This document shows positions 1 through 64,000 of a stretch of 64,000 bases of DNA, piece after piece. A model generated the notes under the pieces. That model searched no databases. It was not told the DNA's origin and worked only from the letters and a program-made list of their open reading frames with translations. Both the position numbers and the translations under genes were made by a program. Each line of letters begins with the position of its first letter. The stretch's first letter is position 1. The DNA is from Neoscytalidium dimidiatum. Lineage: Eukaryota > Ascomycota > Dothideomycetes > Botryosphaeriales > Botryosphaeriaceae. The stretch covers positions 4,138,579 to 4,202,578 of the forward strand of contig CM074698.1 in the NCBI GenBank assembly GCA_037367355.1, read 5' to 3'.

Positions 1-1245
1 GGAGGTAGCCTGGCAGACGGATACGTGACAGTCATCAACCGGTACGACTTTTCCACTTTGGATCACTTGGACTGCCATCTTTCAATCACCGGTGATGGCT
101 TCAAGAAGCAACTCGGTCAGGTTGACGTCCCCGAAACTGCTTCGGGGCAGGAAGCGACCCTGCCATTATCTGAGATATCGACACGGGACGCCCCACCAGG
201 CTCTTACCTCCAACTTGACTGGACCCTCAAAAGCTCTAGTTTGTGGGCTCGAGCGGGACATCTCGTTGCCTCACACCAGCTGCTGACCACTCCTTACTCC
301 GAAACCGTCATTTTCAAGGCTTCGAGTTCCGCGAACGTTACCGTTTCCCAAAAGTCCTCGACAGATATCACGATAAGCGGTCCACATTCGGAATGGCATT
401 TTGATCTTGTTAAAGGAGTAATGATATCCTGGAAAAAGGATGCTGGTGATCTCCTCCAAAGTAGCCCCGTACTCACTTTTCACCGGGCCCCCACAGACAA
501 CGACGTCAGCGTTGCTGTCGAGTGGGAAGAGAAACTACTTCACCTAGCGAATTCGCATTGCCAATCCACCAAGTGGACTCAGGACGATAAGAAAAACACC
601 GTGGAGATCCTCACTGAGCACCGTATTGCACCGCCGGTTCTCGAGTGGTGTGTCGTAGCTAGAACAGCTTATGTTTTCCATGCTACCGAAGACGGCGGAG
701 ACGCCGTACAGGTGTCTATCACTACAAAGGCATCTGGGAAAAACCTACCTTCAACTTTCGCTCGTTGTGGCTTGGAATTCACCATCTCGCCCCTGTTCGA
801 CACCGCGAAGTGGTTCGGCCGAGGCCCAGGAGAGGCTTACCGTGACATGAAACTGAGCCAGAACTTTGGGACTTGGGAGATGCCTATCGATGATCTGTGG
901 ACTGACCGAGAAGTTCCTCAGGAAGGTGGAAACCGGACAGATGTGCGATGGGTCCAATTTTCGGCAACGAAGTCCCAGTCAAACACCCCTCTCAGCTTGC
1001 GTACTCGCTTTCTCGGGTTACCAAATGGAGGTAGCTTCACGGCAAGTCATTATTCCACGGATGATGTTAAGAAGGCAGCTCATCCGTATGAGCTCCACCA
1101 ACACAAGAGGGACGAAGTTGTTGTTCGCGTTGATATGGATCACCAAGGTCTTGGTACGGAATCGTGCGGGCCACCTGCTTTGGATAAGTACTCACTCCGG
1201 GTGAATGAGGGGACTGAATGGAAATGGGGTATTGTAATGTCCTGA
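1..1245 (+). CDS. Beta-galactosidase, GH2 family, C-terminal part (5' truncated by window edge)
   Basis: The open frame enters from base 1, with no ATG near the edge, and ends at TGA 1243-1245, so only the last 415 or so residues are present. The first visible residues (LADGYVTVINRYDF) are the usual lead-in to domain 4 of LacZ-type GH2 enzymes. Further on, KWFGRGPGEAYRDMK and the run PQEGGNRTDVRWVQF are hallmarks of the beta-galactosidase small-chain domain (domain 5). The catalytic TIM barrel would lie upstream, outside the window. The family hydrolyses terminal beta-galactosides such as lactose. No intron is needed in this part and the frame is intact. A decayed lactose-permease/hexose-transporter-type gene lies about 2.8 kb downstream on the same strand, which suggests a former galactoside-use locus (inference). 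Confidence 0.9.
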   Translation, partial: GGSLADGYVTVINRYDFSTLDHLDCHLSITGDGFKKQLGQVDVPETASGQEATLPLSEISTRDAPPGSYLQLDWTLKSSSLWARAGHLVASHQLLTTPYSETVIFKASSSANVTVSQKSSTDITISGPHSEWHFDLVKGVMISWKKDAGDLLQSSPVLTFHRAPTDNDVSVAVEWEEKLLHLANSHCQSTKWTQDDKKNTVEILTEHRIAPPVLEWCVVARTAYVFHATEDGGDAVQVSITTKASGKNLPSTFARCGLEFTISPLFDTAKWFGRGPGEAYRDMKLSQNFGTWEMPIDDLWTDREVPQEGGNRTDVRWVQFSATKSQSNTPLSLRTRFLGLPNGGSFTASHYSTDDVKKAAHPYELHQHKRDEVVVRVDMDHQGLGTESCGPPALDKYSLRVNEGTEWKWGIVMS

Positions 1246-1427
1246 TAGAGTCAAATCAGCTCCATCCAACATGAAAGGGTGACCCAATCATTTCATTGGA
1301 AATTTAGGCCCAAGTTGATATACGGAGCAAAATCTAGATGAAATGCCTTACTCGGCTAAAAAAAAAAAAGGGTAAACACGGCGAAATCTGTCATTCTACT
1401 ACCCGTATTTAAATATGTGGTAGGTGC

Positions 1428-3556
1428 TTAGCAGGTGTACTCAATCGCGAATTCTACTGAAGGAATCCCAGAGAAACCTAGTGGAACAAGGTAACTGATG
1501 TTGTAATATAGATGACCCCTCAGCTGACTGCCATACGTACTCGGCTGAAGAGTAAGTCCTGGCGCTGAAACGTTGATGGAGAGGCAGGGAAGTGTCCGGA
1601 AACCGTCGATGCTGTGGCCTTGAAGCATCCATACTGGCGAGACACCGGAAAGGGCGAAAGTGAAAATGTTTGAGCCTTCCTGTGTTGTGTTTGGGTAACT
1701 GATCTTTAGTGTACCTGGGCCCGCAACGGCATCGATAGTTGAGGCTGTGGGATACAAACTGAAGAAAGAAGTATAAGGAAACGGTTTATGGTCCGGATCG
1801 GAGGCCCAGTGAATGATTGCGGGCACGAACTGGTCCCCGCGGTTCTCTGTCTCTGCAATGCTCTCGGCACCTATCATCAACGGCTTACTGATCCATGAAG
1901 TTGCCACTCGAACGTAATCAGAGCTGAGGTCTTCCTTGATGGTCTTGTTTAAGAATCTCTCTGAACCAGTGAATGTTCCCTTCAGCTCTGTTGAAACGGT
2001 TTCTGGCATGTATCGTGCTGCCTGTTCGGCTACAAGAGCTATTTGAGGCCCTTGGGAAATGTCGTAGAGTAGATCTGCTTCTCCCTTGGGTGTCTGGGGC
2101 CCATATTCATGACCAAAAATAGCCCAGAACCACAGGGAAAGAATTGAGGAATGTGTTGTCATGTCCCTGGTATAGGCACGGTCGTATGCTTTCTCATGTG
2201 AGCGCGATACAAATAGAGAATGGGGCTTTCCAAATGCAACACCTACGGCCGACCATGTTCTTGAGGTACCCATTGTAGTGCTGTCCAATATCCTTCCAGA
2301 GCTCGGCCAATACGTAACGGGACGTGCTTTGTATGGATGAATTGGGCGGAGCATATTTTATGGTTGCTGCAAGAGCCCAAATGTCTTCGCCGTAATATGT
2401 AGGGGCATTATACTCCCCTAGCATGATTAGTGTGTATCAGGGTTGAATTTAGAAAGGCTGGTACCAAGGGTGTTCGAGCTATTCCAGATAAAGAGTTCGA
2501 GGAGGAGATTTCCCTGTTCGTTTGCGAAGTCGGTGAAGGTTGCATTGTTCATCCGTTCGCCGATCCATGACAATAAGAAAGCTCTCATGTAGCTAGGATT
2601 TGAATAACCGAGGATTAGGTTGTCGCCTTCCGGGTATGTTCCATTTCGTCGCATGCCCCCGATTGCTGCAGCAACAAGCACACTTTCGATATCTGTGACC
2701 AGATCATCACCTACCAGAAATTCAAACTCCTCTACCGCCTGGATAAGTGTGGTCCCAATAAACTCCCTTGGGAAGTGGAGGTCAGCATTTGGCGCCCTTC
2801 CTTGAGAACGAATGTGAGATGAACATGGAGTCTCAGGAGGAGCTACTAGGAATAGCAAAGCAGAGAACAACGTGAGGGCTCCTTCTCTGTCTTCTCTGGA
2901 CAGACTTACCTCCAGTTTGGATCATACGTGCTCTGTAAATGCTGTCATTTAACGTGGCCATTTTACTTCCGCGGCTGAACATACATAAATTTTTGGGGGG
3001 TATAGGGGTGAGTCTGAGCTTGGATCCGGCTCTGAGAAACGCTAAGAAGTAAGCTTCAGGACGCCATGCCATATTCGAGAGACTGCAGAGGACTCATCAA
3101 CGACTGACCATCTGGAGAGAGCTTGAATGTTCCAAACCAGGCAGAATTTATATCAGACGTGTATTGACAACGGAGACTGGAAAGCTGTAAGCGCGCGTCC
3201 CATCAAGACGCAACATGCTAATTTATTAATACATACATGTTTCTGAGGGCTATTCTCGCATGCACGACGTCGTCTCTCCGATTGCGCTTCAGGAGGCCAA
3301 TTGCATACCAGCCAGTGAAGCGGACTGACCATGGGCCGTTATCGGAATACCAGATGAAATCATAGTAAGAATCGTATCTCAGGTCCTGGACGCTCATTGA
3401 GTAGTCAAATAGATCCTGGGCAGCTGCTGAAATAGATCCATTGGTACCCCGAGATCCGGAGATAAGAATGAAGAGTACCGTTGCGGCTGTCATCAGCGCG
3501 AACATAATGAAAGGATTCAGTTGCTTACAATGGCTGTTAGTGGCCGTGCCGGGCAT
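1428..3556 (-). CDS. Conserved fungal protein of unknown function, N-terminal membrane anchor, multi-exon
   Basis: Five or so short introns join reading frames that make one continuous protein. Three introns can be placed well: 2767-2909, 2418-2464 (47 bp) and 2189-2246 (58 bp). They join YDPNW to REFIGT, SNTL to GEYNAPTYYGED and NMVG to PYDRAYTRDM, so the phases agree. Two more introns lie between about 2930 and 3240. The start at 3556 is followed by a hydrophobic segment at about residues 18-35, a likely signal anchor, then a lumenal/extracellular body. The C-terminal half is rich in Ser/Thr with several NxS/T sites, as in secreted proteins. The blocks WYSDNGPWS, EYNAPTYYGED and DRAYTRDMTTHS feel familiar from a conserved fungal hypothetical family, but I know no assigned activity and give none. 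The gene looks intact and converges on the beta-galactosidase. Confidence 0.7.
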
Positions 3557-4049
3557 TTGAATTTATCCTCTTTGATTTACATTGCTAAACGAGGTGATCA
3601 CCTGTCCTTCGCATCTTCGCTAGGGTCCCTACTTCCCCGCAGCTATGCTCGGCGCATCTCTTGAGCGGAGCTGTGCAACTATTCAGCCGAAGGACTTCGA
3701 ATGTGGTATCTTCCTAACCGAATAAAGCAGCACAGCCGCCATCGATTGTGCACCCCATTCTTAAGATGCAGCACTACTTATCCGCGGTCTGATTAGCCGG
3801 TGGAAGCTATGCACGAGTAGCAAGGGTGCGAGGGGATTTCCGAAGTTCGCTACACCGGCGATTGCGGTGAATATGGGCATACCGGAGAAATCGTTCCCAG
3901 GCCAGCTATGCACTTGGTATGCCCGCTCCACAGTACTCGTAGGTAATTATCTTTATCTATATGGACAATTCGTGACGCAAAAACACTAAATAGACTCGAT
4001 TAGGAAAGGGCGAGATTGTCTCGACCAAGCTGTTACTATACTATCAAAG
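3557..4049. other. Intergenic, divergent promoter region
   Basis: This lies between the minus-strand unknown gene and the plus-strand transporter relic. No ORF, repeat or clear motif is seen. Confidence 0.5.
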
Positions 4050-5372
4050 ATGTCGGGTGAAAATATTCCCACAAGCCACAGGATTGGTCGATTTGAAAAT
4101 CCAAACATCGTCAAGCTCAATACCATTCTTTTCTTGGCAATAATCTCTAGCTACGAAACAGGATTTGATGGTTCTATGATGAGTGGATCAATAGTTCATA
4201 TCGCCCGGTGCTACGCCACTGACAAATGCAGATGGCCTACAATCGCTTCACACGTGACAATGCTTCTTCCACCGTCCGGGACCTCCAGTACTGTTTGTGT
4301 CCTTGGCAGCTTCTTCAGACGCCACTGACAGGAATCTAATGGGCTTCTGAACGCAATACAAAACGTTGTGCAACTAGTGGTGTTGGTAAGAACTTCCCCA
4401 AGGCTCTGAACACTCTGGTCATCTTTTGACATGGGTTGCAGCCTTTCTGTGTTATTGCTTGGGACTACTTCGGACGTCGTTGAACTTTGTTCAACTTTGA
4501 TTAGTGGCGCGCTTATAATGCTCGTCGGAGTCGCACTGGTGAATTGAGGAATTCGGCTTCTTTTTTTTTCTACTAATATAAGTCTGTCAGCGGGGATGTT
4601 TGTAGCTGCACGAGGAATTCTCGGGTTTGGCCTCGCGTTCAAAATCACGGCTGCGCCTCTGCTCATTCTCGAACTGGCTCACCATATCAGAGGGTACCCA
4701 TGTATCCGCACCACTGGTTGGGCTTTCTTTAATTGGCGAACAGGCTCCACTTGTTAGTATCTATAATGATCTGTACTCAGCCGGAGCCGTAGCGGCCGCT
4801 TGGATCACTTGCGGCACCTTCCGCATGGCCACAGATTGGGCATGGAGAATACCATCACTTCTTCAAGCATTCTCGAGTCTATTACAGCTGATACTCTGCT
4901 AGTGCATAGAGGAATCTCCGCGATGGCTCATTGCGAAGGACCAGGTCCATCAGCCAAAGAGCTCATAGTCAGATACCGTGCTGCTAGAAATCCCGAGAGC
5001 CAAATTGTTGCATTTGAGGTTGCCGAGACCCGCGAGGCACTTCGACTCAAGGCTGAAGCCGCAAAATCATCCACCTAACTATCATTCTTCCGGCCAAAAG
5101 GGAACAGACACCGTCTCCTAATAATCCTGGCTAGAGGATTATTCTCTCAATGGAGCGGTGACGGCCTGATTTCTTACTATTTGACACTGATTCTGGATTC
5201 TATAGGGTATGAGTCCGAGGCGACACGGACCTTAATCAATACACTGTTGCAGATCTCGAGCTGGGTATGGGGAGTCACCTTAGCCTTATTCGTCAATCAT
5301 TTTGGCAGAAGAGGTTTGTTCTCAGCCTCTACGATTGGATGTTATTTATATAATTCGGTAAGCATTTATTGA
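4050..5372 (+). pseudogene. MFS sugar (lactose permease/hexose type) transporter relic
   Basis: The N-terminal block (FENPNIVKLNTILFLAIISS, then YETGFDGSMMSG) matches the first membrane helix of fungal hexose/lactose permeases. Later, in shifted frames, come a VAARGILGFGLAFKITAAP-like block near 4605-4680, SAGAVAAAWITCGTFR near 4770, ESPRWLIAKDQ near 4910, and ARGLFSQWSGDGLISYYL at about 5120-5180. That last block runs into the segment ending near 5372. The order is correct for the family, but the pieces sit in different frames, the region after the second block is scrambled, and everything after about transmembrane helix 8 is missing (full-length members are about 500 aa). The poor match just after GSMMSG suggests indels rather than introns alone. 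It lies beside a GH2 beta-galactosidase, so lactose or galactoside uptake is a reasonable guess for its former role. Confidence 0.75.
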
Positions 5373-6351
5373 ACTTCTTTGGAAGACATGTTCGATGTTG
5401 ACAAGACTCAGTTTAAACTGTGCTTAAGGCAATGTACGAAAAAAAAAACAGCTCTAAGCGGAAGCAGCTCTCGATGCATTGCAAGGGGAGTACTTTTCTT
5501 GTATAATTTCTTCTTTTCCATTGGTTGGGGATGTTGCAATTTAATGCACGCAAGGATAACTCAAGCACCGCTTTTTGTTTCAACACGGGGAGCTTCAAGC
5601 ATGACGCACCCAGGTGATGGATGATTCCAGGGCTTCTAAATGAATATTTGTAGCTACTTGAAGACTACACAGTGCTCCCATGTATAGGACTTGTCACAAT
5701 CGCGGTATCGAATCGTAGAAGTAATGCGCGAAATCTAGCGAATCCGCATGACACAGTCGCGTATGAATAGATTTGATATATCACCAAATACACTTCATCT
5801 AGTACGTGGGTGGCCTGCCCTTCGTGAAGAAATATCCTGTGTAGCCACGCATGGCGTTTTTTGCCGTGACAAAATTGGCAAGCTTCACCGAACAGACCGC
5901 TTCGGTCGAGACGACTTTCCCCTTTGAGGATATGTGACGTGCCAAGAACCCAGGAACGGTTTCAATGAGCAACGCGAAATTAAGCAAACGAGTGCTTGCG
6001 CCAACGGGAGATTGCAGACAAGGTATATTGTGGACTAGATCGACTTCTTGGGACGCCGTTGTCGCTCGTGCCAAGGCAGAATAGCTCAGGACAAGGCACA
6101 ACAGCCTGGTAAGGCAGAACAGCTCGTATTCAGTACAACTTAGTTGACTGATACGTATGCACAGCCAACGGGCAGTGCATCTCCTCGGAACTTGGACAAA
6201 TTTCAAAGTGCAGCATATAATACCAGTTCATCGTCTTGGTGTAGCTTGAGAACCAGATGATTTGCACACTCACTCCCACCAATTCGCTCACTACCGCTTC
6301 TCATATCATACGACGTCAATTTGAGCCAAGGCAAGGTAGCCAAACATCGGA
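5373..6351. other. Intergenic, no gene recognised
   Basis: Short ORFs exist (for example minus strand 5799-6206), but none shows domains, a plausible exon structure or family-like sequence. The missing C-terminal half of the transporter relic was looked for here and not seen. Confidence 0.5.
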
Positions 6352-7483
6352 ATGACTGCCGGCGGTATCATCACACCTATCATCGCGTTGGTGATTTTTG
6401 TTTTCGTTACCGCTATCGCCGTATTTCAAACATATCGCCATCAAACTTGGATGCTTTGGTCTCTCATTTTGAGCAGCGTGCGTAAGTGTTACTCCGTCCT
6501 TGCAAAATCTGCAACATGAAGAATCCCTTCCAATGATGTGTTGGCCACAACAATCTTCATACTGACCACCGTGTGCTTCTGCTTTGGGCAGTTTTCATCC
6601 CTGCCTTCGCACTCCGTGCTGCCGACGGCGATTCTGACCCATATGACGGGGACTCTCCTATCTTTACCATCGCGATTATCCCGCACGCGCTCGCCGCCCT
6701 TTTTCTTCAGTATGTTGTTTTTACACTTTTCCAGCGGCTAGTGTGGTGGACCGCTCCATCTCCTTCCGCGCTCACCCGGCAAACGTTGTGGTTTGCGCCA
6801 CGGTACGCGTTCCGCTGGATGAATGGAATACTTTTTCTGCTGGCATGCGTTCAGTGCATACCAGTCTACATTTTCATCTGGAGTGGTCTGGTTGGGCAGA
6901 CGGTGCTACTACTGGTCTTCCTGGCTTTCTTTGTGAGGTTTGCGCATGTGAGTAAGTCGTGGACTGGCTTTGTTAAAGGGGAGACGACACCGGGATCATG
7001 GAAGAGCAAGGGCCTTGTAAGTCTTGGATGTATGAGTGGAATGCTTCTGGTAAGTTCGGCAGTGGGTTTTGTCGCCCCGACCAGTTGGCTTGCATATCAG
7101 TTGGGATAATTCAGATCTTGCTGACGCATTCTCAACCTAGCTACGCTCCATCCTCGGCTGGATCATGATCATGCTCGGCGAGGAAGAGACATTCTTGACG
7201 GTGTATATCTTCGACTCACTCCCATTGCTGGGTAAGTCATTGACACCAATTCAACTTTTGGTTCATTGAAGAACCTTTTATTTACTTTTCGTTCGCCATA
7301 GTCTGCTTCATCCTCTTTGCTTTCCTCCATCCGGGAACCTACATGCCCATGGAGTACACCCGATTCCATATCGAAAAAGACTCTGTCATGCAGACGAAGA
7401 TGGCAGATGCTCGCGTTGCAGAGCTGACTCGCGATGCCTCTAGCGCTGCAAACATGAGACCGACAGCAGTGGTGTCAGTGTAA
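6352..7483 (+). CDS. RTA1-like multi-span membrane protein
   Basis: The ATG at 6352 starts a very hydrophobic protein. Intron 6485-6590 (GTAAGT...CAG) joins WSLILSSV to LFIPAFALRAADGD in phase. A second intron starts near 7050 and ends at the AG just before 7141. A third lies at about 7232-7302. The assembled protein is roughly 290 aa with about seven membrane segments. The last exons read LRSILGWIMIMLGEEETFL, then VYIFDSLPLL, then a FAFLHPGTYMP-like block. This fits the RTA1-like layout: arginine-led helix, acidic residues, FD(S/A)xPMLL, then HPG. RTA1-like proteins include lipid-translocating exporters and resistance proteins of the plasma membrane. The match is by pattern only, and a DUF3112-type membrane protein is an alternative. 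The C-terminal tail is charged. The frame looks intact. Confidence 0.5.
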
Positions 7484-8304
7484 TTGTAGCAAGAGTTTTT
7501 GTATTAATTTGAGGTCTTCAGCGAGAGATCAAGGTTTAATTGCTTATCAAACCTGGCCGAAGATCTTTTACTCGTTTGGCCTGAGAACCTACACAAAAGT
7601 AAACTGAATATAAAAGCCAACTTTTCTGAGATCGTGTTCGTAGGGTGACCAGAATATTGGAGAAGCTGAGTCAACTTGGAACAAACGAGCTACGGCTTAG
7701 GTTGATCTGTGATTAGTGGGCAGTCTCTCGCTATATTTGCATACCAGACACACTGGAAATTTGACGCAGACATTAGCTAAATTTGTTGCAAAATGCATAG
7801 TTCAAATTTAGCACTATCGCTACTACGACACGTGCCTTCTGCAACGTAGCAAAGTGGGCTATCCGCTTATAATCGCACATTGTAGGCATTTCTTACATGA
7901 GTTTTGCAGGAATTCAAGAGTGTATTGCCAATCACCAAGCTTCATTGGTGTAAAATAGCTGGTAGAGTGTTTCCTTTCTCTGCGACATGTAGTCGGGCTC
8001 ATCGTCTTGCATAAAAATGCTGAAAATCAAAATTATAGCCGATTCGTATCTGAGAGTTGAAAGTTTAGCGGAGGTAAGTGGATATAGAGGCTTTCCTCTT
8101 GACTCGGATAACACTTTCGGAAGTTTGCGGCCAGGCCGATCTCCGTCTTAATCCCGCATGCCGCTTGGCTCTCGTAACCGATAGTTTGGCTTACCTTATA
8201 AGGGCATGGAAGCAGAATCATGTATGTGGAATCAGAACGCAAACACACTTCTTCATCATGTCCATTCCTGCTTCTGTATGAACACCAGACTCCGGCAGAT
8301 CTCA
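7484..8304. other. Intergenic, no gene recognised
   Basis: AT-leaning spacer between the RTA1-like gene and the DUF1989 gene. No recognisable ORF or repeat. Confidence 0.5.
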
Positions 8305-9394
8305 ATGGCCACTAGCTTCGTGGATAAGGAGCCAGAGCCGGCCTATCAGGCTAGCCAAAACTCTCCACTTCAAGTGAATGAACGGCTCTACACTGCGATT
8401 GGGCTCACTAGCGTGAATGCGGGAACCCGACAACTATCAACGCGGATCATCATAGAACCGCGGACGGCGGAGGCGTGGATCGTGCCAGCCCGGACAATTT
8501 GCCGAATAACTACTCCAGACGGTCCTCAGGTCGGTGACCTGAACATCTGGAACCGCCACAATCCACGCGAGCATATGTGGACAGCGAGGTCATGACAATT
8601 GCACGCTAGTCATCTGCGTCAATTCGATCGTTTATGGAGTTGTCTACCCTACATGCGACCACTCACCACAGTCGTTGCAGTAAGATGAGCCTGATATTCA
8701 ATTTCAGCTGATTTGTACATCATCTGATTTCAATGACAGAATACCTTGCAGGAAGGGCCACTGGATAGCTGTGGTGGACGAGTGCACGACCTTCTTGGCA
8801 CACGATGCGACCCGTACAGTATGTGGACCTCGACCGAGCACCGATTCTGACAGTTTCGGGATGACCATTTATTTTGCGCTAACAATGGGAAAATCCCATT
8901 TGGACAGTCAACAAGATCTTAACCGGTGAATCTTACGATTACCATTGTCATTCAAACCTGACACGCGCGATTCTCCCTTTTGGGATGACAGAAGCCGATG
9001 TACATGACAACGTCAATCTCTTCCAGCATACTGGATTAAACAGTGACGACAAGTACTACATGTGAGTTGTCTTAAATTACTGACTCTACGTTGAACATTA
9101 AGGTGGAAAAAAGAAAAAAAAAAGCTGACAATATATCCTAGCAAACCAAGTCCCGCCATTGAAAAGGATTTCATTGAGTTCTTCGCTGAGATTGACCTGA
9201 TATTCGCCGTGTCGGCGTGTCCTGCCGGAGACGAATCCAACTTCGGCTGGGGTGACATGGCGGCGACTTGCCGCCGTCTTGAGGTCGAGTTGTACAAACT
9301 CGTCGATGAAGATAGCTTGTTGGAAAGTTGGACTGCGCCTGGTGTGGCAGACTACAGAGGACTACATGGCTTGAAACTCCCTTCTGAGGTTTAA
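8305..9394 (+). pseudogene. DUF1989 / urea-carboxylase-associated family protein with an in-frame stop
   Basis: The ATG at 8305 opens MATSFVDKEPEP. The DUF1989 core follows: WIVPARTICRITTPDGPQVG, then DLNIWNRHNPREHMWTARS. A TGA at 8593-8595 interrupts the frame, yet family-like sequence continues in the same frame directly after it (QLHASHLRQFDRLWS, then LPYMRPLTTV). Three introns then join in phase: about 8672-8742, about 8816-8908 and about 9060-9141. Later exons carry GGRVHDLLGTRCDPY, LTGESYDYHCHSNL, DVHDNVNLFQHTGLN and FIEFFAEIDLIFAVSACPAGD, ending at 9394. Everything except the one nonsense codon is as expected. The family is linked to urea/amine catabolism in bacteria, and fungal roles are not settled. 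No intron of usable size would remove the stop, so I call it a recent single-hit pseudogene, a base error, or a read-through case. Confidence 0.75.
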
Positions 9395-9796
9395 TACAAG
9401 CTAGGCTCTTCTATACACATTGCACGCTGATTAGACAGCAAGGTGCATCATCATTGTACAGTACATGCAACATCCTGCCGCATCGGAAAGACATTATTGA
9501 AGGCTTTTTTTTTTCGAGAACTAAGGAGATCAGGCATTGTAAGAAAATTTGAGAAAAGCTCCAATGGCAGTTGAGTTGGTGGTACGGTCCTGCGCCTCGA
9601 TTTGACCTTAGTCTCCCTATTGATTGGTGTGAACTCCCGGTTAAGCCACTCCATAGGTAATGACTTACGTATTCGCCACATCTTAGAGTAGCTCAGGGCT
9701 TACTTGATTTTATCAATATGGGAAAGTTGTCCAGGAGAGACTTCTCTGAGTGTGCGAGCTCCGGCATAGCGCCAAAACTGAGCCACGCCGAGAACA
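9395..9796. other. Intergenic, no gene recognised
   Basis: Spacer between convergent genes. Nothing supported beyond short random ORFs. Confidence 0.5.
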
Positions 9797-10784
9797 CTAA
9801 TGCAGTGGTTCCCTTTTGTTATTTACAATAGTACTCCCGTGTAATTGCTCAAGCACATCTACGTCCCCCTCTCTCTTCGTATAAATTTGCCGCAAAATAT
9901 GCCCCGTTAGATAATTGTCTATATCCTTGGTACATAACGCTGCGATTACGGAGCACAGGCGCAGCGCGAGAGCACAGTAGTAAATGTATGTGTAAGCTCC
10001 TATCCAGGCGTTGCTCGCGCCTTCGTTCACCGCTTTCAAAACAACTAGGTCATCCATGCCGGGAACAAGAGAAAGGGCAGTGTTGTTCCCTGCGACGACG
10101 GCGGCGACGACATCGGGGACGAAAGATGGAGCTAGGTCCGCGGCAAGAGCGCGTGGCATGAGGTGATCGGACAGCTCCTGCGGAAGTTTGTTAGTAAGGA
10201 TAGCGGAGAAGACGGAGGTAAAGATGCAGCGGAGAATGGTACGGTTTGCTGAGGTCACGGCTAACCAAACTCAATATATCAGCAGTCTGGCTTAATGGAT
10301 GTGGCTGGTATACGCTTGGTGCTGGAGTCTGTAAGCGAAAGAAAGACACTGTGCGTACCGAATGCGTTCCCTAAGTCTTGGTCGTCGACCAAATAGCAGG
10401 ATGGAGATGGGTTGGGCCGCGGTCCACACGATGGTGAAGAGAGAGGAGTTCTCGCTGGGGCCGATGTCGTTCATGGCTGATGCTTATGATCACGGCGGCT
10501 CCCGCTTGGTACGCGAAGTACGTCCCGACAAGTGACAGCGCAATGCCCATGAAAGTTCCCACAACGTGAACGCTGGAGTAGTAACCTGCTGGAATGGTGG
10601 CCCGATCGGAGCTCAGGGCTTTGGACCGTAGCCTGTCACCTTCCTCCTGGGACAGCAGCGCTACGTTGACGACCGTTTTGTCGGTTGACGGGTGATTGGT
10701 CTTTTCTTGCATGGCTGAGGGGAAATTGAAGCTGGGTGACAGTATGAGTCCGAGAGAAGAAATAGAACGGATTTCTGCCGACAT
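9797..10784 (-). pseudogene. TRI12-type MFS transporter with its central part deleted
   Basis: The N-terminal part contains a PAGYYSSVHVVGTFMGIALS-like block and the hydrophobic first helix. After a one-base frame change near 10465 comes MNDIGPSENSSLFTIVWTAA, then ISILLFGR. This is the N-terminal landmark of TRI12/siderophore-type MFS pumps (NADIGPS, WT, GRLSD). Directly after LLFGR, in another frame, comes DDQDLGNAFG, which in full-length members sits about 300 residues later. The C-terminal part follows: SAILTNKLPQELSDHLMPRAL, PGMDDLVVLKAVNEGAS, and KDIDNYLTGHI near the end. Helices 3 to about 11 are therefore gone, and the product could not form a 14-helix pump. Start choice: 10784 or the in-frame ATG at 10712. 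This looks like a deletion followed by frame decay. Family members export trichothecenes or siderophores. Confidence 0.75.
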
Positions 10785-11822
10785 TTATTTCTTCCTCGTT
10801 CCTAAATAAATAGCTGTAAAGGCGCAGATTTGAAGATGGTTTTTTTTCTTCCCGTTGCTGTGGCCGGGTGAAGCGAAAAAATGCTTTGTCCTTTGGGGTG
10901 AGCGCCGGGGCATGGATCCAGCAAACAGTCACCCAAACTTTCCTATAGCATTCGTCATAGAAAAGAGCGGCGGCCAATCATGATAACGATAGTTCTAAGA
11001 TTGGAAATATAAGAAGCTTCATTCACTCTACACCTGCAGAGGACGGAGTGCACATTTGGAATCGGCACATGCATGCACGAAATATTTGTCGATTCGAACC
11101 TGCAAGTTGAGGTAAAGTCGCTGAGTGACTGACAGTGAATCCAAGATCAATCGCAGAATGAAATTGCTTATAAGCTTCGATAAGCGTGGCAGCCCTCCTT
11201 TACATGTGTAGCCTCAAATATGATGGCCCTACACCATCGCTGGGACGGTGCGGTAGAAATTCACTGAACGATTGAACAGGGCCTGCTTTTCGCCAATGCG
11301 GTGGGACAATCACAAGCGCTCCAGCGATGCCGAGGCTGCAATTTGACCCCCCCGGTACTGCGGTCGGCTTTTTCTCAGTAGCACTTTATCCCCCCGGCCC
11401 TCGTGAACTCCAAGGACAACGTGCACGCGATTTCTTTACTAAAATAATTTTGCCGCATCCATCATTCCGGCGTACGCTCAGATGCTCTAATGCGACGCGT
11501 AGATGTAGACCGTCAACGTCAGCCCCGTTACACGCGCAACATCTTCGATGGTACTGAATTCGCCAATGCCCGAGGAAGATCTGCTGGAAGAAGTGAGATG
11601 TATGTACCGTCTCCGGTTTCCCGAACGCGTTCTCTCCAGTCCTGTTTCGCGCGCTGTGTTTCTCCATTGTTTCGAATCTCCAAAAACCCCACGCAAATCA
11701 TTCCCGGTTCGGTCGACGGTCTTGCGGGGCCAAATCTATAAGATGGGCAGGATGGCAGCACAGTCCGCAAAACCCTTCAGACGGCTGGACCAAACACAAA
11801 AATCTCAAGGAGCTCAACTACA
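10785..11822. other. Intergenic, no gene recognised
   Basis: Over 1 kb between divergent genes. Several overlapping ORFs at 11327-11822 on both strands show no family features and look like chance frames in GC-richer DNA. Confidence 0.5.
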
Positions 11823-12239
11823 ATGGCACCTTCCTCACTCTCGACTCCCTTGCCCGCGGGGCTCAGCGAGAAGCATGTCATTGCCTGTCTGCAAAACCAC
11901 GAACTTTTTATCAAAGCTGTGTGCCTTTCTCTCCAGTCGCACGAACTCGAATCGGGCGACCCGAAATCCGAAGCCACGTACAACATCGTGGATAAAACGA
12001 ACTTCAAGCTTACCTTGGCCAATGTCGACGGCGGTGTCAACTCAACTATCGTGGCAAGCGCACCAATAGGCACTTTAACCCTCTCGAGCAAGTGGAGAGC
12101 CGTGGATGGCAAGCTCAAGGAGGACATTCAGATCGATGGGAACAAGATCGCGAAAGCGATTGGCAAGGCCAGCGTTGAGAGATCACATCCGGAAATGCAG
12201 AAGAGGCTGATTGAGGAATCTGCCAAGGAGCGAGCTTAG
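11823..12239 (+). CDS. Small DUF7053-like fungal protein
   Basis: A single-exon frame of 138 aa, starting MAPSSLSTPLPAGLSEKHVI. The order of elements (an N-terminal helix LPAGLSEKHVIACLQNHELF, a middle beta-rich part with YNIVDKTNFKLTLANVDGGV, then LTLSSKWRAVDGKLKEDIQI and a C-terminal helix) resembles the DUF7053 family of small fungal proteins. The function of that family is not known to me. There is no signal peptide or membrane segment, so a soluble cytosolic protein is expected. The frame is intact with a stop at TAG. The neighbouring gene 255 bp downstream on the same strand is a glutathione-transferase-like enzyme, with no obvious functional link. Family assignment is by pattern only. 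Confidence 0.55.
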   Translation: MAPSSLSTPLPAGLSEKHVIACLQNHELFIKAVCLSLQSHELESGDPKSEATYNIVDKTNFKLTLANVDGGVNSTIVASAPIGTLTLSSKWRAVDGKLKEDIQIDGNKIAKAIGKASVERSHPEMQKRLIEESAKERA

Positions 12240-12493
12240 AAGGTACTGTGGAGCCTTGGTTACACTATGAGTCAACATAGATCACTTGGTCTTGCCCCAC
12301 GTCACCATGAGTCAGGATGCATCGCCTTGGTTTTTGTGCTACGACAAACGCAGCGATGTCGACCTTGAAAAATTCAGTAGCCACGAGCTAAGCACCATAT
12401 CATTACGCCACCTGGGTTCATTCTACTTGATTACGCTCTTTCTCTTTTGAAAGTCATAATATCTAGCCTGTTCGAGAAAAGTGTTCCTAAAAT

Positions 12494-13333
12494 ATGTCGA
12501 CGACCTCAACTCTATCCAGTCCCATTGTCTTCTATGACATCGCCATGCGTCCTCCCGTGGAAAAAAACTGCTGCTCACCAAATCCTTGGAAAACCCGACT
12601 GGCGCTCAACTTCAAAGGCCTCCCATACTCGACCTCATGGGTGGCTTTACCTGACATTGCAAAACTCCGCAGCAGTCTCAAGGTACCACCTTGTCGCAAA
12701 TTCGCCGATGGCACCGACTTCTTCACCCTGCCTATCATCAATGATCCGGCCACTGATTCGTTGGTTGGTGACTCCTTCGATATCGCCGCCTACCTACAAA
12801 ACACCTATCCGGACTCGGGCGCGGGCGACCTTTTCCCCCCTCAGACGATCGACTACATCTTCACGCCCGACCTTGCGATACTTGTGCCGTTATCCGAAGG
12901 CCGCGAAAGCAAGTTTCCTGAATACGCAAAGTTCAACGTGAACGTCGACGCGGCGTTTACCGCACATGCGCAGCTTACGGTTCAGGGTTTTCCGTTCGAC
13001 CCAGCTACTGCCGAGACCACCAAGGCCGAGTTCGTCCGTCGTGCAGGAGTCACCTGCTGGGAAGACTTTGCGTTGGTTGGCGAGGAGCGAGAAAAGATGA
13101 AGGACTCGTTCCGGAATATGCTGGGAGGCCTGGCCGAGCTTTTCGGGAGGGATACTAGTGGGCCCTTCCTGCTCGGAACAAGGCCTAGCTATGCTGACTT
13201 GATCGTCGGTGGGTGGCTGCGGATGATGCGCACGACTCTACCGAACGGTGAATGGGAGGAAGTGAGATGTTGGCACCGGGGTCTTTTTGGGCAGCTGCAT
13301 GATGCATTGGAGGCATATGCGGAGGTGAAATAG
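12494..13333 (+). CDS. Glutathione S-transferase-like protein (fungal etherase type)
   Basis: An intronless frame of 279 aa. The N-terminal thioredoxin-fold half reads IVFYDIAMRPPVEKNC, then SPNPWKTRLALNFKGLPYST, SWVALPDI and LPIINDP. The SPNPWKTRxAL block and the DI motif are typical of etherase-type (GTE/FuA-like) fungal GSTs related to bacterial LigE-type beta-etherases. The acidic turn DSFDIAAYL is the usual glutathione-binding Asp/Ser site. The all-alpha C-terminal half includes LLGTRPSYADLIVGGWLRMM, a standard GST_C signature. It probably conjugates or cleaves xenobiotics or aromatic ethers with glutathione in the cytosol. No truncation is seen and the length is normal. Confidence 0.85.
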   Translation: MSTTSTLSSPIVFYDIAMRPPVEKNCCSPNPWKTRLALNFKGLPYSTSWVALPDIAKLRSSLKVPPCRKFADGTDFFTLPIINDPATDSLVGDSFDIAAYLQNTYPDSGAGDLFPPQTIDYIFTPDLAILVPLSEGRESKFPEYAKFNVNVDAAFTAHAQLTVQGFPFDPATAETTKAEFVRRAGVTCWEDFALVGEEREKMKDSFRNMLGGLAELFGRDTSGPFLLGTRPSYADLIVGGWLRMMRTTLPNGEWEEVRCWHRGLFGQLHDALEAYAEVK

Positions 13334-14035
13334 AGTCTCGTGTGGGACGATGGGCCGTATGAAGTTTTCGGACGTGGGAGCAGGGGCGCCGGTGAGTGGC
13401 AAGAGGTACGCGTAGTGATTGTGTGTTCAGGATTGGGTAATGAGAAGGAGTGTTGTAGTAATTTGGATTGGATGTTGCGAATTGTAGAAGCTAGTAAGCT
13501 ACATGGCTAGGCCACAGCTAATACCATCGCGCTACCTTGTTCTCTGTCTCTGACAAACCATTGTGCTTAAGAGCAGTTCGTTGGGAGCATTTGACAATAA
13601 CTACCAACGAAGTGAGTGAGTCGACAACTGTAACAGTCGATTCAGCTCCCTAAGATATACGGGATTTCGATTAGATTGTACTTGTCTACGATATCTTCTG
13701 TGGAGGCATATAAGCCATTCTATGTACGTTGTCTCCCTTTCATCCATCGTTGCCTTGCCTGATTCCTCAGCCCTACCTGTTCTACTCCAGCCGGATAATC
13801 AAGTAATGAACTTAATGAAGTGGCTTACCGCCTTTACTACCCGCATATCTGGCCTCCGTCGCTTCCTTAGCCGTTGACCGGTTGCATGTTAAGGCTTTTG
13901 ATTCGTGTTCGCTACTGAACAGAAAAACTCTCCGCGCGTAGCTGCTCGTGTGGCCCGGTAAAGGATACGTTGTTGAGTGTCGCTGAGCTGGTAGTGGCGC
14001 ATGTGTCCTCCATTTCGTTATCTTTGGATAGAGTA
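13334..14035. other. Intergenic, no gene recognised
   Basis: Spacer between convergent GST and HET genes. Short ORFs only. Confidence 0.5.
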
Positions 14036-16359
14036 TCATGTGTCGTGTTTGAGGCTTGGCATGTTTGGGCAGTGTTTTGATATCGGTTTCATATCTTTCC
14101 ATCTCTTCAGGATGGCTTTTCCAAGACCTATGCAACGATAGTTCGCACCGCACCTTGCTACGAGCAAAATGTTGATGAGAAACACTGGCGGTCGATACTC
14201 GTTGTCAATTTGTCTGTCCATGCAATCAAAATGCCGCACATCTCCATGTTCATCCTCAGCCCAGTGGGTATGGGAAATACGCGAGATTCTCTGGTAACAA
14301 CACAAATCTTGGTATGTTGCTTGAGCAACTGACAGAGCGAGTATTTTCACTTGTATTCGACGATCATCCGTCTCGGTCAGGTCATTCTCGCTGTTATGTG
14401 GCCGGTCCAAGATCACCCATCCGCGCGGAATATGATCGCTCATGAGAACGTAGAAAAGGCCCGGACAGTCAGGATCATTTCCATGCAAGAATTGTGTATG
14501 TCGTGCAATGCATCGTGTATGTAGTAAGAGTAGACGTCTGTTCTGGTTCGGCTCCATTTCTGGTCGAGAAGCATGTGCGTGGAAAAGCTGCGTCAAGTTT
14601 CCAGGTCGAGTGGCTCCCCAAAAGTGTCTGTATGTAGGCCACAAGGAAACGACATTCCTCGCAAGACATTCCCACGACATGTCTGATCGTAACTTCTTTG
14701 GCATAGAGGGGATGAAGCATCCGGCTTTCCATGCAATGATAGACGATCCGAGCATAGCAAGTGCTCTCTGCCCATGATCACTCGAGCGGTCGCATGGGTG
14801 GTTCCAAAAGTACTCACAGAATTCCCGAAAGAGTCAACCCTATTCAACTGGACGGAGGTTCCGGAAATGTTTGTGGAGAAAGCCCAAGATGCTATAGAGA
14901 CTCCCAGATGCTTGTAGTAGTATGGATGATATTGAATTGAGCTCATAGAAGCCCACGACCATGATAGAAATAAGCTCTCCATCGGGGGTCCGCGCGAGCT
15001 CCAGAGGATCGCATTATCAAATTCCTTTAAAGGCATACCCCATATATAATCCTTTCCAAACCAGTATTTCAGTACCCCCGTAAAGGCGTATATTTTATCA
15101 CTAGCGAATATCAAATTGCGTATACTATAGTCAGATACCTGATTAAAGAACGTTTCACTCGGACGTTTTTAGTTCCTTTGGGGGTAAACTCGACGATTTC
15201 CGAAGAAAAGAAATCTGTCCGAGAAGAAGTTCTCCTGGAATGTCCATCCACGACTGTTCCACTTTGATGTTGTATGACTGTTGTCAGATTCTGGGACATC
15301 TTCGTGGAATCGCCACCCGTCGGTCGATAGTTCGAATAGAAGAATCAGGTCTCTTAATACGCCGGGAAGACCCTCTAAGGCATTATCATTAGCCGACACA
15401 ACAATAGTAAACATAGACCCGCTATGTATCTTGTCCATGGCGTTGATCATGCTATCAGACTTGTCTTGCAGAATGCAAAGGCTATCAACCCACATATACC
15501 GCTGTCCGAGCTTTTCACACGCTATCATAGCATTTTTGATTGTGGCTGGAATATCCAGATTGGTCATGTTCCCAGGTTTTTCTAGGTTCCGGATATTTTC
15601 TGATGTCGCTTTAAGAGTGCTCGATGCTGCGTTCGGGCCACCCCAAACATAACTGAGGGCAACATATGTGCAAGTCAGCGGAGCTATCACAACACATGCC
15701 TCTTTGACAATAATAACTCTCAATTCCTCTACTGGCAGCGGATTCAATACCGAAGAGAGCTGTAGCTGCTCCTCAAGATTGGCCCAGTCATCGTCGTTGA
15801 GTCTCTTCCCCTTGGCAATGACCTCATCTGACATAGGGACTCCAGCGTAGCCTCCGTAAATCCTCACGGGCCCTATGTGGTCAGATAGGCAATTGGGGCG
15901 ATTGCATTCGATGTACAGAAACGCCCACACATTTGGCTGATGCGGATAACAGAAGTCAAAAAGTAAGTTAAGGCTCCCGTCCTTTGCATGGTCGTTGGCA
16001 TAGCTACGGGGCATTTCGACTCGCGCCGTACGGCAGCCAGGGCAGTTCGCACACAGTTTGACTCTGCCAAACATAATCCTCCCATAAAAGCGCTTACTTA
16101 AGAGAAAGCATTTATAGACATGCTCGAGACGCAAGTGTTTCCAAAAGGCACAAAATTGCGCCATGGTTGTTGAAGGAGAGCTGCATTCGTTGTATTGCTG
16201 ATAAAGAACCTCAGACGGTATCCGGGGTGTGAAACTTTCAAGGGCGTTTATTGGCTCTGTGATGATATCCGGGCAGTACGAACAGGAAAAGTGCTGAGAT
16301 TCGAATTTGAGTTGTGGAACAGACATTGTACGAGTCTCTACAACATGCAAGGCTGGCAA
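14036..16359 (-). CDS. Heterokaryon-incompatibility (HET) domain protein
   Basis: The ATG at 16359 opens a long first exon. The HET domain (PF06985) covers about residues 225-385: TYVALSYVWGG, ATIKNAMIACEKLGQRYMWV, then DSLCILQD, and SRGWTFQENFFSDRFLFF. A 51-bp intron (15139-15189, donor GTTTAC, acceptor CAG) keeps the frame into DYSIRNLIFASDKIYAFTG, the usual post-HET block. A second intron of about 50 bp begins with GTGAGT near 14816 and ends with CAG near 14770. It leads into a C-terminal region with DHIPRGWVILDRPHN and LLVARCGANYRCIGLGKAI. The WxC-containing stretch normally found between TFQE and the YSxRxLxxxSD block is shorter than usual. HET proteins trigger cell death after fusion of unlike hyphae and are common in subtelomeric, fast-evolving regions. 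The splice model is my own reading. Confidence 0.8.
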
Positions 16360-16872
16360 AGTCCCAATGTAGAATGAGAAGGCTGAAGTGGCATGTTCAA
16401 GCAGAGATTGTGTGGAACAAACAACCTTTATCGAAGTCTGTTTACAAAATTAGCGCGACAGTACCCGCCTAGATGTTCTATCAATTACGTATCGGCCGCA
16501 ATCTGATGCCTGCACAGCCAATTGTGTTCGTGGATCCTGGGTATCCATACGCGCCGAGCGGTGATTGGACACAACCCCGCTCTACGACCATCGCCTTTTC
16601 TTCAACTTATCAAAGATACCACACCACTCATTAGCTAACCAAGCCTGGTGTACATCTGAAACTTGTATTGAATCTGGCACAAAATCTTGCCAAGTAGGAG
16701 ATACTAAGCCGCGGACGCGAACATCAGCTGCAGAGAGAAATTGATCGGCCTAGGTTGGTAATAGTATAGAGTTTTCTTAACAAACCTACAATTTACTTTT
16801 CAAACATGGCTACAAGAGCAGTAGTAGAGATAGAATTACAACAGCAGCCCTCGCGATCGATATCCATGTCTA
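16360..16872. other. Intergenic, divergent promoters
   Basis: Between the HET gene and the MCT relic. No gene or strong repeat seen. Confidence 0.5.
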
Positions 16873-18163
16873 ATGACCGTCAAGAGCTCTCTGCCGCCTG
16901 CTGATGGTGGCAAGGATGCCTGGCTTCGTTTGTTAAGCTGCTTCTGCGTGGAAGGCCTTATGATAGGGCAAGACCGAGGTATGCATCGTTTCTGTGCGGC
17001 ACAGCTAAATCTTCGTCATTACAGGGCCCCCAATGGCATTCGAAGTGTTCCAGAGTTACTACTCCAATCATGAACCGCTCAATTCGAATCCGTCTAACAT
17101 TCCATCGTTGGAACAATGGCTATCGTAACCGCACACGAGCTACGTAGATACTAACAGGCTGATATCTAATAGGGTCTCCTGTATTAGCTCGCCACTGAAC
17201 CTCTTTGCTCTTCAGCGATTCCCCTAGCACTAACGAAGAAGTATAGTCATAAGCCTCTTACTTATATATAGTAGTTGCAGTAGCATCATTTTTAGACAGT
17301 ATATAGTAGCTTAATCTGACACAAGGTAATAGCTAACGTGAGGTGTTTCTCGATAAATGGTTTATCAATCGAAAGGACCTCGCTTTCGGCCTCGCATAGG
17401 TGAGTTCTATATACGCATATAATATCTAGCACTAGCAGATAACAAAATAATTATACTAACGATCACTATTAAAGGCCGGTACCGCTGTTATCGGAGTTAT
17501 CTTTTCTATTATCGTCCAAGCTGCTCTCTCCTGCTACACCTTCCGCGTAGTCCTCCGCGCATGGTCGCTCCTCCTTTTCATCCTCACTCTTCCCCTGACC
17601 CCTCTCCTCAAACCCCGCCTGCCAACCACCACGCTGACCAGCGCCACCCACTACACCCGACCTTCCCTACTTGCCAACCCCTTTTTTACGCTGTCCCGCA
17701 CCTTCCTTATGTATGAGCTCGGTACCGTCCTGCAGGGGCTTGGCTATTTCGTTCCGTCCATCTACATTCCCAGTTACGCGTCGCGCGTTCTCAGGCCTCT
17801 ACTTCCCTCGCCTCCATAACACTAGTGTTCTTCAATGTCGGCTTAGTCTTTGGCTACATTGCCACCGGCTACCTTGTCGACCGGCTGGCCGTTGCCTCCG
17901 TCATTCTCGTTCTCACAGTTGGCGCCACTCTCGCAACCACGCTGCTATGGGAGTTCTCGTCTTCCGCGTCAGGCAGAGCGGTAATGGTGCTGCCTTACTT
18001 ATTTTCCACCCTATATGGATTTTTTGCCAGGAGTTTTAGTTCGTCATGGCTGGATGTCACTAGGGAGGTCGTCAACACCGCAGCGGCCGGGGTGGATACG
18101 GGCCTTGTGTACGGCCTGCTCATCGCGGGACGCGAGATTGTAGTATCGTGTCGGGTCCGTTGA
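16873..18163 (+). pseudogene. MFS monocarboxylate-transporter-type gene, RIP-damaged relic
   Basis: The relic opens with LPPADGGKDAWLRLLSCF, equivalent to the PDGGWGAWxV start of MCT-type fungal MFS proteins. After an intron ending near 17024 comes GPPMAFEVFQSYYSNH. Around 17180-17240 the frame reads ISSPLNLFALQRFP but carries TAG and TAA codons. The DNA to about 17470 is rich in TA dinucleotides. After that the coding sequence is recognisable again: FLMYELGTVLQGLGYFVPSI, then in another frame FNVGLVFGYIATGYLVDRL and GREIV near 18145. The end of the protein is missing. The gradient from readable to AT-rich inside one gene is typical of partial RIP. An intact MCT-type gene is present at 39320-40830. 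Whether that copy is close enough to have triggered RIP needs an alignment. Confidence 0.75.
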
Positions 18164-18626
18164 GCGAGTCCCTGCTGTAGGCGGGGTTAGCTAGATGTGG
18201 TACACACGGGCAGGATAGTAAAGCATTTGCCTATGGCTTGGATCATGGAGCGTTAATTGTATTCACGAGTATAACTATGCTGCTGGGTTGTACTGGGCTC
18301 ATAGAGAAGACGTTAGAGTTATTTTAGAAAACAACTCGTTGGCCAAAAAGGCACAATTGGCAAACCGACTGTCGGTTTGCCACCAGGCATTCAAGTACAA
18401 GCGGATCAGGTGGCTTGCGTCTTTATGTTTAAAAATTTCAATACGGCTCGCGTATAATATAATCTAAACTATACTCAATTAAGGCGGAAGGACTTCAAAA
18501 AGAGAGTTATTCATCTAATCGGACCCTTACTTTCTGATGCTCCTCTGTTATAATTCTAACCCGATTCCTATTTTCACACATCCACACGCATATGTCACTT
18601 GTCCGCCAATCTGCCTGCTTCTTCGC
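18164..18626. other. Intergenic with a 25-bp palindrome, partly AT-rich
   Basis: AT-rich tract at about 18420-18500. A perfect palindrome lies at 18358-18382 and is listed separately. Confidence 0.6.
18358..18382. repeat. 25-bp perfect palindrome
   Basis: Arms TGGCAAACCGAC and GTCGGTTTGCCA flank a single T. The core contains CCG-N5-CGG, an everted half-site pair of the sort bound by Zn2Cys6 regulators. Such a function is inference only. Confidence 0.8.
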
Positions 18627-20089
18627 CTACAATCTCGCCTTCTCCCTCACAATCTCATCCACTAAGCGCACCGCTGCGTCTGCCGATCCGTAGCTGGCCT
18701 GATACCCATAGCCACCATGGCCGTAGTTGTGGACGGTCCACACACCGCGAATCAGCTCCTTTTCAACCCTCTGGCCGCCATCACGCATCGGACGCAGTCC
18801 CACACCGTGCCGCATGATACTGAGTTCTTTAATTCCCTTTCCTCCGGTGAGCTGTGGACACAGTGCCACCGCGCGCTCCATAATCCGGACGGCGAGGTTG
18901 GGATCCGGCTGGGATTCCCAGTTATGCTTCTGCAAACAACCACCGAGGATGGTGCCGCCGCCTCAACGAAAAACATTGTCGTCAGAAAATAGTGCTGTTA
19001 GAGGAATGGGGTACTTTCTCACCGTCGGCACGCTCCATGATGTACAACGCCTCATCCTCGCCATCGTCCGTCCCGGACGTGCAGGCCATAACGCCGCGGG
19101 TCGAGTTGCGCACTAGCACGATCTGGCCGCGGCCGGGGTACACGGCGCCGTCGCGCACGCCGTCCAGCGTCAGCGCGCCCAGACCCGTGCAGTTGACAAC
19201 GACGTTGGCGCGCTGCTTGCTGTGGTGAAGCGCCCCTGCATCCGCTACATGAGTCACAATTCCCCGACAGAACTGGACGTTGTTGGCCCGGCACTGGCCG
19301 ACCAGCCAGGGGAGGTACAGCGCCGTGTTGATGCAGACGGATGTGAAGGCATTCGCCGAGGTGATGCCCGGGCCGAGCTGGTCCTTGGGGAGGGAGCGGA
19401 ACTATGCGGAGATGGCTTAGAGGGTTGTCTGATTGCTGTTGCACGGAGAAACTGCTTACGTTTGGCACGAAGTCCTTCCACCATGGGTCGGTCTTGACAA
19501 GCTCTGCGAACCAATCGCCGGTCGTGGATCCAGCATCTTTGGAGCGGTTGTATACGACAGTGTCCTGGAAATGTATGTGCGCCTCGGGCACGGTGGCTGC
19601 TAGTCGCTCTAATTCTGGCCAGGTGTTCTTCTCGCATTGGGCAAGAGCTGATCCAGGCGCGCCGACGCTGAGAGAATCTGGTAAGAGAAGAACCAATGAC
19701 TTTGCGGGAAGTAAAGGTTGACACCTCAAAGGCTTATCTGTGGGAGACTGAAGCATAGAGCTGCCATGCGCAGAAGGAAATTGCGGCACTTAATGCCGTT
19801 GGACGAGCCGACGATCGTCGGGCTACGAGCATGCGCGTGAACGGGAGTAAAATGAACCGCGGGAATGAACTTACGGAAGATAATTTGCGCCAGCCCAGGG
19901 CGAAGCGTACTCAATATCATAGTCACCAGGCATGTGTTTGGCGATGACAGTGACGTCGTATTTCTTTCTGGACAACTGCAAGGCCGTGGTCAAACCTATC
20001 ACGCCGGCACTGTGGATAAGGATTCAGCACACGCTACTACATACTCCAAAGTCTACTTACCCCAAAACAACAACCCGTTTTTCCGTCAT
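18627..20089 (-). CDS. D-amino-acid oxidase (FAD-dependent, peroxisomal)
   Basis: The ATG at 20089 opens MTEKRVVVLG. A first intron (GTAAGT...CAG) splits the Rossmann motif, and the next exon gives AGVIGLTTALQLSRKKYDVT and SPWAGANYLP. Later exons contain ERLAATVPEAHIHFQDTVVY, GDWFAELVKTDPWW, ANVVVNCTGLGALTLDGV, YPGRGQIVLVRN, then TSGTDDGEDE. The last exon carries ELSIMRHGVGLRPMR and VWTVHNYGHGGYGYQASYGS, the conserved DAO C-terminal block with the substrate/flavin-binding Arg and Gly-rich loop. The last three residues are ARL, a peroxisomal PTS1-type signal. There are about four introns and the length is near 350 aa, normal for the family. The enzyme oxidises D-amino acids to keto acids, ammonia and H2O2. 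The splice sites between 19720 and 19860 are less certain. It lies about 7.5 kb from the NRPS and may or may not belong to the cluster. Confidence 0.9.
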
Positions 20090-20908
20090 TGCCAGAGTAG
20101 AATGTCTTCTGTCTTGTTCATGTGCGGATAGTCAGCCAGTTGAAAGGGCTTGGCTTGAACAAGTAGTAGAAGCTGGGCTAAGCAGTACGAATATATATTC
20201 GATGCCACGAAAGGCAGACATCTTCCCTGCCCCATCGATCATGTTATAAGCAAAGACAACCATCCCATGCTACCGATTGATCACAGCTCGAAGGTGCCTA
20301 GAATCTGGCTCCAAACTGAGGTTCCACATCATCCTATAATGAAACCACTGAACGTTGCCCAGAATCGAGATACCAGTAACTTTTCAGCCACACTCGGGTG
20401 ATTCTGTTGACACCTTGAAAACGGATATATGTCGAGCCATGTATTACTATTGTGACCAAGAAAATACAGCCAGAGGAACTTAGAAAACAGAAATAGAATT
20501 CACTGTGGAGAGGAGACTGGGTCAACTGGCAAGAATAAACTTTGGAAAGAAGATAGAAAGAAGATCTTCAGAGTACTCCTCAATTCTGCGCCGTAGGAAC
20601 ATTGCAACAGGAAGTGACGGGATATCCATTTGACACGTGATCTATAATTTACCACAAAGATCTATATGATTCAACTGCTTCAATTGCTACCACCATAGAT
20701 AGCTCTTCATCGGCCTATATGGGACTCAGATTAGGTGCCAAGAGATACTTTCATAGTGCGGTAGCCACTATCTACGGAGTAACTTCATGATTCGTATGCT
20801 TATTCGAACTTTATTCTGATTGGAACACTCATAAAAGTAGTGGATCTAGTGTCAGGATTTCATTGTTTCTCCATCGCCCTGGTCCGTCATTACAATTACC
20901 AGCACAAA
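20090..20908. other. Intergenic, no gene recognised
   Basis: AT-leaning spacer upstream of the D-amino-acid oxidase and at the 3' end of the dienelactone hydrolase. Only short unsupported ORFs. Confidence 0.5.
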
Positions 20909-21826
20909 TCAAGCTTTGACAAACTCATCAAACCAACTGACGGCTTGCAAGAAGGCTTGCTCCATGGCAAATTTGACCATTCTGTTGGAGATATCAGCAC
21001 GAATTGCATAGCCATGCTCAACGCCCGAGTAGAGATTGATCTGGTAGGTAGCCCCAATCTCAACCAGAATATCTTCGCTTTCGCGGCGCTTGGGAGTCGG
21101 GAAAATGTCGTCAGTCTCTGTGTAGAGGATGTACCGTTAGCAAGCTCTTGCAGCAGCAAACCAAATGATATGCCCCACTTACCGGCTGCGGCAATGCTGA
21201 GCGGTCCCTCAATTCCTCTGAGCTCCTCAGCTTCGACAAGGGATGGGTGGGCAATGTAACCGACGTCTATCATGCCCTTCTTGAGGAAGCGGCAGACGTA
21301 CTTCGCGCCCAAACAGTACCCCACAGATCCAATTCTTTTGACTCCAAGGTTGCCTCTTATTTCTTGCACTACCTTGTCGATGATGGCGTCAATACGCTGT
21401 GGTGGATAATCCTTCAGCCACTCCATAACATCAAACCCTTTTGGTGGATTAATTGAGACCGCGTTGCCATCAAAGAGGTCAGGCATAATCACGAAGTAGC
21501 CATTAGCAGCCAATTGATCGGCAATGCTGGACAACCAAAGAATCAACATCAGGGACGGTGACTTTCCTGTGGCTGATCATCGAGACTTACAGCTGGGCAT
21601 TGATCAGCTGGTAGCCGAAGATATCGGTGATGAAAAGGATAGCATCCTTAGTGCTTTTGCTCGCGGGGTAGGATATGTAAGTATTGACTGCTTCTTAGCA
21701 AATTTCTAGGACTGGGGACAAGGTAGGCAAAGACCTACTTCCAGCAACTTTTTCAATCTTGCCAACAGCCTCGCCTTCATGTTTGAAGCCGACAGTGCAG
21801 CACTTTCCAGGTGGGTTGGATGTCAT
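20909..21826 (-). CDS. Dienelactone hydrolase family protein
   Basis: The ATG at 21826 starts MTSNPPGKCCTVGFKHEGEA, the standard fungal DLH opening. Introns lie at about 21690-21742, near 21535-21590 and near 21120-21180. The middle exon gives VNTYISYPASKSTKDAILFI and TDIFGYQLINAQL. The next gives NGYFVIMPDLFDGNAV and then GSVGYCLGAKYVCRFL, where GYCLGAK is the nucleophile elbow with catalytic Cys. The last exon gives ETDDIFPTPKRREAEDIL and SGVEHGYAIRAD, which supplies the acid and His of the triad, then ends FDEFVKA at TGA 20909-20911. The alpha/beta hydrolase fold is complete at about 250 aa. Bacterial relatives open dienelactones in aromatic degradation, while fungal members act on diverse lactones and esters. 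Confidence 0.88.
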
Positions 21827-23166
21827 TTCTTTCAGGTGAGTAGGAATGAAAATGGCAAGATGTAAGCTTGAATAGAGGCTTGAAGATTTTATAATTTGAC
21901 GGCTAAATAGGGAGCGGCCTAAGAAAGAGCATGTTGCATCTATGCATCAATAATTGACTGGTTGTTCCTACAACATTAGTGTCATCAAAGAACTCTAATG
22001 AAATCGAAGACTGAAAGCCATGCATCTTTTGGCGGAGGAGACAGTTTTTGACGCGGTCAACCTGTTCGGCTCGACTGGATTTACAGAGAACTGATACGCC
22101 GCGTCTCTTGCACATACGTTACTAAACCTTGTTTAAAGAGATCGAGAATTTGATTACTACTTCTCGCAAAATCATGTAAGACTACTACGTCCATGGTAGT
22201 CTTAACTTAACCGTTGTATCAAATGCAACTACAACGAATAGACTCGGTGTTAATTATACTATATCTAATTATACGTAGTAGTTCGTTTTATTATAGAAGA
22301 AGCTCTTAGTGATAATTTTATCCCATTAATCTACTTTCTACGGCTGGCTAAAGTTCGTACTAGATGTAAAAATATATAAAGTAACTGTAGACGAAAATTA
22401 GAACGCCTAAAGGAGATTATAGAGAAATTATAGCTATTTTATTATTTGAAAAAGGTATCATTCGAAGCAAAATTAGTAATAAAAGATCCTAGAACAAAAT
22501 CTCTACGCATAGTGAATTAAACATCCGAGGAAATAAATGAATTCGTGATGGATATTATGGTTGCCAGGGTGATGAGAATCAGCTCCTAGGAGCTGATCCT
22601 TTTCTGGCACTAAACAAATTTCCTAAGAGGCTCAACGTTTCAGACTTACTAATACACCGTATTCGAAATATTAATCTAGTAAAACTTAGTTCAATAACCG
22701 ATAATAACAAAGAGGTAGAATACTGATTCTGCGGTGGTAGTAGGGTCCGGAGTGGCAAAGGTACGAACATCTTCATATCCGATATTTACCCTCCCCAGCC
22801 ATCATTGAAATCTTGGTCAGATTGCTAAAACTCCCACTATGCTATACTTCATAATTATCTTCTTTCCCTGTGCAATTTCTCATTGTCATCCATTTGCCAC
22901 ACCTCCTCACTGCGTTTGGCCTACTATATGTCAGCATCTCAGAAACAAGCAGTATTTCTCAAACTAATCAAGCGCCGCTCGCTGCAAAGTGCGCTGATGC
23001 TTCAAAGCGGTACACTGATGGAGCCAACTCCGCAACAGGTACTCTGATTGATCGGTCAACAGCAGCGACGACTTTAAAGGAAGCGCGGGCGACACCCACT
23101 CAACAAGCAACACACCACCACCAAAGCACCTCGACCATTTCGACCGCCACACGCATACACCCTAAC
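21827..23166. other. Intergenic with AT-rich relic tract
   Basis: About 22180-22560 is AT- and TA-rich, RIP-like, with no readable coding sequence. A 22-bp palindrome closes it (see separate entry). The plus ORF beginning at 22870 is only the 5' extension of the next gene. Confidence 0.6.
22577..22598. repeat. 22-bp palindrome, copy 1 of 3
   Basis: Left arm AATCAGCTC, centre CTAG, right arm GAGCTGATC. The inner 20 bp are a perfect palindrome. The same arms recur at 36275-36296 and 45958-45979 with different two-base centres before AG. Confidence 0.85.
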
Positions 23167-23888
23167 ATGGCCGCCCACGCCGACCCTTACCGCCACACCT
23201 GCCTGGTGCCGTACGTCGACGCGGCTACGGCCCCACCCGCCGTCGCCGAGAAGATCAACGTGCTGCCCTTCCGCCGCAACGTCTTCCTGCTGCTGGCCCA
23301 CGCGCGCGGCCCGTTCCCGCACCTGATGGGCCTGCTTAGCAGCTACTTCAACGGCCAGCTCCGCACGGTGCAGCTGCTGGAATGGGTGCGTATGCTGCCT
23401 CGTCCTTCTCCTTCTGCCCTCCACCCGATGTCGTCAATTTGCATACACCAGCTGATGCTGCACAGCAACTCGTCGTGCTCCGCGTCGCAACGACACTCAA
23501 TGCCAAGTACGTCTACGACGTCAACCTGCCGGTGGCCGAGCTGTACGAGATGGGTGATGCGAAACTCGCCGCCATCCGCAGCCAGAGCGCGGACAGCGTG
23601 CGGGCGGGCACCGACAGCTCCGATCCGTGGTCACCGCGCGAGCGGCTGATCCTGCGCGTCGTCGACGAGCAGCTGGCTACGTATACGAATGAGCCCGCTA
23701 CCATCGAGGAGGCGCTGGGCGAGCTGCGCGTCGAGGAGCTGGTCGAGGTGCTGATAATTGTCGGCACCTACTCGTTGCTGGCCAGGATAACGCGCGGGCT
23801 GAAGATCGACGACGACCAGCCCATCCGCCCGCCGGGATTATTTGAGGGCTTGCGCAAGTCGGTGACGCCCACAGTGCCGCGGGAGTGA
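23167..23888 (+). CDS. Carboxymuconolactone-decarboxylase-like (AhpD-like) protein
   Basis: The ATG at 23167 (MAAHADPYRHTCLVPYVDAA) begins exon 1, which ends at LLEW with donor GTGCGT near 23384. Exon 2 starts after CACAG near 23463 (QLVVLRVATTLNAKYVYDVN) and ends at TGA 23886-23888. The protein is about 210 aa, mostly helical. The block LVVLRVATTLNAKYVYDVN followed by VAELYEMGDAKLAAI fits the CMD helix pair. The usual EWxxHxxxA and CxxC/H catalytic motif is not obvious: the equivalent of H reads D in YVYDVN. Fungal members of this fold are often found beside metabolite genes and some are cyclases or accessory proteins. It lies between AT-rich relic DNA and the MFS exporter of the NRPS neighbourhood. 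Codon use is GC-rich, similar to the NRPS. Confidence 0.75.
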
Positions 23889-24972
23889 TGGGATGTGGGG
23901 GCGGGAGGGGGCAGTACTAGTATGTGGAAGGGTCGCTGGGCGGCGTGTGCGGGATCGCCCACTACCTTTATGGAGATCTGGAGTAGTCCCTCGAAGCATT
24001 TCTCATGTTTCATTTGTACCGATGAGGCCACGTAGCTCGGTTGCTGTTGCAGCCCGGTATTTGGACATTTGTCATACAGTGCTGAGCCTAAGTAACCCTT
24101 CCCGAGTAAATAAGACGGGGCCCATAATTTCCAATCTAGCCCATGTGATTATTTCTCTTCGTTATTCCATGGATAACTAGTCATTCAATGGGATTGACAG
24201 TCTCTCCTCGGCAGTTGGAATGACGATCAGTCCGCTACCGATGATGGAAGCTGGTCGAGCATTTAAGAGTCAGAATTGACAATGATGGGCTTTGACCGAA
24301 ACGTAGTAGGCTGAAGGAAATGAGCGGGGTCTCATTTGAATCAGAATATAGGGGTTACCCCAGTCTTTACGTGTCGCGGCCATCCGACAGAGGCCCCCCC
24401 TCCTCTAACAATATAAGCTCAAGCGGTGTTATTGTTGCTGATAAGCAGAGCCGTACCATTTTCCCACGGGAAACCTATTCTTAGTATATCAAATAGGTCG
24501 TCCAATAGGCAATCAAGTTCGAGTCTCCAGTCTTTGGAACAGCCTCGTCGTCATCCCCACAAACCTCATTTAGCTGGCAATCCGGCTGTGCTGTAATTCC
24601 AGTATCTAACAAACCCTCTACAACTGCATTACGTCAATAAAAATCCTCATTCCTTGATGGAATATTAATAAATGTTCAGCCTAGGCTTGCACTGTACTAA
24701 TATAGACACGAACTTGACATTCCATATTTTATTGATATCTAGGGAGTGAGTCAGGACCTATCTGTTCAATCTATTGTTGACTAGCTACCGCTTAGACTCT
24801 AGGTAATGACCAGTTTTAGGGCATTGCAGCAGTGGAAACATTGGCCGTATCAGTCCGTGAGGCGTTCGACGCAAGTTGTGTGGGAAGAAGACATAAAGCA
24901 ATCCGGTTGGCTACAACCCGCGCTTCTAGACAATTCTCTCGACCTTCCTGAAGGCCCCATGAATCTCCATGC
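23889..24972. other. Intergenic, no gene recognised
   Basis: Convergent spacer between the CMD-like gene and the MFS exporter. Nothing beyond short ORFs. Confidence 0.5.
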
Positions 24973-26639
24973 TCAATTCTTGTTTTCAACAGTCTTGGAC
25001 CTCAAGCGGATCGCCCGTCCGTACTTGTAGAAGAGCAAGGGAATCGGAATCATCCCGAAGCCGACGAACGCTAGCAGGCTGGTTGCCCACGCGATGCCCA
25101 GACGATGATAGAGCGCGGACCCGAACAGCGGGAAGCTCGCGCCAAAAAAGCTGCGCACGAACGTGTTGGCGCCGATGGCACTGTTGGCGCGCGACACGTA
25201 CGTGTCGATCATGTAGTTGAAGCACTGGTTGAACACGACGTACAGGCCTGCGGCCACGGGGATCCCGCCGAGCACCTGCCACACCCAGCTTGATGTCTGC
25301 GGGTCCGATGTCCATGCGAAGACGAGCAGCCCCGCCGGAAAGAGGCAGCCGCCGACGCACATGAGCGGAAGCCGCTGCTCCGGGACGATGACGCTGTCAC
25401 GCCGGAGCTTGGGGGCGGGTTGTGTGCGCGAGTATGTGATGACTAGCAGCATGCCGAGGAGCACGCCGATGACTAGGCTGAGGTAGGCGAGCCCGCTGAC
25501 GCCGAGAGACCAGTGGCGGACTTCGCGGAAGGCGATCGGGTACGAGACGAAGACTAGGTAGAGGATACCGTAGACGAAGGCTTGGTAGATGGTGATGAGG
25601 ACAAGTATTGGTTCAGTCACCAGCATCTCTGTGAACAGGAAAAGATCAGTTTTATTCCAATGGGTGGGATTAAAGGGTGGGCCGTACTGAATGATCGAAC
25701 GAGGTATATCTGGAAGATGGTCTTCGCATCCATCTGACCGTCATGCTCGGAGCGGGCGTTGATCCCTGTCTGCTGCCTGATGGCAGCTGCCTTCCACCGA
25801 AGCAGTGTTGGGGTGTGCGTCTCAGGAAGGGCGATGATGGCCACCACTGCTGCGGAAAGCCCCATAATTGCGCAGAGCCAGATAGTCCAGCGCCAGCCCA
25901 AGAAGCTCGCGGCGACAAAATTACCCACGACCGGTGCTGCGATGATGCTGGCGAAGATGGCACCAAGGCAGCCTGCTGTGGCGGTTCCCCGCTGTACTGG
26001 GTCCCAGATGTCCACCAGTCCGCCGCCGAAGATAGTCAGTGGGGCTGCACCAAATGACCCACTAAAAAATCGTCCAATAAGAATGGCAGGTAGATTGGTC
26101 GCAAGCGCTATCGGCACGTTTGATAATGTGAAGAGTATCAGGCCGACACATGTGGGCCATTTACGACCAAATCGCTCTGAGAGGGGGCCCCAACATGGAG
26201 GGCCAACAGTGTATCCCTGTATTTGAAAGTGGATTTAGCGACTAATGATAACATTTGTCTGCACGGAGGTACATACGATTAGAAACAGGCTGATCCCCAG
26301 GCTTGTGACAGTGGGGCTGATCTGGAACTCGCGGGAGATGCCCGACGCACCACTGCTGTAGATGCTGCTGGCAATATTCGTGGCCCAGTTGGTGAACACC
26401 CAAACGAAAGTTATTAACAACTTCCGGGAAAACGGAAAGTTTCGTGGGTTCTGAGGGTCTCTAGGCCCGTCCCAAGTAATGAGAACCGGGATATTGTTTC
26501 CTGCCTCAGCGGCGAGGAGCGCAACCGTGCTGTCCGTAGAGTCTCGTCTCAGCATCTCGAGGGAGGATGGGAAAACACAATGAAGTGCCGACCACAGCCA
26601 TCGCCAGGACATCTCCAAATTTATAGTCATCATGTCCAT
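24973..26639 (-). CDS. MFS transporter, DHA1-type drug/polyamine exporter
   Basis: The start at 26639 is followed by a cytosolic tail ending WDGPRDPQNPRNFPFSRK, the signature lead-in to helix 1 of TPO/caffeine-resistance-type 12-helix exporters (WxGPxDPxNPxNW). Later blocks are GISREFQISPTVTSLGISLF, GPLSERFGRKWP (motif A) read across the intron near 26220-26275, FSGSFGAAPLTIFGGGLVDI (motif C region), and TAGCLGAIFASIIAAPVVG. After a second intron near 25630-25690 come EPILVLITIYQAFVYGILYL and the C-terminal helices, ending KTVENKN. The length is about 510 aa, normal. The frame is intact. The transporter sits on the same strand as the NRPS and about 950 bp downstream of its 3' end, so it is a good candidate for product export or self-protection. 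Confidence 0.88.
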
Positions 26640-27584
26640 TCAACTCTTCTTGATCTCGCTGACAAATTCACAACCAAAAGGAGAGTCGGTCCGGTCCCAT
26701 GCCGTAGTACTGGGATCAGGTGAATGAATCAGATGCTGCCCCGCAGACCCGCCTTCACTAACTGCATAGCAGGCAGATTTGCGGCTGCCCCAACAGCTGA
26801 TCCCCAAATTGTAAGTTTTACTTCAGAATCTCATTCTTTTCTGCATTACTATTTGGGTGTAAAACAAATTTTTGGGATCTTGATAACCGCAAGACCTGCA
26901 CGGGCTCTATCTTTGAATATTTCAAATCTCAAGCTAATCCGGAGAAAATGTCAAGCGCTGCGCTTGATAAAGCTCTCAAGATAACAAAGCATTACTATGC
27001 ACCGTTGCTTTGGTGATGGCCGATGTGACAACGTTAATTTTTCTTTTCTAGTTCCAACGTACTGTTGATGGTGTGCTCCGATATCTATAATGGCTTTACC
27101 ACGGAGTCTGGTATTGGCCATCTCACAGACCCGACACTTGGCGAGTTTGAAATTAAGCTACTACAAGTAAAGTAAGGGTCTGTGCCCAAGCTTAAAAGAA
27201 TCAACTTAACATAACTCTGCTAGTAGAACATTTTCACCGTATTAAATTAGAAAATTAGCAAATGATGACTGGTGCATACGAGATAGCAAGACAAAGTATT
27301 GAGAGTTTCTATTGCGGGCAATCAACATGTAACGGACAAACGGGACTAGGCTTAGACAGCACTGATAGATGTGCGAGTATCCAGATTTCGCTATGGCGAA
27401 TGAAAAAAAAATAAATTCAAAAGCAAAACATCGTCTATCTTTTTGAGTAACATGTGCACTCAGCGAAACATCCCGCTTATTCTCCACCACATTTTCAGAT
27501 TTGTGAGTGTACGATCTATTTGAAAACGACTTCAAAAACCTTGAACAAACGAAATAACAGAAACAATTGAACATCACCGACTTC
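26640..27584. other. Intergenic between NRPS 3' end and MFS exporter
   Basis: AT-leaning sequence holding the exporter's promoter and the NRPS terminator. No gene recognised. Confidence 0.5.
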
Positions 27585-30500
27585 TTAGAACAAATCATCC
27601 ACAACCCCCTGCTCCCCCTTATCCCGCATGATCCCCAAAACCCGCTCAATCGCCCCCACCAACCCATCCACCTCTCCCTCGTCCAACGCCCTGCTGTCCC
27701 ACTGCAGCTTCAACCTATACCCTCCCTGAGCAGTCTTTTGCACCTCAACCATCAGCGCATAATTGATCGTCAAATACGCCTTACTTTGCGCCATGACGAG
27801 CCAGCGGGGGCTCTGCTTCGCGCCCGGCGCCGGCGGATCGAACGGCTGGAAGCAAAACAGTAGCTTCGCGGCAGCAGGCCCTTGTCGGTCGCGTCCGAGC
27901 GCCTCATAAATATCCTGCAGGCCCACGGCGGCATGCTCGGTGGTCTCCCAGAACGCGGCCTGGACGTCCGCGAGGAACTGCGTGATCCGGGGGCGCGCGT
28001 CCGACGCGAACGTCCAGCGCAACGGCAGGAACGTCGCGCACGTGCCGGCCAGCGCGTCCGGCCGCGCAACGGGGGCGTTGCGCCCCGTGATGAGGTTGTC
28101 AAGGAGGACGTCATTGGAGGTCGTGATGCCCCGAGCAGCGACGAGGTAAGCGGCGAGGAAGAGGGTCGCGGGCGTGACGCCGAACTGCGCGGCGATGGCG
28201 TCGGCGGTTGAACCGATCGCGAGCGGGGAGAGCTTGAGGCGGTCAGAGACGGGCTGGGTAAGCGAGAGCGCCCGGCTGCGGTTGGCGGTCGGGGGCGCGT
28301 AGGTGGAGAGCGTGCGCTGCCAGTAGGACAGGTCGGCGCGCCGCTCGTCGGCGGCGGTCGAGACCCAGTCGATGTAGGTCTTGAACTTGTGCACGGCCGG
28401 CTCTTCGCCGCGGTAGAGGGCGGCCAGGTGGCTGTCGAATATACGGAGTAGTGTGCCGTCGTAGGAGCCGTGGTCGACCTTGATGCAGAGGGTTCTGCTG
28501 GCTGCGCCCTCACAGCGGGCCCTGCGGAGCAGGCGGTACTTGACGTGCGGTTTGCCGAAGGTGAAGGTGCTGTCGCGGAGTTGCTCCATCAGCTTTACCT
28601 TCTCCTCGTCCGTCTCATAAGTAAGTTCTTCCCAGTCCAGCGTCGAGTCCTTGAGGATGACCTGAAAGATGGCTGTCAGAGGTGGAGCTGTCATTTGCGC
28701 TGATTGGCTTGCACTTACCTGGTACCACGATGAAGGAACATTGTGGTCTGCCTGAATGTAGCAGGCTCGTAGGATCTGGTTGCGTACCGTTAGAGCCTCG
28801 GTAAGTGTCTTCCATTGGGCGAGGTCGAAATCGTCTGGAAGTTCTCGACAGGCAGTTAGGTTCCAGAACTGGTGCTTCGTGTTGCCCTGAATCAAGAACT
28901 CCGTCTGGCCAGGTCCGCAGGGGTAAACGTCCTCAGCATCGATACGAACATTGGCAATCGCCGCAGTGACCGTCTGAGGGATGGTTATTTGCGCTGGTTG
29001 CTTGGTGAGCTTCTGCTCGGCGCGTTTAAGCTTCTTCGCCTGCCCGGCTAGCGTCGGCTCCGCGAGGACATGTGCCACAGAGATGGTGTATGACAGCCGG
29101 CGGCACTCGGCTACAACGTTGATGGCGGAAACAGAGTCGCCGCCGAGGGTGGCAAAGACGGAGTGGGCACCAATGGACTCGGCGGGCCTATCGAGCACCG
29201 CCGCCCAGGCCTCCTGCATGACGCGCTCCTCTTCGCTTTCTACCGCCTTGAACTCCTCTTCTTCCTCCTGAGACCTGTACTGTATGAGAACGGACTCATC
29301 CAAGCTCTCTACAAGTGCCACGAGTTCCTTGCGGTTCGCTTTTCCTGACGGAAGAGTGGGAAAAGCGTGGAACGGCAGGAAGAGGGAAGGCATCATATAA
29401 TGTGAGATCGTCGTTAGCTTCCCCTTAAGCTCTGCAACGCTGTCAAGTCGAAGCTCTGGTTGCATAGGCACAGGCTCGCTGGGTTTGCCATCACCGTTAA
29501 AGATACAGAAGGCAACAAGCTGGCGCTTACCGCCGATTTCAGCAACGGAGACGACAGTAGCTTCGACAAGACCCGTTAAGAGAATTGCGTTTTCGATCTC
29601 ACCCAGCTCGATTCGGAACCCATTGAGCTTGACCTGGTAGTCTTTACGACCCAAACAACTAAGTATCGTTAGTACAACAGACAAAAGCTGAATAAAATGG
29701 GAAAAACTTACATTAAAGACCCATCGTCGGCCCAGCGAGCTAGGTCGCCTGTGCGATACAACCTCTCACCATCGACATCAGTCATGAAGACTGCACTGGT
29801 CTGCTCTGGCCGGTTGATGTATCCCTTGGCCAGCTGGGGTCCGCGGACACACAATTCGCCAACCTGACCGGGCCCTACGCGCTTCAAGCTATTGTTATCG
29901 GGCTCGACAATCACAGCCTCGACATACTTTAAGCCGCGCCCAATGCTGTTCAAGTCGCCATCAGGCTCAACTTTGGACACAGTCATGAGAATTGTGGCCT
30001 CCGTGGGGCCGTACCTGCACAAGCGGTCAGCAAAGGCTTACGAAAGAAGGAGACAGGAAGCCACTCACCCATTATACACCTCCACGCTTTTCGCCCATTC
30101 CAGGATGTTCACATCAATCTTCTCCCCACAAACATTCAACACCTTCAACCCGGGCACCTCCTTGGGTCCGCCTCTGATCAACTTCGTGATTGTCGGCGTT
30201 AGCATAACCTGCTCGACGCCCAAGCGATTCACAATCCCCGCCAGATCCCCCAGCAGGTCATCCTGCGGGCCGAGACAAATCGTCGCGCCGACCGATAATA
30301 GCGTAAAAACATCATAATAAGACGCGTCAAACACGTAGTTCAGCACCCATAGCGCACGCCACTCGGGCGTCACGCCCGTCGCCTCGACCATACCCAGCGT
30401 TGCCGCCGCCACCGCCGAGTGCGGCACCAGCACGCCCTTGGGGACACCGGTGGAACCCGACGTGTAGATCGCGTAGGCGCTGCTATCCGGCGTCAGCTCT

Positions 30501-33500
30501 TCCCCGACCTCCACCCGCGCCGCTTGCTCGTCCAAGTCCATCTCCTCCGGCACTACTAGCGGCAAGCCCGCGAAAATTTGACCGCAAGCGTCCTTGTGCG
30601 CGGTGTCGGTCACAACCCGCTTCGCCGCGACGTCGCCCGCGATGAAGCGGTTGCGGTCGGCCGGGTTGCGAGGGTCGAGAGGCGCGAACGCCGCGCCGGC
30701 TTTAAGGATCGCGAGCACGGCGATGAGCGTCGCCGGTGATTTCTCCATGTACAGCGAAATCAGCTCGCCGTGGCGGACGCCCTTGGAGAGCAGGTGGGCT
30801 GCCAGGGCATTGGCGCGGCCGTTGAGTTGCGCGTAGGTAAGGGACTCGCCGTTGGTGGTGAGTATGGCGGTTTTGTGGGGGTTAGAGGCGGCGCAGGACT
30901 CGAAGGGTGCGTGGGCGAGGCCGAAGGTCGGGTGGACTGCGAGGAAGCTGCTCGTAGATGAGGATGTGGGCGAGGCGGGAATGGGCGAGTCGGCGCGGAA
31001 CAGGTCATGGAGGGGTTGCTGCGGGTGCATGCTAAGCCATTTGACGCTGCGGGCGAAGGCGGCGAGAATGCGGCTGGCGCGAGCTTCGTCTGCGGAGTAG
31101 GGGACAAGCAGGCGGGCCACGGTTGGATCGGTCTCGCTGACTTCGATGCTAATGTACCTGGGGGTTCTCGGTGAGTATTGTGTCTTGCGATGATGTGAGA
31201 TGACATGCTACTCACTGTGTGAAGTTGTCTGCGTGCGTGACAATCGGGACCAGGGGCCCATCCTTAGAAACATCCTCGAGCTGGACGAGGACATTGACCA
31301 TTGTATTAACGGTCGCTGGCTTGACAGATGCCGCTGCTAGGGCGTTCCTCAGCCCAGCGTGTGCGTGCTTTGACAGGCTCCATAGGTTAGCCTGCACGCT
31401 CGAAGTGAACTGCAGCGCCGTTTGGGTTTTATCCACGCCCACACGGATGGGCGCTGTACATAGCGTCGGGCCTGCGAGATCCAGCACTCCATCGATATCC
31501 GCATCTCTGCCAGAAAACTCAGTCACGAAGGCTACGTCGTCTGAATTAAGTTCGCCCGCCAGCGTGAGGGCCCACGCCGCGTGCACAGCCGTCCCGACCG
31601 TCACTCCCGCCGCATGACTGAGGTGCGTGAGGCCGTCTCCCAGCTTCGCTGTCAGCACAAAGGGCGCACCCGGATCCGACGCTGCGGGAAGATCAAGCAC
31701 GGCGCCCGGCGCTGCGTGCAAGTAATCACGCCAGAAAGCCGTTGTCTCGGGCTTCTGCACGTGCTTCTGCTGGTACGCGACGTACGTGCTGAATGGCAGC
31801 CGCGGCGCTGGCCGCTCCTCATTGCGCAGCAGCGCGGACGCATCCGCGACGAGGAACTGTCGCGACCAGTAGTCGAACAGCGCGTGGTGCATGTCGAGGA
31901 CGAGGTATTCGCCGTCGCAGATAGTGGCACGCACGAGTGGTCCGTCTAGCGGCATCTCTCGGTTTGCCGACTCACGCATTGCACGGTCCAGGTCGACGCC
32001 CTGCAGTTGCTCGAAGGGCAGATCGGCGGTAGCACGGACGAGTTGCAGAAAGCCGCGCTTCCACGGAATGAAGGAGGTGCGGAAGATGGGGTTCAGCTGC
32101 ACGACTGTCTCGAGCGCGGAGCGCACCACCGAAGAGTCGACGCCGCTGATGCGATAGACGCGCTGGTAAACGTAATTGGCGTTCTGAAGCATGGTGTCGG
32201 CGAGAATGCCTTCCTGCAGCGGCGTGGCCGGGTAAGCGTCCACCAGCCCCTCGAAACTCGGCATGGAGACGCCCTTGGGAAGGAGCGAGAACGGCTGGGG
32301 TGTCTCGTCTTGGTGCTCGAACGAGAATGTAAACCGTGTTCCAGCGAGTTCCCGCAGCGAAGGAGCCTGCAGGATGTCAGAGACAGACACGTGAATGCCA
32401 GCGTGCCGCAGCTTGGCGGCCAGCAGAATGGCATCTAGAGAGGTACCGCCGAGCTCTTGGAATGACATGCCCACGTCAATCTCGGCGGCTGCGAGAGGGA
32501 GCACCCCGGCCATGGCTTCAGCCAGTGTTTTCTCGAGCGTGTTCAGCGCCCATGGCTGCGCTGAGCTTGGTGTCATCTCAGCTGGCGTCTTTGCCTGCAC
32601 CGTTGCCACAAGTCTGGGCACGTCTACCTTACCGCTGGTATTCAGTGGTAACTCCTCAGTCTCCAGCCAATACTTGGGAATCGAGTAGGAAGGAATCTGC
32701 TCTTTGAGCGCGCTGCGTATATCGCGGACGAGAGTGGTCCATGGCTTGCTACCGTCGGGAACGATAAAAGCCGCGAGAGCAGTACGGTCAAGTACGACGG
32801 CTGAGACGACGAACGACTGAGCCACTCCAGGAAGTAGTTGGATAGCGGCATTAGACTCGCTAGGCTCGACGCGCTGGCCGTCGATTTTGATCTGCTGGTC
32901 GATGCGGCCCAGTAATTCTAGCGACCCGTCATCCCGGATTGCAACCATGTCGCCCGTACGGTAGAGACGGCCGTGTCCGAACGGGTTTGGCACGAAGACA
33001 TCCCTCGTCTTATCGGGAAGGTTCAGATAGCGCTCAGCCAACTGGCTGCCACCAAGGCACAATTCGCCAGGTACGTTAGCGGGCACGGGACTTAGGCTTC
33101 CCGGGGCGAGCACATAGCAGATCGTGCCTATTGAGTGATTAGCCGATATCTCGACATTCTCGCCACAGGTAACTTACTGTCTGTCGGCTTTCCCAGGAGA
33201 TTAGGCCGCTGGCCAGGGAGGATCTGATAGCGCATGTTTAACTGAGGAGAGTGAGCTTAGAGAAGCCGTTCGTGCAGAGAAGAGTCACTTACCTGGGTGC
33301 ATTCACTGAGGCCGTAAGCGCTGATGAGCTCGACCTTGTCCGCCCATGCCTCCACGATTGCTGGGCCAATAGCCTCACCACCCAAGACGATGCGCTTGAC
33401 CGTCTCAGGTAGCTGCTCGGGGCTAAGAAGCTTTAGCATACTCGGCGTGATCTCTAGCGAGGCGACATCCATCTTCCGGAGAGTGTGTGCTAAGTTGAGA

Positions 33501-34273
33501 GTAATGCTCTCCTTACTCGCGAGGCAGAGCGTACCGCCACGCGAGAGCGTACCCAACACCGTCCTTTGCGCCGCACTAAAGTTCGGAGCATGGCATAGGA
33601 GTTGACGTAGACTTTCATTTGGTCGGGGACGTGGTAAAGCCGAGAGGCCAGTCGTAACAGCTGCATGAGAAAGGACGACGCCTTTGGGCCGTCCGGTCGT
33701 GCCGGACGTATAGATAACATACGCCGTATCTGTAGGTGTTTGGTAGACGTTGAGGTCCTTGCGGGCGGCGACGCTTGCTGTCAACGACTTGGACACCAAT
33801 TCGTCGATCGAGACCGTGTCTACACCAGGTACCAAGTCCTGCGTTGTGCTGTCAACGATGAGGAAGGGTGCGCGCGTGTCTTCGAGCACGAAGCGGACCC
33901 TGTCGGCGGGCGTCTCAGGAGATAGTGGCAGGTAGGCTGCGCCTGTCTTGAGCACTGCCAGCAGCGCAATGACCAGGCAGGGCGAGCGCGACACGGCGAC
34001 GGGGATGATGGTGCCCCGCCCGCAGACGAGTTGCTTCGCAACCGCATTGGCGGTCTCGTTGAGTTTCCGGTATGTTATGAACGCGTCGGTCTCAAACTGA
34101 ACAGCAATGGCATCTGGAGTTCTTCGAGCCTGGGTTTCGATCAGGGCATGGACCAAAGGACCATGCTTGGGGTGGTCAACGTCCTTGGGATGCTGGAGGG
34201 CGAGCAGGCGGTCGATGAGGAGCCTGCGGTCGTCCAGGAGGGCGGAGACACCTTTCTCGTCGAGCATGGCCAT
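27585..34273 (-). CDS. Dimodular non-ribosomal peptide synthetase, A-T-C-A-T-C
   Basis: Six exons splice in phase into 2140 aa: 34273-33293, 33241-33178, 33127-31216, 31157-30069, 30014-29712, 29658-27585. Order: A1 (about 40-530; YTSGTTGRPKG, AYGLSECTQ, YRTGDM), T1 (Ser near 580 in LGGTSLDA), C1 (about 645-1085; MHHALFDYWS), A2 (about 1110-1590; YTSGSTGVPKG, GYGPTEATI, YRTGDLARW), T2 (LGGDSVSA), terminal C2 (about 1690-2110; VDHGSYDGTLL, keeping the second His and the Asp). There is no epimerase, methyltransferase, thioesterase or reductase, so release by the terminal C domain, often as a cyclic product, is expected. Hand alignment to GrsA gives A1 code S-A-R-E-V-G-A-Q-L-K, lacking Asp235, and A2 code D-A-Y-M-N-C-G-I-L-K. 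All carrier serines are present, so the enzyme looks functional. The layout matches known fungal two-module cyclising synthetases. The product is unknown. Confidence 0.95.
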
Positions 34274-35102
34274 TGCGATTGTATGCAGGCGTTAAGAGGA
34301 AGATTTGGGACGAATTGGTGGTTGTTCCTCCTTCTTTTTTGCTGCTGTGCCGCAGGCCTTTTTATATATTCAACTCGTTCACGCTCCTGACAGTAGGCCG
34401 AGTCATGATTTAGATCCGCAAAATATTGCTCTTGTTCCAAGTGGGGTCGGAGTGAGCCATTTCCTCCATGGGGAAGGTCGGCCTGACTTAATTGTTGATA
34501 TGTGGACAAGTCAGGCCTGAATGAGTTCCGTTGTACTGTGACACTTGGCGTGGTGTTGATATACTTCGCTAAACATAGCATCATCAATTCTGTCGTATCA
34601 TGAACTCTCTAAGCCATATCTGTTGACAACTAACAGAGCCGAAGAAATTGAATCATACGTGTTGTCGAATCTGTGCATTGTTTGTCTAATCTACATGTAT
34701 GCTTTTCGTCAAGCTGTATACTCGCAGAAATTACTTTTGCGGCTAGGTTTGATACACTTAGCATAGCTTTACGAGATTCCTTGTATTTACTGAGTAATTT
34801 TCTCAATACCGCACAAGCAATGTGCGCAGGGCTTTCGACCTAGTAAGGCGACTGACAAAAGCACTGATGTCACTTTTGAAATGAAAATGTGACATAATCC
34901 TAATGCTCTAAAACATTATGATCATTGCGGCGTCTACATACAACATAACGATAGCTATCGATTATAATCACCTTTGCCGAGCGAGAAATGAACCGTATTG
35001 TCCAGAGCACAATATAATTATCCGCAAATCCATCATCTAGGACCGCTCAACCCCACCATCACAAACGGAGATTCATCTCAGCAATCAAGCGTACCACCAA
35101 CA
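34274..35102. other. Bidirectional promoter of NRPS and MDR gene
   Basis: 829 bp between divergent start codons. It contains the inverted repeat at 34480-34517. The rest is AT-rich with no ORF of note. Confidence 0.65.
34480..34517. promoter_or_regulatory. 10-bp inverted repeat in the NRPS promoter
   Basis: GGCCTGACTT at 34480-34489 and its exact reverse complement AAGTCAGGCC at 34508-34517 are separated by 18 bp, about 207 bp upstream of the NRPS ATG. This is a candidate regulator site; the function is inference. Confidence 0.5.
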
Positions 35103-36149
35103 ATGCCGCAACTCCTCACACAAACGCTTACGGGCAGCGTCGCATTCCACAACGACAGCAGCCCCCTTCCCAGCCCAGGCCCCGGCGAAGTCCTAGTGCG
35201 CCTCCTCGCCGCGCCCATCAACCAGCTTGATCTACTCGTCCTTGCGAACGCCTACCCTGTCAAACCCACGTACCGCCACGACTCCTCCCCCATCCCAGGC
35301 TATGACGGCGTTGCCCTCGTCGAAGCCTGCGGCCCTGACACACGCAGCCTTTGCCCCGGCGACACCGTCATCCCGGGCACCTTCGGCATCGGAACGTGGC
35401 GCACGCACGCCGTGCTGCCGGAATCCTCGCTCCTGAAGCTGGAGACGCGCCCGCGCGACCCGGCGGCGGCGGCGATCCTGCGCCTCTGCGTCGCGCCCGC
35501 GTACTGCCTTGTCGAGGACATGGCGCCGCTCAAACCGGGCGACTGGGTGGTGCAGAATGCGGGCACATCGGCGGTCGCGCAGCTGGTCGCGCAGTTCGCG
35601 CGGCGCAAGGGGGCGCGCGTGGCCAGCGTGGTGAGAGACCGCGCCGACATGGCTGCACTCCGCAATGGGCTGCTCCGGCGCGGGGCAGTCGACGCCGTCC
35701 TCACGGAGAGCGAGCTTGAGAGGGACGGCGTCGGGGCAGGGCGTCGCGTCGTGCTGGCACTGGACTCGGTACATGGCGCGTCGGGGCGGCGCCTGGTCAA
35801 GGCCCTCGCGCCGGGCGGGGTGTATGTGCAGCTGGGCTTCCTGGGCGGCGGCCGTGAGCCGCTCGAGTTGGATGCGAGGGACCTGTTTGGCAGGCAGCTC
35901 GAGATGAAGGGGTTTCGAGGGTCAGCGCAGCTGGCGGCCCGAAGCGAGCAGCAGCAGCGGGACTTGTTCGATTGGTTCGTGCAGCTTTTCAACGCTGGAG
36001 AGCTGGCGGCGCCGCCGCTGGGGCTGGAGCAAGTCGAGTGGACGGTGACGGATGCGGAGGAGACGGGGAAGCGCGTGGTAGAGGCGGTTGAGAAGGCGCA
36101 GGAGGGCCGGCTGGGCCAGAGGAAGCAGATCTTGGTGTTCAAGCACTAG
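35103..36149 (+). CDS. MDR-superfamily reductase (trans-2-enoyl reductase-like)
   Basis: The first in-frame ATG is at 35103 (MPQLLTQTLTGSVAFHNDSS); the frame is open further upstream but has no ATG. The GroES-like half contains PGPGEVLVRLLAAPINQLDL, IPGYDGVALVEACG and PGDTVIPG. The Rossmann half has a VVQNAGTSAVAQLVAQFARR block, resembling the NAxxSxVGQ motif of mitochondrial enoyl-CoA reductase (ETR1/MECR). APGGVYVQLGFLGGG follows. No structural or catalytic zinc ligands (the Cys-rich lobe of alcohol dehydrogenases) are seen. So an NAD(P)H-dependent enoyl or quinone-type reduction is more likely than alcohol oxidation. 348 aa, single exon, GC-rich like the NRPS and divergent from it, so likely co-regulated and a tailoring candidate. 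Confidence 0.8.
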   Translation: MPQLLTQTLTGSVAFHNDSSPLPSPGPGEVLVRLLAAPINQLDLLVLANAYPVKPTYRHDSSPIPGYDGVALVEACGPDTRSLCPGDTVIPGTFGIGTWRTHAVLPESSLLKLETRPRDPAAAAILRLCVAPAYCLVEDMAPLKPGDWVVQNAGTSAVAQLVAQFARRKGARVASVVRDRADMAALRNGLLRRGAVDAVLTESELERDGVGAGRRVVLALDSVHGASGRRLVKALAPGGVYVQLGFLGGGREPLELDARDLFGRQLEMKGFRGSAQLAARSEQQQRDLFDWFVQLFNAGELAAPPLGLEQVEWTVTDAEETGKRVVEAVEKAQEGRLGQRKQILVFKH

Positions 36150-36951
36150 ATTGGATGGATGCGGGGGTGGGAGCGGGAGCGGGAGCGGGAGCAGCCGCTG
36201 CAGGACGCTGCGGAAGCGGCAGATCGACACAAATCGAAGCTTAAATTTACACTATGACCATTGCGCCCACTTGAAATCAGCTCGCAGGAGCTGATTATCT
36301 TACGACCGTGCCCAAACGAGCTGAACCATACAAGACCCCTACCATCTATTACATAAGCCGTATCGCATTGGCGTTCCAATTAAATCCTCAATGGCGCAGT
36401 GATACGACACTGATAGGGTTTCGCCACGCTGTTGATCTTCCTGTTTCATACACACGCGAGCGCGAAGAGAAGAGGAACATATACCTGTCGTTGATCCATT
36501 CATTACCACAACCAGAATACTGAAATCCGACTTTTCGGGCTACGACTCAACGACTAACGGAATTCATGCGAGCGTGGTCAACTTTAGAGCCCGCGACAAA
36601 TTCCAACAAGACTTGCTCACTGCTCATCGTTCCTGCCATTTTATCGCTCATAAGAGACATTTGAGGAGCGCTGTCTAGCTATGCATACATCCTAGCAGGG
36701 GAATATGTGACTATCTGCACGAGCAGAATGATTCAGTCCCATATCGTAACAACTCATACCCTGGCTTTTGTTTTTCGTTTTAGAAAAATAATTACGGTTT
36801 TAGAACAGTAAGTGACTAAGGGACTAGGAAAAACTGGTGGCAACTTAAATGTAGAAAGAAGAAAGCCGATGGTAGAGTTGTGCTGGTATATATGAAGGCC
36901 ATCGGAGCCTGTGAAATCAGGATTTGACCCAACCTTTCTCGTTCTTCGCAC
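36150..36951. other. Intergenic with 22-bp palindrome
   Basis: Starts with a short G/GA-rich run just after the MDR stop, then the palindrome at 36275-36296. Otherwise no gene. Confidence 0.5.
36275..36296. repeat. 22-bp palindrome, copy 2 of 3
   Basis: Arms AATCAGCTC and GAGCTGATT with centre GCAG. Same arms as the copies at 22577 and 45958. Confidence 0.85.
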
Positions 36952-38587
36952 ATGCTATTCAAGATGTCTAACGAGAAGTGCCCACTCATGTCCACGGGTC
37001 CTGAAGCCAATGGCTATGGCAGGAGACGGGTGGCTCAGTTCTCTGTCATTGTCGTCTTGAAATTCTTCATCTTGCAAATCCTTATCGTCACACTTTGGTG
37101 GTGCCTGTACCAAGTAGGCATCACAGCTTGGGCTCACAAGCATGATAGAGTACAAACACAGGCAGAAAGCTCACCAAAATATGATATCACTGGCCTCACG
37201 TCACACTCCTCTTCAACCAAGCAGCGGGCGCAGACTATTTTGAAGCAGAACCCATTGATTGGTAACCAGAAGATCCGTATTCACCTCTTTTGTTGACTAA
37301 CGGCTGTCAGATGGTCATAATGATCTGATGCTCATCACGAGAAAACTCTATGAAGATCGTATCTTCACCAGCAACTTCTCTGAGAAGTTTGAAAATGGAG
37401 GCCTGGAGTACCACACTGACATTCCTCGCCTGAAAGAAGGACTAAGTAGTGGAGCTTTCTGGGTTGCTTGGGTCACCTGCCCCGCCTGGGATGCGGACTT
37501 CTCAGACGAGACCTACGAGCCCAGTATGTCCGCAGCCTTCTCTCATCTCTTGCCGGCACTCTGCCAGATAATTATCCATCTATCTAACTAACCTCCCCCA
37601 GTCGTCATGGCTACCCTCGAGCAACTCGACCTCTTCCAACGTCTCGGCGCCGCCTTCCCCGACTACTTCACGCCTACCCTCTCTAGCGCTTCTGCCCTGC
37701 GCGCATTCTCCGAAGGCCGCTTCATCGCGGCCCTCAGCATCGAAGGCCTGCATCAGATTGGCAACTCGGTCGCCACCCTGCGCACCTACTTCGACATGGG
37801 CGTGCGCTACGCGACGCTGACCTGGAACTGCCACAATATCTACGCCGACGCCGCGCTGGCCACCGACAGCCTCGGCCGCACCATCGCGGCCTCCCCGCAT
37901 TGGGGCGGTCTTACAGACGCAGGCAAGTCCCTCGTCGAGGAGATGAATAGGCTGGGCATGATGGTCGACCTGGCACACGTCAGCGCGGCCGTGATGCGCG
38001 ACGTGCTCGCCGGGACGGAGGAGGACGGGTGGGGCGGCAGCCTCGCGCCACCGTTTTTCTCGCACAGCTCTGCGTACGCCATCTGCCCGCACCCGCGAAA
38101 CGTGCCGGACGACGTGCTGGAGCTGGTGCGGCGGCGCGGGTCGGTCGTGCTGGTGAACTTCAACGAGGATTTCATCGCGTGCACTGAGCCCGTAGACGTG
38201 GAGACGCGGCTGCCGGTGACTTATGCGCCGAACGTGACGCTGGCGCAGGTCGTGTGGCATATTAAGTATATTGGCGAGTTGATTGGGTTTGACTACGTCG
38301 GCATAGGCAGCGATTTTGACGGGATCAAGGGCCCCCCTAGAGGGCTCGAGGATGTAAGCAAGTTCCCGGATCTTGTGGCTGCATTGCTGGAGGAGGGAAT
38401 CGCGGAAGAGAATGTGGTGAAGATTCTCGGCGGGAACTTGCTGAGAGTGTGGGGCGAGGTGGATCGGGTGGCGGCCGAGTTGCAAAAGGAGCGAGTGCCG
38501 CTTGAGGACGGCGTGTCTGACCTTGTTGGCTCGGACCCGACATCGATAGAGACTGGAGCTGAGAGGGTGGAATTGCTGCGGCCATGA
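36952..38587 (+). CDS. Membrane-anchored dipeptidase, peptidase family M19
   Basis: Exon 1 (ATG 36952) gives a short basic N-terminus and one hydrophobic helix (VIVVLKFFILQILIVTLWWC), a type II anchor. The first intron (about 37261-37311) splits PLI/DGHNDL, which restores the first zinc motif (H and D of DGHND). Exon 2 ends near 37521 in DETYEP. Exon 3 starts near 37603. It holds LSIEGLHQIGN (bridging Glu), MMVDLAHVSAAV and FFSHSSAYA (zinc His residues), then IGIGSDFDG-like YVGIGSDFDGIKG and ILGGNLLRVW. All metal ligands of a renal-dipeptidase fold are present. M19 enzymes cleave dipeptides. In gliotoxin-type clusters a dipeptidase trims a glutathione-derived Cys-Gly unit, but a general peptidase role is equally possible. 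The gene is about 800 bp downstream of the MDR gene on the same strand. The frame is intact. Confidence 0.88.
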
Positions 38588-39319
38588 GTGAGTAATCGAT
38601 ATGACATGCCAGTTATGGGCATGTGGAGCACTTTCGTGCTGGCGACCGCGGTCTAATGAATCCTTCGCAGTTGGTCGCCGCCCTGATTGTATTTAGCTCT
38701 TTTTGCTCATCAGCCCCATACTCCGTCGAGATATCCCTCTATATGTTCGGCAATAGGCAGTCTTCATAGCAGCCGGAGAATTAGTCATATGTCCAATGAC
38801 TTATTTTAGACACAGAAGAAGTGCGGTGAAGTGATGAACGGAGCGTGGAACAGGGGCCGAGTGAAACACGAGAGGCCGAACCGTCCTGGAACAACGCAGA
38901 GCGGCATTTGATGCGGTCACGCAGGGGATCCACCATTACTCATCACAAGTCCCCATAACAACCCCGCGAACAGGGATACGAGCCACACGCACATACGTAG
39001 ATTGGTCAGCAATCGGGCACGGGAAGCCGCTTGTAAAACTCGTTGGGTAACTCAAAGGTGATCAGCCTCCAGGATACGTAACGATTTGTACATAGTCTTC
39101 ATTTGACATAAATTTTTTTCCTAGGGATTTGCACCCTGCTAACACTCACCTAAGCCTCAGTTACCGCGCGAGAGGTGTCCATAGTGATAGAGTGGAGTCA
39201 AAAGATTCCACAATACGACTGAACAACTATGAGGACCTTCAGCTGGCATACATAATTTACTTTTGGCTCTTCCAACCCCCTTCCAATTGCTTTTATTTTG
39301 CCTCGCTGAAGTTCTGTGC
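38588..39319. other. Intergenic, no gene recognised
   Basis: Convergent spacer between the dipeptidase and the MCT-type transporter. Confidence 0.5.
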
Positions 39320-40830
39320 TCAGTAGCCTGTAACTGTCTTTCGGTGTTGAACTTGCCAGAGACGAAACATAAAACCAGCCGCAGCTAGATACGAAAGCCC
39401 AGAGAATATCTGAGGATACAGAAAGGGCCTCTCCGTATTGGGCTGACGAATTTTCAATGCAATGACCTCGGAGACTGCGGTTCCATCAGTATCAACTTCT
39501 ATGTAATTCCCTTTTAGGCCCTTTGACATACACGTGCAAGGCAGGACAATTGTGGCCCATGCGAGAGCCAACAGCGAATTAAGATCTTTGATCCCAGCGA
39601 CCTCGACGCAAAGGGGTGAGATAGTCTAGCAAAACGTTAGCTGGACCTAAGAACTCCTAGAGATGACTCACCACCCACAATACCCCAAGAACAAGCCCAC
39701 TGATGATTGCGAAAAAGATGAGGACGCCATAGGAGTTCGAAGGAACCCATATGGCGAAGATGCAAACGGCCGAAAAGAAGGTTGAGAGGCCCGCCACTTC
39801 TATTCGTCCATACCAATCACTCACAAGGCCCATCAGAGGCCTCCCAATGGCGAATCCCAAATTCAGGCAAGCGGTCACCACCGAGGCCTGCGAATCGCTC
39901 AACCCGATCTGATCTTTTGCGTACGCCGACAAGCTGTACAATGGTGTCACGTATCCCAACATGGTCAGAAACGCCCACGCCAGCAGCAGCAGCACGCTCT
40001 CCCTTTTGAGCAAAGCCACATCGAAGCCTCTGATCACGGCCTGCACCTCCCTATTTCGGCTACGTACCAGTACGACCGCGACCAGATTGACCACGCCGCT
40101 CACGATGCCGACCATGCGCAGCGCCCAGGGCACGTCAACATGCTGCATCGTCGCCTGCGCCGCGAACGCGAACACTATTCCGCCGATGCCTGAGCCGGAC
40201 GAGACGATACCGTTGGCGAGGCTGCGCTTCTTCTCGAACCACTGCGACGGTACAACAACGGCCGGCAGGTACGTAAAGCCGATTCCGACGCCGACGAGCA
40301 CGCCTTGCGTGAGATAGAGCTGCCAGACGGCAGTTGGCGACGCGAACGAGGCGAGTATGAAGCCGGCGGTCTGGAAGAAGATGCCGGCGAGCATCGGAAT
40401 GTGGATGCCGAATCGGCGAGTTATGATGGTTACCGGAGTGGCCAGGGAGAGAGAACAGCCGAATTCGAGGCCTCCAATGAAGGCGAAGTCGAGGGAAGTG
40501 GCGGTGGGAAAGGTCGATGTGGTGAGGTAATAGGAGAGGAAGACGCCATAGCTCTAGTTACCTTGTGAGGAGAAATGACCGAATTGATAAAGGAGGTTGA
40601 CCGAAATGAGGAGGTGAGGACAGGATGGACAAGTATTGGAATCTGTGAGGACGACGGAGAAAGAGACTCACGGCGGCAACTCCCCATGTACACGCGTTCA
40701 CAAGAAAAACACAGACGACGCAAACCCAACCATAGCCACCCTCAGGTACGGCCTCTGGATCTTGGACAACAACACCTCTCGGTGTTTGATCTGCCACTCG
40801 ATTCAGTGCGGTTTCGGTGTCGTGGCTCAT
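39320..40830 (-). CDS. MFS transporter, monocarboxylate (MCT/MCH) type
   Basis: The ATG at 40830 opens a cytosolic tail ending in VPEGGYGWVCVVCVFLVNAC, the MCT-family P(D/E)GGYGWxV signature. A first intron (about 40557-40670) leads to a SYGVFLSYYLTT-like block. The long exon 39657-40394 holds GVLVGVGIGFTYLPAVVVPS, then QWFEKKRSLANGIVSSGSGI, and GRPLMGLVSDWYGRIEVAGL. A last intron near 39627-39672 joins ISGLVLGVLWV to SPLCVEVAGI, then the final helix and TVTGY at 39320. About 450 aa and 12 helices, intact. Fungal MCT-type proteins carry riboflavin, carboxylates or unknown small acids, so it is a second transport candidate for the neighbourhood. A decayed gene of the same family is present at 16873-18163. 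Confidence 0.88.
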
Positions 40831-42739
40831 AATTCTTCTTCCGATCTCTGGGCTCGTATCTCCGATGATAGGATCTGATGGAGACAGGATTTATGACAGT
40901 GAGATGAAAGCTTGAGGAGAAGATCAAAGCTATTAACCAGATCAAGGGATTTGTCAGCAATGGACCAGTGGAAAAGTGCGAAGATGGCAGGTGTAACAGG
41001 GCCAGCCCCACCCTTGATCGGTGCTAACTCCGAAGCCAACAGACGGAGTTTTCGGACATCACTGCGCGTGCTATATCTGCGGGAAAGATGTACTGACTTT
41101 GGGGGCTTTCAATATTCGTACTCGGCCATGCACCATACCTGTACGGAGCTTGACAATCCGAACATAGTCCCTTCGACTGCATATGCATGACCTGCAGGAG
41201 ACAGCTGTTACATGTATGCTCCGAGATATCCCGCAAGTTCACAGTTCAGGAATGAGAAGCTGTGGTCACTTCAGATTTCGCCCCTGCGGTCTTCGCTCCC
41301 CCGGCCCTTCTTACGGCTGTAAACGAGATAATGGTGAGAAGCTGCAATGCGCGGATCAAGCACCCGGACACATGCTTGATTGAGGCATATCGCTTTGCTA
41401 CCCTGTATCGCGATTCAGCATTGATCAGACAACAACGTCCCGCTGTCTTTCATCGAGAGACAACACAGCTTGGTATGCGTATGCAGGTGGAGCCAGACCC
41501 TGGTAACCTAGAAAAAGCGCGGCTCTCGCGGTGGAAATGGTTACCTGCACGGGTCCGCCGGCCAGCTCCGAAGGCCCAAACGAAGATCCCATCTGGAGGG
41601 GCACCCTGCTCCGGCCCGGTGCCCGCTGGCAGAGGCGAGAGCGGGAACAGAGATATGAACAGGGGGAGGACCTCTAGCTTGAAGATCTCTGGGACGCGGA
41701 GCAGCATCCGAAAAGCCCGCAAGAGGCTCTTGACTCAGCGCAGCATATCAGACCCTGAGAAATTTTGAGTAAGGCACGCTGAAGCCCCACAAGAGCACGG
41801 TCAAGAGAATGCAACCTATAGCGGGGCGTCGGTCACAGGAAGATCGCACGGAAGGAAATGCTGCCGGTAAGAGCTAGGAAAGTCGGCGTTCGCATATTGG
41901 CCAGGCCGAAATAGCGCTCGTACGATGAACGGGAACCCCGCGATTAGTGATTCACGTTGGTTTCCCGGCCCATCACCAAGCTTCCAGCTGATTCGATGTA
42001 AACGTATCAATTGAGTCGTAGACAGTATATTGCCACAATCATTTGACAGACTTTTTGTAACCGTTGGGATTTTTTCGAAGCACTGGTAGATAGCCATGAT
42101 GGCCGTGACGATAACGCTGACGATGTATCCGTAGTATCGGGTTCTGTTTCTGTGACAGGTCATCCACTGTTGTTCGCCTGGCTTGAGCTTTTTGACCTAC
42201 CGGGAGCCGAAGCGGAATGCGTATTTACACTTGATTGTCCCTACAACGAAGGGATTTGCTCGTGTCCCTTCTCCGTTCTCTTTAAGCGCCGCCGAGATCT
42301 TGAAGAATGCGCTTAAATCGGCAAGTATCTTCCGGACCCACTGTGAGCAGGGGCACGGAGGGAGCTCGAAATGTGGAGAATACTCGGATTGGCTCTTATT
42401 CCTGGAGATGGAGACCGGTGGAGACGCTGCACCTGTTGCCTAGATCTTCTCGACTCTTACCGTTCTGTGGGCGTTTCGTTCCGTCAGATGTTCGCTCAAA
42501 TTTATGCCTATTTTCTGTAGTTCATGCGTTCCTAATCAAGGCAAATGTAGTGCGCGGAGCTTCTTAAGCGGCCTTCTGATCGTCTCATCGGGTGCCTTGC
42601 CAAGAACCTATCATGCTGGGGAAATGCTTAATTCCTAAGCTCTAATGATCCTTCGGGGCATGCGCTTTGCCTCAGACACTGCTTTGCTAATTCTCGGGGC
42701 GTTAAGCGCCGTGTGCTACGATTCCGACCCCCGGCTATC

Positions 42740-42892
42740 TACAAGGGTTGTACATACATGAACGGGTCGACCGGCCACCTTGTCTCTGTCTGTGCTTTCT
42801 GGAAAATTCATTGGCCCGCCAGTGCCGAAACTCATGGGAATGCACAGACAATGACAGGGTAGGGGCCGACCCGTTGGTTTGTCACCCTTGTA
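42740..42892. repeat. Imperfect foldback (inverted repeat) 1
   Basis: Left arm pieces TACAAGGGT (42740), ACGGGTCG (42762) and TGTCTGTGC (42787) pair with right arm pieces GCACAGACA (42842), CGACCCGT (42867) and ACCCTTGTA (42884). The order is mirrored, with a loop of about 46 bp. Confidence 0.75.
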
Positions 42893-42940
42893 CACGAATG
42901 AAACAATGCAGAATGCCATCAGCTACAAAATCATCTTATA

Positions 42941-43112
42941 CTCCGGAGCTCCTTCTGGGATGGATTATCTGGGCAATGGTGATTATACGACCTCATCCTT
43001 AATTGGCTTAAGCTCTTTTGGGCTTAGCTTGGTGCGTTATCCCGAAAAGGCTTAAGCCTGTCAGGGATAAGGTTTCAAAATCACCATTGCCATCCCAGAA
43101 GGAGCTTCGGAG
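42941..43112. repeat. Imperfect foldback (inverted repeat) 2
   Basis: The left arm begins at 42941 (CTCCGGAGCTCCTTCTGGGA) and the right arm ends at 43112 (TCCCAGAAGGAGCTTCGGAG). The arms continue inward through GGCAATGGTGATT/AATCACCATTGCC and GGCTTAAGC pairs near 43004 and 43050. The left arm has a 10-bp insertion. The arm sequence differs from foldback 1. Confidence 0.8.
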
Positions 43113-43823
43113 GTCGATGTTGCAATGGCGCAATCTTGTCTTATCCGCGTTATCCTTCTGAAAGGTCCTCCTACCTATGTCTAACCTATCATTCATGTGA
43201 GACAGCTGCAGAACATAATCGGAAAACGTGTGTACCAAGTCGGCTGACCTACCATATCAGTGGAAATCATGCAGTGTCTTTGCATCTCAACTGAAAGCAA
43301 AGGCCAACACACATTCAAGTCTACGTATTCCAACAACATCGGCATATATTCTTCGGTCCTCAAAAAGCTGAACGATACCGGAGGCGCATCTTTTGTGACT
43401 TCGAATCTGCATCAACGGTCTAAATGGACATCGCGAAATCCCAAAAATTACTCGACAACGTCTTTTATTTCTCTCTGAGCGACCTTGATCCGCATAAATC
43501 TGAATTGGTCATCAATCCTCCACTATCGTCCCACCACCTTTACTTCATCGTCCCATTTCGAGAGGTGCACTATCTGGCTGTTCAGATATCAATCATACCG
43601 TTTTGTCTGCCTGAGCATTACGGCCAGACGTTCTATTACGCTCGTGGCTCGTACGGTCGGTGTTGTTTAAGCATTGAGCCCTGTGACTTTCTATCCACAG
43701 TCTCCAATGCCTCTAAGGAAATCTACACTCGTTACGTTCTTCATCACCACTGGGACTTCGGCTCTTCATGTTCTTGGTGTGTATGCCCCTGATTCCCTTG
43801 AGAGCACTGCGATGATCTAACAT

Positions 43824-45328
43824 TTGATTAGGGAGCCTGTAAAATTGGTGAACGACACTCTCCCCGGAAGCGATTGCTGTTCCAAGGTCTCTGTGCTGTA
43901 CTTGCGAGCTCTTATAGAAGAAGCAAGTGGGATTGTTGCCATGGACCCGCTCTTGAAGCAAGGTATACTCAGCAATCGTCTTCGCCATTCGCAAGGGCCC
44001 GCTACATCTCCACACCGCTCACATTCTGGTATGAGCTTTCTCATTCGCAAAGACCTTGCGCAACGATCAGCAAACGAGACCAGACCTTCCAGGCGATCAT
44101 CAGTAGCGACAACAAGTTCACAAAGACCTCCCGAACGTACTGCCACCCAAATTGCCGACGATTTCCTGGACTGCCTTGTCAACTTCAACGAATCCACTAT
44201 CGACATGCGGTCCTATTATTCACCGCTGAATATTTCCCATCCAAGTGACAATGAGCCTGAACAGTCCGCGTCAGACGCTGCATGGAAGCTCTGTACTACT
44301 GTTGCCAAACAGGCCAAGGAACACTTTCAATATGCATACTTCACTCGCTATATTTCCTTGTGTTTCTTTCTCATATGGGAAACCTTTTCTAGCAAGGCAG
44401 GAAAGGCAGGCGCTCGTGAGGTTAGTCACTCTATGCATTTTGTCATTTTGGCTACGTCCTCACTCCTGCTTTCTCAGGTCAACGCGAAAATGAAAGAAGC
44501 TGGCTTCGAAGGCACTTCAAGGACGCTCAAGTCTTTGCGTGACGAGACAGTTTTCATAAATCGACTCATTGCATCGGTGCAATGCATGTATGGCGACGAT
44601 CTCTCATCGAAACTCCTCTACTGCATTTTTGGTAGGAGATCTGCTCTTCGTCCCTACGAGGCACTTAATTGACATCTTCTAGAAAGTTCCAATTACCGTT
44701 TCATCCGATCCATCAATAGATTTAGCGAGAGCAAGAAACTCTCTGCCGTGAAGTACATTTGTAGCAAAATGGACCTCGCTCTGTCCACGCAACAACCGGC
44801 GTCCGTCATACAGATACAAGATATCCTTCACGAGTATCTACCCAGCCTTAGGTATGCCGGCCCATCTCCCGTTGTAAGTGCACATCGACTAACCATTTAG
44901 TGTTGATGCAATAAACATGGCGATTCGACACGAACCGTTCGAGACCCGAAATCGTTTGGATTCTAATGCAGGCTCTGCATACGTCTCCTGGGACGATGCA
45001 CTTGGAGAAGAAAGAATGATAGATGCAGGTGGGTCAAACATTTAATCATTAAATACTCCATGCAAATATGACTAAATTTCTTATCACAGATGGGCACCGA
45101 GATATTCAATCAGCGAGTCCCTCTGTACGCACAATTGCAACCTCTGCCGTGGACACTTCGTCGCAAGCCACCACGGACATTGAGATGTTTCAGTACAATC
45201 TTGGCGGTTGCGTGCAGAATCCAGGTCATGATATGCAGGACTTAGTGTTCGACAGTCCTTTCACAAAATTGGCGGAGGATCTGAACTGCTGGGATTTAGA
45301 TCACTGGCTCACAAACTGTTATGCATGA
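43824..45328 (+). CDS. Uncharacterised multi-exon protein
   Basis: The reading frame 43824-44672 is open, with a plausible ATG at 43941 (MDPLLKQGILSNRLRHSQGP). Likely introns lie at about 44421-44478 (GTTAGT...CAG, joining AGARE to VNAKMKEAGF), about 44630-44682, about 44853-44900 and about 45027-45090. The joined product would be about 380 aa. It is soluble, Ser-rich in the first 80 residues and helical in the middle (VAKQAKEHFQYAYFTRYISL). The tail is acidic and aromatic (DLVFDSPFTKLAEDLNCWDL), which recalls an activation domain, but no zinc cluster, bZIP or other DNA-binding motif is seen. I do not recognise the family. It could be a regulator that has lost its N-terminus, or an unrelated protein. 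It lies between the MCT-type transporter and the P450. Confidence 0.45.
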
Positions 45329-46318
45329 AAGTTGCTATCAAAATTCGGTAGTATAGGCTTATAGACACTGGTGGTAAAGAATCAGCAATGAATGGCTTAT
45401 CGGACATAAATCAGCAAATTGTGATGGGATTTGCCGCATGTTAACAGGAAGCCTTCCAAGTGGATAAGGACTACTGCGTAGTACTGCGACTCATCATCAC
45501 TGCGACTCATTGTACGATGGATTATTGATTATAATTGAGTCATTCCGCTTGGGCATGACATTGCCTGCAGACGTTTACAGGATCACGCTCACGGCACTGT
45601 CACCGCCTCAGTGAGGCACTCATATGCGGTATTAACGCCACCCGGCTATTACTACGAACCTAAGCACTTTCATCGACAACTAAATCCGATAACTCAATAA
45701 CCGGAAGCAGTCTAATCTGTAAAAAGGTCCACGTCCATAGAAAGCAAATAGAGAAATATCCGGCTCTACCTGCCTAATTCATTCTATGAGCAACAAACCA
45801 CTCGATAATAACATATATTTGATTCCCAAGCTGCATCTACATTATAGCGTCTCTCCTAATTGATTCTCTAGTCTTATATTACTCCTATATTATAGCCTGT
45901 CTCTCAAAACCGATATCTAGTCTAAAAATAACTACGTAACTATATGGGAAGTACTCTAATCAGCTCTTAGGAGCTGATTTCTATTGTAATGACCTTCTAC
46001 TTTTTTCTTTCTACTTACTAAGTTAACTTTTAAAGCGTGGCTTGGAAAATTATTTATATTATATTTCTAATATGAAGAATTACCGTTCTTAGTATAGAAA
46101 GAGCTATATTTTCTAATCTAGTATTATATAAAATAGGTGTAGAATTAGTAAGATCACCGGATATCAGAGCGCTTACTCAAGCAAGAGGCCGATCGAAGTC
46201 ATTGGCTAAGTCATTGGCTGCTTGGTATAAATGTCACCTCCTCCATCTCAATATCAAGGTGAGGAATTTCGTGGCATAAAACTCGGAACCGCACAAGAGG
46301 AAGACTCGATTTCTAACA
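45329..46318. other. Intergenic with AT-rich tract and palindrome
   Basis: About 45830-46140 is AT/TA-rich, RIP-like, and surrounds palindrome copy 3. Two copies of ACTGCGACTCAT lie near 45485 and 45500. No gene seen. Confidence 0.5.
45958..45979. repeat. 22-bp palindrome, copy 3 of 3
   Basis: Arms AATCAGCTC and GAGCTGATT with centre TTAG, embedded in an AT-rich tract. Confidence 0.85.
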
Positions 46319-48377
46319 ATGGTATTCGAATTTCTTCAGCCGCTGATCCTGAAGGCTTCTGCTCGATCAGTGGGCGACACTCAACAAGCTGTCCCTACAG
46401 CGCAACCATTGATCAAGGCACCCAATCTTGGCGAAAAAGTAGGCGCCGAAATCATTGTTTATATTGTGTCACTTGCTCTACTAGGTTACTGTTTCTATCA
46501 GCGCTTCTTCTCTCCGCTGGCGAAGTTTCCGGGTCCTTTCTGGGCAAGTCTTACCGACGCCTGGTTTGCCGTTCAACATACACGACCCGATGTCCACCGC
46601 CGGATAATCAAACTGCATGAGAGGTATGGGCCGGTGGTGCGCGTCAAGCCCAACAAATTGTGAGAACCCTGTCTGCATATTGTGCTCGTTCATAGCTTAC
46701 TCAAGCTCGCCTTCCCAGGAGTATCGCATCGACCGACGGGTTCAAGGTTATCTACGGTATGGTTAAATCTCTCTTCTAGGCTACAATCGCTCACATGTTG
46801 TCAACACTGCAGGTGCTGGGAACCAATTTATTAAGGGCGAAGCATACGTGCCGTTCAAGGGGAAACGTACTTTTGATTTATTCGCTGAACGCAACGAGCG
46901 CGTCCATGGTCAACAACGCCGCCTGGTCGGCAGTGCGTACACAATGGAGACAATGAAGAGCCTAGAGCCATACGTTGATGCGACCATTAACGTGTTTCTT
47001 GAAAAATTGGAAGCGGCCGGCAGCACGCCCGTCGAGCTCTCATACCTGGTCCACTTGTTTGCTTTCGGTTCGTCCATCACCGTAACCCTTTGAGGTCTTT
47101 TCGTCCTTCTCTCTCTTATTGATCATCATTAATACTTGTAGATGTCATCGGTGAAGTTAGCTTCGCGAAGCGCTTCGGCTACGTGGACTCCGGCTCAGAT
47201 GATGGCCTCTTCACCAAAATCGCCAACACCGTCAAGTCCGGCGTATGCGTTGGTGAGATCCCATGGGTCTACTACGTACACCAACGGCTCATGCCATTGA
47301 TTGGAAACTGGCTCGCCATCAACGCGCGGAACGGCTCGCTGCACGAATTCACGTTGAAACAAATCGCGGCACGCAAAGACCGGATGGGCAAGGCAGACGA
47401 TCACGCCGGGGACATCCTCAGCAAGCTACTGACAGCGATGCGGGAGAAGCCGCAGTTAAGCGAGTCGGACATAGGATTCACGCTGACGAGTAACATCATC
47501 GCCGGGTCGGACACCACGAGCGTCTCGCTTAGCGCGACTATCTATTTTCTCTTGAGGAACCCGCCGGCGCTGGAACGCCTGCTACGTGAAATACGCGAGA
47601 AGGTTGTGAGCGGTGAGATTGATCCGAATGGGATTATTACCCAAGCACAGGCGGAGAAGTGGCCTTACCTTCAGGCAGTGCTGTACGAGGGTATGCGACT
47701 TCACCCTGCCTTGGGTGGGATATTAGCGCGTGTTGTACCAAAGTCTGGCCTGCGCTTCGGAGATCACTTCGTGCCGGGCGGGGTAAGAGACATCTAGGGA
47801 TTTGTTAGTATTAACGAGCTGACATAGCATCAGGTCGAGGTTGGTACATCTCCGTGGGTGATTCACAGAGACAGGAGCATTTTTGGTGAAGATGTGGAAA
47901 CATTTCGGCCTGAAAGATGGTTGGATGAGAAGAGAAAACATGATTTGCGTAAGTAAAGATGTCCATGTATGTTTCGAGCCTTTCTAAATGACCTCCAGAC
48001 CGCTTCTTCTTCGGCTTTGGTGGAGGATCCAGGACCTGTGTCGGGAAGAGTAAGCAATCTAAATCTGCGTTTTAGCCTTGCTGACAATCGCAGATATCAG
48101 CATGCTTGAGATGAACAAGGTATCATTGTTATTATGAAGTTTGGAAAATGTTGCTGAAATACTAATAGGTCTTGCCCACGTTGTTCCTACGGTTTGAGTT
48201 CCAACTGGCCGATATTGAGCAGCGACCGCAGGAGATCTTTCACTCGTACGTGAATATAGAAAGCTACGTGTATTACTATACTAACGCTTCAACTGCAGAA
48301 ATGTTGTTGCTGTAAAGCCAATTCACGTCGTCGCGCAAAAGAGAAGCATTCTTAAATGGAGCCCTTCGTCACTTTAA
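46319..48377 (+). CDS. Cytochrome P450 monooxygenase
   Basis: The ATG at 46319 gives an N-terminal region with one membrane anchor ([20 protein letters not shown]), then the proline hinge KFPGPFWAS. About six short introns are present. Landmarks: [17 protein letters not shown] (helix C WxxxR-like region), [18 protein letters not shown] (I-helix AGSDTT), [17 protein letters not shown] (K-helix ExxR), ETFRPERWL (PERF region), and [20 protein letters not shown] (heme loop FGxGxRxCxG with the axial Cys). It ends [12 protein letters not shown] at TAA 48375-48377. About 510 aa, complete. It resembles fungal secondary-metabolism P450s of the pisatin-demethylase/benzoate-hydroxylase-like class. It sits at the edge of the AT-rich block and 12 kb from the NRPS, so it is a possible tailoring oxidase. 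The function is otherwise open. Confidence 0.92.
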
Positions 48378-48964
48378 AAGGCCGGTATATTTATATTCAG
48401 CACTATAAGATTTAGATAACGGGCTTTTATATAGTAAAATAAAGTCAGCTTCGGTAAATTCTATATATAATAACTTTATAACATTACGTCTTTTATTATA
48501 TAGTAGAGTAGTTACTATAGTTTATCTTAGAAAAAATACGGATAACTTAGTAAACGTAATCTAAAAGAGAATAGCGATAATAGAACTTCTATTAATTAAT
48601 TATTAGTAAATTTAATTACTTATACTATATAAGTTAAAATTATTTAAAATCTCTAAAAGATTTTAGAAATTATATTTTTTATTATTATAAAGTATATTAA
48701 GTAACTTAATATTAAAATTCTTTATATTATAATCTAATAGCTATATATTATTTATATTTATTTTTAGCTAATAGTAATAGTAGCTTTTATATAAAATATA
48801 AAGTAGTTTTACTATTAAATAAATTCTTTAAAAATATTTTAATAAAACTTTTAATATTATAATATAATTATCTAAAAAAATAAAATAATAGAATTTTACT
48901 CTTACTTATTATTTATATAACTAGCTTAAAATATATTTAATAAAATATCTATTAATATTAAAGT
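48378..48964. other. AT-rich RIP-like block, left half
   Basis: Almost pure A/T with very frequent TA and no coding sense. It was continuous with 55484-57195 before the retrotransposon entered, as shown by the ACTAG duplication at both junctions. Confidence 0.8.
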
Positions 48965-48969
48965 ACTAG

Positions 48970-49354
48970 TGTTACGCCGGGACTCTTTCTGGGGGAGTCG
49001 AGGCGCGTCGTCAGGCAGCTTGGGCTTTCTAGGGGCCAATACAGTGGTAGGCAGGGGAGGTTCGTACAATAGTAGGGTAGGAATCAATTGACAAGTTGAC
49101 CACGAGGGTCCTAACTACGATAAATGAGTGTGGTCTATATACATGGAGTGATCGGTACGATCAGTAGTGATCTGTAATGTTAACCCACTGATCAGTACTG
49201 ATCGGTGGTCCGAGCTTTGCTGAGCGAGTGTGCGGTGGTCTGGTGCATCAGTGTCGGTAGGTATTCTGCCGAGTTAGGCCCCGAGTTGGTCACGTGGGCG
49301 GTGAGTAGTCGTAGGGTTTCGTTATCCGCCTTTCTGGGCGACTGTGCCGTAACA
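48970..49354 (-). repeat. LTR (3' LTR in element orientation)
   Basis: 385 bp, TG...CA ends, matches 55094-55478 along its length. Confidence 0.95.
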
Positions 49355-49442
49355 CTATCCCCCCTCTAGGCAACCTTCGGCCCGAAGGTCGAGTATAAAG
49401 GTAGCTCCTCCTTAGTTCCCTTGAGATTATTTCTCTGCCGTC

Positions 49443-50063
49443 ATGTCCAGTTCCGCTCGTCGACGCGCGCTTCTCGCCCGTATCCTTCGTAACGGTACTG
49501 ACGCTCCCAGACGTTGTTCCTTTTGTGTGGAGAGACCTCGTCTTCGTTGTCTTGTGTCGCCGGATTCCAAGAGGTGTTACGAGTGTGCCAAGCGAGGCCA
49601 CCTTTGTTCCTTTCCTTCTGACATGGCTTCCCTATTGAGTTTCGTCGTGTGGATCAACAACGGGACCGGGTGCGGGCTCAGATTGAGCAGACCCAGCGCG
49701 AGATCGAAAGGGATGAGGCCGAGATTCAGCGGTTGCAAGAGGGCTCAACGTTTGGTTCGTCGTACCGCCACTTCTCGGTCCAAGGTGATCCGCCTGTTGC
49801 GGACACTTTCCTTCCTGGATTCCCGGTCAGGAGTTGTTTGAGCGGTTGGCGGCCATTGAGGCTGAGGAGGCGCAGGAGGCGCGGGCGGCTCAGGGTCCTT
49901 GTTATCTGGTTCAGGCGGTGGTGACGTGGCGGGTTCCGACGGGCTGGTTCCTCGAGAGGCACCGGTGGACCAGTTTCAGGTGTCCTTGACGCCTCCTCCG
50001 GGGTTTGCGTCGTGGGAGGATGCTCTGGGTTTGGGCGGTCAGGGTTTCGTCGGTGGTATTCAT
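49443..50063 (+). CDS. Antisense ORF inside the chromovirus with Zn2Cys6-like cysteine motif
   Basis: On the strand opposite to gag-pol, just inside the LTR, an ATG at 49443 opens MSSSARRRALLARILRNGTD. It continues with CSFCVERPRLRCLVSP and CYECAKRGHLCSF. The spacing C-x2-C-x7-C-x8-C-x2-C-x6-C is close to a fungal binuclear zinc cluster (x6 rather than x7 is usual). After one or more frame shifts near 49625 and 49840 come a coiled-coil-like stretch (QQRDRVRAQIEQTQREIERD) and a region with EAEEAQEARAAQG. I recall similar short ORFs as hypothetical proteins in fungal genomes, in the same place in gypsy elements, but cannot confirm this here. The overlapping minus strand codes for the tail of the chromodomain protein, so part of the constraint could be a shadow. 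The cysteine-bearing part lies beyond that tail. Confidence 0.5.
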
Positions 50064-50080
50064 GGATGAGTTCCTCGCAG

Positions 50081-53000
50081 TTAAGGTAAGAGATTGGTTC
50101 CCATGAGGGTTCCCACGGGTTCCCGGGAATCCGCTCCTTCCCATTTGATGAGGTACTTAAATTGACCGTCGATCCAGTCTCCATCCAAGATTTTCTCTAC
50201 GTCCCATTCTTTGTCGGCGTCATCGGGGTGTATTTCAAGTTCTGGGTCAGGTTCGGCGTTGCTGTGTGCGGGTTCAAGTAAAGAGATGTGGAAAACTGGG
50301 TGTATACCCACTTGTTCTGGCAATCTGAGTTTAAAGAAACAGGTGAAAGTTTTTTCTCAATTTGGTAGGGTCCGATTTTCTTGTGGTCCAATTTGTCGTT
50401 CGATCGTGTTGTTTTGATGTTTTTCTGAGAGCCAGACTTTATCCCCTCCTTCAGGGCGGCGACGCCTGGCGCCGTCTGTCATGGTACATGGCCATTCGGT
50501 ATGCGGTGAATGATGTCTCGGGCCAGTTCCTGGTGTAGTTCACGTAGCTGGTCTGCTCTGAGCATAGCTTTTGGGCGAGTACTTCGCAGATCTGGGGTTC
50601 TCCGAAGGCAGTAGGGTCGAATCCGTAGTTGGCGTAGAAGGGCGTGGTTTGTGGCTTCCGTTGATGTGCTGTTGTACGCGTATTGGGCTAATGGTAGGAG
50701 TTCGACCCAGTTGTTTTGCCTGTAATTCAGGTAGAATCTTAGGTACTGTTCTAGCGTTTGGTTGGTTCGTTCCGTTTGTCCATCGGTTTGCGGGTGTGCC
50801 GTTGTTGACATCTTGTGTTTAGTTCCTAACTTGTGGACCAAGGTTTGCCAGAACTTAGCTCTGAATCGTGGGTCTCGGTCCGTGATTAGTTCCTTGGGCA
50901 TCCCGTGGTGGGCGAAGACATATCTGAGGAAGAGGTAGGCGCAGCCTTCTGCTCCGATTTTTTTGTTACAAGGGATGAAGTATGCCCATTTTGTCAGGCG
51001 GTCGACAATGACCAGGATGGCGTTGTGTCGTGCTTTAGTCACAGGGTCTACTGAATTTGGCAGGTCGGTGATAAAATCCATTGTGACCGATTCCCAGGGT
51101 TTGGTTGGTGTTGTGATGAGCTGTAGTTGTCCGTATGGTGCATGTCGTGCCACCTTGTTTTTTGCGCATTCGTCACATTCCTGGATGACTTTCTCTACTA
51201 CTTTCCTCATTCGGGGAAAGTAGAAGTGTCTTGCAAGCCGTTCCAAGGTTCTTGTCATTCCTGGGTGTCCGTGAACTGCGGACTCGTGGTATTCCTTTGT
51301 CAGCCGTTTGCGCAGAGGTGTGGGTACGTAGATTTTTCCGCGGAATAGTATGTTGCCTCTATGGTCTTGGACTAGGTCGGGGTCGTCATGTTCGGGGGTG
51401 CCTATTCGTTGAAGCAGTTCTTGGGATAGCGGATCATTGTTATATTTTCCTTGGATGATTTGTTCCCAAGTGGCGGTGTCATCTTCTTCCTCGTTTACTG
51501 CCTCTTCCGTGGTTTCTTCAAGTGTTGGTATGGGTTCCTCGTCCTGCGGTTCCTCTTCGTCCTCCGGCTCCTGCTCTGGTGTTGGGTTTCGTGGAGGTTC
51601 GTCGTCGTCGATGGGGCTCCCTAGCCTTATGATGGGTGCCAGTATTCGTTCTTCCCAGGGTGCGTCGGATTCTTCAATGATTCGGGGGCGGTTGGGGCCT
51701 AACGTGCCGTCGTCATTTTGTCGTAGTACTGCTGGTGATAGTTCTGGCTTTCCTTCCACGTGGTCGGCTCTGCGGCTAAGTGCGTCGGCCTTGCCGTTTT
51801 CACTTCCTTGCGGTAGTGGATCTTGAAGTAGAAGGGGCGAGTTGTTCTGCCCATCGTACTTGTCTTCTGTTTAACACCTTGGTGGTTGTGAAGTATCCCA
51901 GGTTCTTGTGATCCGAGTATACCGTGATTTCGTAGTTAGCTCCCTCAAGGTAGTGTCGCCATTCCTTGAACGCTGTGACGATCGCAAGCAGTTCTTTGTC
52001 GTGTATCTCGTAATTGAGCTCGGCGGGTGACATTTTGCGAGTAATACGCGATAGGGTGTAATCTTCCCTCGTCGTCTGGCTGGCTGAGGGTAGCGCCAAT
52101 GGCATAGTCGGATGCGTCAGTTTCGAGGTAGAGTGGCTTGTCAGGATCGAACATGAGGAGTACCGGCGCTTCTACGAAGGCCCTTTGAGTTGATCAAACG
52201 CCTCTTGTTGGGGTGCTTCCCAGGTGAAAGGGTATTTTTCGGGTGAGTCGGATTAGGGGTTCGGCTACATGCGAGTATCGTTTGATGAATCGTCGGTAGA
52301 AGTTGGCAAACCCTAAAAAGGCTTGTACTTCTTTGACGTTCCTTGGTTCTGGCCACTTCAGGATGTCTTCCACCTTTTTTGGGTCCATGACTATTTTTCC
52401 TGGTTCGATGATAAAGCCTAGGAATTCTACCCTTTGGGCATGGAAGGTACATTTTTCTGGTTTGACGGAGAGGTTGTATTCGAGTAGTTTCTGGAGGACT
52501 TTGGATACATGTTCCTTGTGTTCTTCAAGGGTTTCTGAGTAGATCAGGATGTCGTCGAGGTAGGCTGTGCAGAATCGGTCCAGATATTCTCGTAGGACGT
52601 GGTTGACAAGGGCTTGGAATGTGGCAGGGGCGTTGGTAAGTCCGAAAGGCATTACCAAGTACTCGTACAAACCGTATCGAGTTCTGAATGCGGTTTTCCA
52701 TTCATGTCCTTCCTTGATTCGGATAAGGTGGTACCCATCCCGCAGGTCTTGGTGAAGAATCGTGCCCCGGAGGCGATCCCTTAGTTCATCGATGCGGGGT
52801 AGAGGGTAGCGGTCTTTGATGGTAATGTCGTTCAGGGATCGGTAATCCACACAGAGGCGTAACTTGCCTCCGGGCTTTGGTACGAAGAGGACGGGAATCC
52901 TGCTGAGGATTGAGAGGGTCGGATGTATCCCTTCTTCAGTAGTAAGTCCAAGTGTTCCCTCATTGCTTGTAACTCCTTTTCCGACATTGGATATAGGGGT

Positions 53001-53716
53001 CCAAATCGGGGTTCAGTGCCTGGTTTCAAGTTGATCTCGTGGTCCCATGGTCTGTGTTCCGGTAGTGCGTCTTCGATCTTTTCTCTGAAAATTTCCTTGA
53101 ACCGGTGGTATTCCTTAGGAACGCCATCAAGGTACTGTTCGTGTATCCTGGTGGGGTCATCTCCCACGGGTGTCGGGTAGTCTGGTTTTTCTCGTCTGGT
53201 GGCACTAATCTGTCGGGTTCTTTCTTTGTTTGTAGTGGTGGGGCGATACCACATCATTCCAATTGCTTGCCCCTTCTTTCGGGTCCTTTCCAGCGCAGCT
53301 TTCGAAATTAGGCTTACGTGGGTAATCGGTTCGGCTATGGTGCGTGGTTTCCATTCTGGTTCTTGGTTTCGTTCTCTGGACTTGAGGGTAATTCCTCCAT
53401 TGTCCCAATCGTATTGTATTTTCCATTTCTTCTGCCAAGGGATGCCGAGAATGACATCATACTTGGGGATCTTGGTAACGTCTAGACAGATACGTTCCCT
53501 GTGGTTTTTGTATTCGAGGGTCAGTTTCGGGGTTTCGATGATTACCTTTCCATCTCCAAAGGAGCTGGGGGATCCATCAACAGTTCTCAGCTGATATGGT
53601 TGGTCCTTTTCTCTGGGTTTTAGGTTGGCTTTTTCTGCAAATCGGTTTGAGACGTAGTTCCCTTGTGATGCGGAGTCGATGAGGGTGAGCGCTCGGCGTC
53701 CATTGATTTTTGTCAC
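50081..53716 (-). pseudogene. Chromovirus pol: protease, RT, RNase H, integrase, chromodomain (frameshifted)
   Basis: Segments in order on the minus strand: 53716-52832 carries the aspartic protease (TLIDSASQGNYVSNRFAE, DSA in place of DSG/DTG) and the start of RT. 52850-52194 is the RT core (HQDLRDGYH with the first catalytic Asp, YLDDILIY with the Asp pair, [13 protein letters not shown]). 52154-51800 is RNase H ([37 protein letters not shown]) in two frames. 51759-50479 is integrase (HGHPGM...CDEC zinc-binding HHCC, then MDFITDLP, TDRDPRF and a downstream Glu forming D-D-E). 50323-50081 is a chromodomain (EWDVEKILDGDWIDGQFKYL, IKWEG), whose end WEPISYLNCEELI lies in the frame of 50184-49726. 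Frame breaks fall near 52840, 52195, 52020, 50640 and 50150. Catalytic residues are otherwise kept, so the breaks look recent or are base-calling errors. Confidence 0.9.
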
Positions 53717-53962
53717 GACAACCCAGTGGTTCCCGTATTCTGCGGAGTCTCCTTTGCTTTCTGGTGGGTGTCCTGTGGTTTTCCGGTCGATGCTGCTATG
53801 GTCCTGTGGGGCAGGGCCTCGCCTGCTGTAGCCCCAGTTCAGTAGGCGTTTCTAGTTTTTGGGTGGTACCCGCTGATGTTCTTAGCTTCCTGGTGAATGG
53901 GGCAGGCTTCGATGCTAAGTGGACCAGTGGATGGTGTCATGGTTGGGGTCTCCGGTCGTCCT

Positions 53963-54792
53963 TCAGTAGCCGAGGTGGTTTTCTTGTCGTTGGTTCGCTG
54001 GTTGCTGGTTCGTTTGTCTGGGCAGTTTCTGCTGATATGTCCGTGCTTTCCACAGTGGAAGCAAAGACCCTTTCACGCCGTCGCTGTTCTTCCTCCGGCG
54101 CCAGCCGAGGTTTCGTCGTTGGTTGGCATCTAAGTCCATGGGGTCCCCCGGGGGTAGGTTGTTTCGAGGTTGCGCGGTGTTGGCCGAGTATCGGGTTTGG
54201 CCTGTCTCTTGTCTGAAATTGAACAGTTGTTGGTCGACTCGGATGGCCGTGTCGATGGTCTCGCTAAGGTCCTTGGGTAATCCGGTGCGGGCGAATTCGG
54301 CCTTCACATTGTGCTTTAGGCCCAGAAGATGTATTTGAGGTTGGTCGTTCCAATTGAGGTAGGAGGCGAGCATGCGGAATTCCGTGACATATTCCGAGAC
54401 TGATCGGGTTTGTCGGAGGTCCTGAATTCGAAGGGCGGCCTCCTGCTCCTCGTTCTTGCTACCAAAGGCTTGTCTGATTGCGTCGGCGAAGCGATTGTAG
54501 TTGGCGAACAGGCTACTGGTTTCCGTACGTGGGATGGCCGAGCGGAAATCCTTTCGATAGGTTCGAACCACCGTGCTGCGTTACCTCGGAGGTAGGTTCC
54601 TGCAAAGCGGACCCTTTCCTCATCGTCCTTGAATGATGCTTTGTAGAATTCGAAGTAATTCTCTAGTTGGGCCAGGAAGTCGTTGAGCTTACGCCGATCC
54701 CCATCGTAGGTGTCGGGGGTCTTGATCTTTAGTTTGGTGTTGTGGGGGGTCGATTCTGATGTCGCGGGGGTGGCTGGGGTGGAGGGCCGCAT
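53963..54792 (-). pseudogene. Chromovirus gag (frameshifted)
   Basis: It starts near 54792 (MRPSTPATPATSESTPHNTK) and continues as a retrotransposon capsid: PDTYDGDRRKLNDFLAQLEN, LRGNAARWFEP and, after a frame change near 54540, KNEEQEAALRIQDLRQTRSV, SEYVTEFRMLASYLNW. Downstream is a zinc knuckle in a second changed frame (CFHCGKHGHISRNC, near 54025-54066), the CCHC nucleocapsid motif. At least two frame shifts separate these parts. The product normally assembles the virus-like particle and packages the element RNA. Confidence 0.85.
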
Positions 54793-55093
54793 AGTACGGT
54801 TGACAGTAAAGGCTTGTCCTCGAATGAAGTACTCAGAAGGACTTGGCCGCAGTCCTCACTGGCGTTCTCTGGTACTCTGGGTCCGTTGATTGCTCGACTC
54901 AAGGAGGCTATGCCCGAGGAATTCCGAAATGAGCAGCCTCATGTTAAGAGCTGGGTTTCCAGGGATCAAGGGACGGATTGACTGAAGCTGTTCCTCCTCC
55001 GTCGGAAGGTTGTTCCTGATTTCGGTCCAGGATGTCATGGTTAGTAGTTTTCAGGGTGGGGTTACCTCCGGTGCCTAAGAAAGGTGGTCAAAG

Positions 55094-55478
55094 TGTTACG
55101 CCGGGACTCTTTCTGGGGGAGTCGAGGCGCGTCGTCAGGCAGCTTGGGCTTTCTAGGGGCCAATACAGTGGTAGGCAGGGGAGGTTCGTACAATAGTAGG
55201 GTAGGAATCAATTGACAAGTTGACCACGAGGGTCCTAACTACGATAAATGAGTGTGGTCTATATACATGGAGTGATCGGTACGATCAGTAGTGATCTGTA
55301 ATGTTAACCCACTGATCAGTACTGATCGGTGGTCCGAGCTTTGCTGAGCGAGTGTGCGGTGGTCTGGTGCATCAGTGTCGGTAGGTATTCTGCCGAGTTA
55401 GGCCCCGAGTTGGTCACGTGGGCGGTGAGTAGTCGTAGGGTTTCGTTATCCGCCTTTCTGGGCGACTGTGCCGTAACA
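55094..55478 (-). repeat. LTR (5' LTR in element orientation)
   Basis: 385 bp, apparently identical to 48970-49354. Followed by the ACTAG target duplication. Confidence 0.95.
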
Positions 55479-55483
55479 ACTAG

Positions 55484-56530
55484 ACTATTATATTATTTAT
55501 TTAATAAATTTAAACTCTTAATTAATATTATAAATTATAAAATATATAGACTTTATAACTATAAGAGCTATAAACTTATAAGAAAAAATAAATTATAAAA
55601 AATTTAAAAGTTTTATATATAATAGAATTATACGTTTTAAATATATATAAAAATATTAGTAAATAATAACTACTATTTATAAAAAAAGAATACTTATAAG
55701 CGTAATAATAAAAAGAAATTATAGTCTAATAAAAAATTTATAAAAAAATAAAAAATTATATAAGTAAAAAATAAAAAGTTAATAAAAATAAATATTATAA
55801 AATAAAAGTATAATAGTAATATTATTTACTAATATTATTAAAAATTAAAAATTAAAAAATAGACTTAAGCGCTTATATTATATAATAACTATATAATCTA
55901 TTTAAATTAATTTAATTTAAATTTTTTAATTTAATATTATTAATCTAATAATATTAATTTAATAGCTTATCTACTATAGTTTTATAGAAAGACTAGGATT
56001 TTATAAGAAATTTAAAAATTTTATTATAATTATAATCTACGGCTAAAATAACGCGGGTTTAGTATACGAGCTTACGTAATATCTCCGACCCTCGCTACGC
56101 TAGAGCCGGCCGAAGTTTTCGCTTATTAAGAACGACGTTCGCCGCTAGAGGTTTAAAGAAAGACTAGAATTTTATAGAAAATTTAAAAATTTTACTATAA
56201 TTATAATCTATAGCTAAAATAATACGAATTTAGTATATAAGCTTACGTAATATCTTTAACTCTTACCGCGCTAAAGTTAATTAAAGTTTTTATTCGTTAA
56301 AAAAAGCGTTACTATTAAAGTTTTATAAATTTCTTAAATATTTTTATATAGTTCTACTTTATAACTAAATTAATATAAATTTAATATATAAGCTTATATA
56401 ATATCTTTAACTTTTATTATACTAAAGCTAATTAAAGTTTTTATTTATTAAGAAAAATATTACTATTAAATTAAAGTTTTTATTTATTAAGAAAAATATT
56501 ACTATTAAATTAAAGTTTTATAGATTTTAA
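55484..56530. repeat. AT-rich RIP-like block with about 171-bp tandem units
   Basis: The motif AGAAAGACTAG recurs at 55986 and 56157, a 171-bp spacing, and the following sequence of both units aligns along its length. A third, more diverged unit follows from about 56320. The first unit keeps more C/G than the others. A 38-base stretch near 56460 is duplicated in tandem. No coding sense. Confidence 0.75.
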
Positions 56531-56534
56531 ATTT

Positions 56535-57190
56535 TTAGTAGGCTTTAAAGTCGATAATAAAGATTTTAATAAATATATTTAGATAGTTTAAAATACGTCT
56601 CTAAATATATAAAAAAAAATAGTCTATTAGAATTTTTTATATTAGTAGTAGTAAAAATAATTATTTTAATAATTAAAGTCTTTAATAAGCTCTAAACTCT
56701 ATAATAGAGACTCTAATAACTATATTTTAATATTTTAAAATATATTTTTTAACGCGTAGAGAAAGATAGCTTATTTAGATTTTTTATATTAATAGTAGTA
56801 GAAACGACTATTTTAGTAGTTAAAATTTTTAATAAGCTCTAAAGTTAATAACGGGGGCCTTAATAAATATATTTTAATATTTTAAAATATATTTTTAAGT
56901 ATATAGAAAGTAATAGTCTATTTAAATTTCTTATATTAGTAGTAGTAAAAACAACTATTTTAGTAGCTAAAATTTTTAGCGGACTCTAAAGTTAACGATA
57001 GAAACCCTAATAAATATATTTTAATATTTTAAAATATATTTTAAAACGCGTAGAAAAAAATAATTTATTTAAATTCTTTATATTAGTAGCGGTTAAAACA
57101 ACTATTTTAGTAGCTTAAATTTTTAATAGACTCTAAAATTAGTAATAAAGACTCTAATAAATATATTTAAATAGTCTAAAATACGTCTTT
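56535..57190. repeat. 147-bp tandem satellite next to telomere repeats
   Basis: The landmark ATTAGTAGTAGTAAAA, or a close variant, occurs at 56641, 56788, 56935 and 57082, exactly 147 bp apart each time. Other landmarks (AAGCTCTAAA or similar, TTTAAAATATATTT) keep the same spacing. About 4.4 units are present and the last is cut by the telomere repeats. Confidence 0.88.
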
Positions 57191-57195
57191 AAGGG

Positions 57196-57345
57196 TTAGG
57201 GTTAGGGTTAGGGTTAGGGTTAGGGTTAGGGTTAGGGTTAGGGTTAGGGTTAGGGTTAGGGTTAGGGTTAGGGTTAGGGTTAGGGTTAGGGTTAGGGTTA
57301 GGGTTAGGGTTAGGGTTAGGGTTAGGGTTAGGGTTAGGGTTAGGG
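57196..57345 (+). repeat. Telomere repeat array, 25 perfect TTAGGG units, internal
   Basis: 150 bp of uninterrupted TTAGGG preceded by a TTAAGGG variant and followed abruptly by TACGCCCACGTGG. The G-rich strand runs to the right, as at a right-hand chromosome end, yet 6.65 kb of unrelated gene-bearing sequence follows. Confidence 0.98.
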
Positions 57346-57957
57346 TACGCCCACGTGGTGTCTGATCCGCGCTAAAGCAGGAACCACCCGGCGGCCGCTC
57401 GGAAAAATCAAGGATGCGTGTCGTTAAAGAAGCTAAGGAAAAATATCGTGATTCGATGAGGATACCGAGCTTTCCCGTCCGCTGCGCCTAGAAAGTAGCT
57501 AGGAAAGGAGAGACGGTAAGTGGAGGGCCGAGCATCTTGGTAGTAGGTAGAGAGTGGTGCGCCTAAGATGAGACAGGCCGGGCAGAGAAGCGCAGGACAT
57601 ATGATCTTCATGCCCGTGGACGTTTGCCCGCTTTGCTGGAAAATTACCGGATAATATCAGAAGGTCCGTGATGGTGTGGGCATTGATCCGCGGTTGAGGT
57701 GATGAATGGTGCAGTAGGCTAACACTGCAGTTCTCAAACCAGTTTCGCAACGTGGGCGACGGCTCGTGTGACTGCGGCAGCTCGTAGCGCGGACAACTGG
57801 TGCAAGAGAAAGACGCTAGGCGGCAAATGCGCTCGGTTGGGAATTTGTTTCAAAGGGGCAGGGATCGGACTTCGGTCACAACTCTTTAAAAGAGAATCTG
57901 GTGCCTATACACATTTAGCGTGTGCTAAGCACGAGAGTGCCTTGGGGCTGAAAAGGC
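57346..57957. other. Sequence right of the telomere array
   Basis: GC-balanced unique-looking sequence. It probably holds the last small exon and 3' end of the phosducin-like gene, which I could not place. Confidence 0.5.
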
Positions 57958-58861
57958 TCACCTCTGCAGGGCGTATTCCAAACTGACGTCACTCAATTCG
58001 GCGTCGTCCGGAATCTCGTCCATGACCGGCACCAGACCAGCAAACTTCTCACCACCACGGTACGCGAGGACAGCAGGAACGCCTGCGACATGCATCTCTG
58101 CATCCTCATAATGGAACTTGATGAACTTGACCATACCGTGTCTCCGGGCTAGAGTGCGCAGAGCATCCTCAACCATGGTGCTGATCTCAGACTAGACGTC
58201 GTCAGTACATGTAACAGACAGAATGGCGGAAGCAACCGACCTGGTCGTCGTAGATAAACACTACTACGGTTGTGGCAGATGCCGTATTCTCGATGGCGTC
58301 AAGATAGCCGTCAGCGTCGACTTGTACGAGGCGGCCATAAGCTCTCGATCCGGGACTGCCCGTCCGCGATCTCGAGCGGGACAGCGCACGCTGACCCTTT
58401 GGCTGATTCTGGAGCTCGCGGAGCCGGTTCTCTCTCCACCTGGCCAGGAACTCATCCTCGCTACCACTGCCGCCGCTCTTCTCGCTGAAAGTGGTGTCGG
58501 CACGATTCTTCCTTACGACCCCCTTCTTATCATCGCTGCTGCGGAACAGCGAGAAGCGTTGGGATTTCTTAGCCTGCTCGAAAGCCTGAGCGTCGGCGAT
58601 GACGCCCTTGGGGCCGGTGTTGGCATCGGACCGCACTTGGGGCACGGTGTAGCGGGAGCGCATGGTGTCAAGATCGACGGTGTCGTCGTGACGGTGATAG
58701 TCGTCGTCGTCGTCCGAGTAGTCGTCCTTCTCGAAGTACTGCTCGAGGGGAGACTCGTGGCCGGAGTCAAGGTCAGAGTTGTCAGCGTCTTCAGGGTGTC
58801 GGGTGCTACGGTCTTTGTCTCGAAAGAGCTCGTTGAACTCTTCTTGGGCGGGATTGGACAT
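57958..58861 (-). CDS. Phosducin-like protein (G-beta-gamma chaperone), 3' end not placed
   Basis: The ATG at 58861 opens MSNPAQEEFNELFRDKDRST, followed by an acidic stretch (KDDYSDDDDDYHRHDD) and GPKGVIADAQAFEQAKKSQR, a conserved PhLP helix-1 block. Exon 1 ends at VVVFIYDDQ near 58241. A 50-bp intron (donor GTCGGT, acceptor CTAG near 58193) leads to STMVEDALRTLARRHGMVKF, HYEDAEMHVAGVPAVLAYRG and FAGLVPVMDEIPDDAELSDV, the thioredoxin-fold C-terminal domain. Near 57956 a GTGAGC donor follows YALQR, so a last exon is expected further left, toward the telomere array. Fungal relatives (the BDM-1/PhnA group) are needed for stable G-beta. The G-beta gene is the next gene, on the same strand. The protein so far is about 285 aa, near full length. 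Confidence 0.85.
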
Positions 58862-60411
58862 GGCGAAAGGGGAAAGCGGACGTGTTCGGGCGGGAGGGCA
58901 AGCTTATAACGGCAGTAGCAGAAAGCTGATGGAGAGCGCGGGCCCGTTCACAGCGACAGGGTTGGTCTGCGACTGGAGGTGATGACGGCGGCCACGGCGC
59001 GTCGGAGAGCGCTGAATGGGCAGAGGGCGCGAGGATCTGTTCTGTGCTCTGGTCGGGGTTTCAGCCGTGCAAGTGCTCGAAGAGAAAGGCCCGGCAGCAC
59101 GCGCTAGCCGGGGTGCCCCACGTGCAACTTGGTGCGTCGCGTCCTTCTGGGAGTAAGGCTGAGGGCTGTACATGGCTCCGCCTGAGCCTGCGACGCTGAC
59201 CGGCAAAAGGGGGAGTAGGTTGAAACGCCCAAGAGCCTACCTGCGGGGATCAGGCCCAGCCACCCACTGCGCCAGACGCGCACGCCGGCTCGCAACGGCA
59301 GTCGCAATAATGACTGATACTTTGCACCGCACCAGACAAGCTGCTGCCGCAATCGTCTCGCGCGCAAGGCTAACCCGTCGCCGCCCAAATTGCGAGCGGC
59401 TGTCCAACGGCGCCCGCTGCCACCGCCGGCACGTGTTACATCATACCACTCGCATGTCCTCATGATCTTCCCTCGCCTGCCCGGCGCCATCTTGGGCGCT
59501 ACACGAGGTCGCGCGTTGGCCCGCCCGCCGTCCTGCGGCATCAAAAGCAGCGTCCTTGGCCGGCCCAGCGCGTCCCTGCGCCACGCATGAACAGATCATC
59601 CCCCATCCCGGTCCTTAGCATAGGGCGACTAGGATGGCCCGTCTGCCCGTCATCCACCGACACGGCATCTCACAACCTTCAGGCACGCTTCACTGCATCC
59701 CTGCTGGCCCAGATCTCACCAGATCTTCGACAGCACCCGTGCTGCCCACGTTGTGTATTGTATGGCATTGAACTCAGATTAAATGCATGCTAGCCAACCG
59801 CAATGGACACCTCACCGTAAGCCACCACCTGTATAAGAGCTGAGGAATGAAAAAAAAAAAAAGGTACTAAGAACATCTCTTGGGAGAAAAAAGATTGCCG
59901 AACCGTCCGGGAAAAGAGCACTTCTCGACCGAAAGAGCGAGGGATATCGGTGCCCGTTGCCTTGCGCCGTGGTGAAAAGAATCCCGTGCGCGCACGCTTG
60001 GAGGGTTCGGATGATGGTAGTTGAAGGTACAGGGAATCGCAGCTTTTATTCCAAAGCAGAAAAAGTTTTAAGGAAAAAGCGTACCGTCGCTACTAAACAG
60101 CGTGGGCCGAAACCACCGACCCGACCCAGACGTCCCACCCGTGTCGAAGAGAAAAGGGAAAAAAAATTAGAGCCGTTTAGGAGTGTACAAGCCGAGACCA
60201 GTATGCTCGCCAGTTACTCGTTTGTAATATCGTGCGTAATAAGAGAGAGAGAGAGAGAGAGAGAGAGCAGCCGCTTATGATACACACAAAGTATGTTAGC
60301 GAGCCCCCTCGATGTGTGGTGCGTGAGCGCAGGTGGGTGAGCCACTGTCGGGCTCGCTAATGCCCGGGGTATTTGGCGCCCGCGTCAATCGTCGTCTGGG
60401 GATAAGACGTT
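58862..60411. other. Intergenic, GC-rich, with an AG microsatellite
   Basis: Long upstream region of the phosducin-like gene and 3' side of the G-beta gene. Several overlapping ORFs look like chance frames in GC-rich DNA. A simple repeat lies at 60242-60267. Confidence 0.5.
60242..60267 (+). repeat. (AG)n microsatellite
   Basis: About 13 perfect AG units. Confidence 0.9.
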
Positions 60412-61737
60412 TTACGCCCAGATGCGGAGCTGAGGAGGCAAGGTTAGTCATGTTGTACGCTCCATATAAAGAATCGACCGGTGCTCACCATTGAATCCCA
60501 AGAGCCCGTGCAAAGACTCATAGCGTCATTGCTAACACCCAAGCAAGAAACACGATTGTCATGGCCTTGCAAGGTTCCAACCTTCTCACCACGCAGAACG
60601 TCCCACACCTGAAACGGAGTTAGCGTCCGAACTACACCGACGTTAAGTCTTGAGTTTATACTGACCTTGCACTCGAAGTCATCGTAGCCAGCAAAAAGCA
60701 GTCTGCCGGAGACGGAAAAGGCAACCGATGTGATTCCACACACGGGCTCGCCGATCTGAAACATGTGTCAGCGCTTTCCGGACGGATTCGGTGCCCGATC
60801 CGGCACGAGTAGGCGAGGATCCAATCTTACGGTGTAGCTCTGCAGTTCTCTGTCGGCGCGAATGTCAAAGAGACGGCAGGATGCATCGTCGGAACCGGTA
60901 CCGAAGGCGTTACCGTTGGGGAAGTACTGGATGGCGTTGATATCGGAGTCGTGTGCTGCAAATGTCTGGACACACTTTTGCTGGCGGATATCCCAAAGCT
61001 TGGCGAAAGCATCGCAAGCGCCGGAAACGAACTGGTTGTTGTCGAGTGGGTTGATAGACAAACTCATGACATCGCCAAGATGGTCGGCGAACTCGTGAAT
61101 TTTCGAGCCGGTTTCCAAATCCCAAAGAACACAAGTCATATCGCCAGACGAGGTAAGGATACGGCGGTCGCTGATGAATCGACAGCAACTGAGATAGCCA
61201 GAGTGGCCGGAGAGCTCACGCGCGACGCGGGTAGGTCCTTCCCGGGCAGAGAGGTTGTAGATGGAGCAGATGTTGTCAAGACCACCGCAGGCAACGAAAT
61301 TGCCACTAGGAGAATAAGCGCAAGTCATCACCCATGACGAGCGCAGCGGGATAGCGTGGACCTTGTTAGTAGTATAGGCGTCCCAAATGATGAGCTTGCC
61401 GTCTTGCGACGCGGAAACAAGGTGCCTGCGGTCCGTCGACCAGTGCATGGCGTAGATTTTGGCCAAGTGCCCCTTCAAGGTTCGCTTGGTCTTCATCGTC
61501 AGCCGCGGCAGCTGCTCAACGCGCTGGCGGGCGACATCGCGAACTGCGGATTTGGTCAGCATGGGCTGGTGGCAGAGGCCATTGGCGGCGCGCGGCGGGC
61601 GCGGGCGAGAGTGAGCACGTACGAGTAGTGTCGGCGAGCTCATCCTTCTTCCGCTTTATCCGGTCCTTGAGAGCCTCCGCATCGCGCCGTGCGATCTGAA
61701 TCTTCTGTTGAATGCTCTCAGCATTCAGGTCGGCCAT
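60412..61737 (-). CDS. Heterotrimeric G-protein beta subunit (WD40)
   Basis: The ATG at 61737 gives an N-terminal coiled coil ([37 protein letters not shown]) that pairs with G-gamma. An intron follows, then [20 protein letters not shown] and seven WD repeats. Examples are [60 protein letters not shown] and [20 protein letters not shown]. Two further introns (about 60752-60833 and about 60608-60664) separate [20 protein letters not shown] and [21 protein letters not shown] last intron leaves the terminal exon LRIWA with stop 60412-60414. The full length of about 350 aa matches fungal G-beta. It acts at the plasma membrane in signalling for growth, mating and development. The neighbouring phosducin-like gene encodes its assembly chaperone. 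Confidence 0.95.
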
Positions 61738-62494
61738 TGCGAGAGGCAGGTGCTGGCGTGGAGAGGGAGGTCAGGAGGGATGTAGGCGGCGGAGAGTGCG
61801 ACGAGGCAGGAAGATCCAGGGGCGGTTTGCGACGGGCGGGCTGCGATGCGGGCGGAGCGAGTGAATGAGCGACTGGAGGTGGTAGAGCGTCCGCCAACCC
61901 GTTCTCGAGCGCGATGCAGATGCCGGTGTGCCCTGGTGGTTGACGAGACTGGAGCTGTGGGCAAGCAAGGAAGGTTGGAGTTGAATCGAAGGGAGAGCGG
62001 CCGGCCGGAGGGTGCAGGTCGAGCGTCTGCTGCTTACCGTTCCTAGAAGCGCGCTAGGTCGGCGCCCCCTAATTATTAACTACGCGAGAGTCGACGCTCC
62101 CGCGCTCTCTCACTTTATTCAGAACAGCAGGCCACCGCCCGCCAGCAACAGCAGCTGGAGCGCAGCAGACCGGCAGTGCGACCGCTGCGGTGCGCGCGCC
62201 ATATGCAGCACCTCGTCCGCAGGCACTCGAGGGGAGCCGGGGCGCGCGGCAGCAGCTGGGAGCTGCAATGCCGGCCTCGACAGCGGTGGCGCTAACGCAG
62301 CCAGAGTGGAACCCAGCCGCCGCGTTCAGCAGCAGCCCACTCGCTGATTTTCTCCCGGCCGTCGATCTCTCTACGCGGCACCGTATCCGCATTCCACCTT
62401 CGCCGAACCTCCAATTTCGAAGCCAATCGCGCTGCTCGCCGCCAGCCCGTCCCCTCCGCTCCTGTGCTCTCGCATCCTCGCGCCCTCGCCCGCC
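61738..62494. promoter_or_regulatory. Divergent promoter region of G-beta and adenosine-deaminase-like genes
   Basis: 757 GC-rich bp between two divergent start codons. No specific site is identified. Confidence 0.6.
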
Positions 62495-64000
62495 ATGGAC
62501 CAGTCCGCCGCCCGCCTGTTCGCCAAGGCCCTTCCCAAGGTTGAGGTACGCAACGGGGGCCCAAAGCCCAGCCGCAACCCGCCAGCGGCCCAGCGGAATC
62601 GCCCACCCGCTCCGGCTCCCTCGGGCTGACCTGTTCGCCGCCAGCTCCATGCACACCTTAGCGGAAGCATTGATCGCGACTGTCTGCACGACATCTGGCT
62701 GCAGAGGAAGCAGGCCGACGAGACCTTCGACCTGCAGGATCCGCTCGACGCCATTCCCAAAGGCAAGGTTGACTACGACTTAAACACGTGAGCCGCCCTT
62801 CCTGTCCCCTCCCGAGGTCCAAAGAGCTTTTACGCGGCAGCACGGGGCCTTCCAAAACTCCGAGCTTGGAAATCTTCATCAGTAGCATGTTACACGAGCA
62901 TAGCACATCCGGGGATGCGCTTGTATGAGCAGGACCCAAGAATAGACCCTTCTGTCAGACCCCGCACCAGGAACCGAGAGGCCCTGCGCGCAACGACATG
63001 GGCGCATCGGGGCTTGGAAGTAGGCCAGAGAAGCGAGCACAGTGCCATCGCACCAACCTGAATAAGTCTCAAGGATATTTTTGTCGACCGAAACTCACTT
63101 TCCTCCCACAAAGTTCCTGCTCAATTGCATTTGGATATTCGTGTCTCATCCCGTGCTGGACGATGTACTTGCGAATTGACTGTCCTGCAACACGCGCTTA
63201 GCTCAAGAATTTTTTTTCTTTAACGGTATTCAGCCAGCTGACCAGTCTGTTCAGTTTCTTCCCGCTTTTCTCTTCATATATCTACCGCTTGTGTAGTGAT
63301 CTGAAAAGCATCAAGTACGGCTCGAATAATCCCGCTTTCTTCCGCGAGTAGCAGCTCACAGCTCAGGTATTCGACCTTCTCAGTTCTTGAATCGTTTCGT
63401 CAGGATAATGTTGTTCATTTGGAGCTTCGGACGACGCCACGTGCCATTCCTGAACAGGGCATCTCGAAAAAGCGGTATGTCGAGGCCATTCTGGACTGCA
63501 TCCAGGAGCACAACTCCCGCCCTGCGAATCCGATGCGTTCCAGCTTAATCCTGTCTGTGGACCGCCGGAACACCTCGGCCGAAGCCGAGGAGGTTGTCAG
63601 TCTAGCTATGTCTCTCCAACCCAGAGGAGTCGTGGGAGTCGATTTGTGTGGAGATCCCGCTAGAGGCGATGTGCGCACATTCTCCGGAGCATTCACCAAG
63701 GCCAAGGCTACTGGTATGAAAATCACAGTTCATTTTGCAGAGGCAGCTTCTCTTCTACGGACGAGGAGCTTTGGACTCTGCTCAGTTGGCAGCCTGACCG
63801 ACTCGGGCATGTCGTACACGTGAAGGAAAAGATTCGCCAGGAGATTGTGAAGCGAAAGATCGGCGTTGAGCTATGCATCAGCTGTAACGTGCATGCGAAG
63901 ATGATAACCGGAAGCTTCCAGGATCACCACTTTGGGTGGTGGAGGGATTCCGGGGTTGCGGTGGCGCTATCAGTGAGTGAGTTGGTCCGGTCTGAGTTAA
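62495..64000 (+). CDS. Adenosine-deaminase-like protein (N6-methyl-AMP deaminase type), 3' truncated by window
   Basis: The ATG at 62495 opens MDQSAARLFAKALPKVE. An intron (about 62547-62643) joins it to LHAHLSGSIDRDCLHDIWLQ, the zinc-binding HxH motif. The exon ends at KVDYDLNT near 62788. A long intron of about 440 bp follows. Then come SLFSFFPLFSSYIYRLCSDL near 63250, NVVHLELRTTPRAIPEQGIS at 63406 onward, VVGVDLCGDPARGD, KITVHFAE (third zinc His and catalytic Glu), DRLGHVVHV (catalytic His), and LCISCNVHAKMITGSFQDHH near the edge. The HFGWW(R)xSG block is typical of ADAL/MAPDA rather than classical adenosine deaminase. It deaminates N6-methyl-AMP to IMP in the cytosol. The C-terminus lies beyond base 64000. 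Intron borders after 63300 are approximate. Confidence 0.88.

Follow-up and report, generated by a model that had tools for sequence, protein, structure and literature searches.

An apparently native telomere array followed by copied internal DNA at a scaffold end of Neoscytalidium dimidiatum: probably a chimeric nanopore read and not a chromosome fusion

Background

An interstitial telomeric sequence can be left behind by chromosome fusion. The native telomeres of Aspergillus nidulans are short, consisting of 90-120 bp of TTAGGG repeats (PMC4057176). A different kind of join is described for the fungus Drechmeria coniospora, in which individual very long chimeric nanopore reads led to misassembled contigs (PMC7500977).

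The genome of Neoscytalidium dimidiatum was also assembled from nanopore reads, with correction by Canu and assembly by wtdbg2 (SMARTdenovo in the results section of the paper), followed by Pilon with short reads and by Hi-C with Juicer and Juicebox (PMC10714984). According to the paper, 68 contigs were placed in 40 scaffolds, with gaps totalling 2,800 bp. The string "telomer" does not occur in its main text, and the arrays described below are not mentioned there (PMC10714984). The assembly comprises 43,759,583 bp in 40 scaffolds, with an N50 of 3,925,773, an N90 of 2,640,097 (scaffold C11) and a longest scaffold of 4,873,947.

We analyzed a 64-kb stretch of scaffold C4 (C4:4138579-4202578), called the window below, that contains a telomere array followed by gene-rich DNA. 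Judging from the assembled sequences, we consider it very probable (roughly 95%) that a native 150-bp telomere was extended by a chimeric nanopore read, and that the DNA past the array is an assembly artefact and not the result of a chromosome fusion.

Results and discussion

A telomere array beside subtelomeric DNA

The array consists of exactly 25 perfect TTAGGG units and faces outward, to the right (Table 1). Tandem Repeats Finder, which includes partial units, gives 25.8 copies with 100% matches. The sequence (TTAGGG)2 occurs 24 times in the window, every time inside the array, while 0.01 occurrences are expected on the basis of 100 shuffles. The tract resembles the short native telomeres of A. 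nidulans in being short, uniform and outward-facing. Because those telomeres measure 90-120 bp, 150 bp is a reasonable size for a whole telomere (PMC4057176). Unlike the A. nidulans telomeres, the C4 array measures 150 bp, and in the assembly DNA copied from elsewhere comes after it (PMC4057176).

The array is adjoined on its left by a 147-bp satellite, for which we found at least 45 matches in the assembly. Relatives of the satellite occur at the left ends of C4 and C8, directly beside the right array of C3 and about 8 kb from the right end of C10. Others lie further inside C3, and tens of kb inside C5 and C6. The satellites at C5:123643-126407 (minus strand) and C6:3590420-3593183 (plus strand), both tens of kb from the scaffold ends, have an identical pattern and spacing, which suggests a shared duplicated block.

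The DNA from 55.0 to 57.19 kb is AT-rich and RIP-like, with a GC content of 0.244, a TA/AT ratio of 1.42 and a (CA+TG)/(AC+GT) ratio of 0.33; the corresponding values for the comparison stretch from 1 to 48 kb are 0.512, 0.74 and 1.22. Near the satellite is a Ty3/gypsy-type retrotransposon whose gag, protease, reverse transcriptase and integrase domains occur in separate frames. A telomere-linked helicase gene had been expected on this side, and Pfam gives the Ty3/gypsy-type domains instead. Frames resembling non-ribosomal peptide synthetases (NRPS-like, with AMP-binding, PP-binding and condensation domains) are found on the minus strand at 27585-34273, which is 23-30 kb from the telomere. Searches of the 64-kb window for tRNAs and Rfam families found nothing.

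In summary of its setting, the outward-facing tract has a length in the range of about 100-150 bp and lies beside a satellite that is common to chromosome ends, as in a native telomere with its subtelomere. The most plausible interpretation is that the array, an ordinary native telomere, and the satellite form the true right end of the C4 chromosome. The initial annotation had described 25 perfect units in terminal orientation with no degenerate units, preceded by subtelomeric satellite and RIP-like DNA. The unit count, the 100% matches, the satellite and the composition indices all bear this out. Its remark that the array has about the size of a whole fungal telomere is likewise reasonable and agrees with a native chromosome end.

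Table 1. Features in the right part of the window (positions are those of the window)
Feature	Position	Strand	Evidence
Ty3/gypsy-type retrotransposon frames, part of the subtelomere	50479..54792	-	Pfam
AT-rich, RIP-like subtelomeric DNA	55000..57190	.	composition indices
147-bp subtelomeric satellite, 4.5 copies	56527..57183	+	Tandem Repeats Finder; relatives elsewhere in the assembly
Telomere, best read as native, 25 perfect TTAGGG units	57196..57345 (57192-57346 with partial units)	+	repeat count, Tandem Repeats Finder, shuffles
Tail, very probably chimeric, 99.6% copy of C6:1374066-1380724, to the end of C4	57346..64000	+	genome match, alignment
Junction-side stretch of the tail with 14 of the 17 C4-C6 difference events	57346..57782	+	alignment
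Phosducin-like frame (PF02114), within the copied tail	58202..58861	-	Pfam
G-beta frame (PF25391), within the copied tail	60768..61643	-	Pfam
Truncated adenosine-deaminase-like frame close to the scaffold end, matching PF00962 positions 89-200	63419..63823	+	Pfam

The DNA past the array is a copy of an internal region

C4 has 4,202,578 bases, so the last base of the window is the end of the scaffold, which stops 6,655 bases past the array. This entire tail matches itself and one other place in the assembly, which the genome match puts at C6:1374068-1380724; the alignment with C6 has 6,671 columns and 99.6% identity. C6 runs on uninterrupted past both ends of the matched stretch. Gaps account for 20 of the 26 differing columns.

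The tail has a GC content of 0.576 and contains the phosducin-like, G-beta and adenosine-deaminase-like frames of Table 1. The phosducin-like frame is 89% identical to its match in Neofusicoccum ribis and 86% identical to that in Diplodia seriata, among the best 120 of 1055 matches. The adenosine-deaminase-like frame is shortened: the match on C6 covers positions 68-326 of the 330 in PF00962, and the C4 tail stops inside this frame of 304 codons. The tail runs up to the contig end and breaks off at an arbitrary point, with the frame at its end continuing on C6.

The initial annotation had noted a gene-rich right flank with phosducin-like, G-beta and adenosine-deaminase-like genes, all of which we found, and had proposed that either a fusion or an assembly join brought it there. 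The join is supported, although it is to be corrected to a contig-level chimera with no N. The fusion is not supported, because the C6 donor is intact, the other three internal arrays that we located adjoin copies as well and the differences are crowded at the junction in three of the four cases, as is expected of long-read errors left unpolished. The locus is like a fusion-derived interstitial telomere in that a TTAGGG array lies inside assembled sequence. However, its far side is a second copy and not a sole copy moved from an earlier place, the scaffold ends 6.7 kb on instead of continuing as a chromosome arm, and there is no opposed CCCTAA block in the 64-kb window. We therefore rejected a fusion scar, given the duplicated right flank and the early end of the scaffold.

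No N is present at the junction or elsewhere in the window. Therefore, the junction is a contig-level join, inside one contig, and a gap-marked scaffold misjoin is rejected. It would also be highly improbable that contigs were joined at the telomere, by the assembler or in curation, with no chimeric read involved, since the far sides are neither telomeric nor unique contigs, but copies of internal DNA. Moreover, by our arithmetic, the published 68 contigs in 40 scaffolds would correspond to 28 joins, and 100 N at each would add up to the 2,800 bp of gaps (PMC10714984); the window has no N. Contig cutting during Hi-C curation could spoil this sum, and the missing N carries more weight.

Other internal arrays also adjoin copies

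We located seven arrays in the assembly using two exact patterns, (TTAGGG)4 and (TTAGG)4, which more degenerate arrays would escape; when reversed as a control, the patterns matched 1 and 3 times. Of the seven, those at C1 right, C8 right and C3 left are terminal; those at C4, C3 right, C9 right and C37 are internal. All four internal arrays adjoin a copy of another scaffold's DNA, the pairs being C4/C6, C3/C9, C9/C2 and C37/C7. As a control, we compared the DNA on the inner side of each terminal array with the assembly, and all three flanks (830, 880 and 1,098 bases) match only themselves. Therefore, the duplicated DNA is that on the outside of an array, and not just any DNA adjoining one.

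The right array of C3 has 21 perfect units and is followed by a minus-strand copy of C9, which runs from about position 105,422 to 87,536, where scaffold C3 ends. The right array of C9 has 10 perfect units; the DNA past it copies C2 from about 3,979,542 to 3,960,220, where scaffold C9 ends. The two tails, C3:4262989-4280880 (about 17.9 kb) and C9:3428431-3447747 (about 19.3 kb), have the same anatomy as that of C4. According to our arithmetic, the donor span equals the tail length within about 6 bases in both, where roughly the first 2.4 kb and the last 1 kb of each tail were compared and the middles are presumed to match. On C4, C3 and C9, the DNA past the telomere thus copies DNA elsewhere in the assembly.

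C37 is the weakest of the four internal cases and fits less cleanly. At C37:51801-53940, an internal, error-rich CCTAA array lies by a C7 copy that is 99.3% identical over the 2.0 kb compared. The scaffold has 60,000 bases, and the C7 copy does not account for the rest of it. Two observations on C37 count against an artefact: only two of the six difference events in about 2.0 kb are within 500 bp of the junction, so that they are unclustered, and nothing in C7:1607501-1611000 matches C37:1-1000, although a collinear tail of 53 kb predicts a match there.

Reading frames at the breakpoints give evidence on which copy is native. Long frames cross three of the six donor breakpoints, namely the C6 end, the C2 start and the C2 end. 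In addition to the C6 frame discussed above, the C9 tail begins within a 433-codon C2 frame carrying an Stb3 domain and stops within the 627-codon KRI1 frame of C2. At the remaining three breakpoints (C6 start and both on C9), no frame of at least 100 codons crosses, which is silent on which copy is native. Where the breakpoint frames are informative, they point to the donor as the native arrangement.

Differences between the copies are crowded at three of the junctions

The C4, C3 and C9 copies differ from their donors mainly by small indels. Less than 500 bp past the junction are 14 of the 17 events on C4 (6.65 kb examined; one-sided Fisher p 8.5e-14), all 10 on C3 (2.4 kb; p 1.4e-7) and 11 of the 15 on C9 (2.5 kb; p 1.3e-5), where the p-values are approximate because adjacent events may be single errors split by the aligner. 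Within these first 500 bp, the furthest event is at 435 bp on C4, 416 bp on C3 and 430 bp on C9. Errors of the raw-read type beside the junction are thus found on these three scaffolds, but not on C37. Some events fit an artefact less well: on C4, three occur at 5.6-6.4 kb, after a stretch of 5.2 kb with none, and 4 of the 15 events on C9 lie beyond 500 bp.

These differences bear on explanations in which the joined DNA is real. A fusion or non-reciprocal translocation might be present in only part of the culture (a heterokaryon or mixed nuclei), with the C6 locus and the fused form both sequenced. C6 would then remain intact in the assembly, as is observed. However, three or four unrelated pairs of chromosomes would have to be affected simultaneously, and the junction-side errors would be left unexplained; we regard this explanation as barely conceivable.

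Alternatively, the C4 telomere could have failed or been bypassed, and a copy of C6 added by end joining or break-induced replication, with the new outer end unassembled. A complete, outward-facing array and a nearly identical second copy agree with such a capture, as do the five bases, GGGTA, that the C4 junction has in common with C6. End joining could leave such an overlap too, and it counts against an artefact. Nevertheless, a single isolate would have to have undergone three or four such events independently, the C3, C4 and C9 tails all lack a terminal telomere, and the differences are junction-clustered indels in a genome with RIP-like DNA. A duplicate of such length in a RIP-bearing genome might be expected to carry C-to-T changes. 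Two of the four A/G substitutions between the C4 tail and C6 are in what we read as a RIP-like context, which are too few to weigh. We consider the capture of C6 DNA at the C4 end to be extremely unlikely. Put more generally, internal DNA could have been captured past the telomeres of several chromosomes at once, in a burst of telomere failure that left the outer ends unassembled. This is very unlikely, because the three or four independent events, the tails without telomeres and the junction-clustered indels would all need explaining. If this rare alternative were true, it would mean simultaneous capture of internal DNA at several fungal telomeres.

A probable chimeric read past a telomere

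The preferred reading, an assembly artefact caused by a chimeric nanopore read, rests on several observations. The tail duplicates intact C6 DNA, C4 ends there and all four internal arrays adjoin copies. The flanks of the terminal arrays are single-copy, the differences are clustered at the junctions, long frames cross three of the six donor breakpoints, the window has no N and the assembly combines nanopore reads, Pilon and Hi-C.

The chimera may have arisen in library preparation, by ligation of a telomeric molecule to some other fragment, or two molecules may have been taken for a single read. Since genuine reads stop at the chromosome end, one chimeric read could be enough to extend the contig past the telomere. 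Such a read would have brought the 6,655 bases of internal C6 DNA, foreign to the C4 chromosome, into the contig. Short reads from the true C6 locus would then have polished most of the tail, but not its junction side, where C6 read pairs could not map properly because one mate falls past the junction. We infer that the clustering of differences is this edge effect of polishing.

The case is like that of D. coniospora, a fungal nanopore assembly with false contig sequence from individual very long chimeric reads (PMC7500977), in that a single chimeric read would account for the false sequence. It differs in that the chimera was demonstrated there with reads, whereas here it is deduced from the assembly, and in that the joins here are at telomere ends and recur on at least three scaffolds (PMC7500977).

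If accepted as it stands, the join would be described as a fusion scar. The artefact would also mean that three scaffolds of a published genome (C4, C3 and C9) end in spurious gene duplicates. When a nanopore contig has gene-rich DNA past a telomere array close to its end, we suggest first seeking a second copy of that DNA in the assembly.

Additional observations on the assembly

Among the 27 scaffolds C13 to C39, we examined the sizes of 15, and all 15 are whole multiples of 20,000 bases (20, 40, 60 or 80 kb). Such sizes would fit a Hi-C curation in which cuts were made at 20-kb intervals. The total for C13 to C39 leaves a remainder of 376 bases, such that at least one other scaffold is not a multiple of 20,000.

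In the three terminal arrays, the predominant unit is TTAGG or CCTAA in place of the six-base one. They are probably unpolished nanopore sequence at contig edges. A nanopore miscall in which CCCTAA is read as CTTCTT has been described, and the first bases of C3 resemble it, which is only a hint (PMC9414165).
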